Source: Bradyrhizobium sp. AZCC 2262
GTDB taxonomy: Bacteria; Pseudomonadota; Alphaproteobacteria; Rhizobiales; Xanthobacteraceae
DNA: 64,000 bases
NCBI RefSeq assembly: GCF_036924535.1
Contig: NZ_JAZHRT010000001.1
Location: forward strand, 2,976,001 to 3,040,000
Direction: 5' to 3'
Part shown: piece by piece, positions 1 through 64,000 of the stretch
Position numbering within the stretch: position 1 is the stretch's first letter
Layout: each line of letters opens with the position of its first letter
Program-made: the position numbers and the translations under genes
Notes under the pieces: model-generated
What the model saw: the letters and a program-made list of their open reading frames with translations, nothing else
Told to the model about the DNA's origin: nothing
Databases searched by the model: none

Positions 1-86
1 TCAAACCGGACGAGTTCGCGCGGCTGCAGGAAACCGTCGTTACGCTGCGCGACAATCTGATCAAGGCGACGGCGGAGCAAGCGTGA
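1..86 (+). CDS. C-terminal end of an unidentified protein (5' partial)
   Basis: A reading frame enters from the left edge and stops with TGA at 84-86. The 27 visible residues end in a charged, probably helical tail (ETVVTLRDNLIKATAEQA). Nothing here identifies a family. It lies on the same strand as the GNAT gene that follows after 75 bases. Coding status is inferred from codon bias and the clean stop only. Confidence 0.5.
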   Translation, partial: KPDEFARLQETVVTLRDNLIKATAEQA

Positions 87-161
87 TGTTCTCGACCAGC
101 GCTTCGATACAATAGAAGTCCGGCGGCGCGTGCAATTGAGTGAGAATGAAAGCAGTAGCCA

Positions 162-854
162 ATGTCCGACAGCCCCAGCCATCCGCTCGATTATCCGATC
201 TGGACCGCGCTGACGACCACACAGCAGGCGTTGGCTGAAGGCGATGTCCGCGCGCGGCGTTTTCCGACGGAGATCACCCCCTTCGCCGCGACGGCGGACA
301 TGTCGTCCGAAAGCTTTGCAGCGCTCGGCGCGCTGATGTCGCCGCAGGACATCGCCGTGCTGTTCACGCCGGATCCCGTGAATCCGCCTACCGAATTCAA
401 GGTCGTGCTGGCGGATACCGGTGAGCAATTGATCGGGACGCCGGTCGAAACGCCGGCCAACGGCGTCGACATCGTCACCCTCGGTGTCGACGACGTTCCA
501 GCCATGATCGAACTGACGACGCTCACCAAGCCGGGACCGTTCAGCGCGCGGACCCACGAACTCGGCACCTTTCTCGGCATCCGCGTCGATGGGCAGCTTG
601 TGGCGATGGCCGGCGAGCGGATGAAGCCCGCTCAATACACCGAGATGACAGCCGTCTGCGTGCATCCATCCCATCGCGGCCGCGGCTACGGGCAGATGCT
701 GCTATCCGCCGTCTCCCGGCAGATCGTGTCGCGCGGCGAAATTCCCTTCCTGCACGTGTTCACCAACAACCACTCGGCGATTGCGCTCTACCGGCGGCAG
801 GGGATGGAAATCCGGCGCCGCCTCCACGTGACCGTATTGAAGAAAGAGGAATGA
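162..854 (+). CDS. GNAT family N-acetyltransferase (FR47-like)
   Basis: The 230-residue protein carries a GNAT fold in its C-terminal half. The acetyl-CoA loop is visible as VHPSHRGRGYGQMLLSAV (R/Q-x-x-G-x-G/A type) near residues 167-184. It is followed by FTNNHSAIALYRRQGM, the usual late-GNAT motif. The N-terminal half is less conserved, as in FR47-like proteins, which transfer an acetyl group from acetyl-CoA to a small amine or N-terminus. The substrate cannot be read from the sequence. It ends 35 bases before the convergent SRPBCC gene. Confidence 0.85.
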   Translation: MSDSPSHPLDYPIWTALTTTQQALAEGDVRARRFPTEITPFAATADMSSESFAALGALMSPQDIAVLFTPDPVNPPTEFKVVLADTGEQLIGTPVETPANGVDIVTLGVDDVPAMIELTTLTKPGPFSARTHELGTFLGIRVDGQLVAMAGERMKPAQYTEMTAVCVHPSHRGRGYGQMLLSAVSRQIVSRGEIPFLHVFTNNHSAIALYRRQGMEIRRRLHVTVLKKEE

Positions 855-889
855 TGGCTCCGCGATGCACGACCTGACCGATATCATCC

Positions 890-1345
890 TCAGGCATTGC
901 GTGTGCCCCTCGGCCCCCGGTCCGGTCCGGGGTCCTGGCCGGCGGCTACCTTGGTCAACCTGTCGAGATAGTGCGCCCAGCCTGTGTTATGGCTGTCGCG
1001 CGTTGCCTCGGTAGGCAGGCCGCTGTGGGTCATGCGCAACAGCGTGCCGCCATCCTGCTCGATCAGGTCGATCTCGATCAGGCCCGATCCCGGCGGTACT
1101 TCCTCGTTGCCGTCCCAGCCAAAGCTGTAGGCGAGGCGATGCACCGGCACGACCTCGCGGAACGTGCCGCGCCCCGTTGCACTGCCGACGCCTTTCAGGA
1201 GGTACAGGCCGCCCGGATGCGTCTCCGTCACGGCCTCGCTGCCCATCCATTGCACGATCTTCTCAGGGTCGGTCAGGAAGGCGAACACGCTGGCGCGCGG
1301 TGCGGCGATGTGGGTCTCGCGCTGGAGCACAAACGATTCAGTCAT
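890..1345 (-). CDS. SRPBCC (AHSA1-like) domain protein
   Basis: A 151-residue protein occupied by one START/Bet v1-like fold of the AHSA1 type. It has RETHIAAPRASVFAFLTDPEKIVQWMG at the N-terminus, GTFREVVPVHRLAYSF in the centre and the closing helix THNTGWAHYLDRL-like segment (SHNTGWAHYLDRL). Such proteins bind hydrophobic ligands, and in rhizobia they often sit beside ArsR regulators. This one faces away from the cyclase gene at 1450, so the 1346-1449 gap probably holds promoters in both directions. A second SRPBCC domain lies at 2974. The ligand is unknown. Confidence 0.8.
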   Translation of the reverse strand: MTESFVLQRETHIAAPRASVFAFLTDPEKIVQWMGSEAVTETHPGGLYLLKGVGSATGRGTFREVVPVHRLAYSFGWDGNEEVPPGSGLIEIDLIEQDGGTLLRMTHSGLPTEATRDSHNTGWAHYLDRLTKVAAGQDPGPDRGPRGTRNA

Positions 1346-1449
1346 CGAAAACCTCGTGGGTTGTTGGCGGGACGGGCTGATGCAACCTGCGAGTGCTTAA
1401 GTTAGGTGCCGTGGGTGACAATGCAACATCGCTGTCGCATGATCGGCGC

Positions 1450-2529
1450 ATGCAACTGAGCTCGACGCTGACATGGCTGGTCGATGCGGCCAGCGCCTCG
1501 CCGGGCGCCGAACGGTTCCTTGCCGAACTCGGCACGCGCTTGATCGCGGACAGCGTGCCGCTCGCCGGCGGCGCGCTGACGCTCGCCGTGCCGCACCCGA
1601 TCATCGCCCGCCGCACCTGGCTATGGCGGGCCGGGAACGGGGAGGTGATCGAGGCGGTGGGCTTTGCTCCGGCGGGATTTGCCGGCGCGGGCAGTTCGTC
1701 CGGCGATGCGGGGCGGAGCTGGTTGGCGGGGCTCGCTGATGGTGCGGTGCATGAAGACGCCGTTGGCGGGAGCGAAGGCGGGCCGGTGCTCGGCTGGATC
1801 GGGCCGCGCCGGTTCACGGAAACGGAAGCCAATCGATTGCGCGAGGCCGCCCGCTTCGCCGCGGCGCCGCTTGCGGCACTCTCGGCGCGGGCGACGCTGT
1901 CGGCCGCGCTCGAGGCTTATCTCGGCCGGCGCAGCGCCGCGCGCGTGCTGGCGGGGCCGCTGCGGCGCGAAGTCGGCGAGACCATCCGGGCGGTGCTGCT
2001 CTATGCCGATCTGCGCAGTTTCACCGCGCTGTCCGAGGCCGAGCCTCCCGTCGCCGTCATCGCCGCACTCGGCGGCTGGTTTGACTGCATCGGCGGCGCC
2101 GTCCACGCCTTTGGCGGCGAGGTGCTGAAATTCATCGGCGACGGCGTGCTCGCGATCTTTCCGGTCGGCGAGAAGCCGCGCGACGCCAGCGACGCTGCGC
2201 TGCGCGCGGTGGCTTCCGCGAAAGCCGGCATGGCGCATCTCGATACGACGCGGCGAGAGCAGGGGCTGCCGCCGCTGTCGTTCGGCGTGGCGTTGCACCT
2301 TGGCGAAATTCTGTGGGGCAATGTCGGCGCGGCCGACCGGCTGGATTTCACCGCGATCGGTCCTGCGGTGAATTTGGTCAGCCGGCTCGAAGGGCTCTGC
2401 CGGCCGCTCGGCCGAACCGTTCTCATCTCCGGCGCGGTCGCTACCGAGACCAGCACGACACTGATCCCGCTGGGAATGCATGCGCTGCGCGGCATCGCAT
2501 CTCCCTGCGCCGTCTACACGGACAACTAG
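1450..2529 (+). CDS. class III adenylate/guanylate cyclase, soluble
   Basis: About 359 residues from the ATG at 1450; an upstream ATG at 1393 would add 19 unconvincing residues. The N-terminal half is an uncharacterised sensor-like region with no obvious membrane helix. The C-terminal half is a class III cyclase domain with the first metal aspartate in LLYADLRSFTAL, the LKFIGDGVLAIF segment with the second metal aspartate, and DFTAIGPAVNLVSRLE with the purine-selecting and transition-state Asn/Arg positions. All catalytic positions appear present, so it should make cyclic nucleotide. It is one of three class III cyclases in this window. Confidence 0.85.
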   Translation: MQLSSTLTWLVDAASASPGAERFLAELGTRLIADSVPLAGGALTLAVPHPIIARRTWLWRAGNGEVIEAVGFAPAGFAGAGSSSGDAGRSWLAGLADGAVHEDAVGGSEGGPVLGWIGPRRFTETEANRLREAARFAAAPLAALSARATLSAALEAYLGRRSAARVLAGPLRREVGETIRAVLLYADLRSFTALSEAEPPVAVIAALGGWFDCIGGAVHAFGGEVLKFIGDGVLAIFPVGEKPRDASDAALRAVASAKAGMAHLDTTRREQGLPPLSFGVALHLGEILWGNVGAADRLDFTAIGPAVNLVSRLEGLCRPLGRTVLISGAVATETSTTLIPLGMHALRGIASPCAVYTDN

Positions 2530-2560
2530 AACGGCGCGGAACCCCATCACGAAAACGTTA

Positions 2561-2598
2561 AACCGATCGGTTGACTATCGGCGCTCAGCGCCTATACT
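2561..2598 (+). promoter_or_regulatory. promoter and operator of the ArsR gene, apparently leaderless
   Basis: A perfect 12-base palindrome AACCGATCGGTT (2561-2572) overlaps a -35 box TTGACT (2571-2576). A -10 box TATACT lies at 2593-2598 after a 16-base spacer. The ATG at 2606 starts only 7 bases after the -10 box, where a transcript would be expected to begin. The mRNA should therefore be leaderless or nearly so. The palindrome is placed where an autoregulating ArsR dimer could block RNA polymerase. The boxes are seen directly; the function is inferred. Confidence 0.65.
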
Positions 2599-2605
2599 AA
2601 ACCAC

Positions 2606-2962
2606 ATGGTTGAGAATTCGGCACATCTCGATGCTGTCTTTCACGCGCTCGCGGACCCAACGCGCCGGGCGATGCTTGGTCATCTGGCCGAGCGCGAGCT
2701 CACGATCGGGGAACTGGCGACGCCATTCCACATGAGCTTCGCCGGCGCGTCGAAACATGTGCGGGTGCTGGAGAGTGCCGGCCTGGTGAAGCGCACGATC
2801 CGCGGCCGCACCCATCTGTGCCGTCTCGAAGCGGCGCGTCTCGCGGATGCCGATGCGTGGCTCCGCCGTTACGAGCGTTTCTGGAGCGCGAAGCTCGACA
2901 AGCTGGAAGCCTTGTTGCGTGCAGAGGACGAGGCGAAAGCAAAGCAAAAGCAAAGCAGGTGA
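2606..2962 (+). CDS. ArsR/SmtB family transcriptional regulator
   Basis: A 118-residue winged-helix protein. HALADPTRRAMLGHLAERELTIGELATPFHMSFAGASKHVRVLESAGLVKR is the typical ArsR helix-turn-helix, near residues 12-62. It lacks the metal-binding CxC motif, and belongs to the group that partners SRPBCC proteins. The ATG at 2606 gives the family-standard N-terminus; an ORF extension upstream to 2480 would run through the promoter. A lysine-rich tail (EAKAKQKQ) ends 11 bases before the next gene, so the two are very likely co-transcribed and autoregulated. Confidence 0.9.
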   Translation: MVENSAHLDAVFHALADPTRRAMLGHLAERELTIGELATPFHMSFAGASKHVRVLESAGLVKRTIRGRTHLCRLEAARLADADAWLRRYERFWSAKLDKLEALLRAEDEAKAKQKQSR

Positions 2963-2973
2963 AGGAGTAGACA

Positions 2974-4326
2974 ATGAATGCAACGACAAAGCCCGATGCT
3001 TATGGTGAGTTGATCGAGCCGACCACGCTCAAGATCCAAAGGCTTCTGCCCGGCCCGATCGAACGCATCTGGGCCTATCTCACCGACAGCGACCTGCGCA
3101 GCAAGTGGCTGGCGGCGGGCGCGATGGAGATGAAGGTCGGCGCGCCCTTCGAGTTCGTCTGGCGCAACGACGAGCTCAACGATCCCCCGAGCAAGCGGCC
3201 GGCAGGTTTTCCCGAAGAGCACCGGATGCAGAGCCGGATCACCGAACTCGATCCGCTCCGCAAGCTTTCGATCGCCTGGAACAACAGCGGCGACGTGACG
3301 TTCGAACTTGAGCCGAAGGGCTCGGGCGTGCTGCTCACTGTGACCCATCGGCGGTTGCCCGATCGCTCGACCATGCTCAAGGTCAGCGCCGGCTGGCACA
3401 TGCACCTCGATATCCTGCTCGCCCGCGCCAGCGACAAGGAACCGGCGCCATTCTGGGATGGCTGGGCCCGCCTGCAGCAGGAATACGACCGCGCGGCTGC
3501 CGGCCTGAATGGTCGACGCACGCGCAACAACCGTCCCAACAAGGCAACAAGCATCCCAACAAACAGGAGGTTAGCTATGCAGACCAACGTCGTTTCAGCG
3601 CAGGAATGGGAAGCTGCGCGCCAGAAATTGCTGATGAAGGAGAAGGCCTTGACGCACGCCCGTGACGCCATGGCTGCCGAGCGCCGGCGGATGCCGTGGC
3701 TGGCGGTGGAAAAGAACTACGAGTTCGACACCCCGAAGGGCAAGGCAAGCTTGCGCGACCTGTTCGAAGGCCGCCATCAGCTGATCGTCTACCGCGCCTT
3801 CTACGAGCCCGGCGTGTTCGGCTGGCCCGACCATGCCTGCCGCGGCTGCTCGATGGTGGCCGACCAGGTCGCTCATCTCGCGCATCTGAACGCGCGTGAC
3901 ACCACGCTCGTATTTGTCTCGCGCGCGCCGCAGGCGGACATCGCGCGCCTGAAAGCGCGCATGGGGTGGGAGATGATCCCCTGGTACACCGTCACGGACA
4001 GCTTCGACGCCGACTTCGACGTCGGCGAATGGCACGGCACCAACGTGTTCTTCCGCGACGGCGACAAAATCTACCGTACCTATTTCATCAACAATCGCGG
4101 CGACGAGCAGATGGGGGGCACCTGGAATTACCTCGACATCACGCCGCTCGGGCGCCAGGAGGAGTGGGAGGATTCTCCCGAAGGCTATCCGCAGACCCAA
4201 ACCTACAAGTGGTGGAACTGGCACGACAGCTACGTCGAAGGCGCAGCACCCGACAAGAGGTGGGTCGAAGTGTCGGACGCCGGAGAGGCCGCGTTCCGCA
4301 ACAAGCAGGCGGGTGCGAAGCCGTGA
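2974..4326 (+). CDS. SRPBCC domain fused in frame to a DUF899 thioredoxin-like domain
   Basis: The 450-residue frame has two parts. Residues 1 to about 177 are an AHSA1/SRPBCC domain (LLPGPIERIWAYLTDSDLRSKWL). Residues 202-450 are a complete DUF899 protein (AQEWEAARQKLLMKEKALT, LRDLFEGRHQLIVYR, ACRGCSMVADQV). DUF899 proteins resemble thioredoxin-fold proteins and normally begin where Met202 lies. A strong Shine-Dalgarno AGGAGG (3565-3570) precedes the ATG at 3577 by 6 bases, inside the linker. The linker therefore looks like a former intergenic spacer, and DUF899 is probably also made separately from 3577. The pair follows the ArsR gene in one operon. Confidence 0.8.
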   Translation: MNATTKPDAYGELIEPTTLKIQRLLPGPIERIWAYLTDSDLRSKWLAAGAMEMKVGAPFEFVWRNDELNDPPSKRPAGFPEEHRMQSRITELDPLRKLSIAWNNSGDVTFELEPKGSGVLLTVTHRRLPDRSTMLKVSAGWHMHLDILLARASDKEPAPFWDGWARLQQEYDRAAAGLNGRRTRNNRPNKATSIPTNRRLAMQTNVVSAQEWEAARQKLLMKEKALTHARDAMAAERRRMPWLAVEKNYEFDTPKGKASLRDLFEGRHQLIVYRAFYEPGVFGWPDHACRGCSMVADQVAHLAHLNARDTTLVFVSRAPQADIARLKARMGWEMIPWYTVTDSFDADFDVGEWHGTNVFFRDGDKIYRTYFINNRGDEQMGGTWNYLDITPLGRQEEWEDSPEGYPQTQTYKWWNWHDSYVEGAAPDKRWVEVSDAGEAAFRNKQAGAKP

Positions 4327-4402
4327 GCGAGACCTGCTCGCGCGCAGGCGTTACGGCCAGCGCGCGAGCGGCCCTCGGGCATGCAACTGCGGGAGATACG
4401 AC

Positions 4403-4678
4403 ATGAGCGAGGCTGGTACCGGCGGCGCGATCCGTTGTGAAAGCGGCAGCGCCGCAGCGACAGGCGCGGCTGATTGGCTCTATCTCGCAGCCGCGCCGAC
4501 GTTTGCGATCATGGCGCTGCTGACGGCCGTGCTTGGTGGCGGATCGCCGCTGTGTTCGATCGCAAGCACGTCACCACTGACCGGGATGGTCCCGATGTAC
4601 TTGCTGATGAGCGCCTTTCATCTGCCGCCCTGGCTGAGGCTGATCTCCGGCCGGCGAGGTCGAGGCCGTCAGTCCTGA
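4403..4678 (+). CDS. small hypothetical membrane protein
   Basis: A 91-residue protein starting at ATG 4403 behind GGGAGA. Two hydrophobic segments, about residues 25-43 (DWLYLAAAPTFAIMALLTAV) and 58-75 (TGMVPMYLLMSAFHLPPWL), suggest two membrane helices with a basic C-terminal tail. It follows DUF899 by 76 bases and probably belongs to the ArsR operon. I know no function for it. The residue pattern and codon use suggest a real gene. Confidence 0.6.
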   Translation: MSEAGTGGAIRCESGSAAATGAADWLYLAAAPTFAIMALLTAVLGGGSPLCSIASTSPLTGMVPMYLLMSAFHLPPWLRLISGRRGRGRQS

Positions 4679-5002
4679 CAAGTTCGCGCCGAAATTTCGA
4701 CAAGCTCCCGCCGGGGTGAACGGCACGACGCGATGGCGCGGGAGTGATCCCGGCCCTCCCAAAATTTTGCCATTCAATGAGATTACACAAAGCTCTGGTT
4801 TAAGCAGGACGATGCGGGATCAAACAGCATCGCTCGCAGCCCGCTTCGCATTGGCGGTATGGCTGCCCGGCGTAGCGTAGGGCACTTCATCCAGTTCGCG
4901 GCCATTTTTTCCGGGTAAGCTGAGCGATACGTCGTTCAGTATTGCTATTTGCAGTTGTTGGTGTCATCCGATCCATCAAAGGCAATATTCCAGGAGAGTT
5001 CG
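4679..5002. other. intergenic region, 324 bases
   Basis: No ORF with convincing coding character was found. The right half is more AT-rich than its surroundings and presumably holds the promoter for the DUF2167 gene. I cannot assign -35/-10 boxes with confidence. An AGGAG ribosome-binding site lies at about 4992-4996, directly before the GTG at 5003. Confidence 0.5.
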
Positions 5003-5929
5003 GTGCAAAAGATGATTTCCGCCGTCGTCGCGTTGTTTGTCGTGCTTGGGTCGCTGCCGGCATTTGCTCAGGCCTCTCCTCCGAGCGAAGCCTCGCGAAC
5101 GGCGGAATTGGCTGCCGCCTGGCAGGCCGCCAGCGTGGCAGGCGCCGCCGGACCCAAGGATGTTTCCCTGATCGACCAGGCCGCGCTGAAGCTTCCGGCC
5201 GGTCATTTCTTCGTGCCGCAGGCCGAAGGCGCCCGCGTCCTGCGGGCGCTCGGCAATGTCGTCAACGGTACAAGCCTCGTCGGCCTTGTCGTCGGCACGG
5301 GGCCGAATGACGGATGGATCGTGGTGATCCGGCACATCAAGGAGGGCTACATCAAGGATGATGATGCCAAGAACTGGAACGCCGACGACCTCCTGAAGAA
5401 TCTGAAGGACGGGGTCGAGGAGAGCAACAAGGACCGCGTCGCGCGTGGATTTCCCGAGATGCAGGTGATCGGGTGGGTGCAGCCGCCGAATTACGATGCC
5501 GCGACCCATCGCCTGGTCTGGTCGCTGCTCGCCAAGGACAAGGACGAGCCAGACAACGCCGCGAAGAGCATCAATTACAATACCTACGCGTTGGGGCGGG
5601 ACGGTTATTTCAGCCTTAATCTGCTGTCGAACTCGGAACGCATCGCCAGCGACAAGTCGGTGGCCCATGGGCTGCTCGGCGATCTCGCCTACAATGCCGG
5701 CAAGCGCTACGAGGACTTCAGCGCCTCCACCGATCGCATCGCGGAATATGGTCTGATGGCGCTGGTCGGCGGCGTTGCGGCCAAGAAGCTCGGTCTGTTT
5801 GCGGTCGCGGCCGCGTTTGTGCTCAAATTCGCCAAGATCATCCTCATCGGCCTGGGGGTGCTGGGCGCCGGCGTGCTAAACTTTTTCCGTCGCAAGCGGC
5901 GCAGCGATGCGGCCGACGGCCCGGCATGA
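5003..5929 (+). CDS. DUF2167 domain-containing membrane protein
   Basis: Starting at GTG 5003, 6-7 bases after AGGAG, the 308-residue product begins with a signal sequence (MISAVVALFVVLGSLPAFAQA). A large extracytoplasmic DUF2167 domain follows (TGPNDGWIVVIRHIKEGYIKDDDAKNW, LVWSLLAKDK, NYNTYALGRDGYFSLNL). A C-terminal hydrophobic helix (LFAVAAAFVLKFAKIILIGLGVLGAG) and a basic tail close it. The family has no established role. Its stop overlaps the start of the site-2-protease gene in ATGA, indicating translational coupling and perhaps a substrate or regulator relationship with that protease. Confidence 0.85.
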   Translation: MQKMISAVVALFVVLGSLPAFAQASPPSEASRTAELAAAWQAASVAGAAGPKDVSLIDQAALKLPAGHFFVPQAEGARVLRALGNVVNGTSLVGLVVGTGPNDGWIVVIRHIKEGYIKDDDAKNWNADDLLKNLKDGVEESNKDRVARGFPEMQVIGWVQPPNYDAATHRLVWSLLAKDKDEPDNAAKSINYNTYALGRDGYFSLNLLSNSERIASDKSVAHGLLGDLAYNAGKRYEDFSASTDRIAEYGLMALVGGVAAKKLGLFAVAAAFVLKFAKIILIGLGVLGAGVLNFFRRKRRSDAADGPA

Positions 5930-6723
5930 AGGCACTTTTTCTTCTGCTCGTCTCCGGCCTCAAATGGGGCAAGCTCGCAACCAGCGGCGGAAGCATGCTG
6001 CTATCGCTGGTGGTCTACGCCACGATATGGGGCTGGCGTTATGCTGCGGGCTTCATCGCGCTGCTGTTCGCCCACGAGATGGGGCACTACGTCGCCGCGC
6101 GGCAGCGCGGCCTCGATGTAGGGGCGCCTGCCTTCATTCCGTTTGTGGGCGCGTGGATCGCGCTGAAGGACCAGCCGGTCGATGTCGAGACCGAAGCCTA
6201 TGTGGCGATTGCGGGCCCGGTGGTCGGAACGGCCGCCGCGCTCGCGGTGTATCTGTGGGCGAGGTCGGAAGATAGCGGCCTGCTGCTGGCGATCGCCTAT
6301 TCCGGCCTGTTCCTCAATTTGTTCAATCTGCTCCCGATCTCGCCACTTGACGGCGGCCGGGTGACGGCTGCGCTGAGCCCACGGATCTGGTTCCTTGGCG
6401 TACCCGTCCTGCTCGCGTTGGTGTTGTATCGCCCGAGCCCGATGCTTGTGATCGTCGCGATCCTCGCCGCCCCGCAGCTAATGAAGGCGTGGCGGTACGA
6501 TCCCAAGGCGCCTGAGAACGTCGCTTATTATGGCGTTCCGCTGCAGACCAAGCTTGAGTACGGCGCCGCCTATCTAGCGCTGGCGGCGTTGCTTGCGGTC
6601 ATGACATACGATGTCCACGAGATGCTGAGCCGGTTCGCGCGGCCCGTCCAGCGAATGCCCCAAAAGCTTCGAGCGCGTTGCCGGCGCGCCGACAGATGCA
6701 TTCGCATGTCTGCCGTGACTTGA
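5926..6723 (+). CDS. site-2 protease family (M50) intramembrane metalloprotease
   Basis: A 265-residue polytopic protein. The zinc motif HEMGH is at residues 50-54 within FIALLFAHEMGHYVAARQRG. The second metal-ligand region LLPISPLDGGRV near residues 138-149 matches the NPDG-type motif of M50 proteases. There is no PDZ domain, so it belongs to the short site-2-protease group. These enzymes cleave membrane-anchored substrates within the bilayer. It overlaps the DUF2167 gene by 4 bases. The substrate is unknown, and the DUF2167 protein is an obvious candidate. Confidence 0.88.
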   Translation: MKALFLLLVSGLKWGKLATSGGSMLLSLVVYATIWGWRYAAGFIALLFAHEMGHYVAARQRGLDVGAPAFIPFVGAWIALKDQPVDVETEAYVAIAGPVVGTAAALAVYLWARSEDSGLLLAIAYSGLFLNLFNLLPISPLDGGRVTAALSPRIWFLGVPVLLALVLYRPSPMLVIVAILAAPQLMKAWRYDPKAPENVAYYGVPLQTKLEYGAAYLALAALLAVMTYDVHEMLSRFARPVQRMPQKLRARCRRADRCIRMSAVT

Positions 6724-6803
6724 CGCGGCCGCCGCAAGCGACGATTGAGAATGCAGGCCTTTGCCGAACATTATTCAACGCATAAACAACAAGAGGAAGC
6801 CCG

Positions 6804-7154
6804 ATGGCACGCGTGCGCTGTATTACCGAAATGGGCATGGGCGTCGACGTTCACGGGCGCGATGCCACCAAGGCCGCCAAGCGCGCCGTCTCCGACGCCA
6901 TCCGCCACTCGAGCCTCGGTTTCTTCCGGATGCTGGGCAAGACCGCCAACGACATGTTCGTCGATGTCACGATCGCCGTGCCGGACCCGAGCGGGGTCGA
7001 CACGGCGGCAGTTGCCAAGGAGCTGCCGTATGGCACCGTGAACGTGACGGCGGTCAAGGGCGGGCTGGAAGTACCGGCCGAGAGCGGAAGCGATTCCATC
7101 ATCATCGCGAACGCCGCCGTGATCGTGAGTTTTGACGACGGCAAGACCGGCTAA
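6804..7154 (+). CDS. Lin0512 family protein
   Basis: A 116-residue protein opening [29 protein letters not shown], which matches the small Lin0512 family. The family has no firmly known function. The ATG at 6804 is preceded by GAGGAAG about 7 bases upstream. It ends 79 bases before the IlvD/Edd gene on the same strand, so they may share a transcript. Confidence 0.8.
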
Positions 7155-7233
7155 ACAAGACCGGCTAAATTCGGTTCGTGCCAATCAGGCCGGACGCCTG
7201 GTCCGCGATCAACCAGAAGACCTGGAGCACCCC

Positions 7234-8955
7234 ATGACGACGCAAGACAGCAGCACCTATTGGAAGCGCTCACGGGTTGAACTACGCGCCGCCGGATTCG
7301 ATCCGGACCGCGCCGCGCAGACCAGTGCGGTGGTGACGATCGCCAGCGCCTACACCAATGCCCATCGTTGCAACAATCGTGTGCGCGCTATCACCGATCT
7401 CCTGGTGGAGATCCTGGCGGAGCGCGGCGGGCAGGGGCTGATCGTCGGCGCGCCGGCGGTGTCGGATGCCCTGACGCAGGGCACGCCAACGGCGGGCTAC
7501 AGCCTCGCGTCGCGCGACGTCGTCGCCGACTGTTTTGAGATCGGCCACTATGCCCATCATGGCGATGCGATGATCGTGATTTCCGGCTGCGACAAGACCG
7601 GCGCGGCCGCGCTGATGCCGCTCGCGCGTACCAATGCCTTCGGGCTTGTGCTCTATCCCGGCACCAGCACACCGGGCCGCGTCTCGTTCGGCGCATGGGC
7701 CAGCAAGGGCAACAACATCACGATCCTCGATTACGCCGAGGCCCGCGCCGCCAACGAGTCCGGCCGACTTTCCGGCGAGGAGCTGCTGGAAGTCGAGCGC
7801 AACGTGATGCCCGGCAGCGGCACCTGCGGCGCGATGTTCACGGCCAACACCATGAGCACGATCGCGGAATCGATCGGCATGATGCTGCCGCGCGGCGCTT
7901 CGCATCCCGCCGATTACGACGCCGGCAGCGACGTCCATGCCGACGTCCGCGCCCAGGCCCGCGCCTCGGTCGATGCCTTGTACCGGCTGATGGAGGCCGG
8001 CATCCGGCCGCGCGACATCATGACCGAGCGGGCGTTCGAGAACGCGATCACCACCGTCTACGCCATGGGCGGTTCGACCAACATGTATCTGCATTTGCTG
8101 GCGGTGGCGCGCGAGGCGCAGGTGCCGATCACGATCGAACGCATCCAGCAGGTCGGCGAGCGCGTCCCGCTGCTGGCCAACCTGCAGCCGCATGGCCCGT
8201 TCGCGATGGGCAGCCTGCATGCGATCGGCGGCGTGCCGATTGTGATGAAAGAATTGCTCCGCGCGGGCCTTCTGAATGGCGACGTCATGACGGTGACCGG
8301 CAGGACCTTGGCGGAAAATCTCGCCGACGTTCCGACGCTGGAGCAGATGTCGCCGCAGGAGATTGTTTTCCCGGTGTCGAAACCAATCGCGCCGGCGAAC
8401 AACCACATCAGCGTTCTGAAGGGCAACCTCGCGCCGGAGAGCTGCCTGCTCAAACTGTCAGGCAAGGCCCTTGAGAAGGGTCAATTCCGCGGCATCGTGC
8501 GCGTGTTCGAGTCCGAAGCTGATACGATGGCCGCGATCCGCGCCGGCGAGATCGTGGCGGGCAATGTCATCGTGGTGCGCAATGTCGGCCCGGTCGGCGG
8601 GCCCGGCATGCCCGAAATGGTGATGCTGACGATCCAGTTGCAGGGGCGGGGCCTCGGCGAAGATGTAGCTTTGATCACCGACGGCCGTTTCTCCGGCGTC
8701 TCGCACGGCATCCTGATCGGCCACGTCTCGCCGGAAGCCGCGCGCGGCGGCCCGATCGCCGCGGTGCGCGACGGCGATACCATTGTCATCGATCCAGGCG
8801 CCCGCACCGTGACTCTCGAAGTGCCGGCAGAAGAGATCGCCCGCCGCATGGCCGACTGGCGCGCACCGGCTTCTGTTGCCGAGGTACGGCCCGGTTCGGT
8901 GCACGACAAGTACATCCGATTAGTCTCGTCGGCGCACTATGGGTGTGTGCTTTGA
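7234..8955 (+). CDS. IlvD/Edd family dehydratase (dihydroxy-acid or sugar-acid dehydratase)
   Basis: From ATG 7234 (after TGGAG) the protein has 573 residues, normal for the family. Signature segments include a cysteine in [27 protein letters not shown] with the second cysteine, and [24 protein letters not shown] with the third. Together these would hold the Fe-S cluster. GGPGMPEMV and [12 protein letters not shown] near the C-terminus are also typical. These enzymes dehydrate 2,3-dihydroxy acids or aldonic acids. With no valine or isoleucine genes nearby and a divergent N-terminus, a sugar-acid substrate such as an aldonate is as likely as the IlvD reaction. Confidence 0.88.
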
Positions 8956-9030
8956 AGCAGGCCTAGCATACGCTAGAATTGAACCGACCTAATCCTGGGC
9001 CGAGACCTTGCCACTACTGCGACCGCGCAT

Positions 9031-10714
9031 ATGAAAGCGAAGGAACAGCCCCGATTCGATACCGATGCGTTGCGAGGCCGCGCGGGCGACAAGGTGTTCG
9101 GGCGCGGCGAGGCTTACCATCGCGACGGTCAAGTGCAGATTCTCACCATCGAACCGGAGCGCGTGCTGGCGCAAGTCGCAGGCACGGAGGATTACCGTAC
9201 CCAGCTTACGGGGCGAGGCGGCAGCATCGGCGGGCATTGTTCTTGCCCCGCTTTCGGGGATTGGGGGGTATGCAAGCACATGGTTGCTGTGGCGCTGGCG
9301 GTTAACGCCGCGGGCGCCGATGCGGAGGCGGCGGACGGCGCGCTGTCGCGTATTCGTGACCATCTGAAACTAAAAAGCGTCGATGCGCTCGTCGAAATGA
9401 TCGTGGAACTGGCCGAACAGAATCCGGCTTTGTTCCGCAGGCTCGATGTGGCGGCAACAGTCGTGAACGCCGATGATGCGACGGTGCGGAAGCGCCTGCG
9501 CAAGGCAATCGATTCGGCGACGCGGACGCGGGACTATATCGAATATAGCGAAGCGCCGGACTGGGCGGCGAACGTGGAAGCCTCGCTCGACGCCATCGTC
9601 GATCTTGCGTCGGGAACCCGCGCTGGCCTCGCGCTGGAGCTTGCGGAATATGCGATCGACAGCATCGAGCGGGCCATCGACAGCATCGACGATTCCGACG
9701 GCCATTGCGGTGGGCTTTTGCATCGCGCGCGTGACATCCATCTTGCCGCGGCTGAGTCCGCGCGACCCGATCCCATGCCACTCGCCCGCAACCTTTTTTG
9801 CCCGCGAGGTGGACGGAGACTACGATACGTTCGCAGACGCCGCGCAACTTTACGCCGATGTGCTCGGGGATCAGGGCCTCGCCGAATACAACCGCCTCGC
9901 CCTGAAGGCTTGGGAGAAACTGCCCAAGCGCAGCGGGAGAGGGCGGGCGCACGACGATGGATTCTCCGCCGACCACGAGCGGCTGAAAGCAATCCTCGAC
10001 TTCTTTGCCGAGCGCGCCGGCGATGTCGAGACACGGATCGCGTTACGCGCCCGCGACCTGTCCTCCGCCTGGCGCTGTCTGGAACTGGCGCAATTCTGTC
10101 AATCGCAGGGCCGCATGGACGAAGCGCTGCGCCGGGCCGAGGAAGGCTTGTGGGTGTTCGAGGACGGTCAACCCGACGAGCGGCTCGTGTCGTTCACCGT
10201 CACCCTGCTCTCGAAATCCGGCCGGAAGGCGGACGCGGAAGCGCTGTTGTGGCGGGCTTTCGAGAAGGCGCCCAGCCTTGAATTGTACAAGCAATTGCGC
10301 AAGCTTGGCGGCAAGATCGCGCTCGAGCGTATCATTGGAATCCTTGAGACGCGGTCAGCCGGCAAGGAGCGCGCTGGCTGGTACACGCTCGCCGATCTTC
10401 TCGTCTGCATCCTGACCGAAGAAAAGATGTTGGATGCGGCGTGGGCCGCTGCGCACAAGCACAAGGTATCGTTCGGAGCAAAATTGGCTCTCGCCAACGC
10501 GAGCAAGGCCGCGTATCCGCGCGAAGCGCTCGAAGTCTACGCTGAGCGCGTCAACCAGTTCGTTAGCACGGGTGGCAATCACGCCTATGGAGAGGCGGCA
10601 AAGCTCATCGCCCGGATGGCTGCCTTGCAAAGCGCGACCGAGCAGGCGGCTTACGTCGCGACGCTGAAGGAGCGCCATCGGCAGAAGCGGAACTTCATGA
10701 AGCTGCTGAGTTGA
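9031..10714 (+). pseudogene. SWIM zinc-finger protein with a frameshift at a T6 run
   Basis: The N-terminal part (9031 to about 9799) has a SWIM motif, CSCPAFGDWGVCKHMVAVAL, near residues 71-90 and an alpha-helical continuation. Coding then jumps from frame 1 to frame 2 at TTTTTT (9794-9799). With five T residues it would read LARNLFAREVDGDYDTF without interruption and give about 560 residues. The second part, to 10714, is TPR-like and helical (LDFFAERAGDVETRIALRARD, LYKQLRKLGGKIALERI) and resembles DUF6880-type C-termini. Either the gene is broken, the base is a sequencing error, or slippage on the homopolymer produces full-length protein. The intact downstream frame suggests the change is recent. 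Confidence 0.75.
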
Positions 10715-10718
10715 ACCG

Positions 10719-11306
10719 ATGCGGCGCGCGAAGATCGAGCAACAGAACAAATATCTTCTGGCTCAACAGCGCCGGTTTCGCGTGGCCGCGGACATCGTGG
10801 CGGATGCGTGGATGGCGTTTCCGGAGGTTCATGCGGTGGCCGTGATAGGCTCGGTTGCAAAGGCGCTATGGAAGGAGGTTCCGCGTTTCAGCGATTTCCG
10901 CCGTGAGGGCATCGAGGTGTGGCATGAATGCCGCGATCTCGATCTGGCGCTCTGGATCGAATCGCAGCAACGTCTTCGTGAAATACATCGGGCCGCCAAT
11001 CGTGCTTTGAGCAAGGCATTTACGTCGGGTGCCGACACCAGTGTTGTCCCCCATCAGCTCGATATCTTCATGTTCGATCCGGCGAACGACGCCTATCTGG
11101 GCAGACTCTGCTCGTTCAACCAATGTCCGAAGGGAAAACGCGATTGCCTCGTTCCGGGTTGCGGCGCGACCGCGTTCAACAAGGTAGTCGACGGCTTCGC
11201 GCCACGCGCCGATCTTTTGACGCCGGCCCAGCACGCGATGCTCTATCGGCGAGGTACCGGGCGATTGCGGTCTGCACTGGATTTGCCGGCTGTAGAGCCG
11301 GGATAG
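10719..11306 (+). CDS. nucleotidyltransferase-like domain protein
   Basis: A 195-residue protein starting 4 bases after the SWIM gene's stop, so it is probably coupled to it. VAVIGSVAKALWKEV with CRDLDLALWI gives the G-S-x(n)-D-x-D pattern of polymerase-beta-type nucleotidyltransferases. HQLDIFMFDP could supply the third acidic residue. A cysteine group follows (LCSFNQCPKGKRDCLVPGCG) and may bind metal. The substrate is unknown. The SWIM plus nucleotidyltransferase arrangement may be a functional unit. Confidence 0.6.
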   Translation: MRRAKIEQQNKYLLAQQRRFRVAADIVADAWMAFPEVHAVAVIGSVAKALWKEVPRFSDFRREGIEVWHECRDLDLALWIESQQRLREIHRAANRALSKAFTSGADTSVVPHQLDIFMFDPANDAYLGRLCSFNQCPKGKRDCLVPGCGATAFNKVVDGFAPRADLLTPAQHAMLYRRGTGRLRSALDLPAVEPG

Positions 11307-11327
11307 AATGATCAAACCATCAAGGAT

Positions 11328-11858
11328 TCATGAGGGGTCTCGAGATGATGAACCAGAAGCAGAGTTGATCGATGCCGCGATGTCGGCGAGAGACCTGAAC
11401 AGGATCAGCGGATCATCCTTCGAAGGAATAAAGCCGCGCCGCTTCCAAAAATGCGCAGCCTCGGTATCGACGGCATTGACGACGAGGGCACGTCCGCCAA
11501 TCAGCTTGGCCGCCATTACACAGCGTTGCAGCGCATGCTTGAGCAACCCAGTGCCAATTCCTTTGCCGATGTAATTCTGATCTGCCGCCAGTTGTCCCAA
11601 CAGCAGGCAAGGAACGGGATCAGGCGGCTGGCCGGTACGGATCGATCTCGGCAACGTTGCGGGAAGAACCGCCGTAGGCGCGAGGCCAAAATATCCAAGG
11701 ACCCGATTGGCCCCATGTACGACCATGACGGCCGTGAAACCCTTCTCTTGATTGGAGAGCGCACGTGTCTTCAGCCATCGATCCAGAGACGGCTTGCCAC
11801 AGGAGAACCCCGAGACGTCGTGAGCCGCTGTGAGCGGCTCCGGCTTGGAAATAGCCAC
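11328..11858 (-). CDS. GNAT toxin of a toxin-antitoxin pair (TacT-like)
   Basis: A 176-residue GNAT protein. FSCGKPSLDRWLKTRALSNQEKGFT at the N-terminus and LGQLAADQNYIGKGIGTGLLKHAL with the acetyl-CoA loop match the TacT/AtaT toxin group. Those toxins acetylate the amino group of charged tRNAs and stop translation. HFWKRRGF near residue 140 is the usual late motif. It begins 3 bases after the DUF1778 antitoxin gene, the standard antitoxin-first order. The acceptor tRNA cannot be inferred. Confidence 0.85.
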   Translation of the reverse strand: MAISKPEPLTAAHDVSGFSCGKPSLDRWLKTRALSNQEKGFTAVMVVHGANRVLGYFGLAPTAVLPATLPRSIRTGQPPDPVPCLLLGQLAADQNYIGKGIGTGLLKHALQRCVMAAKLIGGRALVVNAVDTEAAHFWKRRGFIPSKDDPLILFRSLADIAASINSASGSSSRDPS

Positions 11859-11861
11859 CTT

Positions 11862-12164
11862 TCATTTCTCGGCTTTTGCGTTCCCGGATTCCCACGGAGC
11901 GGTGCGTTGAAAGAGTTCGACCATTTGAGGTACCGGACGCCCGGGTTGCGAAAGAACCTCTATAAAGGCCTTGAAGCCAGCCGGACTCATGCGGATGGGC
12001 GCCGCTTCCATCAGAACATCTTCCGCCGCACGTACTGCAGCCTCGCGCACGAAATCGGTGCGCGAACGGCCACGCAAGCTGGCCGCGCGATCGATAATGG
12101 CGATATCAGTTTCAGGCAGTCGCATCGATAGCGGATGCTCTTTTCGTTTTATGACGCGCGGCAT
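11862..12164 (-). CDS. DUF1778 (ribbon-helix-helix) antitoxin
   Basis: A 100-residue TacA-like antitoxin beginning MPRVIKRKEHPLSMRLPETDIAIIDRAA, a ribbon-helix-helix DNA-binding segment. The C-terminal part (SPAGFKAFIEVLSQPGRPVPQMVELFQR) should wrap and neutralise the toxin. I chose ATG 12164 because AGGAG lies 7 bases upstream and the ribbon-helix-helix domain starts there. An in-frame ATG at 12215 would extend the protein through the promoter. It is likely to repress its own promoter together with the toxin. Confidence 0.85.
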   Translation of the reverse strand: MPRVIKRKEHPLSMRLPETDIAIIDRAASLRGRSRTDFVREAAVRAAEDVLMEAAPIRMSPAGFKAFIEVLSQPGRPVPQMVELFQRTAPWESGNAKAEK

Positions 12165-12174
12165 TCGGAATCTC

Positions 12175-12215
12175 CTACAGAAGCTGTAGTGTATTTTACA
12201 ATACGAATTTTTCAA
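12175..12215 (-). promoter_or_regulatory. toxin-antitoxin promoter with two inverted repeats
   Basis: On the minus strand a -35 box TTGAAA (12210-12215) and a -10 box TACACT (12188-12193) are 16 bases apart. The repeat GTATT-TTAC-AATAC (12191-12204) sits in the spacer and touches the -10 box, a likely antitoxin operator. A second repeat CTACAG-AAG-CTGTAG (12175-12189) lies just upstream of, and partly over, the ribosome-binding site. It could act as operator or as an mRNA hairpin. The sequences are seen; the roles are inferred. Confidence 0.55.
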
Positions 12216-12255
12216 GTTGCTAAGCGGCTTTGTTCATGATCTGTTCTAGTCTATC

Positions 12256-12798
12256 ATGGACGAGTTTGCAAGCTGTAGTGGTGCCCGATTATTCCTCGCG
12301 GCCGTTCCCGATGCAGGCACGGCAGCGCGAATTCACCAATTGGCTGGCGTACTCAAGCGCGCGCATCATTTCGACGGCAAGCTCATTGCGCCCGAGCGGC
12401 TGCATATTTCGCTGTTCGCTCTCAGCGGGTTGTCTGAGGGCCAGCTTTGCGCCGCGCGGGAGGCGGCCATGGATGTGCGAACCGAGCCGTTCGAGGTCTC
12501 GTTCGATTGCACGGCAAGCTTTCGGGGGCGGCCGGGCAATCGCCCGTTCGTCCTGATCGGAGAGAAAGGATTGCGCCGGCTGCAGTCGTTTCGGCAAATG
12601 CTCGGCGCCGCGATGACGCGAAGAGGATTGAGGCGGCTGGCCAACACGAATTTCGCGCCCCATGTCACGTTGTTGTATGACGCACGTAGCGTAGACGAGT
12701 ATCCAATCGAACCGATTGGCTGGACGGTTACGGAGTACGTACTCGTCCGCAGCTTGAACGGCCACGAACACCTCGTACGATGGCCTCTGTGGGTATGA
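12256..12798 (+). CDS. thpR: RNA 2',3'-cyclic phosphodiesterase (2'-5' RNA ligase family)
   Basis: A 180-residue 2H phosphoesterase with the two family motifs: HISLF at residues 50-54 and HVTLLYD near residue 136. These histidines form the active site that opens 2',3'-cyclic phosphates on RNA ends. The N-terminus (RLFLAAVPDAGTAARIHQLA) matches ThpR. It is transcribed away from the toxin-antitoxin promoter. Length and motif spacing are normal. Confidence 0.85.
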   Translation: MDEFASCSGARLFLAAVPDAGTAARIHQLAGVLKRAHHFDGKLIAPERLHISLFALSGLSEGQLCAAREAAMDVRTEPFEVSFDCTASFRGRPGNRPFVLIGEKGLRRLQSFRQMLGAAMTRRGLRRLANTNFAPHVTLLYDARSVDEYPIEPIGWTVTEYVLVRSLNGHEHLVRWPLWV

Positions 12799-12840
12799 CA
12801 GGTAATTTGCGGAGTTATCCAGCGGACATTCCTGGACGTG

Positions 12841-13476
12841 TTATTTCGCCACAGCGAGCCGCTCAATCATCTCGTCGATCGAGTTGAACAGATATGTTGC
12901 TCCCGCCGCCTGCAGTGCGGACGGAAAGGCATAGCCCCAGGCCACGGCGCCCGAGTCCATGCCAGCGGCCCCAGCCGCCTCGATATCGCGGATCTCGTCG
13001 CCGATGCAGATCGTCTCCGAAGGTTTTACGCCGAGCCTCCGTGCGACACGTCGAAATTTCCAGTGCTTGCCGAACAGCGCGGCACCGCAGTCGAAGCGGG
13101 TGATCAGACTGGCGGTGGGTCCGAGCACTTGCCGGACGGAGGCGTCGCTGTCGGAACTGACGATGGCGGTCTTGATGCCCTGGCGTTGCAGGTCGGTCAG
13201 CATGGCCGGGATGCCGGCGAACAGCGATATCTCGCTCGCGGCGGCAAGCTTGCGCTTTCGCATGTCGCTGACGATGGTCGGCAATTGCCACATGGATACG
13301 TTGAGCCGCGCCATGATTTCGCGGGCGGACAGGCCGCGCAGTCCTTCCACCTCGTCGTCGCGGACGGGCGCAAGATCGAACCGAGTAATCATGTCCTGGA
13401 AGGAGGCGCGAAACCAGGGAAGGGAATCCGCCAGCGTGCCGTCGAAGTCGAAAATAGCGAGGCGATAACGCTCCAT
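12841..13476 (-). CDS. HAD family hydrolase (phosphoglycolate phosphatase-like)
   Basis: A 211-residue HAD phosphatase. Motif I is IFDFDGTLADS at residues 8-18, motif II TAIVSSDSD, motif III has the lysine in FGKHWKF, and motif IV is CIGDEIRDIEAA. A small helical cap lies after motif I, as in the Gph/PGMB subgroup. The substrate is undetermined. The gene lies 22 bases downstream of the SDR gene on the same strand and is probably co-transcribed with it. Confidence 0.88.
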   Translation of the reverse strand: MERYRLAIFDFDGTLADSLPWFRASFQDMITRFDLAPVRDDEVEGLRGLSAREIMARLNVSMWQLPTIVSDMRKRKLAAASEISLFAGIPAMLTDLQRQGIKTAIVSSDSDASVRQVLGPTASLITRFDCGAALFGKHWKFRRVARRLGVKPSETICIGDEIRDIEAAGAAGMDSGAVAWGYAFPSALQAAGATYLFNSIDEMIERLAVAK

Positions 13477-13498
13477 GAGAAAAACCGCCCTCAGCGCG

Positions 13499-14371
13499 TC
13501 ACTGATCGTCGCCGCCGAAATAAGCGGGTTTCCCTGTCGTCCAGGTCTCGCCCCAGAGCTGGCCGCCGCCGTCGACCGTCAGCGTCTCGCCGGTCACGAA
13601 TTTCGCTGACGGCCCGGCGAGGAAGACGCTGGCCTCCGCGACGTCCCAGGACGAGCCAACGCGCATCATCGGGTTCGAGCGCGGATAGGCCGCGCGTGCC
13701 TCCGGCGAATAGACGTTCCAGCCTTCGGTTTCGATCGCGCCGGGCGCCACGCAGTTGACCCGGATATTCAGCGGCGCCCATTCGACCGCGACGGCGCGCG
13801 ACAGCCCAATGACGCCGCTTCGCGCCGCGATGGTGTGGGCAATGCCGTACAGGCCGTGGGTCGTCACGACCACGATATTGACGATGCTGCCGGGATGCTT
13901 GTGGTCGCGCCAGCGTTGCGCGGCGGCCTGCATCATGTACCAGGTGCCGTTCAGGTTGGTGTTGATGACGGCGTTCCAGCCCTTCACCGAAAAATCGATG
14001 GCCGCTTGCGGAAACTGCCCGCCGGCGCTGTTGATCAGGCTGTCGACGCGGCCATGCGCGGCCCAGATCGTGTCGAACAGGGCGTTGACCGCATCTGGCT
14101 CCCTGATGTCGGCTATATGCGCTGATGCCTTGAGACCGCGGCCCGCCAACCGGGTCACCAGCGCATCGAGCTTGCTTCCGTCGCGCCCGACCACGGCGAC
14201 ATGCGCGCCCAGCCTCGCGACCAGCCAGGCGATCGCCCGCCCAATGCCGCCGGCGCCGCCCGACACGATAACGACCTGATCCTTCAGCGCATCGGCCGCG
14301 AACATCGTCGGGTGAGCCGCAAGCTCCCCATCGGTGAGGCCGAGCTTCGCCGGAGACGGTTGATCGGTCAT
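13499..14371 (-). CDS. SDR family oxidoreductase, 2,4-dienoyl-CoA reductase-like
   Basis: A 290-residue Rossmann protein with the cofactor loop GGAGGIGRAIA near residues 38-48, NSAGG and the C-terminal TGETLTVDGGGQLWG. The usual Tyr-x-x-x-Lys is absent: the segment reads HTIAARSGVIGL, as in dienoyl-CoA-reductase-like SDRs. These lack the classical tyrosine but normally keep the lysine, which is arginine here. It probably reduces an enoyl- or dienoyl-CoA with NADPH, though this is inference. It is divergent from the GST gene, with 78 bases between their starts. Confidence 0.82.
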   Translation of the reverse strand: MTDQPSPAKLGLTDGELAAHPTMFAADALKDQVVIVSGGAGGIGRAIAWLVARLGAHVAVVGRDGSKLDALVTRLAGRGLKASAHIADIREPDAVNALFDTIWAAHGRVDSLINSAGGQFPQAAIDFSVKGWNAVINTNLNGTWYMMQAAAQRWRDHKHPGSIVNIVVVTTHGLYGIAHTIAARSGVIGLSRAVAVEWAPLNIRVNCVAPGAIETEGWNVYSPEARAAYPRSNPMMRVGSSWDVAEASVFLAGPSAKFVTGETLTVDGGGQLWGETWTTGKPAYFGGDDQ

Positions 14372-14449
14372 GAGCGGCGCGGACCCTTGTTATATGCGGC
14401 ATCAGCCGTACATTACCCGCGCAACAACAACCATGCAAAACGAGTTCTG

Positions 14450-15154
14450 ATGCCCGATCTTTCCGCCTTCCCGATCACCAATCGCTGGCCCGCCAAACAT
14501 CCCGACCGCCTTCAGCTCTATTCGTTACCGACGCCGAACGGCGTCAAGGTCTCGATCATGCTGGAAGAGATCGGATTGCCCTACGAGGTGCATCTGGTCG
14601 ACTTCAACAAGGACGACCAGAAGACGCCGGAATTCCTGTCGCTGAACCCGAACGGCAAGATCCCGGCCATCCTCGATCCGGATGGGCCTGGCGGCAAACC
14701 GCTGCCGCTGTTCGAGTCCGGGGCGATCCTGCAATATCTCGCGGACAAGACCGGCAAGCTTCTGCCGTCCGATGCCGCGCGGCGATACCAGACCATCCAG
14801 TGGCTGCACTTTCAGATGGGCGGGATTGGACCGATGTTCGGGCAGGTTGGATTTTTCCACAAATTCGCCGGCAAGGATTTTGCCGACAAGCGTCCGCTCG
14901 ATCGTTACGTCACCGAGACGAAGCGCCTGCTGGATGTGGTGGAGACGCGGCTCGCCGGACGGCAATGGATCATGGACGACGAATACACCATCGCCGACAT
15001 TTCCATGCTCGGCTGGGTGCGCAACCTGATCGGCTTCTACGGTGCGCGCGATCTCGTCGCGTTCGACGAGCTGAAGCAGGTGCCGGCATGGCTGGAACGC
15101 GGGCTCGCCCGGCCGGCGGTGCAGCGCGGGCTCGATATTCCGAAGCGGCCCTAG
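14450..15154 (+). CDS. glutathione S-transferase (Nu/YghU-like)
   Basis: A 234-residue GST. The thioredoxin-fold half shows LYSLPTPNGVKVSIMLEEIGLPYEVHLVDF, LNPNGKIPAI with the cis-proline, and FESGAILQYLADKTGKLLP. The all-helical half contains YTIADISMLGWV. The TPNG in place of a catalytic Ser/Cys/Tyr motif is characteristic of the YghU/YfcG group, which has disulfide-bond reductase activity on glutathionylated substrates. The ATG at 14450 fits the usual N-terminus. Confidence 0.88.
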   Translation: MPDLSAFPITNRWPAKHPDRLQLYSLPTPNGVKVSIMLEEIGLPYEVHLVDFNKDDQKTPEFLSLNPNGKIPAILDPDGPGGKPLPLFESGAILQYLADKTGKLLPSDAARRYQTIQWLHFQMGGIGPMFGQVGFFHKFAGKDFADKRPLDRYVTETKRLLDVVETRLAGRQWIMDDEYTIADISMLGWVRNLIGFYGARDLVAFDELKQVPAWLERGLARPAVQRGLDIPKRP

Positions 15155-15223
15155 AGCTTCTGTTCTGACCGAGTCAGAACAGAAGCTCCAGATTCTTGTT
15201 TTGACGCGTTTTCTGCGCAGATA
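15154..15223. repeat. left part of a rhizobial intergenic repeat, interrupted by an IS
   Basis: A perfect 16-base inverted repeat, GAGCTTCTGTTCTGAC / GTCAGAACAGAAGCTC (15154-15169 and 15173-15188), has a 3-base loop. It is followed by TTTTGACGCGTTTTCT. This is the first half of a long repeat I recognise from rhizobial genomes. Its second half (GCGAACCGG ... TCGAAAACGCT) resumes beyond the IS at about 16798. The hairpin begins at the last base of the GST stop codon and may also serve as its terminator. Confidence 0.65.
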
Positions 15224-15248
15224 GTCGCCCGTGAAGAATCCTGGATTT

Positions 15249-16589
15249 TCAGGCTGGATTGACCCCGGGGAAGGTGGCGATGATTTGCCACAACAAGAGC
15301 CTGAGCCAGCAGATCAGGCGGCGGAAGTTATAGCCGACGGCGGCGAGGACGGCGTTGATGGCGTCGCCTTCACGATGCCAGAGGTAGTTGCGGCCCATGC
15401 GGTGCTCGGATTTGAGGTGGCCGATGACCGGCTCGACGGCGGAACGCCGTCGCAGCTGGCGCTTGATCTGTGGCGTCACCCGCCGTTTCTGTCCTGAGAT
15501 GAACACCCTGAACTTGTAATCGGGCGGGGCGTTGTGGCCGCGATAGCCCTTGTCGAGGAGCGCGCGCTCGATGGTGTTGCCGATCAGCGCCTCCATCTCG
15601 GGGATGACGGTTGCAAGTGTGTGGCCGTCATAGGGGTTGCCGGGCAGCGCCTTCACATGGCTCACGAACTGCCCGCCCTTGGCGTGCGCCAGCGTAGTGG
15701 CGACCGAGACCTTGACGCCGAACTCGTAAGGCCGGTGCGCCTTGCCCTTGCCGATGCATTCCACCTCCGGCGCGTGCAGCGAGTAGAGCTTCGGGCCACG
15801 CTGGCGCTGCTTCTGCTCGAGCACTTGTCGCGCCCGCGCCAGCATGCGCTCCAACACGACCCCCCCGAGCAAGTCGGCGTTGCCGCCGAGTTTGCGGCCT
15901 ATGTCGCGGATGATGCGGCCGAGATAGATTTTGAGCTTCTTCAAGGCTCTGTTGGCGCGCTTGAACTGCTTGGCGTGGGCATAACGCTGGTGCTTGATCA
16001 GCGCGAACTTGCCCACCCTGGCATAGGACTGGCGCAGCTTGACACCATATCGCTTCGCCAGCCGGACCAGGATCTCGCGGGCGCGGTTCAGCAGCCTGGC
16101 ATCGGTCGGGAACATCACGTTCTTGGGCTGCACCGTCGTATCAATGATGACCCGATTAAGGTCGGCCGGTTTGATCGCCTCGGTCTTGCTGGCCACCGCA
16201 AGGCTCTCCTGCAGCAAGGCCTGCAACTTCTCCTCGCCCATCCGCTGTCGCCAGCGCGTCAGCGAAGAGCGATCGAACACCAACCGGTGCTGGAAGAACT
16301 CCTCGCCGCAGAAGAACTGGTAATAGGGGTTCTCCACCCAGCGCTCGCACAACACCTCATCAGAGAGGTCGTAGGTGTGCTTGAGGATCGCGAGTCCCGC
16401 CATCAGGCGGGTCGGTAATGGCGGCCGGCCCGGCTTGTCCTCATAGACCGCCCCGAACCGCTGCTCCAGGAACGACCAGTCGATCGTCTGTGCCAGCTTC
16501 ACCAGCGGGTGGCCCATGTCGATGATCGCGTCCAGCCGCGAGCGCAGAAGATCGGCTTGTCCCGTCTCTCGTCGTTCCCTTGGTCGCAT
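15249..16589 (-). CDS. IS5-family DDE transposase
   Basis: A 446-residue transposase. The N-terminal DUF772-like region reads GLAILKHTYDLSDEVLCERWVENPYYQFFCG. Catalytic acidic residues are in VIIDTTVQPKN, ALLDKGYRGHNAPPD and AVEPVIGHLKSEHRMGRNYL, giving D, D and E. A lysine/arginine-rich insert lies between the first two. No stop or frameshift was found and GGAGGG precedes the ATG, so the element could be active. Confidence 0.92.
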   Translation of the reverse strand: MRPRERRETGQADLLRSRLDAIIDMGHPLVKLAQTIDWSFLEQRFGAVYEDKPGRPPLPTRLMAGLAILKHTYDLSDEVLCERWVENPYYQFFCGEEFFQHRLVFDRSSLTRWRQRMGEEKLQALLQESLAVASKTEAIKPADLNRVIIDTTVQPKNVMFPTDARLLNRAREILVRLAKRYGVKLRQSYARVGKFALIKHQRYAHAKQFKRANRALKKLKIYLGRIIRDIGRKLGGNADLLGGVVLERMLARARQVLEQKQRQRGPKLYSLHAPEVECIGKGKAHRPYEFGVKVSVATTLAHAKGGQFVSHVKALPGNPYDGHTLATVIPEMEALIGNTIERALLDKGYRGHNAPPDYKFRVFISGQKRRVTPQIKRQLRRRSAVEPVIGHLKSEHRMGRNYLWHREGDAINAVLAAVGYNFRRLICWLRLLLWQIIATFPGVNPA

Positions 16590-16652
16590 CGCTCCCTCCG
16601 ATGCGATGACGGAATCACGGCTCGCGATTCGACGGAATCCTCAAAAATGAAA

Positions 16653-16691
16653 TTGCAAGCTTTTGGGCAGTCAAAGCCCCAAAGCTTGCAA
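16653..16691. repeat. strong hairpin in the upstream end of the IS
   Basis: TTGCAAGCTTTTGGG (16653-16667) pairs with CCCCAAAGCTTGCAA (16677-16691) with one mismatch around a 9-base loop. It lies between the IS right end and the transposase start. It could block transcription from outside the element or limit transposase translation, as similar structures do in other IS elements. The role is inferred. Confidence 0.5.
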
Positions 16692-16828
16692 TCTCAAAGC
16701 CAATCTCGCCCGGAAAATCGATTCTTGATCAACCGCTTGGATGGTTCTTCACGGACGACCAGATAAGTCTACGCAATCTGCGTAAACTTGATTGCTATGC
16801 GAACCGGTGCCCACTTCGCTCGAAAACG

Positions 16829-17386
16829 CTATGAGCCGCGCTTGAGCAGTTCGTACATGACGGGGTTGTCGGCGCAGGCGCCGAAGCCGCATTCCAGCAG
16901 CGTCGTCACCACGTTCGCGGCCGTGAGCGCGATCACGAGCCACACCGCGATTTGCGCGAAGGCGCCGCCGGTGGCCGGCAAAACGGCTTTGTCTTCCTCG
17001 AACTGGCTGTCGAACAGCCGGATCGCGGCAAGCAGGACGATGGCGGCAATGAAGCCGATCAGCGCCCAGGTATAATAGTGATAGCCGAGCAGCGCCGAAC
17101 CGTAGCCGGCGTCGCCGGGAATGATGTGCAGCAGCACCTGCCGGGTCGACGCGACCGCGCCTGCGACCGCAGCCAGCAGCGACATCGCATAGTGGCTGGG
17201 GCGGGGGCCGAAGCGGATATTGAGCATCGGCCCGACGGCTAGCGCCGCGAACAGGATGCGCTGCAGCAGGCAGAGCGGGCAGGGCAGCTCGTGAAGGGTG
17301 AGCTGCGCGGCAAATGCCGCCGCCAGCACGGTCGCCACCGCGTAGAGGCTGAGTGCATTCAGCGTGATCGCACGCGTCTGGGTCAT
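16829..17386 (-). CDS. dsbB: disulfide bond formation protein B
   Basis: A 185-residue inner-membrane protein with four predicted helices. The first periplasmic redox pair is CPLC at residues 36-39, followed by LLQRILFA. A second cysteine pair is near the C-terminus in LLECGFGACADNPVMY (Cys166 and Cys171), the spacing seen in alphaproteobacterial DsbB proteins. It should pass electrons from DsbA to quinone. It starts 7 bases after the DUF5993 gene, its usual partner in this group. Confidence 0.85.
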   Translation of the reverse strand: MTQTRAITLNALSLYAVATVLAAAFAAQLTLHELPCPLCLLQRILFAALAVGPMLNIRFGPRPSHYAMSLLAAVAGAVASTRQVLLHIIPGDAGYGSALLGYHYYTWALIGFIAAIVLLAAIRLFDSQFEEDKAVLPATGGAFAQIAVWLVIALTAANVVTTLLECGFGACADNPVMYELLKRGS

Positions 17387-17393
17387 GCGTCCC

Positions 17394-17552
17394 TCAGAAC
17401 GACAGTTTCAGCGTATCGGTCGCGTGGTGCAGATAGGTGGCGACGCACGCGATCAGGACGGCCGCAAACAGCCCGAGCGCCAGTGGACGCGGACCGCGCC
17501 AGGTGACCAGCATCGCGATGGCCGTGCCCAGAAACAATAGGGTGAATTCCAT
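17394..17552 (-). CDS. DUF5993 family small membrane protein
   Basis: A 52-residue protein starting at the ATG at 17552. Two hydrophobic helices (LLFLGTAIAMLVTW and LGLFAAVLIACVATYL) are joined by a short basic loop, and it ends DTLKLSF. The family typically sits immediately upstream of dsbB, as here. An open frame extends further upstream but lacks coding character. No activity is established; a role beside DsbB is an inference from position. Confidence 0.75.
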   Translation of the reverse strand: MEFTLLFLGTAIAMLVTWRGPRPLALGLFAAVLIACVATYLHHATDTLKLSF

Positions 17553-17735
17553 CGGCGGTCCCGGCTTGCGACTGATGCGCCAGTCTATGATAGATTCGCC
17601 GAAGGGCTCTGCAAAAAATCGGTCTGCTCGCGGCGAAACCGGCGACGCATATAGACTGATGGCATCTGCCACATGAACGTGATTATCCTACGACGTTGCT
17701 CTATTTCATGATGGTCCTCCCGCCTGGAGCGTCCC

Positions 17736-19055
17736 ATGGCCACTGAAACCGTCCGTCCTGCCGCGCGCCATCAGCCTTGGTACAAGATCCTCTATATTCA
17801 GGTCCTGATCGCGATCGCGCTTGGCGTCCTGGTCGGCCGGTTCTATCCGGATTTAGGTAAGGAATTGAAGCCGCTCGGCGACGGCTTCATCGCACTGATC
17901 AAGATGATGATCGCGCCGGTGATCTTCTGCACGGTGGTGCACGGCATCTCGTCGATGGGCGATCTGAAACGCGTTGGCCGCGTCGGACTGAAGGCCCTGA
18001 TCTATTTCGAAGTCGTCTCGACGGTGGCGCTGGCCGTCGGCCTTCTCGTCGGCGAAGTCCTTCAGCCCGGTCGCGGCTTCAACATCGATCCGGCCTCGAT
18101 CGATCCGCATTCGGTTGCAACCTACGTCACCAAGGCAAAGGAAGAGGGCATCGTCGCGCATCTGCTCGCGATCATTCCGGACAGCTATTTCGGCGCGCTC
18201 GCCCGCGGTGACCTGCTGCAGGTCCTGCTGGTGTCCATCCTGTCTGGCTTTGCCATCGCATTTCTGGGCAAGGCCGGCGAACCGATCTCCCATGCCGTGG
18301 ATAAGGCGGCGAAGATGTTCTTTCGCATCATCGGCATGATCGTTCGCCTGGCACCGCTCGGCGCCTTCGGCGCAATGGCTTTCACCGTCGGAGCCTACGG
18401 TCTTAGCTCGTTGTGGAATCTGATCGCACTGATAGCGACCTTCTATCTCACCAGCATGCTGTTCGTGTTGATCGTTCTTGGGGCGATCACACGGATCTCG
18501 GGCTTCTCGATCATTCGCTTCATCCTTTACATCAAGGACGAACTGCTGATCGTGCTTGGAACCTCGTCGTCGGAAACCGTTCTGCCGCAGATGATCCAGA
18601 AGATGGAGCATCTTGGCGCATCGCGGCCGGTGGTCGGCCTCGTCATTCCGACCGGCTACAGCTTCAATCTCGACGGCACCAATATCTACATGACGCTGGC
18701 GACGCTGTTCCTGGCACAGGCCACCAACACGAACCTGACGATCTGGCAGGAACTCGGTATTCTCGGCATCGCCATCATCACCTCGAAGGGCGCCTCGGGC
18801 GTTACGGGAGCGGGCTTCATCACGCTGGCGGCGACGCTTTCGATCGTGCCTGATATACCGATCCAGTCGATCGCGATTCTTGTCGGCATCGACAAGTTCA
18901 TGAGCGAATGCCGGGCGCTGACCAACCTGATCGGCAATGGTGTCGCCTGCATCGTCATCAGCCGTTCGGAAGGCGAACTTGACAAGGACAAGCTGCACGA
19001 GGCGATGGCCCATCCGATCGAACTGGGTGAAGCGCTCGAGCCGGGTGCGGCCTAA
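17736..19055 (+). CDS. dctA: C4-dicarboxylate:cation symporter DctA
   Basis: A 439-residue DAACS transporter. Diagnostic segments are [18 protein letters not shown], the serine-rich hairpin [40 protein letters not shown] and the hairpin [20 protein letters not shown]. It imports succinate, malate and fumarate with cations, the main carbon supply of rhizobial bacteroids. I found neither dctBD genes nor a convincing sigma-54 promoter upstream, so regulation may differ from the classical dct system. Confidence 0.95.
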
Positions 19056-19085
19056 ACGGGTAACGGATCAATTTGGCGGGGCGGA

Positions 19086-19457
19086 ATGACAAAACCCATC
19101 ACCATCTACGGCATCAAGAACTGCGACACCATGAAGAAGGCGCGCGGCTGGCTCGACGATCACGGCGTGGCTTACGACTTCCACGACTACAAGCTTGCCG
19201 GCATCGGCAAGGATAAGCTCAAGCAATGGTCCGACGAACTCGGCTGGGAGACGCTGCTTAACCGTGCCGGGACGACGTTCAAGAAGCTGCCGGACAGCGA
19301 CAAGGAAGGCCTCAATGAGCGCAAGGCGCTGGCGTTGATGCTGGCGCAGCCCTCGATGATCAAGCGTCCGGTGCTCGATCTCGGCGGCAAATTGCTGGTT
19401 GGATTCAAGCCGGACGTCTACGGCAAGGAAGTGCCGTCCAAATCGCGCGGGCGCTAG
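19086..19457 (+). CDS. ArsC/Spx-like (YffB) reductase-fold protein
   Basis: A 123-residue thioredoxin-fold protein beginning ITIYGIKNCDTMKKARGWLDDHGVAYDFHDYK, with a single N-terminal cysteine. RPVLDLGGKLLVGF is the typical C-terminal strand. This matches the YffB group of ArsC-like proteins, for which glutathione-dependent thiol reductase activity has been suggested. It follows dctA by 30 bases and may be co-transcribed. No arsenic genes are nearby. Confidence 0.85.
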   Translation: MTKPITIYGIKNCDTMKKARGWLDDHGVAYDFHDYKLAGIGKDKLKQWSDELGWETLLNRAGTTFKKLPDSDKEGLNERKALALMLAQPSMIKRPVLDLGGKLLVGFKPDVYGKEVPSKSRGR

Positions 19458-19459
19458 GC

Positions 19460-20075
19460 CTAATCGAGATCGATAACTTCGTCGGAAGAATGCCGGTCTG
19501 CCGCGACCGGCACGAAAGCCCGATCGATGATCGCCCTGACCAGAATCACGGGCTTGGCCTTCGGCCTCAGGCCCAGGACGTTGCTGACCTTGAAGCCGCC
19601 TTCAATGCTGATGCTTTTGAAGGAGCCGATGATTTGCTGGACGGCTTCGCCTTCGCCGAACGGCATCAGCAGCCGTTTATACGACACCTCCTTGCCGTCG
19701 GCATCATTCACCGTCGAGATTGAATAGATCGGCCGCTTGTGCCGAAGGCAGGCGCGATAAAGATCGACCACGTGGGCATAGCGCTCGGGCCCGACGGCCT
19801 CGTCAAGAAAGCGTCGCCGTTCGGCGGGATCGACGCGCGCGGTGCCATAGGTGGTGGCCAGCCTCGCGCCTTGATGCGTAATCAGGAAACGCGCGCAGTC
19901 GGCCTCGCCGACAACGTCATATCATGTCGACCATTTCGTCGTCGACGCGGTCGAGGTGAAAATCCCGGAGAAGAGGCATGGGCCTGCGCTTGCCGGCCGC
20001 GCGCAACCACTCGTTCAGGAGATAGCGCTGCCTGATCGATTTGACTACCGAGGGATCCGCACTCGCAAATTCCAT
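19460..20075 (-). pseudogene. PAS_5 domain protein, frameshifted copy
   Basis: The ATG at 20075 starts MEFASADPSVVKSIRQRYLLNEWL, closely related to the intact gene at 20082-20684. That frame stops at 19917-19919 after 52 residues (DEMVDMI). Similarity continues in another frame with VVGEADCARFLITHQGARLATTYG and runs to YSISTVNDADGKEVSYKRLLMPFGEGEAV and the end at 19460. A small indel around 19918-19925 therefore broke a gene of about 200 residues. It lies 6 bases downstream of its paralogue. Confidence 0.75.
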
Positions 20076-20081
20076 TGAGGC

Positions 20082-20684
20082 TTAACCGAATTCCAGTACG
20101 TCCCCGGAGGGAATGCGGCCCGGTGCGCGATGAAAGAGATCGCGGTCGATGATGGTGCGTAGCTTCGGCACCGGCAGCTTGTCGTTTCCGCGGATCAGGT
20201 TCTTGATCTCGAAACCGCCGTCCTCGCTGATGGTCTTCAGCGAAGCGATGATGTGGGTGACGCTGCTGCCGTCGGAGAACGGCAGCAACAGCCGCTCATA
20301 GGCGACGGCACGCCCGTAGATGTCATCCACGTTGGCGATGGTATAGGCGGGCAGGCGGCGCGCGATACAAACGTAGTAGACCGGCATCACCATCGGAGCG
20401 AGCCTTGCGCCGAGATACTCGTCGAGATAGCGGCCCTTGCCGGTATTCCCATAAGCTGCCGACATTCGCGTGCCGTCGCTCTGAATGGTCAGGCGTGGTG
20501 GTTCTGCCTGTGTATCGACGGTGTAGAACACCATGTCTGGAAGCTCGTCCTCGATCCGCGCCGGCTGGTATTCCGACATGCGGGGCATCGACTGGTCGCG
20601 GGCGTATAGCCGCAGCCAGGTGTTCAGCAGGTCGCGCTGCTTGATTGATTTGACGACCGACGGTCCGGCGCTTTGAAATTCCAA
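20082..20684 (-). CDS. PAS_5 domain-containing protein
   Basis: About 200 residues if it starts at TTG 20684, which aligns with the ATG of the tandem copy (LEFQSAGPSVVKSIKQRDLL) and has AGGA upstream. The protein is a single PAS-like fold: DMVFYTVD, TRMSAAYGNTGKGRYLDEYL, ANVDDIYGRAVAYERLLLPFSDG, VTHIIASLKTISEDGGFEI. Such proteins are multiplied in Bradyrhizobium, with no assigned signal or output domain. The open frame further upstream to 21161 is not coding. Confidence 0.75.
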   Translation of the reverse strand: MEFQSAGPSVVKSIKQRDLLNTWLRLYARDQSMPRMSEYQPARIEDELPDMVFYTVDTQAEPPRLTIQSDGTRMSAAYGNTGKGRYLDEYLGARLAPMVMPVYYVCIARRLPAYTIANVDDIYGRAVAYERLLLPFSDGSSVTHIIASLKTISEDGGFEIKNLIRGNDKLPVPKLRTIIDRDLFHRAPGRIPSGDVLEFG

Positions 20685-21056
20685 GGCGGCAATTCCTGGC
20701 TGTCCAAATTGCGTGATGATGCGCCGGGAGGCAGAAACATTGTGTGAAAGCGCCTGATTGCAGCAGAACACCGTTAACGATGGCTTGCCGGCGCGAAGAT
20801 CGCAGTCGCGCGCGGACAGCCAGCCGGGCCGGGCAGTCGGCGCCATTCGACTTATGGCGCATCCGGAACCGGCATGCGCATTTACCCCGCGGCAGCTTTC
20901 CACCTTGCCTAACCCATACCGTTGACGGCATATTCCGGCCCGGAGGCGGTGGGCTCGGGGACGGTTTCCAGGACTTCCCGCAGAGCCTGCCCAAAGCAGG
21001 GAAAAATTGGCTGCGCGCGAGCGAACTCGCGGAGACGGCTGACGGGGGAGTTTTGT
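20685..21056. other. intergenic region, 372 bases, divergent promoters
   Basis: It lies between the TTG starts of the PAS_5 gene and the ABC importer operon. Open frames cross it but have poor codon bias, and no known domain is visible. It should contain the importer promoter; no box pair stood out clearly. GGGGGAG at about 21044-21050 is the ribosome-binding site for 21057. Confidence 0.45.
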
Positions 21057-21804
21057 TTGGCTGATGAGTTCATTCTCGAAACCCACGGATTGACCAAGGA
21101 ATTCGCGGGTTTCTTCGCCGTTCGCGACGTTGCTCTGAAGGTGCGCCGCGGCAGCATTCATGCGTTGATCGGGCCTAACGGCGCCGGAAAAACCACCTGC
21201 TTCAACCTGCTGACCAAGTTCTTGAGGCCGTCGGCAGGCCAGATCCTCTATAAGGGACAGGACATCACCGCGATGGCGCCGGCCGATGTGGCCCGCCTCG
21301 GGCTGGTGCGTTCGTTCCAGATTTCAGCGGTGTTTCCGCACCTGACGGCGCTGGAGAACGTCCGCGTCGCCTTGCAGCGTCAGCACGGCTCGTCGTTCGA
21401 TTTCTGGCGCTCCAAGAGCGTGCTCGACCGCTTCAACGGCCGCGCCCATGAGTTGCTGAACGACGTGGGCTTAAGCGAATTCGCCAACACGCCGGCGGTC
21501 GAGATGCCCTATGGCCGCAAGCGCGCGCTCGAGATCGCCACGACGCTCGCGCTCGACCCCGAGATGATGCTGCTCGACGAGCCGATGGCCGGCATGGGCC
21601 ACGAGGACATCGACAAGATCGCGGCGCTGATCAAGCGCATCTCGGCGAAATACACCATCCTGATGGTCGAACATAATCTCTCTGTGGTGGCCAATCTGTC
21701 CGACATCATCACGGTGCTGACGCGCGGGCAGGTGCTGGCGCAAGGCAATTATGCCGAGCTGTCAAAGGACGAGCGCGTCAAGGAAGCCTATCTGGGGGCC
21801 GGTC

Positions 21805-21812
<8 letters not shown>
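21057..21812 (+). CDS. ABC transporter ATP-binding protein, LivG type
   Basis: A 251-residue ATPase starting at TTG 21057, 6 bases after GGGGGAG. Walker A is GPNGAGKTT, Walker B is MMLLDEPMAGMG, and the H-loop is LMVEHNLSVV. The signature is the divergent MPYGRKRALEIATTLA. It should power import with the LivF-type partner, which overlaps its end by 8 bases. It is the first gene of a five-gene Liv-type operon. Confidence 0.9.
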
Positions 21813-22548
<736 letters not shown>

Positions 22549-22585
22549 TCGGTACTACGGCTGCACTCTGGATTATGGAGATACT

Positions 22586-23806
22586 ATGAAACATCGGATT
22601 TCAGCTCTGTTCCTCGGCACCGCGCTCGCGCTTGCCACAGGCGGCGGCGCCATGGCGCAGGACAAGAATATCAAGATCGGCGTTCTCACCGACAATTCCG
22701 GACTTTACTCCGACCTCGGCGGCGCGGGCTCCACGCTTGCCGCCCAGATGGCGGTCGAGGATTCCGGGCTGGCGGCCAAGGGCTGGAAGATCGACATCAT
22801 CTCCGCCGACCACCAGAACAAGCCCGACATCGCCACGACCATCGCGCGGCAGTGGATCGACGTCGAGAAGGTCGACATCTTCATGGACGTGCTGAACTCC
22901 GGCGTGGCGCTGGCGGTCAACAATGTGGTGAAGGAAAAGAACGCCGTCATGATCAATACCGGCGCGGCGTCGTCGGATCTCACCAATGCGCAATGCTCGC
23001 CCAACACAATTCATTGGGTTTACGACACCTACATGCTCGCCAACAGCACCGGGCAGGCGCTGGTGAAAGCCGGCGGTGACACCTGGTACTTCCTGACTGC
23101 GGACTACGCGTTCGGTCACGCGCTCGAGCGCGACACCACGGCGGTCGTGGTGAAGTCGGGCGGCAAGGTTATCGGCACCGTCAAGCATCCGCTGAATTCG
23201 TCGGACTTCTCCTCGTTCCTGCTGCAGGCGCAGGCCTCCAAGGCCAAGATCGTCGGCATGGCGAACGCCGGCGGCGACACCACCAACACCATCAAGCAGG
23301 CGTCCGAGTTCGGCATCGTCGCCGGCGGCCAGAAGCTCGCCGGTCTTCTGCTGTTCATCACCGACGTGCATTCGCTCGGCCTGAAGGTGGCGCAGGGCCT
23401 CAGCTTTACCGAAACCTTCTACTGGGACCTGAACGACGGCACCCGCGCGTTTTCCAAGCGCTTCTCCGAGCGCATGAAGAACAAGGCGATGCCGTCCATG
23501 GTGCAGGCCGGCGTGTATTCGGGCCTGATCCACTATTTCAAGACGCTCGAGGCGATGGGCGGCAATCCGCATGACGGCGCCAAGGTTGTCGCCAAAATGA
23601 AGGAATTGCCGACCGACGATGCGCTGTTCGGCAAGGGCTCGATCCGCGCTGACGGCCGCAAGATTCATCCGGCCTACCTGTTCGAAGTCAAGAAGCCCGC
23701 GGAATCCAGGGGACCGTGGGACTATTACAAGCTGATCGGAACCACCCCTGGCGAGCAGGCCTTCCGGCCGCTTTCGGAAAGCGCCTGTCCGCTGGTAAAG
23801 AAGTAA
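22586..23806 (+). CDS. Liv-type ABC transporter substrate-binding protein
   Basis: A 406-residue type I periplasmic binding protein with a signal peptide (MKHRISALFLGTALALATGGGAMAQ) and mature start KNIKIGVLTDNSGLYSDLGG. YEG-like ligand regions include INTGAASSDLTNAQCSPNT and TADYAFGHALERD. The ligand is not certain: proteins of this sub-type may bind aromatic or other acids rather than leucine. A close paralogue lies at 42954-44180. It is followed by a hairpin before the permease genes. Confidence 0.9.
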   Translation: MKHRISALFLGTALALATGGGAMAQDKNIKIGVLTDNSGLYSDLGGAGSTLAAQMAVEDSGLAAKGWKIDIISADHQNKPDIATTIARQWIDVEKVDIFMDVLNSGVALAVNNVVKEKNAVMINTGAASSDLTNAQCSPNTIHWVYDTYMLANSTGQALVKAGGDTWYFLTADYAFGHALERDTTAVVVKSGGKVIGTVKHPLNSSDFSSFLLQAQASKAKIVGMANAGGDTTNTIKQASEFGIVAGGQKLAGLLLFITDVHSLGLKVAQGLSFTETFYWDLNDGTRAFSKRFSERMKNKAMPSMVQAGVYSGLIHYFKTLEAMGGNPHDGAKVVAKMKELPTDDALFGKGSIRADGRKIHPAYLFEVKKPAESRGPWDYYKLIGTTPGEQAFRPLSESACPLVKK

Positions 23807-23813
23807 CAATGAT

Positions 23814-23840
23814 GGCCCGTCGGCGCCGTGCCGGCGGGCC
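23814..23840 (+). terminator. hairpin between substrate-binding protein and permease genes
   Basis: GGCCCGTCGGC (23814-23824) pairs with GCCGGCGGGCC (23830-23840) around a 5-base loop, with one G-U pair. No U run follows, so it is not a classical terminator. In ABC operons such hairpins after the binding-protein gene stabilise its mRNA or reduce permease expression. That role is inferred here. Confidence 0.5.
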
Positions 23841-23895
23841 GCCCCTCGCGTCCTAGCGCGATTCCGCGTCTTAAACGAGATTGAGTGCGAAACCG

Positions 23896-24783
23896 ATGCA
23901 AGCTCTATACGCCCAGCTTTTGGTGGGACTGATCAACGGATCGTTCTACGCGCTGCTCAGTCTCGGGCTCGCCGTGATCTTCGGCATGCTCAACATCATC
24001 AATTTCGCCCATGGCGCGCTCTACATGATGGGCGCGTTCTGCGCATATTTCCTCCTGAGCCTGACCGGCATCGGATATTGGTGGGCGCTGCTGATCGCTC
24101 CCATCCTGGTCGGCATCTTCGGCATGATCCTGGAGCGGACCATGCTGCAATGGCTGGCCGGCCTCGACCACCTCTATGGGCTATTGCTGACCTTCGGCAT
24201 CGCGCTGATCGTGCAAGGCGTGTTCCAGAATTATTTCGGCTCGTCCGGGCTGCCCTATGCGATTCCCGATTACCCACAGATCGGCGACTGGCGCGGCCTG
24301 CAGGGCGGCATGAATCTCGGCTTCATGTTCCTGCCGGTCTATCGCGGCTGGGTGGTCATCTTCTCGCTCGTGGTCTGCATTGCCACCTGGTACCTGATCG
24401 AAAAGACGCGGCTTGGCGCCAATCTGCGCGCCGCCACCGAAAACCCGACCCTGGTGCGCGCGTTCGGCATCAACGTGCCCCGGATGATCACGCTGACCTA
24501 CGGGCTCGGCGTCGGCCTGGCGGCGCTGGCGGGCGTGCTGTCCGCGCCGATCAACCAGGTGCGGCCGCTGATGGGCGCCGACCTGATCATCGTGGTGTTC
24601 GCGGTGGTGGTGATCGGCGGCATGGGATCGATCATGGGATCGATCATCACCGGATTTGCACTCGGCGTGATCGAAGGACTGACGAAGTATTTTTATCCCG
24701 AGGCTTCCAACACCGTGGTGTTCGTCCTGATGGTGCTGGTGTTGCTGATAAAGCCAACGGGACTGACCGGACGGGCGGCCTGA
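23896..24783 (+). CDS. ABC transporter permease, LivH type
   Basis: About 295 residues from ATG 23896; a TTG at 23881 would add five residues but lacks proper spacing. The protein is highly hydrophobic, with about eight helices. The LivH segments are LINGSFYALLSLGLAVIFGMLNIINFAHGALYM and the ATPase-contact region AATENPTLVRAFGINVPRM. It ends one base before the LivM gene. Confidence 0.92.
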   Translation: MQALYAQLLVGLINGSFYALLSLGLAVIFGMLNIINFAHGALYMMGAFCAYFLLSLTGIGYWWALLIAPILVGIFGMILERTMLQWLAGLDHLYGLLLTFGIALIVQGVFQNYFGSSGLPYAIPDYPQIGDWRGLQGGMNLGFMFLPVYRGWVVIFSLVVCIATWYLIEKTRLGANLRAATENPTLVRAFGINVPRMITLTYGLGVGLAALAGVLSAPINQVRPLMGADLIIVVFAVVVIGGMGSIMGSIITGFALGVIEGLTKYFYPEASNTVVFVLMVLVLLIKPTGLTGRAA

Positions 24784-24784
24784 C

Positions 24785-25753
24785 ATGAGCGCATTGACTG
24801 ACGACACACTGCCGGTAACGCCGCGCGCGATGCGCGACGAAATGATCGTATTCGCGGCGATGGCGGTGCTGCTGGGGCTGGTGCCGCTGACCGGCATCTA
24901 CCCGTTCTTCGTGATGCAGGCCCTGTGCTTCGCGCTGCTCGCCTGCGCCTTCAACGTGCTGATCGGCTATGGCGGCCTGCTGTCGTTCGGCCACGCGATG
25001 TTCTTGGGCACCGCGGGCTACTGCACGGCGCATGCGCTGAAGGTGTGGGGTGTATCGCCCGAACTCGGAATTCTGGTCGGTATCGCCGGCGCTGCCGCGC
25101 TTTCGGTCGTGACCGGCTTCATCTCCATTCGCCGGCAGGGCATCTACTTCTCGATGATCACGCTCGCGCTGTCGCAGCTCCTGTTCTTCATCTACCTGCA
25201 GGCGCCGTTTACCCATGGTGAAGATGGCATTCAGGGTATTCCGCAGGGTTATCTGTTCGGGATCTTCAATCTCGCCAAGCCCACAGTGCTTTACTACGTC
25301 GTGCTGGCCGGTTTCCTCGGCGGCTTCCTCCTGATCTACCGCACCATCAACTCGCCGTTCGGCGAGGTGCTAAAGGCGATCCGCGAGAACGAGCCGCGTG
25401 CGATCTCGCTCGGCTACAAGACCGACCAGTACAAGCTGCTCGCCTTCATCCTCTCCGGCACGCTCGCGGGCTTTGCCGGTTCGCTAAAGGTGTTCGTGGC
25501 GCAGAATGCCTCGCTCACCGACGTGCACTGGACGATGTCCGGAGAAATCGTGCTGATGACGCTGGTCGGCGGCCTCGGCACCGTCTTTGGCCCGGTCGTC
25601 GGCGCCTTCGTCATCATTGCCATGCAGCAATATCTGGCCGGGTTCGGGCAGTGGGTGACGGTGATCCAGGGCGTCATCTTCGTCGCATGCGTGCTGACCT
25701 TCCGTCGCGGCGTGATCGGCGAGATCGCGCATTATTTCCGCCGATCCCTGTAA
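24785..25753 (+). CDS. ABC transporter permease, LivM type
   Basis: A 322-residue membrane protein, the last gene of the importer. LivM hallmarks are FNVLIGYGGLLSFGHAMFLGTAGY, the QGIYFSMITLALSQ helix, and the coupling loop IRENEPRAISLGYKTDQYKLLAFILSGTLAGFAG. It forms the channel with the LivH-type protein. A hairpin lies about 45 bases after its stop. Confidence 0.92.
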   Translation: MSALTDDTLPVTPRAMRDEMIVFAAMAVLLGLVPLTGIYPFFVMQALCFALLACAFNVLIGYGGLLSFGHAMFLGTAGYCTAHALKVWGVSPELGILVGIAGAAALSVVTGFISIRRQGIYFSMITLALSQLLFFIYLQAPFTHGEDGIQGIPQGYLFGIFNLAKPTVLYYVVLAGFLGGFLLIYRTINSPFGEVLKAIRENEPRAISLGYKTDQYKLLAFILSGTLAGFAGSLKVFVAQNASLTDVHWTMSGEIVLMTLVGGLGTVFGPVVGAFVIIAMQQYLAGFGQWVTVIQGVIFVACVLTFRRGVIGEIAHYFRRSL

Positions 25754-25797
25754 AACAGCCGGTTTTGGCGCAGTTTTAGACCCCACAAAGCGGTGGA

Positions 25798-25816
25798 TGA
25801 CCCGGTTCCCGGGTCA
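25798..25816. terminator. possible terminator hairpin after the importer operon
   Basis: TGACCCGG-TTC-CCGGGTCA is a perfect 8-base stem with a 3-base loop. It lies between the LivM stop and the Pho box. No immediate U run follows, though GTTTT occurs about 12 bases downstream. It could equally be a fragment of an intergenic repeat. Confidence 0.35.
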
Positions 25817-25847
25817 CCCTGTGGCGCGTTTTCCCCTCGAATGGTCT

Positions 25848-25865
25848 ATGACAGTTTCGTGACAG
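25848..25865 (-). promoter_or_regulatory. Pho box (PhoB-binding site)
   Basis: The plus strand reads ATGACAGTTTCGTGACAG. Its complement is CTGTCAC-GAAA-CTGTCAT: two 7-base direct repeats with an 11-base period, matching the PhoB consensus. It lies 40 bases before the DUF47-pit operon, in reverse orientation. In Sinorhizobium meliloti PhoB represses the homologous orfA-pit operon when phosphate is scarce. The same is a reasonable inference here. Confidence 0.75.
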
Positions 25866-25905
25866 GTCGCCTGGGCGGCCGTTTCTGAACGACGGAAAAA
25901 TACCC

Positions 25906-26550
25906 ATGCTGCGCTGGTTTCGTGCCTTTTTGCCCAAGGAGGAGCGGTTTTTTGACCTGTTTGCTCGACACGCCCAGACGGTCGTGCAGGGGGCGCTAGC
26001 GCTGCAGGACATGCTGCGCGGCGGCGACGAGACGCCGGTGTTCTGCCAGCGCGTCAACCAGTTCGAAAATGACGCCGACGGCATTACGCGCGAGGTGCTG
26101 ACGGCGGTCCGACGCACTTTCATCACCCCGTTCGACCGCGGCGACATCAAGAACCTGATCACGGCGATGGACGACGCGATCGATCAGATGCAGCAGACCG
26201 CGAAGGCAGTGGTGCTGTTCGAGGTTCGCACGTTCGAGCCGCCGATGCGCGAAATCGGGACCCTGCTGGTGGAGTGCGCCAATCTGGTCGGTCGCGCGCT
26301 GCCGCTGATGCAGTCGATCGGGAGCAACGTCGCGATGCTGACCGCCATGACCGAGGAGATCGGAAAGCTGGAGGGCCGCATCGACGATCTCCACGACATC
26401 GGGTTGAAGGAACTGTTTCTCAAGCATCGCGGCGGCAACTCGATGGATTTCATCGTCGGCGCCGAAATCTACAAGCATCTCGAGAAAGTGTCCGATCGCT
26501 TCGACGACGTTGCCAACGAGATCAACTCGATCGTGATCGAACAGGTATAG
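25906..26550 (+). CDS. DUF47 family PhoU-like accessory protein of Pit
   Basis: A 214-residue all-helical protein beginning LRWFRAFLPKEERFFDLFARHAQTVVQGALAL. It contains the acidic PhoU-like pattern NQFENDADGITREVL and the C-terminal LKHRGGNSMDFIVGAEIYKHLEKVSDRFDDVANEI. This is the OrfA/Pap protein normally paired with low-affinity phosphate transporters. It precedes pit by 15 bases in one operon behind a Pho box. Confidence 0.92.
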   Translation: MLRWFRAFLPKEERFFDLFARHAQTVVQGALALQDMLRGGDETPVFCQRVNQFENDADGITREVLTAVRRTFITPFDRGDIKNLITAMDDAIDQMQQTAKAVVLFEVRTFEPPMREIGTLLVECANLVGRALPLMQSIGSNVAMLTAMTEEIGKLEGRIDDLHDIGLKELFLKHRGGNSMDFIVGAEIYKHLEKVSDRFDDVANEINSIVIEQV

Positions 26551-26565
26551 GGCAGGGCCAATCCA

Positions 26566-27570
26566 GTGGACGCCTCGCTTGGTCTTCCGATTCTGATCTT
26601 TCTGATCGCGGTTGCGCTGCTGTTTGACTTCCTCAACGGGCTGCACGACGCCGCCAATTCGATCGCAACGATCGTGTCGACGCGGGTGCTGCGCCCGCAA
26701 TATGCGGTGATCTGGGCCGCCTTCTTCAATTTCATCGCCTTTATGGTGTTCGGGCTCCATGTCGCCAATACGATCGGCACCGGCATCATTGAACCGAGCG
26801 TCGTCGACGCCACCGTGATCTTCGCGGCGCTGGTGGGCGCCATCGTCTGGAATCTGATCACCTGGGCGCTCGGGATTCCGTCGTCCAGTTCGCATGCGCT
26901 GATCGGCGGACTGGTCGGCGCGGGCATGGCGAAGGCCGGGATCTCGGCGGCGGTCTGGACCGGCCTGTCGAAAACGCTGCTGGCGATCGTGCTGTCGCCG
27001 CTGGTCGGCTTCCTGCTGGCGCTGGTGCTGGTTGCGATCGTGTCCTGGCTGTCGGTGCGCTCGACACCGTTCGCGGTCGACCGCGCCTTCCGCATCCTGC
27101 AATTTGTCTCCGCATCGCTCTATTCGCTCGGCCATGGCGGCAACGACGCGCAGAAGACCATGGGTATCATCGCGGTGCTGCTCTATTCGCAGGGCCACCT
27201 CGGCGCAGACTTTAGCATTCCGTTCTGGGTGGTGATCTCCTGTCAGGCCGCCATGGGCCTCGGCACGCTGATGGGCGGCTGGCGGATCGTCCGCACCATG
27301 GGGCTGCGGATCACGAAGCTGACGCCGATGCAGGGCTTTTGCGCCGAGACCGGCGGGGCGGCGACCTTGTTCATGGCGACCTATCTCGGGGTTCCCGTAT
27401 CCACGACCCACACCATTACCGGCGCCATCGTCGGCGTCGGCGCGGCGCGGCGGGTCTCGGCGGTGCGCTGGAACGTGGCGAGTTCGATCGTCTATGCCTG
27501 GGTGATCACCATTCCGGCTTCCGCGATCGTGGCGGCGCTGACCTATTGGGCGGTGGTGCTGCTGCGCTGA
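26566..27570 (+). CDS. pit: low-affinity inorganic phosphate transporter
   Basis: A 334-residue transporter starting at GTG 26566. Both PHO4 half-repeats are visible: FDFLNGLHDAANSIATIVSTRVL near the N-terminus and YSLGHGGNDAQKTMGII in the second half. PSSSSHALIGGLVGAG and PVSTTHTITGAIVGVG are the matching partner helices. It imports metal-phosphate with protons. Its stop codon abuts the stop of the convergent SMR gene with no base between. Confidence 0.95.
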   Translation: MDASLGLPILIFLIAVALLFDFLNGLHDAANSIATIVSTRVLRPQYAVIWAAFFNFIAFMVFGLHVANTIGTGIIEPSVVDATVIFAALVGAIVWNLITWALGIPSSSSHALIGGLVGAGMAKAGISAAVWTGLSKTLLAIVLSPLVGFLLALVLVAIVSWLSVRSTPFAVDRAFRILQFVSASLYSLGHGGNDAQKTMGIIAVLLYSQGHLGADFSIPFWVVISCQAAMGLGTLMGGWRIVRTMGLRITKLTPMQGFCAETGGAATLFMATYLGVPVSTTHTITGAIVGVGAARRVSAVRWNVASSIVYAWVITIPASAIVAALTYWAVVLLR

Positions 27571-27885
27571 TCAGGTGACCAGCTTCAGCCCGACAATGCC
27601 AGCCACGATCAGCCCGATGCTGGCGAGGCGAGCCGCGGTCGCCGGTTCACCGAACAATGCGATGCCAAGGATCGCCGTCCCGACCGCGCCGATGCCGGTC
27701 CATACCGCGTAGGCGGTTCCGATCGGTAGCTCCTTCAACGCCAGACCGAGCAGGATAATGCTCCCCGCCATGGCTGCCAGTGTCAGCACCGACGGAACAA
27801 GCCGTGTAAAACCTTCAGTGTATTTGAGGCCGATCGCCCAGCCCACTTCCATGAGGCCGGCGATGAACAGCGTGATCCAGGCCAT
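27571..27885 (-). CDS. sugE: SugE/Gdx guanidinium exporter (SMR family)
   Basis: A 104-residue, four-helix small multidrug resistance protein starting at ATG 27885 behind GGAGGG. The membrane glutamate is in [21 protein letters not shown]; this motif marks the SugE/Gdx subgroup rather than Emr[25 protein letters not shown] is the third-fourth helix region. Gdx proteins export guanidinium in exchange for protons. The guanidine-II riboswitch in its leader supports this role strongly. Confidence 0.93.
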
Positions 27886-27902
27886 GACAACCCTCCAAAC
27901 AG

Positions 27903-27952
27903 GCAGGGTCGTCCCCGCGGATGATGCTGTGAACCGGGAAGGCCGTCCTTCC
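27903..27952 (-). ncRNA. guanidine-II (mini-ykkC) riboswitch
   Basis: On the minus strand two hairpins precede sugE: GGAAGG-ACGG-CCTTCC (27937-27952) and GCGGGG-ACGA-CCCTGC (27903-27918). Each has a six-pair stem and an ACGR tetraloop, and an 18-base linker separates them. This is the diagnostic architecture of the guanidine-II riboswitch. The second hairpin lies just upstream of the GGAGGG ribosome-binding site of sugE, so ligand binding would be expected to expose the site and switch translation on. The pattern is seen directly; the class is established knowledge. Confidence 0.88.
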
Positions 27953-28040
27953 GCTGCCGATATGGGACTGGTTACCGCGCCCCGCAACCACCAAATGAGG
28001 CTTGATTAGCCCACCTTTCCCTGCCAAACGCTCGAGCCTC

Positions 28041-29660
28041 ATGTCCGACATTGCCGTTACTGCCGAATCGCCGTCCCGCTCGCCGCTTGCAGATGAAGTG
28101 GCGCGGCGGCGCACGTTTGCGATCATCTCCCACCCGGACGCCGGCAAGACCACGCTGACCGAAAAGCTCCTGCTGTTCGGCGGCGCCATCAATCTGGCGG
28201 GGCAGGTCAAGGCCAAGGGTGAGCGGCGCAATACCCGTTCCGACTGGATGAAGATCGAGCGCGAGCGCGGCATCTCGGTCGTGACGTCGGTGATGACGTT
28301 CGAGTTCGAGGGGCTCGTCTTCAACCTGCTGGACACGCCGGGCCACGAGGACTTTTCCGAGGACACTTACCGCACTCTGACCGCGGTCGATTCCGCCGTG
28401 ATGGTGATCGACGCCGCCAAGGGCATCGAGGCGCGGACGCGAAAGCTGTTCGAGGTGTGCCGGCTGCGCGACATTCCGATCATCACCTTCATCAACAAGA
28501 TGGACCGTGAGAGCCGCGATACATTCGAACTGCTGGACGAGATCGAAAAGACGCTGGCGCTCGATACCACGCCGATGACCTGGCCGGTCGGCCGCGGTCG
28601 CGACTTCCTCGGCACCTACGACGTCGTCAATGGCGGCGTGCGCCTGCTCGAAGGCGGCGGCGCCAAGACCGGCGCGACCGAGCAGATCGACATCGCCGAT
28701 CTCGCCGGCCGCAACGCCAATCTCGACGTCGGCGAGATCAAGGATGAGCTGGCGCTTGTGTCTGAAGCCTGCAAGCCGTTCGAGCTGGAGGCGTTTCGCG
28801 AGGGGCACCTGACGCCGGTTTATTTCGGCAGCGCGCTGCGCAATTTCGGCGTCGGCGACCTGCTGGAAGGCCTTGGCAAGTTTGCGCCTGCGCCGCGCGC
28901 GCAGGATTCGAACCTGCGCAAGGTCGAGGCGGCCGAGCCGCGCATGAGCGCCTTCGTGTTCAAGATCCAGGCCAACATGGATCCCAACCACCGCGACCGC
29001 ATCGCCTTTGCGCGGCTTTGTTCGGGGAAGCTCAGCCGCGGCATGAAAGCGAAGCTGGTGCGGACCGGCAAGAACATGAGCCTGTCCAGCCCGCAGTTCT
29101 TCTTCGCCCAGGATCGCTCGGTGGCCGATGAGGCGTTTGCCGGCGACGTCGTCGGCATTCCCAACCACGGCACCTTGCGGATCGGTGATACGCTGACCGA
29201 AGGCGAAGACATCACTTTCGTCGGCGTTCCCAGCTTTGCGCCGGAAATCGTCCGCCGCGTGCGCCTGACGGATGCGATGAAGGCCAAGAAGCTGAAAGAG
29301 GCGCTGCAACAAATGTCGGAAGAGGGCGTCGTGCAGGTGTTCCGGCCGCGCGACGGCGCGCCGGCGCTGGTCGGCGTCGTCGGTCCGCTGCAGCTCGACG
29401 TGCTGAAGGCGCGGCTCGATGCCGAATATTCGCTGCCGGTGGAATTCGAGGTCTCGGAATTTCAGCTGGCGCGCTGGGTCTCATCCGACGATCGCAAGAA
29501 GTTAGAGGCCTTCATCGCGGCCAACGGTTCGGGCATCGCCGATGACGTCGATGGCGATCCGGTGTTCATGGCCAAAAACGAGTTCTATCTCGGCTATACC
29601 CGCGAACGGGCCGAGGGCATCAATTTTTCCAACGTCAAGGACGTGAAGAAGAAGGCGTAA
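28041..29660 (+). CDS. prfC: peptide chain release factor 3
   Basis: A 539-residue translational GTPase starting at ATG 28041. G1 is SHPDAGKTTLTEK, switch regions include ERGISVVTSVM and DTPGHEDFSEDTYRTL, and the base-recognition motif is NKMD. The C-terminal half (VQVFRPRDGAPALVGVVGPLQLDVL) matches RF3 rather than EF-G. It recycles RF1 and RF2 after peptide release. Length is normal. Confidence 0.95.
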   Translation: MSDIAVTAESPSRSPLADEVARRRTFAIISHPDAGKTTLTEKLLLFGGAINLAGQVKAKGERRNTRSDWMKIERERGISVVTSVMTFEFEGLVFNLLDTPGHEDFSEDTYRTLTAVDSAVMVIDAAKGIEARTRKLFEVCRLRDIPIITFINKMDRESRDTFELLDEIEKTLALDTTPMTWPVGRGRDFLGTYDVVNGGVRLLEGGGAKTGATEQIDIADLAGRNANLDVGEIKDELALVSEACKPFELEAFREGHLTPVYFGSALRNFGVGDLLEGLGKFAPAPRAQDSNLRKVEAAEPRMSAFVFKIQANMDPNHRDRIAFARLCSGKLSRGMKAKLVRTGKNMSLSSPQFFFAQDRSVADEAFAGDVVGIPNHGTLRIGDTLTEGEDITFVGVPSFAPEIVRRVRLTDAMKAKKLKEALQQMSEEGVVQVFRPRDGAPALVGVVGPLQLDVLKARLDAEYSLPVEFEVSEFQLARWVSSDDRKKLEAFIAANGSGIADDVDGDPVFMAKNEFYLGYTRERAEGINFSNVKDVKKKA

Positions 29661-29688
29661 GGCGCGCGCTGTCCCTTCAGCCCGGCTG

Positions 29689-29790
29689 CCGTCCTCCGCG
29701 AAAGCGGGGGACCCAGTACGCCGGGGCTTCTCTGCAGATCACTACCGTCTCTGGAATACTGGATCGCCCGCCTTCGCGGGCGACGACAGC
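29689..29790. repeat. Bradyrhizobium-type intergenic repeat
   Basis: The block contains CCGC-GAAA-GCGG, the inverted pair CCAGTA / TACTGG, and GCCCGC-CTTC-GCGGGC. The layout is a mosaic inverted repeat that I recognise from Bradyrhizobium intergenic regions. It follows the prfC stop and could act as its terminator. No ORF was seen here. Confidence 0.55.
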
Positions 29791-29925
29791 TGAGGCTTTG
29801 GCCCAGCGAAACGGCTCGGATTGCGGAACGATCCGCCATGAACGCGGGGAAGTGAACGAAGTCTGCCTTGATCCCGGCCAAAGCCGACATCAAGTTGGTT
29901 GGACCGTAACCCGAGGGACCGGCGT

Positions 29926-30528
29926 ATGTCCCGGCGCTTCATTGTCTGCTTGATCGTGATGATAGCGGGGTTTGGCTCCGCCACTGCCCAGCACCGGCGT
30001 CAGATCGATGCTACGCCGTTTGCGCATGCGCCCTGTAGCGTGTTCGACCGCGAGCCGTGCACGCCGACGTTCTGCAGCGTATTCAACCACGGCCCGTGCA
30101 TTCCCGAGATTTTCTATCCGTACGGCCAGAACCTGCAGCTCACGATCCAAAGCGCGCCGCCGCAGGACCAGGCGGAAAAATACCGCAAGCCCGACCACGA
30201 CCTAGATACCATCGGCGACCTGTTTGCGGCACTGCGGTCCTGCTGGGCTCCGCCGCCGGCCGACACCGCGCGCGAGGGCATGCAGATGTCGGTCCGCTTC
30301 AGTTTCAAGAAAACGGGCGAGATCATCGCCACGCCCCAGGTGACGTATGCCACGGCAGGCGTCCCGGCCGATACCCGCGCCACCTACCTCAAGGCGATCA
30401 ATGAATCGCTTGCCGCCTGCATGCCCCTGAAGTTCACCGGCGAGCTCGGCGGCGCGCTCGCGGGACGGCCGATCGCCATCCGCTACGTCGATAACCGCGA
30501 CCTCGGCCGGCAGGCAGAGAAGCCGTGA
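29926..30528 (+). CDS. hypothetical secreted protein with a TonB/TolA C-terminal-like region
   Basis: About 200 residues. The start at ATG 29926 gives a signal peptide (MSRRFIVCLIVMIAGFGSATAQ). A short cysteine-rich region follows (APCSVFDREPCTPTFCSVFNHGPC). The rest (LRSCWAPP, MQMSVRFSFKKTGEI, YLKAINESLAACMPLKFTGELGG) resembles a TolA/TonB C-terminal fold. It is probably a periplasmic protein. No partner genes are adjacent. The function is unknown. Confidence 0.65.
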   Translation: MSRRFIVCLIVMIAGFGSATAQHRRQIDATPFAHAPCSVFDREPCTPTFCSVFNHGPCIPEIFYPYGQNLQLTIQSAPPQDQAEKYRKPDHDLDTIGDLFAALRSCWAPPPADTAREGMQMSVRFSFKKTGEIIATPQVTYATAGVPADTRATYLKAINESLAACMPLKFTGELGGALAGRPIAIRYVDNRDLGRQAEKP

Positions 30529-30616
30529 CCGGCAGCCGCGTGGCGCATTGCGCACCAAGGCCCTAAAATGATACGCGGATAAGCGAGGAAACCAGCCGCG
30601 CAACGGGAGGGACATC

Positions 30617-31201
30617 GTGGGACTGCTGGTGATGATCCTGGGCCTGATCGTGTTCTTTGGCGTCCACATGCTCACCATCCAGCGCAAGCTGCGCGCGGAG
30701 GTCATCGCCGCGACGGGTGAGGGCGGTTACAAGATCGGCTATGCGCTGGCCTCGTTCGCAGGCCTTGCGCTGATCATATGGGGCTTTGCCAAGTATCGCG
30801 CGACGGGCTGGATCGACGTCTGGACCCCGCCGACGGCGCTCAAGCACATCACGGTCGGCTTGATGCTGCCCGCGGTCATCATGGTCGTCGCGTCCTACAT
30901 CCGCGGCCGGATCTATACGACGCTGAAGCATCCGATGCTGACGGGCATCAAGCTGTGGGCTGCGGCGCACCTGCTCGCCAACGGCGATCTCGGCTCGATC
31001 ATCCTGTTCGGCTCGTTTCTCGCATGGGCGGTCTATGACCGCATTTCGCTGAAATCTCGTTCCGACGCCGGCGCGCCGCCGATCCCCGTCGGAGGTCCCG
31101 GCAACGACCTGATCGCGATCGCGGTCGGCACCGTCGCCTATCTGGCGCTCGCATTCGCGTTCCACCCGGTCGTGATCGGCGTCCCCGTGGTTGGAGCCTA
31201 G
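30617..31201 (+). CDS. NnrU family membrane protein
   Basis: A 194-residue, five- or six-helix protein starting at GTG 30617 after [20 protein letters not shown], the central [23 protein letters not shown] and the [20 protein letters not shown] segment are characteristic of NnrU/MFS-independent denitrification-associated proteins. NnrU was described beside nitric oxide reductase genes, but none are present here. It is followed one base later by panB. Confidence 0.85.
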
Positions 31202-31202
31202 C

Positions 31203-32024
31203 ATGTCGGTTCAGTCTGCCATCAAGCGCAAAACGGCGCCGGATATCCGCGCGCGCAAGAACGGCGAGCCGATCGTGATGCTGACCTCCTACCACGCGCA
31301 CACTGCCGCGCTGGTGGATCGCCACTGCGACGTCATTCTGGTCGGCGATTCCCTCGGCAATGTCATGCATGGTTTCGAGACCACCGTGCCGGTGACGCTC
31401 GACATGATGATCCTGCAGGGACACGCGGTGATGCGCGGCTCGCAGCACGCGCTGGTCGTGGTGGACATGCCGTTCGGCTCCTATGAGGCCTCGAAGGAGC
31501 AGGCGTTTCATTCCGCGGTGCGGATCTTGAAGGAGACCCATTGCGGCGCGGTGAAGCTCGAAGGCGGGGCGCGGATGGCGGAAACGGTGGCGTTCCTGTC
31601 CGAGCGCGGTGTGCCGGTCATGGGCCATATCGGGTTGACGCCGCAATCGATCAACACGCTCGGTTCGTTTCGTGCGCAGGGCCGCGACGAGGGCAGCTGG
31701 GACCCGATCCTGAGGGATGCCCAGGCGATCTCGGATGCCGGGGCCTTCTCGGTCGTGATCGAGGCGGTCGCCGAGCCGCTGGCGCGAAAGATCACGCAAA
31801 CCATCGCCATTCCAACTATCGGCATCGGCGCCAGCGCGGCCTGTGACGGCCAGGTGCTGGTGCTGGAGGACATGCTCGGCCTGTCGCCGCGGACGCCGAA
31901 ATTCGTTCGCCGCTACGGCGATCTCGGCCCCGCGATCGAAGCGGCGATCCAGGGCTATGCCAGCGACGTGCGCTCACGCGCTTTCCCGGGGCCCGAGCAC
32001 GTCTACGAGATGAAGAAGGGTTGA
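31203..32024 (+). CDS. panB: 3-methyl-2-oxobutanoate hydroxymethyltransferase
   Basis: A 273-residue PanB. Metal- and substrate-binding segments are visible: [78 protein letters not shown] and [18 protein letters not shown]. It makes ketopantoate for pantothenate and CoA synthesis. The start at ATG 31203 is one base after the NnrU stop. panC is not visible in the window. Confidence 0.95.
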
Positions 32025-32034
32025 CGAGGGCGCC

Positions 32035-33669
32035 ATGGACTGGTCGCGGCACTCCATTCCGGCGATGCGGCTCGAGCCGCGCTTTGGCGACCGTATCGTT
32101 CCGGCATTTTGCGAGCGGCCCAATAGCATTCCGGCGATGGTGGCCGAAGCGGTGGCGCGAAACCCGGACGGCGAGGCGCTGGTCTGCGGCGCCACGCGAA
32201 TGACATGGCGCGAAGTCGCCCACCAATCGGCGCAAATCGCAACGGGGTTTCAAAAACTCGGCCTGCAGCGCGGTGACCGCGTCGCGGTGCTGCTCGGCAA
32301 CCGAACCGAATTCGTGCTGACGATGCTGGGCGCGGCCCATGCCGGGCTGGTCACCGTGCTGCTTTCGATCCGTCAGCAAAAGCCCGAGATCGCCTACGTG
32401 CTGACCGATTGCGGCGCGCGGCTGCTGATCCACGAGGCGGCGTTAGCCGACCGTGTGCCCGATGCGGGCGACATTCCCGATGTGACGCACCGGATCGCGG
32501 TCGATGATGATCCGCGGCTCTCGCGCTTTTCCGATCTGGCCGATCACGCGCCGCTGGCAGCGCTCGTCGAGGTCGGCGAAGAAGACACCGCCATGATCCT
32601 CTACACCTCGGGCACGACCGGGAAGCCCAAGGGCGCGATGCTTGCTCATTGCAACATCATCCATTCGGCGATGGTGTTCGTGTCGTGCCTGAAGCTGACC
32701 GAGGCGGATCGGTCGATTGCCGCGGTGCCGCTCGGGCACGTCACCGGCGTGGTCGCCAACATCATGACAATGGTTCGCTGCGCCGGCGCGCTGATCATCA
32801 TGGCGGAGTTCAAGGCGGCCGAATATCTGAAGATGGCGGCGCGCGAGCGTGTTACCTACACCGTGATGGTGCCGGCGATGTACAATCTCTGTCTGCTGCA
32901 GCCGGATTTTGACAGCTACGATCTGTCGAGCTGGCGGATCGGCGGCTTTGGCGGCGCGCCGATGCCGATCGCCACGATCGAACGGCTGGATGCCAAGATT
33001 CCCGGGCTGAAGCTGATGAACTGCTACGGCGCGACCGAGACCACGTCGCCGTCGACCATGATGCCGGGCGAGCTGACCGCCAGCCATATTGACAGCGTAG
33101 GCTTGCCCTGTCCGGGCGCGCAGATCGTCGTGATGGATGCCAACGGCCGTGAACTGCCGCGCGGCGAGATCGGTGAAATCTGGATTCACGGCGGCTCGGT
33201 TATCAAGGGATACTGGAACAATCCGAAGGCAACGGCGGAGAGTTTTACGGCCGGCTTCTGGCATTCCGGCGATCTCGGCTCGATCGATGCCGAGAATTTC
33301 GTCCGCGTATTCGATCGCCAAAAGGACATGATCAATCGCGGCGGACTGAAAATCTATTCCGCGGAAGTCGAGTCGGTGTTGGCCGGCCATCCCGACGTGA
33401 TCGAGAGCGCGATCATTGCAAAACCGTGCCCGGTGCTCGGGGAGCGCGTACATGCCGTCGTGGTGACCCGCAATGTGGTCGGGCTCGAGGTGCTGCGCGG
33501 CTGGTGTGCGGAGCGGCTGTCCGATTACAAGGTGCCGGAAACCATGGATGTCAGAATGGAGCCGTTGCCGCGCAACGCCAACGGCAAGGTGATGAAACGC
33601 CAGCTCCGCGAGGCTTTCATGCTGGCGATTTCGGCCGCAGCGCGAGAGCAGGCTGAGACTGGTCGCTAA
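32035..33669 (+). CDS. class I adenylate-forming enzyme (acyl-CoA synthetase-like)
   Basis: A 544-residue ANL-superfamily enzyme. The P-loop-like motif is MILYTSGTTGKPKGAML, with YGATETTSPS for adenine binding, HSGDLGSIDAENFVRVFDRQKDMINRGG as hinge and A8 motif, and the catalytic lysine in PLPRNANGKVMKRQL. It activates a carboxylic acid with ATP and transfers it to CoA. The acid is unknown. It follows panB by 10 bases and is probably co-transcribed. Confidence 0.9.
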   Translation: MDWSRHSIPAMRLEPRFGDRIVPAFCERPNSIPAMVAEAVARNPDGEALVCGATRMTWREVAHQSAQIATGFQKLGLQRGDRVAVLLGNRTEFVLTMLGAAHAGLVTVLLSIRQQKPEIAYVLTDCGARLLIHEAALADRVPDAGDIPDVTHRIAVDDDPRLSRFSDLADHAPLAALVEVGEEDTAMILYTSGTTGKPKGAMLAHCNIIHSAMVFVSCLKLTEADRSIAAVPLGHVTGVVANIMTMVRCAGALIIMAEFKAAEYLKMAARERVTYTVMVPAMYNLCLLQPDFDSYDLSSWRIGGFGGAPMPIATIERLDAKIPGLKLMNCYGATETTSPSTMMPGELTASHIDSVGLPCPGAQIVVMDANGRELPRGEIGEIWIHGGSVIKGYWNNPKATAESFTAGFWHSGDLGSIDAENFVRVFDRQKDMINRGGLKIYSAEVESVLAGHPDVIESAIIAKPCPVLGERVHAVVVTRNVVGLEVLRGWCAERLSDYKVPETMDVRMEPLPRNANGKVMKRQLREAFMLAISAAAREQAETGR

Positions 33670-33671
33670 AG

Positions 33672-33794
33672 TTATCGAGGCTGTTTAGGATAATGTCGAT
33701 CGACAACGACAGCGTCGGGATGCGACACGATGGTCATGAACCAGACCATGCTGCCGGCCAGCGTCCAAAATGTATTCCAGTAAACCCAGTTCAT
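33672..33794 (-). CDS. possible 40-residue single-helix membrane protein
   Basis: A short ORF starts at ATG 33794, with AGGA three bases upstream, and ends 2 bases from the acyl-CoA synthetase stop on the other strand. It begins MNWVYWNTFWTLAGSMVWFM, followed by TIVSHPDAVVVDRHYPKQPR. The first 22 residues form one clear membrane helix with a polar C-terminal tail. It is too short for codon statistics to be decisive. Confidence 0.4.
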   Translation of the reverse strand: MNWVYWNTFWTLAGSMVWFMTIVSHPDAVVVDRHYPKQPR

Positions 33795-33830
33795 TTTCCT
33801 GCCCGCCTAACCAATTTTTTCAGCCGCTGA

Positions 33831-34133
33831 TCAGGCAGAGGTTCTGCCCACGAATTCGTCCAGGTAGACAGGCACATCGTATCCGTCGATGTCGCAACGA
33901 CAGCGGATTTCTCTCGCGATATGTTGGGACAAATCGTCGCTCCAGTGCTCCAGCGTGTTGAAAGCGACCACCTCGATCGGGTCACTGAATTGTCCCGACA
34001 GAAGATCGGCAATGACCGTCTCGATGTCGGCGCACTCGGTTTTCCGGGCGATGCCATGCTGCCCAGGACCTTCCACGACAAGGTAGATCGTCTGATCGGC
34101 GCCATACGGCACAATCGGAGGAAATCCGCGCAT
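33831..34133 (-). CDS. hypothetical protein, 100 residues
   Basis: The ATG at 34133 opens MRGFPPIVPYGADQTIYLVVEG, and the centre reads ETVIADLLSGQFSDPIEVVAFNTLEHWSDDLSQ. It is a small soluble protein of a type I recognise as common in Bradyrhizobium genomes with no assigned function. No cysteine motif, signal peptide or membrane helix is seen. It stands alone between short intergenic gaps. Confidence 0.65.
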   Translation of the reverse strand: MRGFPPIVPYGADQTIYLVVEGPGQHGIARKTECADIETVIADLLSGQFSDPIEVVAFNTLEHWSDDLSQHIAREIRCRCDIDGYDVPVYLDEFVGRTSA

Positions 34134-34280
34134 CGCCCGAACTCCATGTAACGCAGATTCAATTACAGCGCAGAGAAAAGGTTCCCGTTATGCGCCGACG
34201 TTTTAAGAACACCTGCCAGGTGGCAGCGACGAGCGCGCCTGCCGCCGCCGTCAAATGCCGCGCGCCGGCGCGCGACAAGG

Positions 34281-35147
34281 CTAGAGTTTCGGTGCGCTGC
34301 CCCTGGGCATCGAGCCCTCGCTCGGCCCGGCAGCAAGCGCCGCACTGTCGATCGCGGCGGCGCTGACGAGCTGCTTGACATCAAGAAGGGTGAATTGCGC
34401 GATGCCGACACGGTCGGCCGGCACGCCCGGGACGAGCTGCACGCTCAACACGCCATCGCAGTTCGCGCCTTTGGCTTCGGTCAGCATGGCGCTCGGTTCC
34501 TTGGCCTTGGTCTGTGCGCGCTTGACGACCGCCACGCAACTGCCGCGGACGGTGTCGCCGTTGAGCTTGACGGCGGCCCGCGGGTCGAGCGGCTTGTCGA
34601 TCGCTTCCAGCGCGGTCGCTTCCTTGTATTTGCCGCCGACCGACATGATCGAGCCCTTGCGGTAGATGTAATACAGATGCTGATCGCCGACGATGGTGGG
34701 CACGCCATATTTGCCCATGACTTCCTTGATCATGTCGGCCTTCGACGGCTGCTGGTCCTGCGCGAAGGTCAGATTGCGCGCGACGAAATAGGCGCGGTTG
34801 GCGCTCGCGGGCGAGGAGAAGCTGGTCGAGAGCATCTCGCCATTCTGTTTCGAACCGGTGGGGAGGCTGAAATTCAGCGCCGCGACATAGCTGGCGCCGC
34901 CGAATTTCTGCTGATGGATGTCGGTCTTGGTGTCGTTGCGGCCCTTGAACAGCGAATCAAAGACGGCGCGCGCGGATTCGGCATTCGATTCGGTCGAGAT
35001 GCCTAGAATGTCGGGACGGAGTTTGCCCGAGAACGCCGTCTCGGGGGCCTTCGGCTTGATATCATCGGCCAGTGACGGCGTGGGCAGGGATGCCAGTCCC
35101 GATACCAAGCTCATGGCAAGCGTCGAAACCAGCGCATGGCGAGGCAT
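34281..35147 (-). CDS. hypothetical exported protein
   Basis: A 288-residue protein with a signal peptide (MPRHALVSTLAMSLVSGLASLPTPSLA). The mature part contains GISTESNAESARAVFDSLFKGRND, LNFSLPTGSKQNGEMLSTSFSSPASANRAYFVARNLTFA and a tail rich in small residues. Two cysteines are separated by about 25 residues (GSCVAVV, GANCDGV). I recognise no named domain. It is probably periplasmic. Confidence 0.6.
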   Translation of the reverse strand: MPRHALVSTLAMSLVSGLASLPTPSLADDIKPKAPETAFSGKLRPDILGISTESNAESARAVFDSLFKGRNDTKTDIHQQKFGGASYVAALNFSLPTGSKQNGEMLSTSFSSPASANRAYFVARNLTFAQDQQPSKADMIKEVMGKYGVPTIVGDQHLYYIYRKGSIMSVGGKYKEATALEAIDKPLDPRAAVKLNGDTVRGSCVAVVKRAQTKAKEPSAMLTEAKGANCDGVLSVQLVPGVPADRVGIAQFTLLDVKQLVSAAAIDSAALAAGPSEGSMPRGSAPKL

Positions 35148-35391
35148 GAAACACCCAGGAAATCGGGAACGGGTCGACTAGGGAAGCGGGCGGGATTACG
35201 CCAAACTTTGAACCGCGATGTCAACGTTGTCAGGCGATTTCACAGGCCGGCGGGGGCCGTTGTTAACGCTTTGATCCACCTCACTTTGCCTTGCCACCGC
35301 CATATCGATAGGCTACGTCGCGGCGATGCGGGGATCGGGCGCGCGATGCTGCCGCCCAAGGCGCGGTTCCTCGGGGATGGGATACCTTTAA

Positions 35392-36045
35392 GTGTCTGAA
35401 TTATTTGATGAAGTAGACGAGGAGGTCCGTCGCGATCAGCTCAAAAAGCTGTGGGACCAATACTCGCTTTATATCATTGCCGGCCTGATTTTGATCATCG
35501 CCGCCGTGGGCGGCTGGCGCGGTTATCAATATCTGGAAGCCAAGAAGGCGGCCGAGGCGGGGGCTGCGTTCGACAAGGCCGTCGAGCTTTCGGAAGCCAA
35601 CAAGCACGCCGAGGCCGAAGCGGCGTTCGCCGATCTCGTTGCGAAGGCGCCGTTTGGCTATCGCGTGTTGGCGCGGTTGCGCATGGCTTCGGAAGTCGCC
35701 AATCGTGATCCACAGGCCGCGGCAAAGATGTTCGATGAGCTCGCCGCTGATCGCAGCGTCGGCGTCGCCGAGCAGGATCTGGCGCGGATTCGCGCCGCCC
35801 AGTTGCTGCTGGAAAGCACGAGCTATCCCAATATGAAGGAGCGCCTCGAGGCCGCCGCTGCGCCCGGCGCTACCTTTCGCCATACCGCGCGCGAATTGCT
35901 GGCACTGTCGGCATGGCGCGCCAACGACGCTGCGGCGACGCGGCAATGGCTGGACCTGATCGCCAATGACGGCGAAACGCCGCCGAGCCTGCGCTCGCGT
36001 GCCGAAGCGCTGCAGGCCTTGCTGCCGCCGGTCGCCAAGAGCTGA
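35392..36045 (+). CDS. YfgM-like tetratricopeptide membrane protein
   Basis: A 217-residue protein starting at GTG 35392. A cytoplasmic N-terminus (LFDEVDEEVRRDQLKKLWDQY) precedes one membrane helix (SLYIIAGLILIIAAVGGWRGYQYL). A periplasmic TPR region follows (AEAEAAFADLVAKAPFGYRVLARLRMASEV). This matches YfgM, a periplasmic chaperone partner of SecYEG and PpiD. As in other bacteria it lies upstream of der, but the usual bamB between them is replaced by another lipoprotein gene. Confidence 0.82.
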   Translation: MSELFDEVDEEVRRDQLKKLWDQYSLYIIAGLILIIAAVGGWRGYQYLEAKKAAEAGAAFDKAVELSEANKHAEAEAAFADLVAKAPFGYRVLARLRMASEVANRDPQAAAKMFDELAADRSVGVAEQDLARIRAAQLLLESTSYPNMKERLEAAAAPGATFRHTARELLALSAWRANDAAATRQWLDLIANDGETPPSLRSRAEALQALLPPVAKS

Positions 36046-36047
36046 CC

Positions 36048-36139
36048 GAGCATGATCCGGAAAAGTGGGTACCGGTTTTCCGAGAAGATCATGCTCAAAC
36101 CAAAGAGTTGGAGCGAGACGACTTTCGCCAAAGTCGTCT
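36048..36139. repeat. rhizobial palindromic repeat plus hairpin
   Basis: GAGCATGATC (36048-36057) and GATCATGCTC (36087-36096) form a perfect terminal inverted repeat enclosing GGAAAAGTGGGTACCGGTTT. A second hairpin, AGACGACTTT-CGCC-AAAGTCGTCT (36116-36139), follows. This element type is abundant in Rhizobiales intergenic regions. Its position inside the yfgM-der cluster may influence mRNA stability between genes. Confidence 0.65.
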
Positions 36140-36171
36140 GGATCTAGGGCAAGAACGAGTTGGGAAACAGT

Positions 36172-36693
36172 ATGCGCCGCCCGCAACGTTTGATCGCAAC
36201 CGCCGTCCTCATCGCGCTTTCGGGCGCGCTGGCAGGCTGTGGCAGCACGGGCAATTTCGACCCGTCCGATCTGCTCGACTTCCTCGATACCAAGAAGAAG
36301 CTGCCCGGTGATCGCAAGCCGGTGTTCCCCGAAGGCGTGCCGGGCCTCGAGCAGGGCGTGCCGAAAGATCTCTACAAGGGCGCCCGCCAGGTTGACGACC
36401 CGAACGCGCAGGCAGCCGCTGCAGCTCCTCCGCCAGCGGAAGAACCGAAATCGAAGCGTGGCGCGAAATCCAAGGGCAAGCAGGCCGCCGCACCCGCCGC
36501 TGCGCCTGCGGACGCCGACGCCGCACCCGACGAGGAAGGCAGCACCGCCGCCGCGCCGCCGGCGCCCAAGCCCGCCAAGGTGGTGCGCAAGCGCACCACC
36601 GCGCCGCCGCCCGATCAATCGGCGGCACCTGCACAATCCCCGCAACAATCCGCGTTCCCGGCGCCGATGCCGAGCGGTACGTTCACGCGTTGA
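36172..36693 (+). CDS. Pro/Ala-rich lipoprotein between yfgM and der
   Basis: A 173-residue protein with a lipobox (LSGALAGCGSTG), so it is membrane-anchored through Cys23. A short conserved region (FDPSDLLDFLDTKKKLPGDRKPVFPEGVPGLEQG) is followed by a long low-complexity tail of Ala, Pro and Lys. It is too short for BamB and has no beta-propeller repeats. Its place between YfgM and Der suggests an envelope role, but function is unknown. Confidence 0.75.
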   Translation: MRRPQRLIATAVLIALSGALAGCGSTGNFDPSDLLDFLDTKKKLPGDRKPVFPEGVPGLEQGVPKDLYKGARQVDDPNAQAAAAAPPPAEEPKSKRGAKSKGKQAAAPAAAPADADAAPDEEGSTAAAPPAPKPAKVVRKRTTAPPPDQSAAPAQSPQQSAFPAPMPSGTFTR

Positions 36694-36717
36694 TTCTTTT
36701 CTTTTCGTTCGATTGAC

Positions 36718-36738
36718 ACGCCCTTCGAAAGAGGGCGT
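36718..36738 (+). terminator. hairpin before der
   Basis: ACGCCCT (36718-36724) pairs perfectly with AGGGCGT (36732-36738) around TCGAAAG, followed by TTT. It lies after the lipoprotein stop and 11 bases before the der start. It may be a weak terminator or attenuator within the cluster. Confidence 0.4.
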
Positions 36739-36749
36739 TTGGATCATTT

Positions 36750-38135
36750 ATGTCCTTTACGATCGCCATTATCGGCCGCCCCAATGTCGGCAAGTCGACG
36801 CTGTTCAACCGGCTGGTTGGGCAGAAGCTGGCGCTGGTGGATGACGAGCCCGGCGTCACCCGCGACCGCCGCGAGGGCAATGCGCGTCTCGGCGATCTCG
36901 AATTCACCGTGATCGACACGGCCGGCCTCGACGAGGGCGCCAAGGGCTCGCTCACGGCACGGATGCAGGAGCAGACCGAAACCGCGATCGGTCTTGCCGA
37001 CGCGCTGATGTTCGTGATCGATGCGCGCGCTGGGCTAACGCCCAACGATCGCGCCTTTGCCGATTTTGCCCGCCGCGCCAACAAGCCGGTGGTGCTGGTC
37101 GCCAACAAGAGCGAAGGCAAGCACGGCGAAGTCGGCGCGATGGAATCCTACGCGCTGGGGCTCGGCGATCCCATCCAGATTTCGGCCGAGCATGGCGAGG
37201 GCCTGAGCGATCTCTACGACGCGCTCGCCGCGCTGATGCCGGACACGGTCGAGGAAGGTGAAGAGTTCGACGATGACGACATCATCGTATCCGATGAAGA
37301 ACTCGCGCAGCGGCCGATCCGCGTCGCCATCGTCGGCCGTCCCAATGCCGGGAAATCCACGCTGATCAATCATCTCCTCGGCGAGGAGCGGCTGTTGACC
37401 AGCGCCGAGGCCGGCACCACACGCGATTCCATTTCGGTCGAGATCACCTGGCAGGGCCGCGAGTTCCGTGTGTTCGACACCGCAGGGCTACGGCGGCGCT
37501 CGCGGATCGAGGAGAAATTGGAAAAACTGTCGGTGGCGGACGCGCTGCGCGCGGTGCGCTTTGCCGAAGTCGTCGTGATGATGATGGACGCGCAGAACCG
37601 GTTCGAGGAACAGGACCTGCGCATTGCCGATCTGATCGAGCGCGAGGGACGGGCGATCGTGCTCGCGGTCAACAAATGGGATCTGATGGAGCGCAAGCCT
37701 CACCTGATTTCCGCGCTGCGCAGCGATGTCGATCACTGGCTGCCGCAGGTCAAGGGCGCGCCTGTTGTCGCGGTGTCCGGGCTGATGGGCGAAGGCATCG
37801 ACCGGTTGATGACGGCGATTGAGGACGCCTACGCAGTGTGGAACAAGCGCGTGCCGACGGCCACGCTCAATCGCTGGTTCGAGCAGGCAGTCGACGCCAA
37901 CCCGCCGCCCGCGGTTTCGGGGCGCCGGCTGAAACTGAACTACATTACCCAGGCCAAGGCCCGGCCGCCGAGCTTTATCCTGTTCTGCTCGCGAGCCGAC
38001 GCCGTGCCGCAATCCTATCTGCGCTACCTCACCAACTCGATGCGCGAGGCTTTTGACCTGCCGGGCACGCCGATCCGGATCACGCTGCGCGAAAAAGCCA
38101 ACCCGTTCGCCCACAAGCGCAAGCGGCCGTCATGA
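36750..38135 (+). CDS. der: ribosome biogenesis GTPase Der
   Basis: A 461-residue protein with tandem GTPase domains. Domain 1 shows [19 protein letters not shown] and NKSEG; the last is a variant of NKxD. Domain 2 shows [49 protein letters not shown] and NKWD. A C-terminal KH-like domain ends [21 protein letters not shown]. It is required for 50S subunit assembly. Length and order are normal. Confidence 0.96.
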
Positions 38136-38306
38136 TCTCCGTGTAGCGCTACCTGGCGGTCAGCGTCTCCGGGGTTGCCCAAAAGCAACAATCGCAGAAT
38201 CTTAGCGATACCCGTCTAGACATCGCTGCGCTACGCTGCAATCCTAAGTTTTTCGAAAAAAGCAAAACAACTTTCTCGCGTTTCAGTCGTAACTGCGAGG
38301 CGTATT

Positions 38307-39389
38307 ATGATAAGACATTTGACGGTTGCGGCACTGGCCGCGTCGGTTTTTGTTTCCGGCTGCGCAATTCACCCACTGCCGGAACAGGTCGCCGGCGTCG
38401 ACACTCCCCACATCGTGCGACAGATCCGGTGCGAGACGCGCGACGCCGTCAAGGCGACATTGCTGGATTTCCTGCGCTTCATCGGAAGCGGCTTGTACGC
38501 GGGACTGCCCGAGGGGGTTCGCGACCCCAACGCCGACCGGCTGGTTGCGCTCTACGAGGAACAGCCGGACTTGATGGACAAGTTCAACTCCAGCTACTTC
38601 CCTGGACCCAGATATGTGAGGGAACGCGCTGCCATCGATCTGCTCCTGAAAGCGGGCGTTGCCTACACGTTCGACTTCGACATCTTCGAGGACAACGACA
38701 TCGGCGCTACCGTGAACCTGCTGCGTGACATCAATCCGAACTTCACGGCCGGCATCGAAGGCCATGCCAAACGCCGGCGGCAGAACGAGCGCAAATTCAC
38801 GGTGACCGACACCTTCGGCTCTCTTCTCGCCAATTTGAACGCCGCGGAGGTCCGCGGCATCCGTTATTGCTCCGGACAGATCGTCGGACCGAACTACGTC
38901 TATCCCATTGCGGGCCGTGTCGGCGTCGACCGCTCCGTCAAGGATTTCTCCAGGATGCTGCTGTTCGAAAACTTGGGCGGCAAGGACGGCGCAGCCGGCG
39001 CCGCGCCAACCATGACCGACGACCTGACCTTCACCACGACGCTCACCCTGGAAGGCACCCCGAAGCTCGTCTTCGCTCCGGTCGGCACGCTCTTGCGCGT
39101 GGCCAACGCGTCGCTCGATCTCAACGTGGGGCGCAGCGACAAGCATCAGGTCACAATTGGCCTCGCCGTGGACGTGGGCGGCGTGGACGCGGTGCGCGGC
39201 TTCCTGTTCTCGGCAGGCCGCGGCAGCGGCACCGTGATCGCCGAGCGGGGTCCCACGGGCCGACAGCCGACCCGCCTGCTGTGGGCCGGGCAACGCGTGA
39301 CGGGTGGCGGCACACGATCCGAGTTCCTCGCCGTCATCGCGATCGATCAACAGAAGAGCAAGGAATTCAAGCTGCAGGTCGCGCCCTGA
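38307..39389 (+). CDS. hypothetical lipoprotein
   Basis: A 360-residue protein with a lipobox (SVFVSGCAIHPLPEQ, Cys21). It contains HIVRQIRCETRDAV early on and a long beta-rich region (FDFDIFEDNDIGATVNLL, TFTTTLTLEGTPKLVFAPVG) that could be a barrel or sandwich. I do not recognise the family. It is followed 14 bases later by a small basic protein gene with a strong ribosome-binding site, so the two are probably co-transcribed. Confidence 0.7.
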   Translation: MIRHLTVAALAASVFVSGCAIHPLPEQVAGVDTPHIVRQIRCETRDAVKATLLDFLRFIGSGLYAGLPEGVRDPNADRLVALYEEQPDLMDKFNSSYFPGPRYVRERAAIDLLLKAGVAYTFDFDIFEDNDIGATVNLLRDINPNFTAGIEGHAKRRRQNERKFTVTDTFGSLLANLNAAEVRGIRYCSGQIVGPNYVYPIAGRVGVDRSVKDFSRMLLFENLGGKDGAAGAAPTMTDDLTFTTTLTLEGTPKLVFAPVGTLLRVANASLDLNVGRSDKHQVTIGLAVDVGGVDAVRGFLFSAGRGSGTVIAERGPTGRQPTRLLWAGQRVTGGGTRSEFLAVIAIDQQKSKEFKLQVAP

Positions 39390-39403
39390 AACAGGAGAAC
39401 CCC

Positions 39404-39859
39404 ATGGCCGCCAAGAAATCCCGACGCGCCGCCGCCTCCAAACGCAAGACGTCGCCGGCTCGCAAAGGCAGAAAATCGTCGGCGACCAAACGGACGAGCG
39501 GCGCGCGGTCCGCATCCGCTGGGACGCGCAAGGCGGTATCGGTTGAGAACTTCGTGCGATGTATCAGAACCCTGCACGATCTGGGCCTGGTCCTGCCATT
39601 CGTGCGATCCGCAAAAAGAGCGAAGTTGACCTTGACGATGGATACCGCCGCTTTCGAACGGGTCAAGACATCCGTGAACAAGCAGCGCCAGCCCGCACCC
39701 GTCTCGGCCAACATCCGCTCACGGGCCTCGATCGGGCCGGCGACAAGGGGCGTCAGACCGCGCCCAGGTGATGATCCGTTCGACTTCGGGAGCAACGCCG
39801 CACCCGGCGGGTTGGGAAGCGTCGCGCCGCTCCCAGGTCATGACCCATTCGACTTCTAA
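39404..39859 (+). CDS. basic Lys/Arg/Ser-rich protein with C-terminal DPFDF repeats
   Basis: A 151-residue protein starting at ATG 39404 behind AGGAG. Residues 2-44 are histone H1-like (AAKKSRRAAASKRK, KGRKSSATKR). A folded-looking middle (SVENFVRCIRTLHDLGLVLPFV) follows. The C-terminus carries two copies of a short motif, PGDDPFDF and PGHDPFDF. The next ORF, 6 bases on, encodes another DDPFD. No family is known to me; DNA binding by the basic tail is possible. Confidence 0.6.
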   Translation: MAAKKSRRAAASKRKTSPARKGRKSSATKRTSGARSASAGTRKAVSVENFVRCIRTLHDLGLVLPFVRSAKRAKLTLTMDTAAFERVKTSVNKQRQPAPVSANIRSRASIGPATRGVRPRPGDDPFDFGSNAAPGGLGSVAPLPGHDPFDF

Positions 39860-39865
39860 GGCGGG

Positions 39866-39913
39866 ATGACTGATCCCTGCTCGGACGATCCGTTCGATTG
39901 CAAGTTCAAATAA
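39866..39913 (+). CDS. possible 15-residue micro-ORF with a DPFD motif
   Basis: The frame from ATG 39866 reads MTDPCSDDPFDCKFK and stops at TAA 39911-39913. GGCGGG lies just upstream. It repeats the DDPFD motif found at the end of the preceding protein. It may be a real micro-protein or the remnant of a third repeat separated by a stop or frameshift. The motif is seen; translation is unproven. Confidence 0.35.
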   Translation: MTDPCSDDPFDCKFK

Positions 39914-40021
39914 CTGAGACACGGCAGGGAGTGCCGTTCCAACCATATCATGGGGCTTGCCTGTCGGGCGAAGAGTCCTTAGTCGATCAGGTTCGTTGGT
40001 GCACGGACAGGAGATCGAACG

Positions 40022-41263
40022 TTGCTGGAACGTGGCCGAGCGCATGTGCCGCGTCGCGGAGCAGCAGCCTTCATCTTCGTCACCATTCTGCTCGACATGC
40101 TGGCGCTCGGGCTGATCCTGCCGATCCTGCCCAAGCTCGTGGAAAGTTTTGTCGACAACGACACGGCGACGGCGGCGCGGATTTTTGGCCTGTTCGGCAC
40201 CGCCTGGGCGCTGATGCAGTTTTTGTTTTCGCCGATCCTTGGCGCGCTGTCGGATCGCTTCGGCCGGCGGCCGGTGGTGCTGCTGTCGAATTTCGGATTG
40301 GCGCTGGACTATGTGTTGATGGCGCTGGCGCCGTCGCTGACCTGGCTGTTCATCGGCCGGGTAATCTCAGGCATCACCTCCGCCAGCATCTCCACGGCCT
40401 TTGCCTACATCGCCGATGTGACGCCGCCGGAACGGCGTGCGGCGGTGTTCGGCAAGATTGGTGCTGCGTTCGGCGCCGGCTTCATTCTCGGTCCTGCCGT
40501 CGGCGGCCTGCTCGGCGGCATGGATCCGCGCCTGCCGTTCTGGATCGCGGCGGGCTTGAGCTTTGCGAATGCGCTGTACGGTTGGCTGATCCTGCCCGAG
40601 TCGCTGCCCAAGGATCGGCGCGCGCCATTCCACTGGAAAAGCGCCAGCCCGATCGGGGCACTGCATCTCTTGCGCTCGAACCGGATTCTCGCCGGCCTGT
40701 CGCTGGCGAATTTCTTCGGGCAGGTCGCGCATGTGGTGCTGCCATCTACCTTTGTGCTCTATGCCACCTACCGTTATGGGTGGGATACGACGACGGTAGG
40801 GCTCACGTTGGCTTTGGTCGGAGTCTGCGCCATGGTGGTGCAGGGTGCCGGCGTCGGGCCGATCGTCAAGCACCTCGGCGAGCGCCGTGCGCTGCTGCTG
40901 GGGCTTGCCTGCGGCGCGCTGGGTTTTTTCATCTATGGCGCGGCCCCGACCGGACCGCTGTTCTGGCTCGGCATTCCCGTGATGGCGCTGTGGGGCGTGG
41001 CGGGGGCGGCGATCCAGGCGCTGACGACGCAGCTCGTAGCACCCGATCAGCAGGGCCAGTTGCAGGGCGCGACCAACAGCGTCAACAGCATCGCCCAGAT
41101 GGCGGGGCCGTTTCTGTTTACGCTGACGTTTGCGTATTTCATCAGCGACGGGGCGCCGTTCAAAATGCCGGGCGCACCGTTCCTGTTGGCGGCAGCGCTG
41201 CTGGGGCTGGGACTCTTGATCGCGTGGCGCACGCTAGCGACAACAAAAGGCGCTAAATCGTAG
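40022..41263 (+). CDS. MFS efflux transporter, TetA-like
   Basis: A 413-residue, 12-helix MFS protein starting at TTG 40022 behind AGGAG. Typical motif A is GALSDRFGRRPVVLLS and motif C-like sequence is GAAFGAGFILGPAVGGLLGG. DMLALGLILPILPKLVESF at the first helix is characteristic of the TetA/Bcr drug:proton antiporter group. Resistance to a particular drug cannot be inferred. Its stop is followed directly by an intergenic repeat. Confidence 0.85.
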   Translation: MLERGRAHVPRRGAAAFIFVTILLDMLALGLILPILPKLVESFVDNDTATAARIFGLFGTAWALMQFLFSPILGALSDRFGRRPVVLLSNFGLALDYVLMALAPSLTWLFIGRVISGITSASISTAFAYIADVTPPERRAAVFGKIGAAFGAGFILGPAVGGLLGGMDPRLPFWIAAGLSFANALYGWLILPESLPKDRRAPFHWKSASPIGALHLLRSNRILAGLSLANFFGQVAHVVLPSTFVLYATYRYGWDTTTVGLTLALVGVCAMVVQGAGVGPIVKHLGERRALLLGLACGALGFFIYGAAPTGPLFWLGIPVMALWGVAGAAIQALTTQLVAPDQQGQLQGATNSVNSIAQMAGPFLFTLTFAYFISDGAPFKMPGAPFLLAAALLGLGLLIAWRTLATTKGAKS

Positions 41264-41348
41264 GGTGGGCAAAGCGCAGCGTGCCCACCATTCACGATGA
41301 AAGCGCGGAGAGATGGTGGGCACGGCGCAAGTGCGCCTTTGCCCACCC
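41263..41348. repeat. Bradyrhizobium-type intergenic repeat with GGGTGGGC ends
   Basis: GGGTGGGCAAAG (41263-41274) and CTTTGCCCACCC (41337-41348) form 12-base terminal inverted repeats. Inner halves GTGCCCACCA and TGGTGGGCAC also pair. A separate perfect 14-base palindrome, CCCTCATATGAGGG (41346-41359), overlaps the right end. This family is common in Bradyrhizobium intergenic DNA. It probably also terminates the MFS transcript. Confidence 0.65.
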
Positions 41349-41359
41349 TCATATGAGGG

Positions 41360-41698
41360 CTTTTGAGTCAAGCATCCCGACCGGGGCTTGGATGTGATTT
41401 TTTGCATTCGGTGGAGCGGCGGCGCGCGGAGCCATGCGTAGCGCAGCGTGCCGCCGCGGTCGGTGCGCTCAGGAACTGGCTTCCGGCGATTTATGCAGCA
41501 TCTCACTGCATCACCTCATATCCGGTCGGGCGTTTTGCAGCCCGGTACCCACATTCCGCATGCATGCGGCGAGGAAGCCATGAGGATGAGACCCATCTAC
41601 GAAGCGGCCTGTTGATTTGGCCCAAGGGTGGCACGGTCATCATCCATTCCGCGCTGACCGCGGCCGACGCCGCGACGCTGACGCGTTGCTTGAAACGT
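41360..41698. other. intergenic region beside the IS110-type transposase
   Basis: About 340 bases without a convincing gene. Plus-strand open frames here continue antisense through the transposase and have poor codon quality. The segment probably includes the end of the IS110-type element and older debris. No terminal inverted repeat can be fixed, which is normal for IS110 elements. Confidence 0.4.
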
Positions 41699-42862
41699 TT
41701 ACGCCTTCGCGGCCTTGAGCACGGCTCCTTCGGGAACCATGCCGGTTGTGAGGTAGCGCCAGAGCGCCACCATCAGCTTGCGCGCCAAGGCCACGATGGC
41801 GATGCGCTTGTTGCGCTTGCTGGCATTGTTGTGGGTGCGGCTGCGGAACCATCGGGTGAGCGCACTCTCCGGCTGATGCCGCAGCCACAGCCAGGCCAGT
41901 TCGATCGCGGCGCAGCGGGCGCGTGGATTGCCCGCCTTGCTGATGCCCTGGTCGCGGTCGGTCCCGCCGCTCTGCCATGGACTGGGCGTCAGCCCGAAAT
42001 AGCTCGCGACCTCACGCCGATTACGAAAGTCCTTGTAGAACACCTCGCTGGTCAGCGTCGTCGCGAACGCCGGACCGAGGCATTTGAGCCGGAGCAACAG
42101 TTCGCTGCGCTCGGTCATCTGCGCCGCCGCAGGTGCCGGATCCGCTTGAGCCGACGCCTGTGCGAGTTCCTCGAGCCGTTCGCGCACCAGCATCAGCCGT
42201 GCGTGCTCGTGCCTGATCTCCGCCAGCATCCGTGGCGGCACCGCCTGGCCCTGCCAATCCCGCTGCGCCGAAAGCCAGCTCAGCCAGTCACGCCGGCGCG
42301 GGTTCCCCACCGCCATGCCCAACAATCGCAGCAGCGCCTTGATCCGGGTGGTGTGCGCGGTTTGCTCCTTGATCAGCCGGCCGCGTTCACGGCTGGTGCG
42401 GCGGGCGTCCTCTTGCTCCGGCGCAGGTGCCCGCACGATCCGCACCACCTGCGGCTCACCGCGCAGATACGCCATCAGCGTCCGTAGCATCTTCTCGCCA
42501 TCGATCCGGTCGGTCTTCACCCGCCGTGCCCGCTGATCCACCGCTATGCTCGCAGGGTCAAACACGTAGTTCGTGATCCCGGCAGCCAGCAGAAGCCGAT
42601 GCAGCCAGAACCCGTCGTAGCCCGCTTCGTAGCAGCTCACCACCGCCGGAACGGCTCCCAGCGCCCGGGCCGCCCGCTCCCGAACCTGACCGATCAGCGC
42701 CAGCAGCGCAGCATGATCGCCGCCCTCCAGCTTGTGACGCGACATCTTGCCTTTGTCCGGACTGTGCAGCGTTACCAGCCAGCTCTTCTGGCTCAGTTCA
42801 ATCGCAACGAAAATCGTGCCACAATGCCCGGCGGTGGGCGTGTCTACGGTCGATGCTTGCAT
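41699..42862 (-). CDS. IS110-family transposase
   Basis: A 387-residue DEDD-type transposase. The N-terminal RuvC-like domain begins FVAIELSQKSWLVTLHSPDKGKMSRHKLEGG and has CYEAGYDGFWLHRLL and RRVKTDRIDGEKMLRTL. The C-terminal Tnp_20 region contains LKCLGPAFATTLTSEVF, FRNRREVASYFGLTPSPWQSGG and ISKAGNPRARCAAIELAW. It appears intact. The element's exact ends were not determined; it sits between the MFS gene's repeat and the orphan binding-protein gene. Confidence 0.92.
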   Translation of the reverse strand: MQASTVDTPTAGHCGTIFVAIELSQKSWLVTLHSPDKGKMSRHKLEGGDHAALLALIGQVRERAARALGAVPAVVSCYEAGYDGFWLHRLLLAAGITNYVFDPASIAVDQRARRVKTDRIDGEKMLRTLMAYLRGEPQVVRIVRAPAPEQEDARRTSRERGRLIKEQTAHTTRIKALLRLLGMAVGNPRRRDWLSWLSAQRDWQGQAVPPRMLAEIRHEHARLMLVRERLEELAQASAQADPAPAAAQMTERSELLLRLKCLGPAFATTLTSEVFYKDFRNRREVASYFGLTPSPWQSGGTDRDQGISKAGNPRARCAAIELAWLWLRHQPESALTRWFRSRTHNNASKRNKRIAIVALARKLMVALWRYLTTGMVPEGAVLKAAKA

Positions 42863-42953
42863 CTGGCTCTCCGATGGTTCGAGTGTGGAAACCCAAACCT
42901 ACCGGAAAGGGCACGCTCACCGCCCCATGGAATCTACGCACGCTGCTACGCCG

Positions 42954-44180
42954 TCACTTCTTCACCAGCGGACATTCGCTGGCTTCGAGCGGCTTGGCGG
43001 CGTCTTCCGCCGAGATCGCGGCGATCTGCTTGTAATAGTCCCACGGTCCCTTCGACTCTTCCGGCTTCTTCACCTCGAACAGATAGGCCGGGATGAGGCG
43101 GCGGCCATCGGCGCGCAGCGGGCCCTTGCCGAACAGCGGATCGTCGGTCGGCAATTCCTTCATCTTGGCGACGACCTTGGCGCCGTCATGGGGATTGCCG
43201 CCGAGCGCTTCCATCGCCTTCAGATAATGCAGCACCATGGCGTAGTTGCCGGCCTGCGTCATCGAGGGCATCGCGTTCTTGTTGGCGAGTGCGGAGAACC
43301 GCTTCGACCAGGCGCGCGTCTGGTCGTTCATGTCCCAGTAAAAGGACTCGGTGAACGTCAGGCCCTGCGCGGTCTTCAACCCAAGCGAATGCACGTCGTT
43401 GATGAACAGCAACAGCGCGGCGAGCTTCTGGCCGGCCGCGACGATGCCGAATTCGGCGGCCTGCTTGATCGAGTTGGTGGTGTCGCCGCCGGCATTGGCA
43501 AGTCCGATGACCTTTGCCTTGGACGCCTGCGCCTGCAGCAGGAAGGACGAGAAATCGGCGGTGTTGATCGGAGCCTTGACGCCGCCGAGCACCTTGCCGC
43601 CATTGGCGGTCACGACGGCCGACGTGTCACGCTCGAGCGCATGACCGAAGGCATAGTCGGCGGTGAGGAAGAACCAGCTATCGCCGCCCGCTTTGGTCAG
43701 CGCCTTGCCGGTGCCGTTGGCGAGCATGTAGGTGTCGTAGGTAAAGGAGACAGTGTTTGGCGTGCACGCCTTGCCGGTAAGGTCCGCCGTCGCTGCGCCC
43801 GAATTGAGCAGGACGTTGTTCTTTTCCTTGACGAGGTTGTTGACGGCGAGCGCGACGCCGGAGTTCGGCGTGTCGGCGATCGCATCGACCTTGTCGTTGT
43901 CGATCCACTGCCTCGCGATGTTGACGCCGACGTCGGGTTTGTTCTGGTGATCGCCGCTGACGACGTCGATCTTCCAGCCCTTCTTGGTGAGGCCGGAATC
44001 CTCGACCGCCATCTTGATCGCGACGACGGAATTGGGGCCGCCGATGTCGGCATAGAGGCTCGACATGTCGTTCAACACGCCGATCTTGACGGTCTTGTCC
44101 TGGGCCAGTGCTGGCGTCGCGAGGCCGAGCGCGGCAAGCGCCACGGACGCGGCGAAGCGCCGCGCAATTCTATTCGTCAT
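42954..44180 (-). CDS. orphan Liv-type ABC substrate-binding protein
   Basis: A 408-residue periplasmic binding protein with a signal peptide (MTNRIARRFAASVALAALGLATPALAQ) and mature start KTVKIGVLNDMSSLYADIGG. It is clearly paralogous to 22586-23806: both share TADYAFGHALERD, FSSFLLQAQASKAKV, NPHDGAKVVAKMKELPTDD and SECPLVKK-like ends. No permease or ATPase genes adjoin it. It may feed the importer at 21057-25753 or another elsewhere. GGAGGG precedes the ATG. Confidence 0.88.
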   Translation of the reverse strand: MTNRIARRFAASVALAALGLATPALAQDKTVKIGVLNDMSSLYADIGGPNSVVAIKMAVEDSGLTKKGWKIDVVSGDHQNKPDVGVNIARQWIDNDKVDAIADTPNSGVALAVNNLVKEKNNVLLNSGAATADLTGKACTPNTVSFTYDTYMLANGTGKALTKAGGDSWFFLTADYAFGHALERDTSAVVTANGGKVLGGVKAPINTADFSSFLLQAQASKAKVIGLANAGGDTTNSIKQAAEFGIVAAGQKLAALLLFINDVHSLGLKTAQGLTFTESFYWDMNDQTRAWSKRFSALANKNAMPSMTQAGNYAMVLHYLKAMEALGGNPHDGAKVVAKMKELPTDDPLFGKGPLRADGRRLIPAYLFEVKKPEESKGPWDYYKQIAAISAEDAAKPLEASECPLVKK

Positions 44181-44274
44181 GGTATTCCCTCCAGAAACGG
44201 TTGTTCGCCGGCTCTCTTTTCGGAACCTGCCAGCGGGTCTGCGATAGTCCTTCTGGTGGGGCCGGGCAATCCGC

Positions 44275-45411
44275 CTATCGTAGCGCGTCCGAGGTCAGCT
44301 TGAACTTCTGGATCCGCTTACCGGTGTCGACCTCGGCCGTATAGACGTTGCCCTTGGCGTCTACCGCCATGGCGTGAATCCAGTGGAACTGTCCGGCATT
44401 GCGGCCATTGCGGCCAAAACTGCCAACTACGGTACCATCATCCCGTTTCAGCACCCGGATTTCATTGTTTTCGCCGTCGGCGCTCAGCAAATAGGTCTGC
44501 TTCGGATCGGGCCAGATCGCGATATCCCACACCGCGCCGTTGCCGAGTGTGTTCTTTTCGTAGAACCATTCCTTAACGAAGGTTCCATCTTTCCTGAACA
44601 CCTGGATGCGGTTGTTGATGCGGTCGCAGACATAGACCAGCCCGTCATTGGCGAGCTTCACGCAATGCACGGGATTGGCGAATTGCTGCGGGGGAGGCGC
44701 CTTGGGGTCGTAGGCCGGCTGCTTGTCATCGTTCGGCGGGTTGCCGTAAGCGCCCCAGTGCCGCTTGTAGGCGCCAGTGGTTGCATCAAACACGATGACG
44801 CGGCGATTGCCGTAGCCGTCGGCAACGAAGATTTCGTTGGCGTCCTTGTCGATCGCGGTCTCGGCGGGTTTGCCGAGCTGCGTGGTGTCGCCAGAACCCT
44901 TGCTCGGCGCGATCTTGCCGATCTGCATCACGAACTTGCCGTCGAGGGTGAATTTCAGGATCGCGTTGTCGTTGTCGGCATTGCCGCCGACCCACACGAA
45001 ACCTTTCTCATCCACCTCGATGCCGTGCTCGCGGCCTACCCATTCATAGCCTTCGCCGGGGCCGCCCCAGGAGCGCAGCAGATTGCCGTCGGTATCGAAC
45101 TCGAGCACCGGCGGCGCCGACACGCAGCATTTCGAGCGGGGCGGATTCAGCGCAGCACCCTTCTCATCGTCGGTGAGCGAGCGCGGGCGATGGATCACCC
45201 AGATATGGCCCTGCGCATCGACCGTGATGCCGCCGACCTGGCCGAGGATCCAGTTGTTCGGCAGCGGCTTTGGCCATGACACATCGACTGCGAAGGTCGG
45301 AATATCGCCGGCGCGCGAGGAAGCCGGCACCGCAACAAGCATTGCAGCGGTGAAGCAGGCAGCGACAGTTCTGGAGAGAGTCAGGCGAGCGCGCGTGCAC
45401 TTCGACGTCAT
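44275..45411 (-). CDS. exported NHL-repeat/beta-propeller protein
   Basis: About 378 residues from ATG 45411 behind GGGAGG, with a signal peptide ending PASSRAG. Repeats of the NHL type are evident: GGITVDAQGHIWVIHRP, HGIEVDEKGFVWVGGNADND, IFVADGYGNRRVIVFDATTG, VYVCDRINNRIQVFRKDG and HAMAVDAKGNVYTAEVDTGKRIQKF. It probably forms a six-bladed propeller in the periplasm. It precedes the orphan solute-binding protein gene on the same strand, so they may act on the same compound. The activity is unknown. Confidence 0.82.
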   Translation of the reverse strand: MTSKCTRARLTLSRTVAACFTAAMLVAVPASSRAGDIPTFAVDVSWPKPLPNNWILGQVGGITVDAQGHIWVIHRPRSLTDDEKGAALNPPRSKCCVSAPPVLEFDTDGNLLRSWGGPGEGYEWVGREHGIEVDEKGFVWVGGNADNDNAILKFTLDGKFVMQIGKIAPSKGSGDTTQLGKPAETAIDKDANEIFVADGYGNRRVIVFDATTGAYKRHWGAYGNPPNDDKQPAYDPKAPPPQQFANPVHCVKLANDGLVYVCDRINNRIQVFRKDGTFVKEWFYEKNTLGNGAVWDIAIWPDPKQTYLLSADGENNEIRVLKRDDGTVVGSFGRNGRNAGQFHWIHAMAVDAKGNVYTAEVDTGKRIQKFKLTSDALR

Positions 45412-45500
45412 GGGTGCCTCCCAATGATTTTTCTTGGCGGGTTGTCCCGCTTGGAAGGCAGTCAATCGTGCGGAGGTGTGGGAGTCAACGGTTTGACATC

Positions 45501-45610
45501 GTCATTGCGAGGCAGCGAAGCAATCGATGCCTCAACAAGCGGCGAAATGGATCGCTTCGCGGAGTCTGTCATCGGGCGCGCATTCGCGCGAGCCGTTGGC
45601 TCGCAATGAC
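45501..45610. repeat. intergenic repeat with GTCATTGCGAG ends
   Basis: GTCATTGCGAG (45501-45511) and CTCGCAATGAC (45600-45610) are perfect 11-base inverted ends of a 110-base element. Inside are AGCGAAGCAATC and GGATCGCTTCGC, which also pair. This repeat family is widespread in alphaproteobacteria. It lies between the propeller gene start and the SDR gene end. Confidence 0.7.
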
Positions 45611-45622
45611 CCAGAAAAACGC

Positions 45623-46363
45623 TCACTCCGGCGCGCGGAAGCTCATCAGCGTGCGGGTCCTGTAGTCATAGAGCTTGCCGGTCTCGGTCCACTCCGGCGC
45701 GCACATCGGCACGATGAATTCCGCCGCCTGCTCGGGCGTATCCAGCGTCATCGGGTCTTCGCCGGGAAAGACGATGGCGCGCATGCGGGTGCGGATCGGG
45801 CCGGGGCTGAACAGGTTGACCCGCAGTTTCGTGCTCACGGTCTCGTTGGCCCAGGAGCGCACCAGTGTGTCCAGTGCGGCCTTCGAGGCCGCGTAGGGAC
45901 CCTGATAGGCGTTCGCCTTGCTGGCGGCGCCCGACGTCACGAACACGGCGCGGCCGGCGTCCGAGACCTTGAGCAGCGGGTCCATGCAGCGGATGAGCTG
46001 GAAGTTCGCGGTGACGTTCACCGCCATCACGTCGTTCCAGGGTTTTAGCTCGATATGACCGAGCGGCGAGGAGGGACCGGCGACGCCGGCATTGCCGACA
46101 AGTATATCGATCTTGCCGTGGCGCTCATGCAGCGCCGCGCCGAGCCGCGCGATGCCGTCGAAATCGGTGAGATTGAGCGGCACCAGCGTGGCGCTGCCGC
46201 CGTCTTTCCGGATCTCGTCGTCGAGTTCCTCAAGGCCGCCTTGCGTGCGCGCGACGGCCACGATATGCGCGCCGGCGCGACCGAGCGCACGGGCCGTGGC
46301 ATAGCCGATGCCGCGTGAGGCGCCGGTGACGAGCGCGATGCGGGAGGCGAGGGGTTTGGTCAT
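45623..46363 (-). CDS. SDR family oxidoreductase
   Basis: A 246-residue classical short-chain dehydrogenase. It has the cofactor loop TGASRGIGYATARAL at residues 14-28, NAGVAG, the catalytic serine in VFVTSGAASKANAYQGPYAASKAAL, and Tyr-x-x-x-Lys as YAASK. FSPGPIRTRM follows. All active-site residues are present. The substrate is unknown. It lies downstream of purF on the same strand, separated by a repeat. Confidence 0.9.
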   Translation of the reverse strand: MTKPLASRIALVTGASRGIGYATARALGRAGAHIVAVARTQGGLEELDDEIRKDGGSATLVPLNLTDFDGIARLGAALHERHGKIDILVGNAGVAGPSSPLGHIELKPWNDVMAVNVTANFQLIRCMDPLLKVSDAGRAVFVTSGAASKANAYQGPYAASKAALDTLVRSWANETVSTKLRVNLFSPGPIRTRMRAIVFPGEDPMTLDTPEQAAEFIVPMCAPEWTETGKLYDYRTRTLMSFRAPE

Positions 46364-46442
46364 GATGCTGGTCCGTCCACGTCCTTGCGGCGGGTTTTAC
46401 AGACGTGGATGGCCAGGACAAGCCCGGCCGCGAGAAAAGCAT

Positions 46443-46553
46443 CGTCATTCCGGGATGGCCCGGAGGGCCAGACCCGGAATCTAGAGCTAAGGGACTAAGG
46501 TAGCACTACATCGAGATTCCGGGTTCGATGCTGCGCATCGCCCCGGAATGACG
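46443..46553. repeat. intergenic repeat with CGTCATTCCGGG ends
   Basis: CGTCATTCCGGG (46443-46454) and CCCGGAATGACG (46542-46553) are perfect 12-base inverted ends. Internal copies GACCCGGAATC and GATTCCGGGTT pair with each other. This element family is common in Bradyrhizobium. It occupies most of the purF-SDR gap and could end the purF transcript. Confidence 0.7.
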
Positions 46554-46560
46554 CTTCGCG

Positions 46561-48087
46561 TCAGCTCGCTTCCGCCAGCAGCGACAATTGCCGGGGCTGC
46601 GGTTCGACCTGGGTCTGGTCGGTGAGGTGCGTCGGATAGGCGCCGGTGAAGCAGTGGTCCGAGAATTTTGGATTGGCGGGATCGCGGCCCGGTTCGCCCA
46701 TGGCGCGGTACATGCCGTCGATCGACAGGAACGCCAGCGAGTCCGCGCCGATGATGTCGCGCATCTCCTCCAGCGAATGGCTGGCCGCGAGAAGCCCGCC
46801 GCGGTCCGGCAGGTCGATGCCGTAATAGTCGGGATACAGGATCGGGGGCGAGGCGAGGCGGAAATGCACCTCGCGCGCGCCGGCGTCGCGCATCATGCGC
46901 ACGATCTTCTTCGACGTGGTGCCGCGCACCAGCGAGTCGTCGATCAGGATGATGCGCTTGCCTTCGATCGCGGCGCGGTTGGCCGAATGCTTCATGCGCA
47001 CGCCGAGTTCGCGCACGCTCTGGGTCGGCTGGATGAAGGTGCGGCCGACATAGTGGTTACGGATGATGCCGAGCTCGAACGGCACGCCGGAATGCTGGCT
47101 GTAACCGAGGGCGGCGGGCACGCCGGAATCCGGCACCGGCACCACGACGTCGACTTCGACATGGCTTTCACGCGCGAGCTGCGCGCCGAAGGCTTTTCGG
47201 ACGTCGTAGACCGAGCGGCCGCCGACGATGGAGTCCGGCCGCGAGAAGTAGATATATTCGAAGATACAGGGCCGCGGCGGCTTCGGCGGGAACGGCTTGT
47301 GGCTGTGCGCGCCCGCCTCGTCGAACACGATGATTTCGCCGGGCTCGATGTCACGGACATATTTTGCGCCGATCATGTCGAGCGCACAGGTTTCCGAGGT
47401 CAGGATCGGACGGCCGTCGAGGTCGCCGAGCACCAGCGGGCGGATGCCGAGCGGATCACGGGCGCCGATCAACTTCTTGTTGGTGAGCGCGACCAGCGCG
47501 TAAGCGCCTTCGATCGCGCGCAGCGACTCGATGAAGCGGTCGATGAAACGGCCACGCCTGGATTGCGCGACCAGATGCAGGATGACCTCGGTGTCGGTGG
47601 TCGACTGCATCATCGCGCCACCCTTCACCAGTTCGCGGCGCAGCGTCAGCCCGTTGGTGAGATTGCCGTTATGGCCGACGGCGAAGCCGCCGGCATTGAG
47701 CTCGGCGAACAGCGGCTGCACGTTGCGCAGGATGGTAGCGCCGGTGGTGGAATAGCGTACATGGCCGACGGCCATAATGCCGGGCAGGCGCTCGATGACT
47801 TCACGGCGGGAGAAGGTATCGCCGACGAGGCCGAGGCGGCGTTCGGAGTGAAAGCGGCTGCCGTCAAAGGAGACGATGCCCGCGGCTTCCTGGCCGCGAT
47901 GCTGAAGGGCGTGTAGTCCGAGCGCTGTAATGGCGGCGGCCTCGGGGTGGCCGAAAATGCCGAACACGCCGCATTCCTCGCGTAGCGTGTCGCCTTCGAG
48001 ATCGTCCTGCAACTCGACGCCCGGATTTAAATCAGGGCTTGGATCGAGTTGGCCGGCGGGATCGGAAGGGTTTTGCATCGCGTCCAT
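46561..48087 (-). CDS. purF: amidophosphoribosyltransferase
   Basis: A 508-residue enzyme. The N-terminal glutamine amidotransferase nucleophile is Cys39 in REECGVFGIFGH, behind a 38-residue acidic leader that must be processed. LHALQHRGQEAAGI and HNGNLTN follow. The phosphoribosyltransferase half has VVPVPDSGVPAALGYS and the PRPP loop IILIDDSLVRGTT. It makes phosphoribosylamine, the first step of purine synthesis. It lies 22 bases after cvpA, the usual pairing. Confidence 0.96.
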   Translation of the reverse strand: MDAMQNPSDPAGQLDPSPDLNPGVELQDDLEGDTLREECGVFGIFGHPEAAAITALGLHALQHRGQEAAGIVSFDGSRFHSERRLGLVGDTFSRREVIERLPGIMAVGHVRYSTTGATILRNVQPLFAELNAGGFAVGHNGNLTNGLTLRRELVKGGAMMQSTTDTEVILHLVAQSRRGRFIDRFIESLRAIEGAYALVALTNKKLIGARDPLGIRPLVLGDLDGRPILTSETCALDMIGAKYVRDIEPGEIIVFDEAGAHSHKPFPPKPPRPCIFEYIYFSRPDSIVGGRSVYDVRKAFGAQLARESHVEVDVVVPVPDSGVPAALGYSQHSGVPFELGIIRNHYVGRTFIQPTQSVRELGVRMKHSANRAAIEGKRIILIDDSLVRGTTSKKIVRMMRDAGAREVHFRLASPPILYPDYYGIDLPDRGGLLAASHSLEEMRDIIGADSLAFLSIDGMYRAMGEPGRDPANPKFSDHCFTGAYPTHLTDQTQVEPQPRQLSLLAEAS

Positions 48088-48109
48088 CGCCTCTCTATTT
48101 TGGCCAGAA

Positions 48110-48739
48110 TTAGCGTGCCGCGGGTTTCTCGATCAGCTTTTTAAGACTGTCGCGGGCAGGTTTACTGTAGCCATCGCCGGACGCAGGGGCTGCCTGGTCG
48201 GCGTCAGTTTGGTCGTCGTCCGGTTTATTCTTCTTGAATCTCTTTAAGATGGTGTTCTCGGGGTCGTCCGGCAAGAGCGACATTAACCAATCCCCGGTTC
48301 CTTGCAGGACCACCCGGGACTTGGCACCGGTGATCCAGTCCGGCCGCTGCTTGTCCGGGACCAGCCAGCTGAAGAACAGGAACGCGACCACCACGATCAA
48401 AAGGCCGCGACCCAACCCAAACAGGAAGCCGAGCGTGCGGTCCAGCGCGCCGATCCGCGAATCCAGGATCATGTCCGAAATCCGGACCGTGATGACGGAA
48501 ACCACAATCAGCGTACCGATGAAGGTGCCGGCAACGACCACCACGGCCGCGATCGTATCGCTGCCGAAATAGGCCTTGGCAGACGGCAGCAGCTTGGAGA
48601 AAGCATAGAGCGTCACCAGCGCCGCCGCGCCCCATGCCGCGATCGACAGGATTTCGCGCATGAAGCCGCGCACCATGGCGAGCAGCCCCGAAATCAGCAT
48701 TACTCCGAGCAGGACGAGATCAAGTATCGTTATCGGCAT
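48110..48739 (-). CDS. cvpA: CvpA family membrane protein
   Basis: A 209-residue protein from ATG 48739. It has four hydrophobic helices, with LDLVLLGVMLISGLLAMVRGFMREILSIAAWGAAA at the N-terminus and RTLGFLFGLGRGLLIVVVAFLFFSWL later. The C-terminal tail is polar and acidic. CvpA was named for colicin V production and is linked to purF in many bacteria; its molecular role is unsettled. An upstream open frame to 48823 is not needed. Confidence 0.9.
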   Translation of the reverse strand: MPITILDLVLLGVMLISGLLAMVRGFMREILSIAAWGAAALVTLYAFSKLLPSAKAYFGSDTIAAVVVVAGTFIGTLIVVSVITVRISDMILDSRIGALDRTLGFLFGLGRGLLIVVVAFLFFSWLVPDKQRPDWITGAKSRVVLQGTGDWLMSLLPDDPENTILKRFKKNKPDDDQTDADQAAPASGDGYSKPARDSLKKLIEKPAAR

Positions 48740-48905
48740 CGGCTGGTAAGGTCCGCTCGTAAGTTTCTCAAGCCAGCGAATCGGCGGGTCAGAGTCACCC
48801 CAAGTGAAGGGCAGACGGCACATCCCGCAAGGCCGGATATCGCGCCATCCCGCTCGCCTTTCGCGCGGGTTGTATAGCGGCGAGGGCCGGGCACGTCACG
48901 CCGCT

Positions 48906-50375
<1,470 letters not shown>

Positions 50376-50586
50376 GAAGGGAGTGAGTCGCAGTCTCGGT
50401 GGAACGGGCAATGTGTCATAGCATGACTGAGGTAGCATGGAGGCATGATATCATCCTGTTATACGTCGGACGTGCCGCAGGACGAAGACTTGTAGTAGAG
50501 GAGGTTCACACCGCTAGGGCACGATAAATCCAAGTAACCAAATCTAACCACTTTCTTGAGATTCTATAGACGCTTGAGAGAACTCC

Positions 50587-51339
50587 ATGGCCGAAACATC
50601 AATCGAATGGACCGACGCGACTTGGAATCCTGTGGCTGGTTGCACCGTGCTTACAGCAGGCTGCACGAATTGCTACGCCATGCGGATGGCGGCCAGACTT
50701 GAGGCGATGGGGACTGCGAAGTACCGCGGCCTCACCCGGAAAAGCGGGCGACGCGCAGTCTGGACCGGCAAAATTCGTTTGGATTATGCATCGCTCGATA
50801 CACCGAGAACGTGGTCAAAGCCACGCAAGGTTTTCGTCAACTCAATGTCCGACCTTTTCCATGATGATGTTCCAACTGAATTCATCGCTCGGGTTTGGGA
50901 CGTGATGAAGGAAACACCTCGGCACACGTATCAAATTCTCACTAAGCGCCCCGAGCGCATGGCACACGTTCTAGCTCAACGATCATTCGAAATCCTCCCG
51001 AACGTCTGGCTCGGCACCAGCATTGAGGATGGTCGCGTTCTGTATAGGTTGGATGCCATTCGGCAGGTGCCAGCCGCAATCAGATTTGTTTCCCTTGAGC
51101 CGCTGATCGGGTCCGTAGCCGATGGCGATCTCACCGGCATCCATTGGGCGATCGTTGGTGGGGAGAGCGGCCCGCGCGCCCGCGAAATGAAGCCTGAGTG
51201 GGTCGACGAGATCGAGACGATGTGTCGTTCCTCTGGAACGGCCTTCTTCTTCAAACAGTGGGGTGGAAAAAATAAGAAGGCGGCCGGTCGCATACTAAAT
51301 GGCAAGACCTACGATGAGATGCCCGACCTGCGGCCGTGA
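50587..51339 (+). CDS. DUF5131 (phage Gp37/Gp68 family) three-cysteine protein
   Basis: A 250-residue protein opening MAETSIEWTDATWNPVAGC. The family's Cys-x6-Cys-x2-Cys cluster is at residues 19, 26 and 29 (GCTVLTAGCTNCYA). It is followed by FVNSMSDLFHDDVP, YQILTKRPERM, NVWLGTSIED and GGESGPRAREM. The cysteine layout recalls a Fe-S cluster of radical-SAM-like enzymes, but the reaction is unknown. It faces the TcmP gene with 2 bases between the stops. The flanks look more AT-rich than the surrounding DNA, which suggests transfer. Confidence 0.88.
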   Translation: MAETSIEWTDATWNPVAGCTVLTAGCTNCYAMRMAARLEAMGTAKYRGLTRKSGRRAVWTGKIRLDYASLDTPRTWSKPRKVFVNSMSDLFHDDVPTEFIARVWDVMKETPRHTYQILTKRPERMAHVLAQRSFEILPNVWLGTSIEDGRVLYRLDAIRQVPAAIRFVSLEPLIGSVADGDLTGIHWAIVGGESGPRAREMKPEWVDEIETMCRSSGTAFFFKQWGGKNKKAAGRILNGKTYDEMPDLRP

Positions 51340-51341
51340 TC

Positions 51342-52169
51342 TCATCGGTATTTTTTGAAAATGTCGCCGATGATTTTTTGCGCAACGGGTTTCTGAGAAG
51401 CAAAGAACAAGTAGTACACGACAGCATTGGTGCTGTTCTTCATCGGTAGGGGCTCGGGGACGAACTCGAAACCAGCCACTTTGCGCAGCCTTTCACGAAA
51501 GGCGCCTACAATCGCGTCATTTCCCTGTTTTACGATGTCTGGCGCACCGAACAAATTGCCTTGCGGGTGTTCGGCGTAGGCCGCTTCTCTCCAAGATTCA
51601 TCACCCCAAAAGCTGTTCATGCGGTCAATGCCTTCCTTCGGAACGACGGAGGGATTCCGCCAGATCGCGTTCCTGTTCATGTCCATCACCGGAAAATTCA
51701 GGAACATGTCGATGGCCCGGGACTGACCTGCCATCTCCATCGCGCGCCATTCAAGGTGAAGACCGTAGGGGTCGAAGAGGCAAAGCGCTCGCTTAAATTC
51801 GCTGTACTTGATAGTCGGCAGAAGCGTTTGGGTGAGATATTTCGACGCGTCGCCCGTTTCTATGTGGACGTTACCGCGGCCGGCACAAAGCTTTTTCAGA
51901 TGCGCCGTCTTCTGGGCGTCCATATCGATAAAAAAGAAACTGTCGAAAGGCGGCGTCGTCTTCAACGCGCGGGCCGGGCTACCGTCGATCGGCCCACCAC
52001 TGCGCTTCGAGATGTGCACACCGGCGCCACTGAACGCGTCGACGTAGTATTTCTTCAGGCCTCGTTGATTGGCGAAAGCTGCGGTATAGGCCGAACCGTA
52101 TTTCTCAACGATCTCAAGCTTTAGCTCGGACCAGATGCCAACCTCGTCGAATTTAAAGGGCGTAGGCAC
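51342..52169 (-). CDS. tcmP: three-Cys-motif partner protein TcmP
   Basis: A 275-residue protein starting at GTG 52169; a stop lies immediately upstream in frame. The methyltransferase-like core shows YYVDAFSGAGVH near residues 41-52, FFFIDMDAQKTAHLKKL near 78-93 and CLFDPYGLHLEW near 130-141. It ends VYYLFFASQKPVAQKIIGDIFKKY. The family is defined by its regular association with DUF5131 proteins, here convergent. It probably acts with that protein on a nucleic acid or nucleotide, which is inference. Confidence 0.88.
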   Translation of the reverse strand: MPTPFKFDEVGIWSELKLEIVEKYGSAYTAAFANQRGLKKYYVDAFSGAGVHISKRSGGPIDGSPARALKTTPPFDSFFFIDMDAQKTAHLKKLCAGRGNVHIETGDASKYLTQTLLPTIKYSEFKRALCLFDPYGLHLEWRAMEMAGQSRAIDMFLNFPVMDMNRNAIWRNPSVVPKEGIDRMNSFWGDESWREAAYAEHPQGNLFGAPDIVKQGNDAIVGAFRERLRKVAGFEFVPEPLPMKNSTNAVVYYLFFASQKPVAQKIIGDIFKKYR

Positions 52170-52319
52170 AGGCGTTGGTCATGTGTTGCTTCCACTTCTT
52201 CAAATGCTGCCACAAGTCCCTCCCAACGATCACTATTTTCATCGGAAGTGCTACCTGCATATCTAGCAACTTTAGGTAATTTTTCAACCACTGGCTATGC
52301 GCGCGTTCAATTCAGCGCA

Positions 52320-53723
52320 TCAGGAAGCGATAGCGGGACATGTCCAGATGCCAATAGGTCGCTCAAGCCCACGAATGCTCTGTGCCGGCTGCTCGACGAG
52401 CAACGCGAAGTCTCCGCTCGAATGGCTGGATTCCGTCCGCGCCTGCTGCACCAGCGCGTCGCTAACCACGATGGCGCATCCGAATTCGCGGGTAAGCGCC
52501 TCGAGCCGGCTCGCCGCATTCACGGTGGTGCCGATCACGGCGAATTCGAGCCGGTTGAGGCCGATGTCCCCAAGCACGACCTGGCCATAGTGCAGTCCGA
52601 CGCTGACCTGGATCGGCGGCTCGTTGCGATCTTTCCGTTCTCTGTTTAACTCCGCAATCGAATCGATCATACCCCTCGCGCAACGCAAGGCGTTCAGCGC
52701 GTCGGAATCGCCGGCGAACGGCGTACCGAATGTCGCCATCAGGCCGTCGCCGAGATACTTGTCGAGCGTTCCGCCGTGCCGAAACACTTCTCGTTCCATC
52801 CGCTCATGGAACTGTCGCAGCGTGCCGATAACCTCCTTTGGGTCTCGTCCATCGGCATAGGTAGTGAAGCCCACGATATCGGCAAACAAAACGGCGACGT
52901 CCTGGGTGTGAACCCGCGTGAGTGGCTCGTCATTGACAGACAGTTGCTCGACGACATTGGGGGAAAAATACCGCGCCAGGTTGGTCCGTTCGCGTTCAAT
53001 CCCGGCGTGGCTGATCAGCAGGGCGTTGGAACGGCGCACCGCCAGCGCCAACGTCATGGCGACGATCAGGAACACCGTGATTTCTTGGAAGCGCTCCGGA
53101 ATGCCGATCGATGAGGGGTTGATGATGTGGAACATCCTGACGTCGGAGCCGATGGCGGCTCGCACGCGTTCCGACAACTCGGCGTGGGTTTCGGGCTGCA
53201 GGTACGCCCAGCCCACCCCGATTGCCCACACGGCCGAGGTCCAGAAGCCCATCGCGACCACCGTTCGCCACGAATAGGCAAGGGTGGCGGTTGCGAGGAA
53301 GACAAAGAAATAGATGAAAGTCTCGAACCGGAATTGCATGCCGACCGGCCAGTTCGCGGCGCTCAACGGATTGGGCACGACCGTGAGCAGGGTAATTAAC
53401 GCCAGATCGCAAAAGATCAGGAAAAGCTCCGGCAGCGAACGCCCTACTTTGCCGACGTTCAATTGGGCCCAGCCGATCGCGGCAAAAAGGCCGAGCATCA
53501 CGACGTAGTAAATCACGTCCCAGTTCGGGTTGATGATCGGCAAGGTAACGGCAATCACCGCCAGCGCGACCCAGCGGGCCCGGACAGCGAGTAGAAGGCC
53601 TTGGCGCTTGCTTTCCGCAATGGCCGCTTCGGCGAACTTCTGGGTGTCTTGCTGGGCTTCGGTTCGTCCGGCCCGCCGGTCGCCGGAATAGGGGACATCA
53701 GCCGCTTCCGCCACTACGCTCAA
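52320..53723 (-). CDS. membrane-bound class III adenylate/guanylate cyclase
   Basis: About 467 residues from TTG 53723 (GGGAGA 7 bases upstream); a TTG at 53759 is an alternative. The N-terminal half holds about six membrane helices (ALAVIAVTLPIINPNWDVIYYVVMLGLFAAIGWA and others). A linker NLARYFSPNVVEQL leads to the cyclase domain: VLFADIVGFTTYAD, LDKYLGDGLMATFG and RLEFAVIGTTVNAASRLE. Catalytic positions appear intact. The membrane part is probably the sensor; its ligand is unknown. Confidence 0.85.
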   Translation of the reverse strand: MSVVAEAADVPYSGDRRAGRTEAQQDTQKFAEAAIAESKRQGLLLAVRARWVALAVIAVTLPIINPNWDVIYYVVMLGLFAAIGWAQLNVGKVGRSLPELFLIFCDLALITLLTVVPNPLSAANWPVGMQFRFETFIYFFVFLATATLAYSWRTVVAMGFWTSAVWAIGVGWAYLQPETHAELSERVRAAIGSDVRMFHIINPSSIGIPERFQEITVFLIVAMTLALAVRRSNALLISHAGIERERTNLARYFSPNVVEQLSVNDEPLTRVHTQDVAVLFADIVGFTTYADGRDPKEVIGTLRQFHERMEREVFRHGGTLDKYLGDGLMATFGTPFAGDSDALNALRCARGMIDSIAELNRERKDRNEPPIQVSVGLHYGQVVLGDIGLNRLEFAVIGTTVNAASRLEALTREFGCAIVVSDALVQQARTESSHSSGDFALLVEQPAQSIRGLERPIGIWTCPAIAS

Positions 53724-54059
53724 GACGCATTCTCCCCGGTCGAGTATCGGATCGTGCAACTTGCACGGAGTCGTCGATCAAGGTGCCACGTCCGAGAAGC
53801 GGCCGCCACCGATCAACGGCGTCATATCTGATAAACGCGGCGGAGGTCAGGCCGTCGAGCAAAATCGGTTGTTACCGATCACCGGCTCGTGGGAAGCTCG
53901 CTCTTGCGCTTGCAAGGCAGATACGACTTGCCGTCGATACGGCAAGCCCGCCCGCGAGCGTGATGGTGAGGACTTTCCGCATGCTCGGTCTCGGATGTCG
54001 GATACGTCATGGCGACGTCCGGGATCATCCGGGACGCCGCCACGCGACAGGCTTCAGTT
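53724..54059. other. intergenic region, about 336 bases
   Basis: No convincing gene. One perfect hairpin, CTTGCCGT-CGAT-ACGGCAAG (53927-53946), has an 8-base stem. The right part contains a weaker inverted repeat around 54010-54040. It should include the cyclase promoter and the end of the SPFH transcript. Confidence 0.45.
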
Positions 54060-54944
54060 CTATTTCACCGACACGAACGGCACCGCCGAGCCCGGCACCA
54101 TGGTGGTCGGCAGCACGCCGTTCCAGCGTTCGGCCTGCACCAGCGTGACGAGGTTGGGGTTGGTGCCGAGCGCCTTGGCGCGGGCTTCGATGGCGGCGGC
54201 TTCGGCTTCGCCGGTGATCCTGATATTGGTCGCCCGCGCTTCACCGTTCAGCCGCAGCGCGTCGGCGCTGGCCTGGGCCTCGGCGCGGACGGCGTTGGCC
54301 TTGGCGGTGGCCTGGGTGACGGTGATCTGCGCCTGCACTTTTTCGCGCTCGGCATTCTGCTGCAGCTTCTGCACCTCGACCTCGGCCAGCATGCGCTGCT
54401 CGATCGAGTGCAGATAGTTCGCACTGAACTCGATGTTTTCGAGCTGGACGCTCTCGATCATGATCATCGGGTCGTCCTTCAGCGATGCCGTGATGGCGTC
54501 CTTGATCGCGGCGTTGAGCGTTCCGCGCTCCTGGATCGCCTTCACGGCCGTGTAGCGGCCGAACACGATCTTGACCTGCTGATTGACGGCCGGGCTGACC
54601 ACCTGCTTGACCGCGATGTCCAGTCCGCCGAATTTTGCATAGAGATCGGCGACCTTGTCCGGCGAGGCACGCAAGGTGACGCTGATCTTGAGGTCCGCGG
54701 GCTGCTGGTCGTAGGAGTAGGAGTTCATCTTGTCCCATGCATAGGTAAAGGTCTTGACGCTGACCCTCTCGACGCTGTCGATCAGCGGGACCTTGAAGCC
54801 CAGGCCCGGCTGCGCGGTGCCGATCACCGCGCCGTAGCGCAGCCTCACCCCGCGTTCGGTCTGATCGACAGTGTACCAGCTTCCCGCAGCGATGATGGCG
54901 ATGACAATGACGGCGGCGATGGCGCCGATGATTCCCCTGGGCAT
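54060..54944 (-). CDS. SPFH/prohibitin family membrane protein
   Basis: About 294 residues from ATG 54944, with GGAGAG upstream. An N-terminal membrane helix (IIGAIAAVIVIAIIAAGSWYTV) is followed by the SPFH domain (VDQTERGVRLRYG, ADLKISVTLRASPDKVADLYAKFG). A long coiled coil rich in Ala, Glu and Arg comes next (EREKVQAQITVTQATAKANAVRAEAQA). It ends TTMVPGSAVPFVSVK. Such proteins form rings or scaffolds in the membrane and often regulate proteases. No FtsH is nearby. Confidence 0.9.
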   Translation of the reverse strand: MPRGIIGAIAAVIVIAIIAAGSWYTVDQTERGVRLRYGAVIGTAQPGLGFKVPLIDSVERVSVKTFTYAWDKMNSYSYDQQPADLKISVTLRASPDKVADLYAKFGGLDIAVKQVVSPAVNQQVKIVFGRYTAVKAIQERGTLNAAIKDAITASLKDDPMIMIESVQLENIEFSANYLHSIEQRMLAEVEVQKLQQNAEREKVQAQITVTQATAKANAVRAEAQASADALRLNGEARATNIRITGEAEAAAIEARAKALGTNPNLVTLVQAERWNGVLPTTMVPGSAVPFVSVK

Positions 54945-55086
54945 TTTCAGTCTCTCCAGACGTGGGTGATGCGAATCCGTGCGCGGCATTGATCTATGGT
55001 CGTTTGCCGAACGGATGTGACACGCGTCACTTGGTCGGCCGTCGATGGGGAATGGTTCAGGCGGAGCGCCGGGTTCCGCCGAAGCC

Positions 55087-55809
55087 TCACGAAAATGCCG
55101 TCCACAGCAGGGTGAGACCGGCGGCCAGCATGATGCCATCCATCAGGAGGCGGAAGACCTCGGGCTCTAGCCGCAGCACGAAACGTTTGGCGATGAAGGC
55201 GCCGAACATCAGCGAGGAGCCAGCGATCAGGCCCTTTAGCGCGACGTCCGGCGTCAGCGCGCCAAAGCGTTCGAACGTCACGGATTTGCTCAGAAAGAGT
55301 CCGAGCGAGCTTGCGGCTTCGGTGGCGAGAAAGGCGCCTTTGTTCAGCCCGTAAAACAGAAACAGCGGCACGCTGAGCGGCCCGGTCGAAACCACGACAC
55401 CGGTGAGATAGCCGATAACAGCACCGCCCACGGCAAGGTGCCAAAGGCGCGCTTTAAGCTGATGACGAGCCAGCCAGTGCCGCACCGGCACCATCACGAT
55501 CAGAAACAGGCCGATCGCGATATCGACGGCATGCGACGGCAGCGCCAGCAACGTCCGCGCGCCAAGTGCGGCCGCAGGAATTCCCGTGACCGAATAGGCA
55601 AGGCAGGCGCGCCAGTCGACCTCGCGCCACCAGGCGAGAATGCGCGAGAAATTCGCCATCACGGCCGCGACCGCCATGATCGGAACGGCTTCCTTTGGCC
55701 CGTATTGATAGACGAGCACCGGCATCAGCATGATCGACGAACCGGTGCCGACAATGCCTGAGATGGTGCCGGCGAGCAGGCCGACAATGAGGACAAAGAT
55801 GAAGCCCAA
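55087..55809 (-). CDS. TSUP family (TauE/SafE) membrane transporter
   Basis: A 240-residue protein with seven or eight hydrophobic helices, starting at TTG 55809. The TSUP repeat motif GLLAGTISGIVGTGSSIMLMPVLVYQYGPKEAVPIMAVAAVMAN near residues 10-53 and the later GGAVIGYLTGVVVSTGPLS are typical. The family moves sulfonates, sulfite and other organic anions. The substrate here is unknown. Confidence 0.88.
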   Translation of the reverse strand: MGFIFVLIVGLLAGTISGIVGTGSSIMLMPVLVYQYGPKEAVPIMAVAAVMANFSRILAWWREVDWRACLAYSVTGIPAAALGARTLLALPSHAVDIAIGLFLIVMVPVRHWLARHQLKARLWHLAVGGAVIGYLTGVVVSTGPLSVPLFLFYGLNKGAFLATEAASSLGLFLSKSVTFERFGALTPDVALKGLIAGSSLMFGAFIAKRFVLRLEPEVFRLLMDGIMLAAGLTLLWTAFS

Positions 55810-55951
55810 GGATGATTCTCTGGGATGAGCGAAAGCCGGTCATCCTACAGCTTCGCAGGATAGTCAAAGGCGCGACACCTCGGTGCCCACCGTTTTCTTC
55901 GGCAGGAACGCGGCCGGCATCACGCGCACGAGACGCGTATCGAACCGCTCT

Positions 55952-56599
55952 TCAGCCCTTGCACAAGCCCTTCGGCTTCCAGTCGCGCTCGGGGGTCGTT
56001 GGCGGTTTGGAACTATCGTGGAGGATGAGAACGAGCGCCTTGCGCTGAACCGTGCCGGTTGCGGTCAGGTGCATCGGCGGTCCGGCGGGCACGATGACGT
56101 GGTGACTGCCGGCCTTTCCAACTTGCATGCCGTCCGGCGTCTCCAGGCACGTTTCGCCGGCAAGCGTGTACCAGGCTTCAGGACCGGAGTGACGATGTTC
56201 CGGCGCTGTCATGCCCGGATCAAACACAGCTTCCATGTATTGCGCGGAATAGTTCTCGCCGGCGTTTATCGACAGCGGGCCAATCTCGGCAACGTGCTCG
56301 CCGCCCGCCGGTGCACGCCAGTCCCGCTGCTCGATCGAAAGCAGCCATATCCTGTCGAGTGATTTGACGACCGTTCCGTGTGGACCCTTGGCCTGCTCGG
56401 CGGCTGCGAGTGTGGGATAGGTGTCCAAATGCCAAAAGGTCTGGGGCTGTGTGAACTGTCCCAGCGGCTGGTGCGCGATTATCCAACAGCCAACGGCATT
56501 TCCGCTTCGCTGCTCAACGGCCCTGCAAATCTGCGCAGATGCGCTTTCAGAAAACGCCAACAGGCCGACGCAAGCGGCCACAAAGACATGAGGACGCAT
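55952..56599 (-). CDS. exported cupin domain protein
   Basis: A 215-residue protein with a signal peptide (MRPHVFVAACVGLLAFSESASAQ). The cupin core is near the C-terminal half: FDPGMTAPEHRHSGPEAWYTLAGETCLETPDG with metal-binding histidines, then VPAGPPMHLTATG. The N-terminal region shares no obvious domain. It probably acts in the periplasm; ligand and activity are unknown. Confidence 0.8.
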   Translation of the reverse strand: MRPHVFVAACVGLLAFSESASAQICRAVEQRSGNAVGCWIIAHQPLGQFTQPQTFWHLDTYPTLAAAEQAKGPHGTVVKSLDRIWLLSIEQRDWRAPAGGEHVAEIGPLSINAGENYSAQYMEAVFDPGMTAPEHRHSGPEAWYTLAGETCLETPDGMQVGKAGSHHVIVPAGPPMHLTATGTVQRKALVLILHDSSKPPTTPERDWKPKGLCKG

Positions 56600-56773
56600 G
56601 TTTTCGCTCCAATGTCAGGCGGCATGATATTGTCACAGCGACGGGTGGCAAGGCCGAACATGGCCGACTCCGCAATTGAGGTCTGACGAGCCCATCGTCG
56701 CTGCTGACATCATGCTGGCAGCAGGCTCCCCTTAAGACCTCGGCCGTGTTGGATTATTCGGGAGGAACACATC

Positions 56774-57142
56774 GTGCCAATCAAGGGAAGCTGCCATTGT
56801 GGCAACACACAATTCGAGGTGAACGAGGCGCCATCTGACGTGACACGCTGCACCTGTTCGCTCTGTTCCAAGCGCGGCGCGTTGTGGGCTTATTACACAC
56901 CGGCGCAATTTCGTCTGACGTCTGCACCCGAAAACGTCGCGACCTATCTGTGGGGCAGCCGCACCGTCAAACATCATTTCTGCGCCAATTGCGGCTGCGG
57001 CACCTATTCGGAATCGCCTGACTGGTCGACCGGCAAACCGGACTTCGACAACCCCAAGGTCGGCGTCAATGCGCGGCTGTTCGACGATTTCGACCTCGAC
57101 GCGGTGCCGGTGACAGTGATCGACGGCAAGAACCTCTGGTGA
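56774..57142 (+). CDS. GFA family zinc-binding protein
   Basis: A 122-residue protein starting at GTG 56774 behind GGAGG. It has the zinc-ligand pattern of glutathione-dependent formaldehyde-activating-like proteins: GSCHCGNTQFEV, TRCTCSLCSKRGALW and HHFCANCGCGTYSES. The true GFA reaction is not assured for these small relatives. No formaldehyde genes are nearby. Confidence 0.88.
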   Translation: MPIKGSCHCGNTQFEVNEAPSDVTRCTCSLCSKRGALWAYYTPAQFRLTSAPENVATYLWGSRTVKHHFCANCGCGTYSESPDWSTGKPDFDNPKVGVNARLFDDFDLDAVPVTVIDGKNLW

Positions 57143-57163
57143 TGCGGGCGTCGGTCGACCGCG

Positions 57164-57901
57164 CTACGCGGCGTAGAGGTCGATCGGGACGTCGAATCCC
57201 TTGAGCTGGAATGCCTTCGAAGGGCTGTCCTTCAAATCCGGTTGGGTACGGTCGAACACGGCCCTGGTCACGAGGATCTGGTCGGCTTCGGCGACCGACT
57301 GGGCCCGGGAGGCGGTGTTGACGACGGTTCCGATCGCCGTCAGGTCCCGGTGCGATCGGCCGAACTCGCCAAAGCTGAGTTCGCCGGAATGGATGCCGAT
57401 GCCGATTCCCAGTTCGCTCGCAGTGAGGCCGTGCGCAGCCACCAGGGCTTCTCGGCGGTCGCGCCAGTTCTTCTGAATGTCGCGCGCCGCAAGCACGGCG
57501 TTTCTGGCATGGTGCTCCCGCTTCAGCGGAAAGTTGAAGACCGCCATGACGGCGTCGCCGATGGTCTTGTTGAGGAGTCCCTCATGCTCCCAGATCGCGC
57601 TCGCACATTCGTCATAAAAAGCGTCGAGCAGTCCCGAGACGGCATCCGGCGATTGCGACTGCGACAGGCTGGTGTAGCCCCGCAGGTCGGCAAACATGAT
57701 GGTCGCGTCGATGGTGATCTTGCGGGCGTGCATCACCTTGGTGAACATCAGTTCGCAGATGGTGCAGGTGTTGGGGTTCATCCGGCTCGGACGAACGCCG
57801 AACGCGCGGAATGGCGCCGAGATCACGCCGCGAAGCGGCACCGGCAGATGCATCTGCTCCCAGCAGCCCATGCAGAATCTGGAATGTTGCAAAGCCGCCA
57901 T
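57164..57901 (-). CDS. class III cyclase with N-terminal four-cysteine motif
   Basis: A 245-residue protein from ATG 57901. The N-terminus holds Cys10, Cys13 (FCMGCWEQM) and Cys46, Cys49 (NTCTICELMF), likely a metal- or cluster-binding site. The rest is a cyclase domain: IMFADLRGYTSLSQS, LNKTIGDAVMAVFNFP and HRDLTAIGTVVNTASRAQ. Catalytic aspartates and the Asn/Arg pair are present. Metal- or redox-sensing control of cyclic nucleotide synthesis is a reasonable guess but not shown. Confidence 0.82.
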   Translation of the reverse strand: MAALQHSRFCMGCWEQMHLPVPLRGVISAPFRAFGVRPSRMNPNTCTICELMFTKVMHARKITIDATIMFADLRGYTSLSQSQSPDAVSGLLDAFYDECASAIWEHEGLLNKTIGDAVMAVFNFPLKREHHARNAVLAARDIQKNWRDRREALVAAHGLTASELGIGIGIHSGELSFGEFGRSHRDLTAIGTVVNTASRAQSVAEADQILVTRAVFDRTQPDLKDSPSKAFQLKGFDVPIDLYAA

Positions 57902-58056
57902 TTTCAACCGTGATCCACGCGAGCGGCAGATCGGCTGATCCTACAGTCCGCGACAGACGCGAGCAAGACAGCGCCACCGCAGTGCACACCTGCCGGCTGG
58001 CGGAGAGAAGCAAAGCTGCTAGGATCGCGTCAAAATAATCAAAACGGAGGATCGCC

Positions 58057-58506
58057 ATGGACGCCGTGAGCCCGAAGGGCGCGCAAACCGCAGACACGCA
58101 TTCCCACCTGGTCCGCCCCGACAGCATGGAATGGCAGCAGACCCGTTTCCCCGGCTGTGAAGCCAAGACGCTGCTGTTCGATCGCAAGACCGGGCTGATG
58201 ACTGCGCTGATGCGGTTTGCGCCGGGCGCGGTGCTGCCTGACCACGAGCACGTCAATATCGAGCAGACCTACGTGCTCGAAGGTTCGCTGGTCGACAAGG
58301 AAGGTCCGGCGCAAGGCATCGAATGCAAGGCCGGCGAATTCATCTGGCGCGAGGAGGGCAGCCGCCATGTGGCCTGGTGTCCCCAAGGTGGCCTGATGCT
58401 GGCGATATTTCAGGTTCCGAACAAGTTCTTCGAGGCCGATGGCCGCGTCATCGATGCCGCGGGCGAGGATTGGGACAAAACGTGGGGGCACACCCGAAAG
58501 GGCTGA
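58057..58506 (+). CDS. ChrR-like cupin domain protein
   Basis: A 149-residue cupin. Metal-ligand residues are in RFAPGAVLPDHEHVNIEQTYVLEGSLVDKEG and in GEFIWREEGSRHVAWCPQGG, resembling the anti-sigma-type ChrR cupin lobe without its zinc-binding N-terminus. It lies divergent from the cyclase gene at 57164-57901, with about 155 bases between. An enzymatic or sensory role is possible. Confidence 0.82.
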   Translation: MDAVSPKGAQTADTHSHLVRPDSMEWQQTRFPGCEAKTLLFDRKTGLMTALMRFAPGAVLPDHEHVNIEQTYVLEGSLVDKEGPAQGIECKAGEFIWREEGSRHVAWCPQGGLMLAIFQVPNKFFEADGRVIDAAGEDWDKTWGHTRKG

Positions 58507-58636
58507 CCAGCCGCCGTCCTGCCCGGATCAAAGTGACGTTTACCATGGCGCAGGCCGATTCCCGGCGACCGGATTAAGCCTTTCTCAGGAGACGCCGGCT
58601 ACCGTGCAACCCAAAATTGCCAGTGCCGGGGATTCC

Positions 58637-60901
58637 ATGTCACTTTTCAATGCTTCGGATCGAGTCGCGCCATTTGTCGATCGACAGGCGGTAGCGCGCC
58701 GCCTCGAGCCGCTGTTGTACGCCGCGACCTTGTTCGTTTCGGCGCTGCTGCTGTTTTCGATCCAGCCGATGTTTGCCAAGATGGTGCTGCCCAAACTCGG
58801 CGGCGCGCCGGCGGTATGGTCGGTCGCGATGGTATTTTTTCAAACGGTGCTGCTGGCAGGCTACGCCTACGCTTATGTGTTGAACCGGCTGTTGTCGCCG
58901 CGCTGGGCGGCGATGTTTCATCTTCTGCTGCTCGGCATTACCGCGATGATGCTGCCGATCGCCATCGCGCCCGGATGGGGCGTCCCGCCACAGGATGGAA
59001 CGGCGCTCTGGCTGTTCGGTCTGTTTGCGGTCTCCATCGGGCTTCCGTTCTTCACTCTGTCGGCCAGCGCGTCATTGCTGCAGAGCTGGTTCGCCTCCAG
59101 CGGGCACAAGCAGGCGGGCAATCCCTACGTGCTCTATGCCGCATCCAACCTCGGTTCGTTTGCAGCGCTGTTCGCCTATCCCGTTATAATCGAACCGTTC
59201 CTGACGCTGAAGACGCAAACGGCGGCATGGTCGATCGGATTTGCGCTGCTGGCTGTTCTCTTGAGTTTTGTCGGATTGCTCACGGCGCGCGCGTTGCCTG
59301 CCGCCGTTCAAGCCGAAGTCGTTGACGATGTCAGCGCGAGTGCCGGCGAGCGGATGCGTTGGATCGCATTGGCTGCGGTTCCGTCAGGCCTTGTCATCGC
59401 TGTGACCGCGTATTTGACCACCGATATCGCCGCCGCACCCTTCCTGTGGGTGGTGCCGTTAGCGGTCTACCTGCTCACTTTCGTCGCCGTGTTCCGCGAG
59501 CGGCCATGGATCGCGCACGCCAATGTGGTGCGCTTCGTTCCATTCGCTGTGGCACCGCTCGCAGTAAGCCTGATCGGCGGCGAGAAGGTGTTCTGGCTGA
59601 CGAGTATCGCACTCAATCTCGTTGTGTTCGCGCTGCTGACGCTGATGTGCCATGGCGAACTCTATGCGCGGCGTCCCAGCCCGCGGCGGCTGACGGAGTT
59701 TTACCTCTGCACGTCGTTTGGCGGGGTGATCGGTGGCGGCTTCGCAGGGCTGCTGGCGCCGCAGATCTTCAACGGCAATTACGAATATCCGATCCTGATC
59801 GCGCTTGCGCTGCTGTGCATGCCCGGCCTCGTCACCGGAGGCTCGCGCAAGGCGCTGACCGAAGCTGCGCCATGGCTCGTCGCCAGCGCAGCGTTGGCGC
59901 TGGTCTGGTACGTCACGCGGTTTCAGCCGTCGGCCACGCTGGAACTGCCGTTTCAGGTTCTTCTGGCGCTATTGGCGGCGGCGATGCTGTTTCAACGGCA
60001 GCGGCCGATGCGCTTCTTCGGGCTCGTCATCCTGAGTTTTTCGGTTACTGCGTTGTGGCGGCCGGGCATAGCGCCGATCGAAACGGCGCGCAGTTTCTTC
60101 GGCGTCCACAAGGTTGCAGAAGTCAACGACGGCAGAGCCCGCTTGCTCTATCACGGCACCACGATTCATGGCGCCCAGCGGCTACGCAACGACGATGGCA
60201 CGCCGGTCAGCGGCCCGCTGTTGCCACAGACCTATTACTATCCAGGTGGTCCGTTCGCCGAAGCCATTGGTGCTGCCCGCGCCGCGCGTGGCAGCCTGAA
60301 CCATGTTGCCGTCGTCGGGCTCGGTACCGGCACGCTTGCCTGTCATAGCAAGGGCAACGAGCACTGGACCTTCTTCGAGATCGATCCGGAAGTGATCCGC
60401 ATCGCGCGCGATCCGCATCGTTTCGAATTCCTGTCACGCTGCGCGCCTGAATCGCCCGTTATCGCCGGCGATGCGCGGCTGACGCTGGAGGCGTCAACCG
60501 ACCGCTATGACCTGATCGTGCTGGATGCCTTCTCGTCAGATACCATTCCAGTGCATCTGCTCACACGCGAGGCCGTCGCGGGTTATCTCTCAAAGCTCTC
60601 GCCGCATGGTGTGCTCCTGTTGCATATCTCCAACAGGCACCTCGATCTCACGCCTGTTGTGGCCAAGGTCGCGCAGTCTCTCGGGCTTGCCGCCTTCGTG
60701 CGGGAAGACCGCAGCGCCGGCGATCTGCTGACGACGCTGAAGGCCGATGCCCGCCTCGTGGTGCTGGCGCGCGACGCCGCCGATGCCGGAAGCGTCGCCG
60801 GAAACTGGACGCCGTTGCGGTCGGACCAATCGAGCGCGCTGTGGACCGACGATTATTCCAACATTCTCGGCATCATGCTGCGCACGAAATTTGGCTGGTA
60901 G
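58637..60901 (+). CDS. membrane protein fused to a spermidine-synthase-like domain
   Basis: A 754-residue protein from ATG 58637. The N-terminal two thirds hold some 12-14 hydrophobic helices (ATLFVSALLLFSIQPMFAKMVLPKLGGAPAVWSV and others). The C-terminal third is a Rossmann-type spermidine-synthase/methyltransferase-like domain: VAVVGLGTGTLACHS, FFEIDPEVIRIARDP, GDARLTLEASTDRYDLIVLDAFSSDTIPVHLLT and WTDDYSNILGIM. Such fused proteins are widespread but uncharacterised. True polyamine synthesis is doubtful. Confidence 0.85.
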   Translation: MSLFNASDRVAPFVDRQAVARRLEPLLYAATLFVSALLLFSIQPMFAKMVLPKLGGAPAVWSVAMVFFQTVLLAGYAYAYVLNRLLSPRWAAMFHLLLLGITAMMLPIAIAPGWGVPPQDGTALWLFGLFAVSIGLPFFTLSASASLLQSWFASSGHKQAGNPYVLYAASNLGSFAALFAYPVIIEPFLTLKTQTAAWSIGFALLAVLLSFVGLLTARALPAAVQAEVVDDVSASAGERMRWIALAAVPSGLVIAVTAYLTTDIAAAPFLWVVPLAVYLLTFVAVFRERPWIAHANVVRFVPFAVAPLAVSLIGGEKVFWLTSIALNLVVFALLTLMCHGELYARRPSPRRLTEFYLCTSFGGVIGGGFAGLLAPQIFNGNYEYPILIALALLCMPGLVTGGSRKALTEAAPWLVASAALALVWYVTRFQPSATLELPFQVLLALLAAAMLFQRQRPMRFFGLVILSFSVTALWRPGIAPIETARSFFGVHKVAEVNDGRARLLYHGTTIHGAQRLRNDDGTPVSGPLLPQTYYYPGGPFAEAIGAARAARGSLNHVAVVGLGTGTLACHSKGNEHWTFFEIDPEVIRIARDPHRFEFLSRCAPESPVIAGDARLTLEASTDRYDLIVLDAFSSDTIPVHLLTREAVAGYLSKLSPHGVLLLHISNRHLDLTPVVAKVAQSLGLAAFVREDRSAGDLLTTLKADARLVVLARDAADAGSVAGNWTPLRSDQSSALWTDDYSNILGIMLRTKFGW

Positions 60902-60914
60902 GTCTTGCGAGCAG

Positions 60915-61685
60915 CTACTTCAGCACGATCCACGCCGGCGCGTGATCGCTGGCACCTTCCTCGCCGCGTACCTTGCGATCGACGCCGGCCTTGAGCAGGC
61001 GCGGAGCAATCGCCGGGCTCAGCAGCAGATGATCGAGCCGCAGCCCGGCGTCGCGCGGCCAGCGGTTGCGCTTGTAGTCCCAGAACGTGAACATCGGTTT
61101 CGACGGATGCAGCGTCCGGATCGCGTCCGTCCAGCCTTGGTCCACCAGCGCCTTGAACGCCGCGCGGCTCTTCGGCTGGATCAGCGCGTCCTTGTCCCAG
61201 GATTTCGTCGGATAGATATCGGACACCGTCGGCGCGACATTGTAGTCGCCGGCCAGCACCACCGGGATGTCCTGCTTGAGCAGTTTGCCGGCATGCGACC
61301 GCAGCCGCTTGAACCAGTCGAGCTTGTAATCGAATTTCGGCCCCGGCTGCGGGTTGCCGTTCGGCAGATAGAGGCTGGTGACGATGACGCCGTTGACGGC
61401 GGCCTCGATGTAGCGCGCCTCGTCATCATCGCGATCGCCGGGCAGCGCGGTCCGGGTCAATACCGGCTCGGCGTTGCGCGCCAGGATGGCGACGCCGTTC
61501 CATGTCTTCTGTCCGCGCCACACCGCGCCGTAGCCAGCCTTCTCGATTGCCACAATCGGGAACTCGGCATCGGTCGATTTCAGTTCCTGCAGACAGGCGA
61601 CGTCAGGTTTGGCCGCGCGCAGCCAGCGCAACAGGTTCGGCAGGCGGCGGTTGACATTATTGATGTTGAAGGTTGCGATCTTCAT
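60915..61685 (-). CDS. xth: exodeoxyribonuclease III
   Basis: A 256-residue AP endonuclease/3' exonuclease. Catalytic motifs are ATFNINNVNRRL, CLQELKSTD with the metal glutamate, VLAGDYNVAP, FWDYKRNRWPRDAGLRLDHLLLSP and ASDHAPAW with the catalytic Asp-His pair. It repairs abasic sites. Its stop faces the stop of the spermidine-synthase-like gene 13 bases away. Confidence 0.93.
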   Translation of the reverse strand: MKIATFNINNVNRRLPNLLRWLRAAKPDVACLQELKSTDAEFPIVAIEKAGYGAVWRGQKTWNGVAILARNAEPVLTRTALPGDRDDDEARYIEAAVNGVIVTSLYLPNGNPQPGPKFDYKLDWFKRLRSHAGKLLKQDIPVVLAGDYNVAPTVSDIYPTKSWDKDALIQPKSRAAFKALVDQGWTDAIRTLHPSKPMFTFWDYKRNRWPRDAGLRLDHLLLSPAIAPRLLKAGVDRKVRGEEGASDHAPAWIVLK

Positions 61686-61742
61686 GTAGAGCTAGCCGGC
61701 ATCACGGTGCTCGCCTGACACTCGCTGACATTTGGAGATTCC

Positions 61743-61964
61743 ATGTCGAAACTACGCTTCGCCGTTCTCGTGCTCGCCATCGGATGCTCCGGAGCCGCGT
61801 TTGCCCAAACCGCCGACCAGCGCGGCGCCTGCAAGGCGGATTATGACAAATATTGCGCCGGCACGCTGCCCGGCGGCGGCCGCGTCGTCGCTTGTCTGAC
61901 CAAACAGCAGAACCAGCTCAGCGACGCCTGCAAGAAGGTATTGGCCAGCCGGAAGACACAGTAA
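61743..61964 (+). CDS. small exported cysteine-rich protein
   Basis: A 73-residue protein with a signal peptide (MSKLRFAVLVLAIGCSGAAFAQ) and a mature part with four cysteines (GACKADYDKYCAGTLPGGGRVVACL and DACKKVL). The C-x7-C-x12-C pattern resembles the cysteine-rich GLG1-type repeat found in short bacterial secreted proteins. It is likely periplasmic; the role is unknown. Confidence 0.8.
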   Translation: MSKLRFAVLVLAIGCSGAAFAQTADQRGACKADYDKYCAGTLPGGGRVVACLTKQQNQLSDACKKVLASRKTQ

Positions 61965-62080
61965 TGCACGACCCGGCATGTCGTGCTCCGGCCGCGGCGT
62001 GAGTGCTGCAAGCCGGGCCCATTCTACTTTGCATGGGGTTGTTTTCGAGATTTTGAGTCTGAGCCCCGCGGTACGCTGCT

Positions 62081-63316
62081 CTAGGAAGAACTGGCGGCGG
62101 GCTCCGCGGGAGACGGCGCAGGGTGTTCCGCCGTGGCAATGCCGCCCTTGTAAATCCGTGCGTACCGCTTGCCGAGACTGGTCAGCACTTCGTAGCCGAT
62201 GGTGCCGAAATGATGAGCGAGTTCGTCGACGGTGATGCCTTCGCCAATCAGCGTCACCATATGGCCGCGCCGCACGGCATTCTTGTCGAGATCGGTGACG
62301 TCGACGGCCGTCAGGTCCATCGAAATCCGCCCTGCGATCGGGCAGCGCTTGCCGGCGACCACCACCTCGGCGCCACGGGTACCGTCATTGGCGCTGGCGG
62401 CGCGGAAATAGCCGTCGGCATAGCCAGCGGAAACGATCGCTAGTCTGGTCGGACGCCGCGCCGTCCAGGTGCCGCCATAGCCAACGGTGTCGCCGCGCTC
62501 GACATTGCGGATCTGCACGATGCGCGCCTTCAGTTCGACGACCGGCTGCATCGGATTGTCGGCTTCCGGCGTCGGATTGATGCCATAAAGCGCGCAGCCC
62601 GGCCGTACCAGGTCGAACTGGAATTGGGCGCCCAGGAAAACGCCGGACGAATTCGCCAGCGACGCCGGCACGCCGGAGAACACGCTGGCGATTTCGCGAA
62701 AAGCCGTGAGCTGCCTGGCGTTGGCGGGATTGTTGAGCAGTTCCGCGGAGGCGAGGTGGCTCATCACGAGCGTAATGCCGTGATCGCCGGCGTTGATCCG
62801 CGGAATGATGCCCTGCGCCTCGGTAAGGGTCATACCCAGCCGGTTCATGCCGGTATCGATGTGAATGGCGGCGCCGCCCGACCAGCCTGAGCGGCGGCAG
62901 AACACGTCCCATTCGGCGAGTTCGTTGAGGTCGCCGATCACGGGTTTGCAGTCGATCCTGGCATAGGACTCGCCGGTATTCTGGAAGAAGCCGTCGAGCA
63001 CGTAGATTGCGGCCGCGGGCGCCGCGGCGCGAACCACGCGAGCCTCATCGAGGGTGGCGACGAAAAACGTCTTGCAGCCGGCACCAGCCAGCGCCCGCGC
63101 CACCTGTTCGGCGCCGCAGCCATAGGCGTCCGCCTTGACGACACCGGCGCATTCGGCCGGTACCGCGGTCTTCTCGAGCTTGCGCCAGTTGGCCACGATG
63201 GCGTCGAGGTCGACCGTCAACACGCCGGTGGCCGTCACGAGCGCGGCCGCCTGGTTCGCCTCCGGCGAGAGCAGGGTGCCTTGCGGGATGGATTTGGGAT
63301 CGGGGGCAATGTTCAT
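62081..63316 (-). CDS. alr: alanine racemase
   Basis: A 411-residue PLP enzyme. The PLP lysine is in CAGVVKADAYGCGAEQVARAL, and the second base region is GYGGTWTARRPTRLAIVSAGYADGYFR. HIDTGMNRLGM and LVMSHLASAELLNN are also typical. It makes D-alanine for peptidoglycan. It lies 46 bases after dnaB on the same strand, a conserved neighbour order. Confidence 0.95.
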   Translation of the reverse strand: MNIAPDPKSIPQGTLLSPEANQAAALVTATGVLTVDLDAIVANWRKLEKTAVPAECAGVVKADAYGCGAEQVARALAGAGCKTFFVATLDEARVVRAAAPAAAIYVLDGFFQNTGESYARIDCKPVIGDLNELAEWDVFCRRSGWSGGAAIHIDTGMNRLGMTLTEAQGIIPRINAGDHGITLVMSHLASAELLNNPANARQLTAFREIASVFSGVPASLANSSGVFLGAQFQFDLVRPGCALYGINPTPEADNPMQPVVELKARIVQIRNVERGDTVGYGGTWTARRPTRLAIVSAGYADGYFRAASANDGTRGAEVVVAGKRCPIAGRISMDLTAVDVTDLDKNAVRRGHMVTLIGEGITVDELAHHFGTIGYEVLTSLGKRYARIYKGGIATAEHPAPSPAEPAASSS

Positions 63317-63362
63317 GCCCCATTTTAGGCGGTGGAACGCGGCGGTTCAACCGCAGTTCGCC

Positions 63363-64000
<638 letters not shown>

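Follow-up and report, generated by a model that had tools for sequence, protein, structure and literature searches.

Two enzyme families lie close to the proteins described here. RlmJ (PF04378) is the N6-methyltransferase of A2030 in 23S rRNA, and the activity of the E. coli enzyme is abolished by K18A and by D164A (PMC3814359). Radical-SAM proteins of the PA0069/spore-photoproduct-lyase type carry three cysteines in a CX3CX2C motif. The pair formed by TcmP and DUF5131 is not new, since PADLOC-DB holds it as the candidate defence system PDC-M41, from which our pair shows no difference at family level and whose entry gives no mechanism. The label "uncharacterised", used in a preliminary description, therefore applies to the chemistry of the pair and not to the pair itself. 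The candidate system PDC-M30 has its component B in common with PDC-M41, whereas TcmP matches the PDC-M30A models weakly (1e-4); one study of a P. aeruginosa panel of 100 strains predicted PDC-M30 in 32, of which 68.8% were phage-resistant (PMC10855318). In Sinorhizobium meliloti pSymA, where one stretch holds two TcmPs and a DUF5131, an expression table lists a TcmP (SMa2243) next to Hna (SMa2245), a helicase that forms a system of its own; the passage concerned assigns TcmP no role (PMC12445080). A word search of a library of open-access papers found DUF5131, PF07505 and PDC-M41 unmentioned and returned no functional study of the pair.

The pair as a small insert next to radA

The window analysed is a stretch of 64,000 nucleotides from Bradyrhizobium sp. 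AZCC 2262, in which DUF5131 and TcmP are encoded by two intact ORFs. These are convergent, with 2 bases between the stop codons (51340-51341), the tail-to-tail arrangement initially reported. The DUF5131 gene (PDC-M41B; 50587..51339, + strand) starts with ATG and encodes a predicted radical-SAM enzyme of 250 aa, and the TcmP gene (PDC-M41A; 51342..52169, - strand) starts with GTG and encodes a protein of 275 aa, for which sequence profiles predict an RlmJ-like class I methyltransferase fold. DUF5131 matched Pfam PF07505 (8e-96, 320.7 bits; gathering cut-off 28.9) and TcmP matched NCBIfam TIGR04474 (192.1 bits; curated cut-off 53), while the adjacent genes matched the PADLOC-DB models PDC-M41A (TcmP, 3e-75) and PDC-M41B (DUF5131, 4.4e-106). 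No Pfam family was matched by TcmP at E ≤ 0.1, and a single-sequence search returned no PDB relative at E ≤ 1 for either protein. Purifying selection acts on both genes (dN/dS of 0.088 for DUF5131 and 0.071 for TcmP, relative to the copy in genome G109). A second pair, in tandem, is present in the same genome (G000:C1:9205423-9206930).

The pair fills an insert of about 1.9 kb, flanked by radA and a cyclase gene. When nine sites without the pair were aligned by BLASTN, homology stopped at 50376-50426 and restarted at 52310-52342, and the intervening cassette (50427..52309) is missing from the empty radA-cyclase sites of relatives. Its GC content is 0.539, about 4 sd under the average of overlapping windows of equal size (0.627, sd 0.022; n = 311), one of which was as low; by gene, GC is 0.564 for DUF5131 and 0.540 for TcmP, compared to 0.654 for radA and 0.610 for the cyclase gene. 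We found no integrase ORF in the insert and no convincing terminal repeats at its borders. In summary, the sequence supports a mobile cassette of acquired DNA. The AT-richness ascribed to this stretch relative to the core genes is borne out, and so is the acquired nature of the proposed accessory island; a large island is ruled out by the size of the insert and by flanks that align to empty sites.

Of the 42 genomes that have a cyclase homologue with 73% identity or more, 38, the genome of the window included, allowed the distance between radA and the cyclase gene to be measured. The site was empty (gap below 200 bp) in 19, occupied by the pair in 8 and by other inserts in 11. By a reading of their ORFs, these 11 look like ordinary genes, and the idea of a defence hotspot at this site is unsupported. 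Likewise, a housekeeping tie to radA was discarded, as the adjacency to radA is accounted for by the position of the insertion site.

Relationship of DUF5131 and TcmP to known enzymes

C19, C26 and C29 of DUF5131 (C-x6-C-x2-C; codons at 50641..50673, + strand) are invariant across 92 aligned DUF5131s, the window protein among them, and the spacing noted in the preliminary description is thus confirmed. The protein accordingly has the three cysteines expected for a 4Fe-4S cluster of the radical-SAM kind, in a variant spacing. In some DUF5131s, the first spacing is 12 instead of 6. All 92 aligned proteins matched TIGR04471 (rSAM_mob_pairA, radical SAM mobile pair protein A); the window protein is a relative of this family and not a member (2e-20 and 73.1 bits, under the curated cut-off of 355 bits). 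The Pfam Radical_SAM model (PF04055) did not match the window protein and matched one of the 92 at E 0.2. By hhalign, the DUF5131 profile was then compared with 21 ORFs of the same genome that encode radical-SAM proteins. One of these (L375), whose near relatives carry the names PA0069 family radical SAM protein and DNA repair photolyase, reached 41% and one other 8%, and the remaining 19 did no better than 60 controls (at most 1.2%). In the alignment with L375, NPVAGC-x6-C-x2-CYA of DUF5131 falls on NPYRGC-x3-C-x2-CFA, with the cysteine motifs in register; the probability falls to 20% against a family of 13 close L375 relatives. DUF5131 shares with the PA0069/spore-photoproduct-lyase type the NPxxGC...GCxxC[YF]A motif and aligned segments downstream of it, and differs in having CX6CX2C and in lying under the Pfam Radical_SAM cut-off. 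A DUF5131 of a Mesorhizobium phage is annotated as spore photoproduct lyase.

A stronger argument than hhalign for a radical-SAM identity comes from what stands next to TcmP on plasmids of Halopiger, Haloarcula, Natronosalvus and Nostoc. In these stretches, none of which was matched by the DUF5131 profile, neighbours of TcmP exceed the PF04055 cut-off (six proteins at four loci). All six have the CX3CX2C motif, five give a weak spore-photoproduct-lyase match, and in hhalign they reach 5-24% with DUF5131. Since radical-SAM proteins replace DUF5131 at these loci, what these systems have in common appears to be the association of TcmP with a radical-SAM-type protein. DUF5131 is thus probably a radical-SAM protein, a link that also supports the earlier reading of its cysteines as an Fe-S-type motif.

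For TcmP, hhalign gave 91-95% with all four RlmJs tested and at most 2.7% with 81 controls; as none of these controls was chosen as a methyltransferase, the choice of RlmJ over other methyltransferases rests on the ranking of PDB matches and on weak Pfam RsmJ matches. The best PDB matches of the TcmP profile were RlmJ chains (E about 0.05), and Pfam RsmJ (PF04378), which did not match the window TcmP, weakly matched 6 of 81 aligned TcmPs (best 0.0015). Profile-profile comparison of TcmP and RlmJ gave 95.7% and 94.7%. When six loci with weak TcmP-model matches below the cut-off in the phylum scan were inspected, four proved to be PF04378 ORFs (1.7e-61 or better), and at the other two the ORF picked was not in the matching frame. 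An E. coli control also gave a TcmP-model match below the cut-off.

In a joint alignment, Lys17 of TcmP (codon at 52119..52121, - strand) falls on the catalytic Lys18 of RlmJ and Asp133, within DPYG (motif IV; 51762..51773, - strand), on the Asp of its motif IV, which is catalytic and corresponds to D164 of the E. coli enzyme. Motif I, DAFSGAG in TcmP (52020..52040, - strand; the SAM-binding loop by analogy) and DxxAGxG as compared with RlmJ, and the GSP motif are also in register. Lys17 is invariant in 18 TcmPs and present in at least 90% of 81, and Asp133 is invariant in the 81. TcmP differs from RlmJ in that the segment between motif I and GSP, which forms the helical subdomain of RlmJ, is mostly missing or much shorter, in that motif IV reads DPYG, or DQ in one sub-group, and in its lack of a Pfam RsmJ match. 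A DPPY form of motif IV is absent from TcmP, which is a weak test since the four aligned RlmJ relatives have DPSY, and the alignment has gaps around motif X of RlmJ, which lies N-terminally and contains the catalytic Tyr4 and His6. Some longer TcmPs further differ by a GMT-like C-terminal winged helix (wHTH, PF22560), which was over the cut-off in L122 (2e-17) and L109 (2e-8), just below it in L096 (2e-5) and not found in L100, L125 or gp43 of the Gordonia phage Angelique. Taken together, the profiles and alignments support TcmP as an RlmJ-like protein with a methyltransferase core, as first suggested from DAFSGAG and DPYG. Given the DPYG and DQ forms of motif IV, the retention of adenine-N6 chemistry is an inference.

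Linkage of the two genes and exchange of TcmP

Among 242 genomes of the genus Bradyrhizobium, TcmP was found in 82 (77 over the cut-off) and DUF5131 in 100. DUF5131 lay within 2 kb at 87 of the 93 TcmP loci (neighbouring pieces merged), and the six unpaired TcmPs were all partial matches; 42 loci had a lone DUF5131, 15 of these being matches shorter than 600 bp. In 398 genomes of the phylum, where DUF5131 was over the cut-off in 40, all 24 genomes with TcmP over the cut-off also had DUF5131 (Fisher p 3e-28). The nearest matches were 30-468 bases apart in 21 of the 24, and the remaining three (G000, G102 and G109) have pairs in the genus locus list. A contig scan across phyla, covering the best 80 of 328 loci and biased to the TcmP type of the window because the alignment was led by it, placed DUF5131 beside TcmP at 76. 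Genes in the fetched loci were called as mechanical ORFs. Two of the four exceptions were TcmPs at a contig edge, one was a fragment (L352), and one was full-length (L330); one base after this last TcmP lies an ORF matching a three-member profile of the radical-SAM partners (E 4.5e-17). In summary, the linkage of TcmP and DUF5131 is near-obligate, in agreement with the recurring pairing, and the joint action read from it, in the preliminary description.

The 87 paired loci of the genus were convergent in 29 cases, tandem with TcmP first in 30 and tandem with DUF5131 first in 28. Across phyla, 62 of the 76 pairs were tandem with TcmP first, the genes mostly overlapping or a few bases apart, 9 were tandem with DUF5131 first and 5 were convergent. 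As the three layouts are about equally common in the genus, the convergent one is incidental, and the antisense control once proposed for it is not upheld as a general feature. That the two genes stay neighbours whichever of the three orders they take argues for joint function more strongly than a single operon would.

We next looked at how the two genes vary at one site. At the radA site, genomes G109, G044, G074 and G197 carry DUF5131 and TcmP of the window type, and G028 and G184 a different tandem pair. G006, G020, G194 and G237 keep DUF5131 (87-90% identical; 80-84% for the DNA) and both flanking genes, and have a distant TcmP, 27-29% identical to that of the window; no more than about 50 bp from the DUF5131 stop codon, the DNA identity has fallen to background level. 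The cleanest exchange is that of G020, with an interval of 1965 bp versus 1884 bp. In G006, G194 and G237, the radA-cyclase interval is 3.3-3.4 kb, or 1.4-1.6 kb longer, and therefore more than TcmP differs there. Over 75 loci of the genus (12 of the 87 were dropped for broken or contig-cut genes), 139 locus pairs, which are not independent of one another, had DUF5131s with 85% identity or more; their TcmPs had less than 40% identity or no match in 36 cases and reached 70% or more in 57. The reverse also occurs, with TcmP 78% and DUF5131 48% identical between L074 and L090. Between L087 and L092, dS is 0.04 for TcmP and 0.33 for DUF5131, which points to a recent transfer of TcmP. Since TcmP is exchanged under a constant DUF5131, it is probably the component that carries specificity; components that set specificity or take part in an arms race behave in this way, changing while their partner stays the same.

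TcmP also decays more often. Of the pairs in the genus, 86 could be scored, after exclusion of one locus for each gene that lay at the end of a contig; TcmP was broken in 10 of them and DUF5131 in none (p 0.0015), where broken means in more than one piece, with an inner stop or below 75% of the model, as read by eye from tables. TcmP is thus either the costlier or the faster-lost part. It is because of this decay pattern that we keep, as an unlikely alternative, a toxin-antitoxin-like abortive system, in which TcmP would be a harmful effector acting by toxic modification of RNA or DNA, and DUF5131 would restrain, mature or reverse it. The frequency of lone DUF5131 genes, in the genus as well as at 47 of 80 viral loci, would fit such a system, as would the finding that none of the 93 genus TcmP loci has a full-length TcmP without DUF5131, and the presence of a variable effector next to a constant partner. 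However, antitoxins usually vary along with their toxin, whereas the protein in the role of antitoxin, DUF5131, stays constant. Moreover, TcmP is a large methyltransferase-like protein, and one DUF5131 can serve two TcmPs, as at loci where two TcmPs accompany a single DUF5131.

Genomic context and possible function of the pair

The context of the pair with respect to defence is mixed, holding for some plasmid loci and not for the flanks in Bradyrhizobium. In the genus, PADLOC models gave no excess in the flanks, with 40 families for 150 flank proteins (of 536 at 65 loci) versus 37 for 150 control proteins (of 252 in 20 random regions). A scan of flanks in other phyla (170 families for 146 of 489 proteins) was not counted as evidence, since it had no matched control and many models overlap. 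On plasmids, 16 of 25 matches were inspected and 2 lacked annotation; clear defence genes lay within about 8 kb at 6 of the remaining 14 loci and in none of 10 control windows, each a second stretch of one of these plasmids, as scored by eye from product names, not blind, with controls chosen after the test windows had been seen. All six positives are among the ten loci with a control, which gives p 0.011 (6/10 vs 0/10) or p 0.024 (6/14 vs 0/10); counting the reverse transcriptase (RT) gene of one control as defence, these become 0.057 and 0.17. The positive loci contain type ISP and DUF262 genes (R. rhizogenes), two Abi genes (Leisingera), DUF1837 and a helicase, presumably Hachiman-like (Agrobacterium pAt), DUF3375/DUF4194/ATPase genes, the first two of which we take to be Wadjet-like, with a zeta toxin (Rhodococcus), BREX (Nostoc), and an N6-methylase with McrC (Nocardioides). 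One of the other eight loci had a toxin-antitoxin only and seven had nothing clear, and the controls held, besides the RT gene, one toxin-antitoxin. The enrichment near defence genes that the preliminary description proposed to test for is therefore seen at some plasmid loci, with one ambiguous control, and not in the genus.

In phages, DUF5131 was found in 159 of 50,697 records, whereas one TcmP query gave 2 matches. Viral contigs contained at least 595 DUF5131 stretches, and among the 80 loci kept TcmP was adjacent in 33. DUF5131 without TcmP lies close to a replication gene in phage Squirty and, in PhiCh1, close to a gene for a sliding clamp. These occurrences would suit self-modification or anti-restriction cargo, with the pair decorating the DNA of a phage or plasmid against host restriction and chromosomes serving as parking. 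We hold this to be improbable, since the window pair stands alone between core genes under purifying selection, and since the Gordonia phage pair inspected sits in a lysogeny module: in Angelique, a convergent pair, with gp43 identified as TcmP by profile (2.7e-38), lies between the integrase and the immunity repressor, an interval in which lysogens often carry cargo genes. Equally improbable is a spore-photoproduct-lyase-like repair or housekeeping enzyme guided by TcmP and useful under stress, which would accord with the PA0069-family "DNA repair photolyase" and weak spore-photoproduct-lyase matches, with the annotation of the Mesorhizobium phage DUF5131 and with the place of the window copy beside radA, since a patchy distribution (TcmP in 82 of 242 genomes), a low GC content and an exchanged TcmP are unlike housekeeping and the adjacency to radA reflects the insertion site only.

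We tentatively favour, at slightly less than even confidence, a mobile two-enzyme cassette that modifies nucleic acid, most likely at adenine, and that is retained for its use in conflicts with phages or other mobile elements. Adenine in nucleic acid is proposed because TcmP is kin to RlmJ. DUF5131, as a spore-photoproduct-lyase-like radical-SAM enzyme, would supply radical chemistry, and TcmP, with its RlmJ-like fold and the Lys and Asp of adenine-N6 chemistry kept, would recognise the target, and would probably either methylate it or present it to DUF5131. We propose that TcmP is swapped between strains, and DUF5131 kept, because targets change. The cassette contains no nuclease, which counts against this reading, as do the lack of a PADLOC excess in the genus, the weak hhalign values and the Pfam miss of DUF5131, the form of motif IV in TcmP and the longer interval in three of the four exchange cases; the PDC-M41 listing, the plasmid loci near defence genes and the Gordonia phage pair count for conflict. 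In a more specific version, which we consider rather unlikely, the pair would perform a new immune chemistry of two enzymes: the product of an RlmJ/Dam-like adenine methyltransferase, or the adenine bound by it, would be remodelled by the radical-SAM partner, and the resulting hypermodified base would block replication or translation of the invader. TcmP, exchanged by recombination, would set the target, in the manner of type I restriction specificity subunits.

The pair is widespread in bacteria and phages and, in its radical-SAM form, in haloarchaea. Our results turn a vague "DUF pair" into a testable chemistry, in which one enzyme is probably a radical-SAM protein and the other, RlmJ-like, bears the catalytic Lys and Asp. 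If it is antiviral, the pair would provide immunity through radical-SAM chemistry in a way that differs from viperin, possibly making a new modified base.

Insertion site and flanking cyclase

We measured the intergenic site between radA and the cyclase gene in 38 genomes, and in 11 of them it carried other inserts (L151–L161 are this site in other genomes). Judged by eye, these look like a group of ABC transporter genes, genes resembling acyl-CoA dehydrogenases and a LysR-type regulator. Hence, this gap is a tolerant integration site. The pair in the window is flanked by a membrane cyclase (52320–53759, PF00211), which is probably the source of the PADLOC Pycsar cyclase matches in two of the flank proteins, and such a match is likely a false positive for defence scans in Bradyrhizobium.

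Phage and Omnitrophota loci

In the Gordonia phage Angelique (L397), a paired DUF5131 lies within the lysogeny module. A search for TcmP near the DUF5131 of phages Squirty (L398) and PhiCh1 (L400) found none, and the lone protein may have a different role from the paired form.

On an Omnitrophota contig (L330), positions 9989–11630 hold a TcmP and a radical-SAM-like ORF, flanked by a putative trpB (8655–9827) and a putative trpA (12118–12909), both named from reading the start of the sequence rather than from a family search. This arrangement reads like a pair inside a putative trp operon.

Second pair and loci with two TcmPs

The genome that contains the window has a second pair outside it (L121, G000:C1:9205423–9206930), arranged in tandem with TcmP first. 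Sequence comparison showed that its DUF5131 shares 69% identity with that of the window and that its TcmP differs from the window TcmP, with ~24% identity over part of the length only. Two different TcmPs accompany one DUF5131 at G473:C55, G501:C36 and G557:C7, as well as at loci L324, L391, L392, L394 and L396, as if a single radical enzyme, DUF5131, served two TcmP partners.
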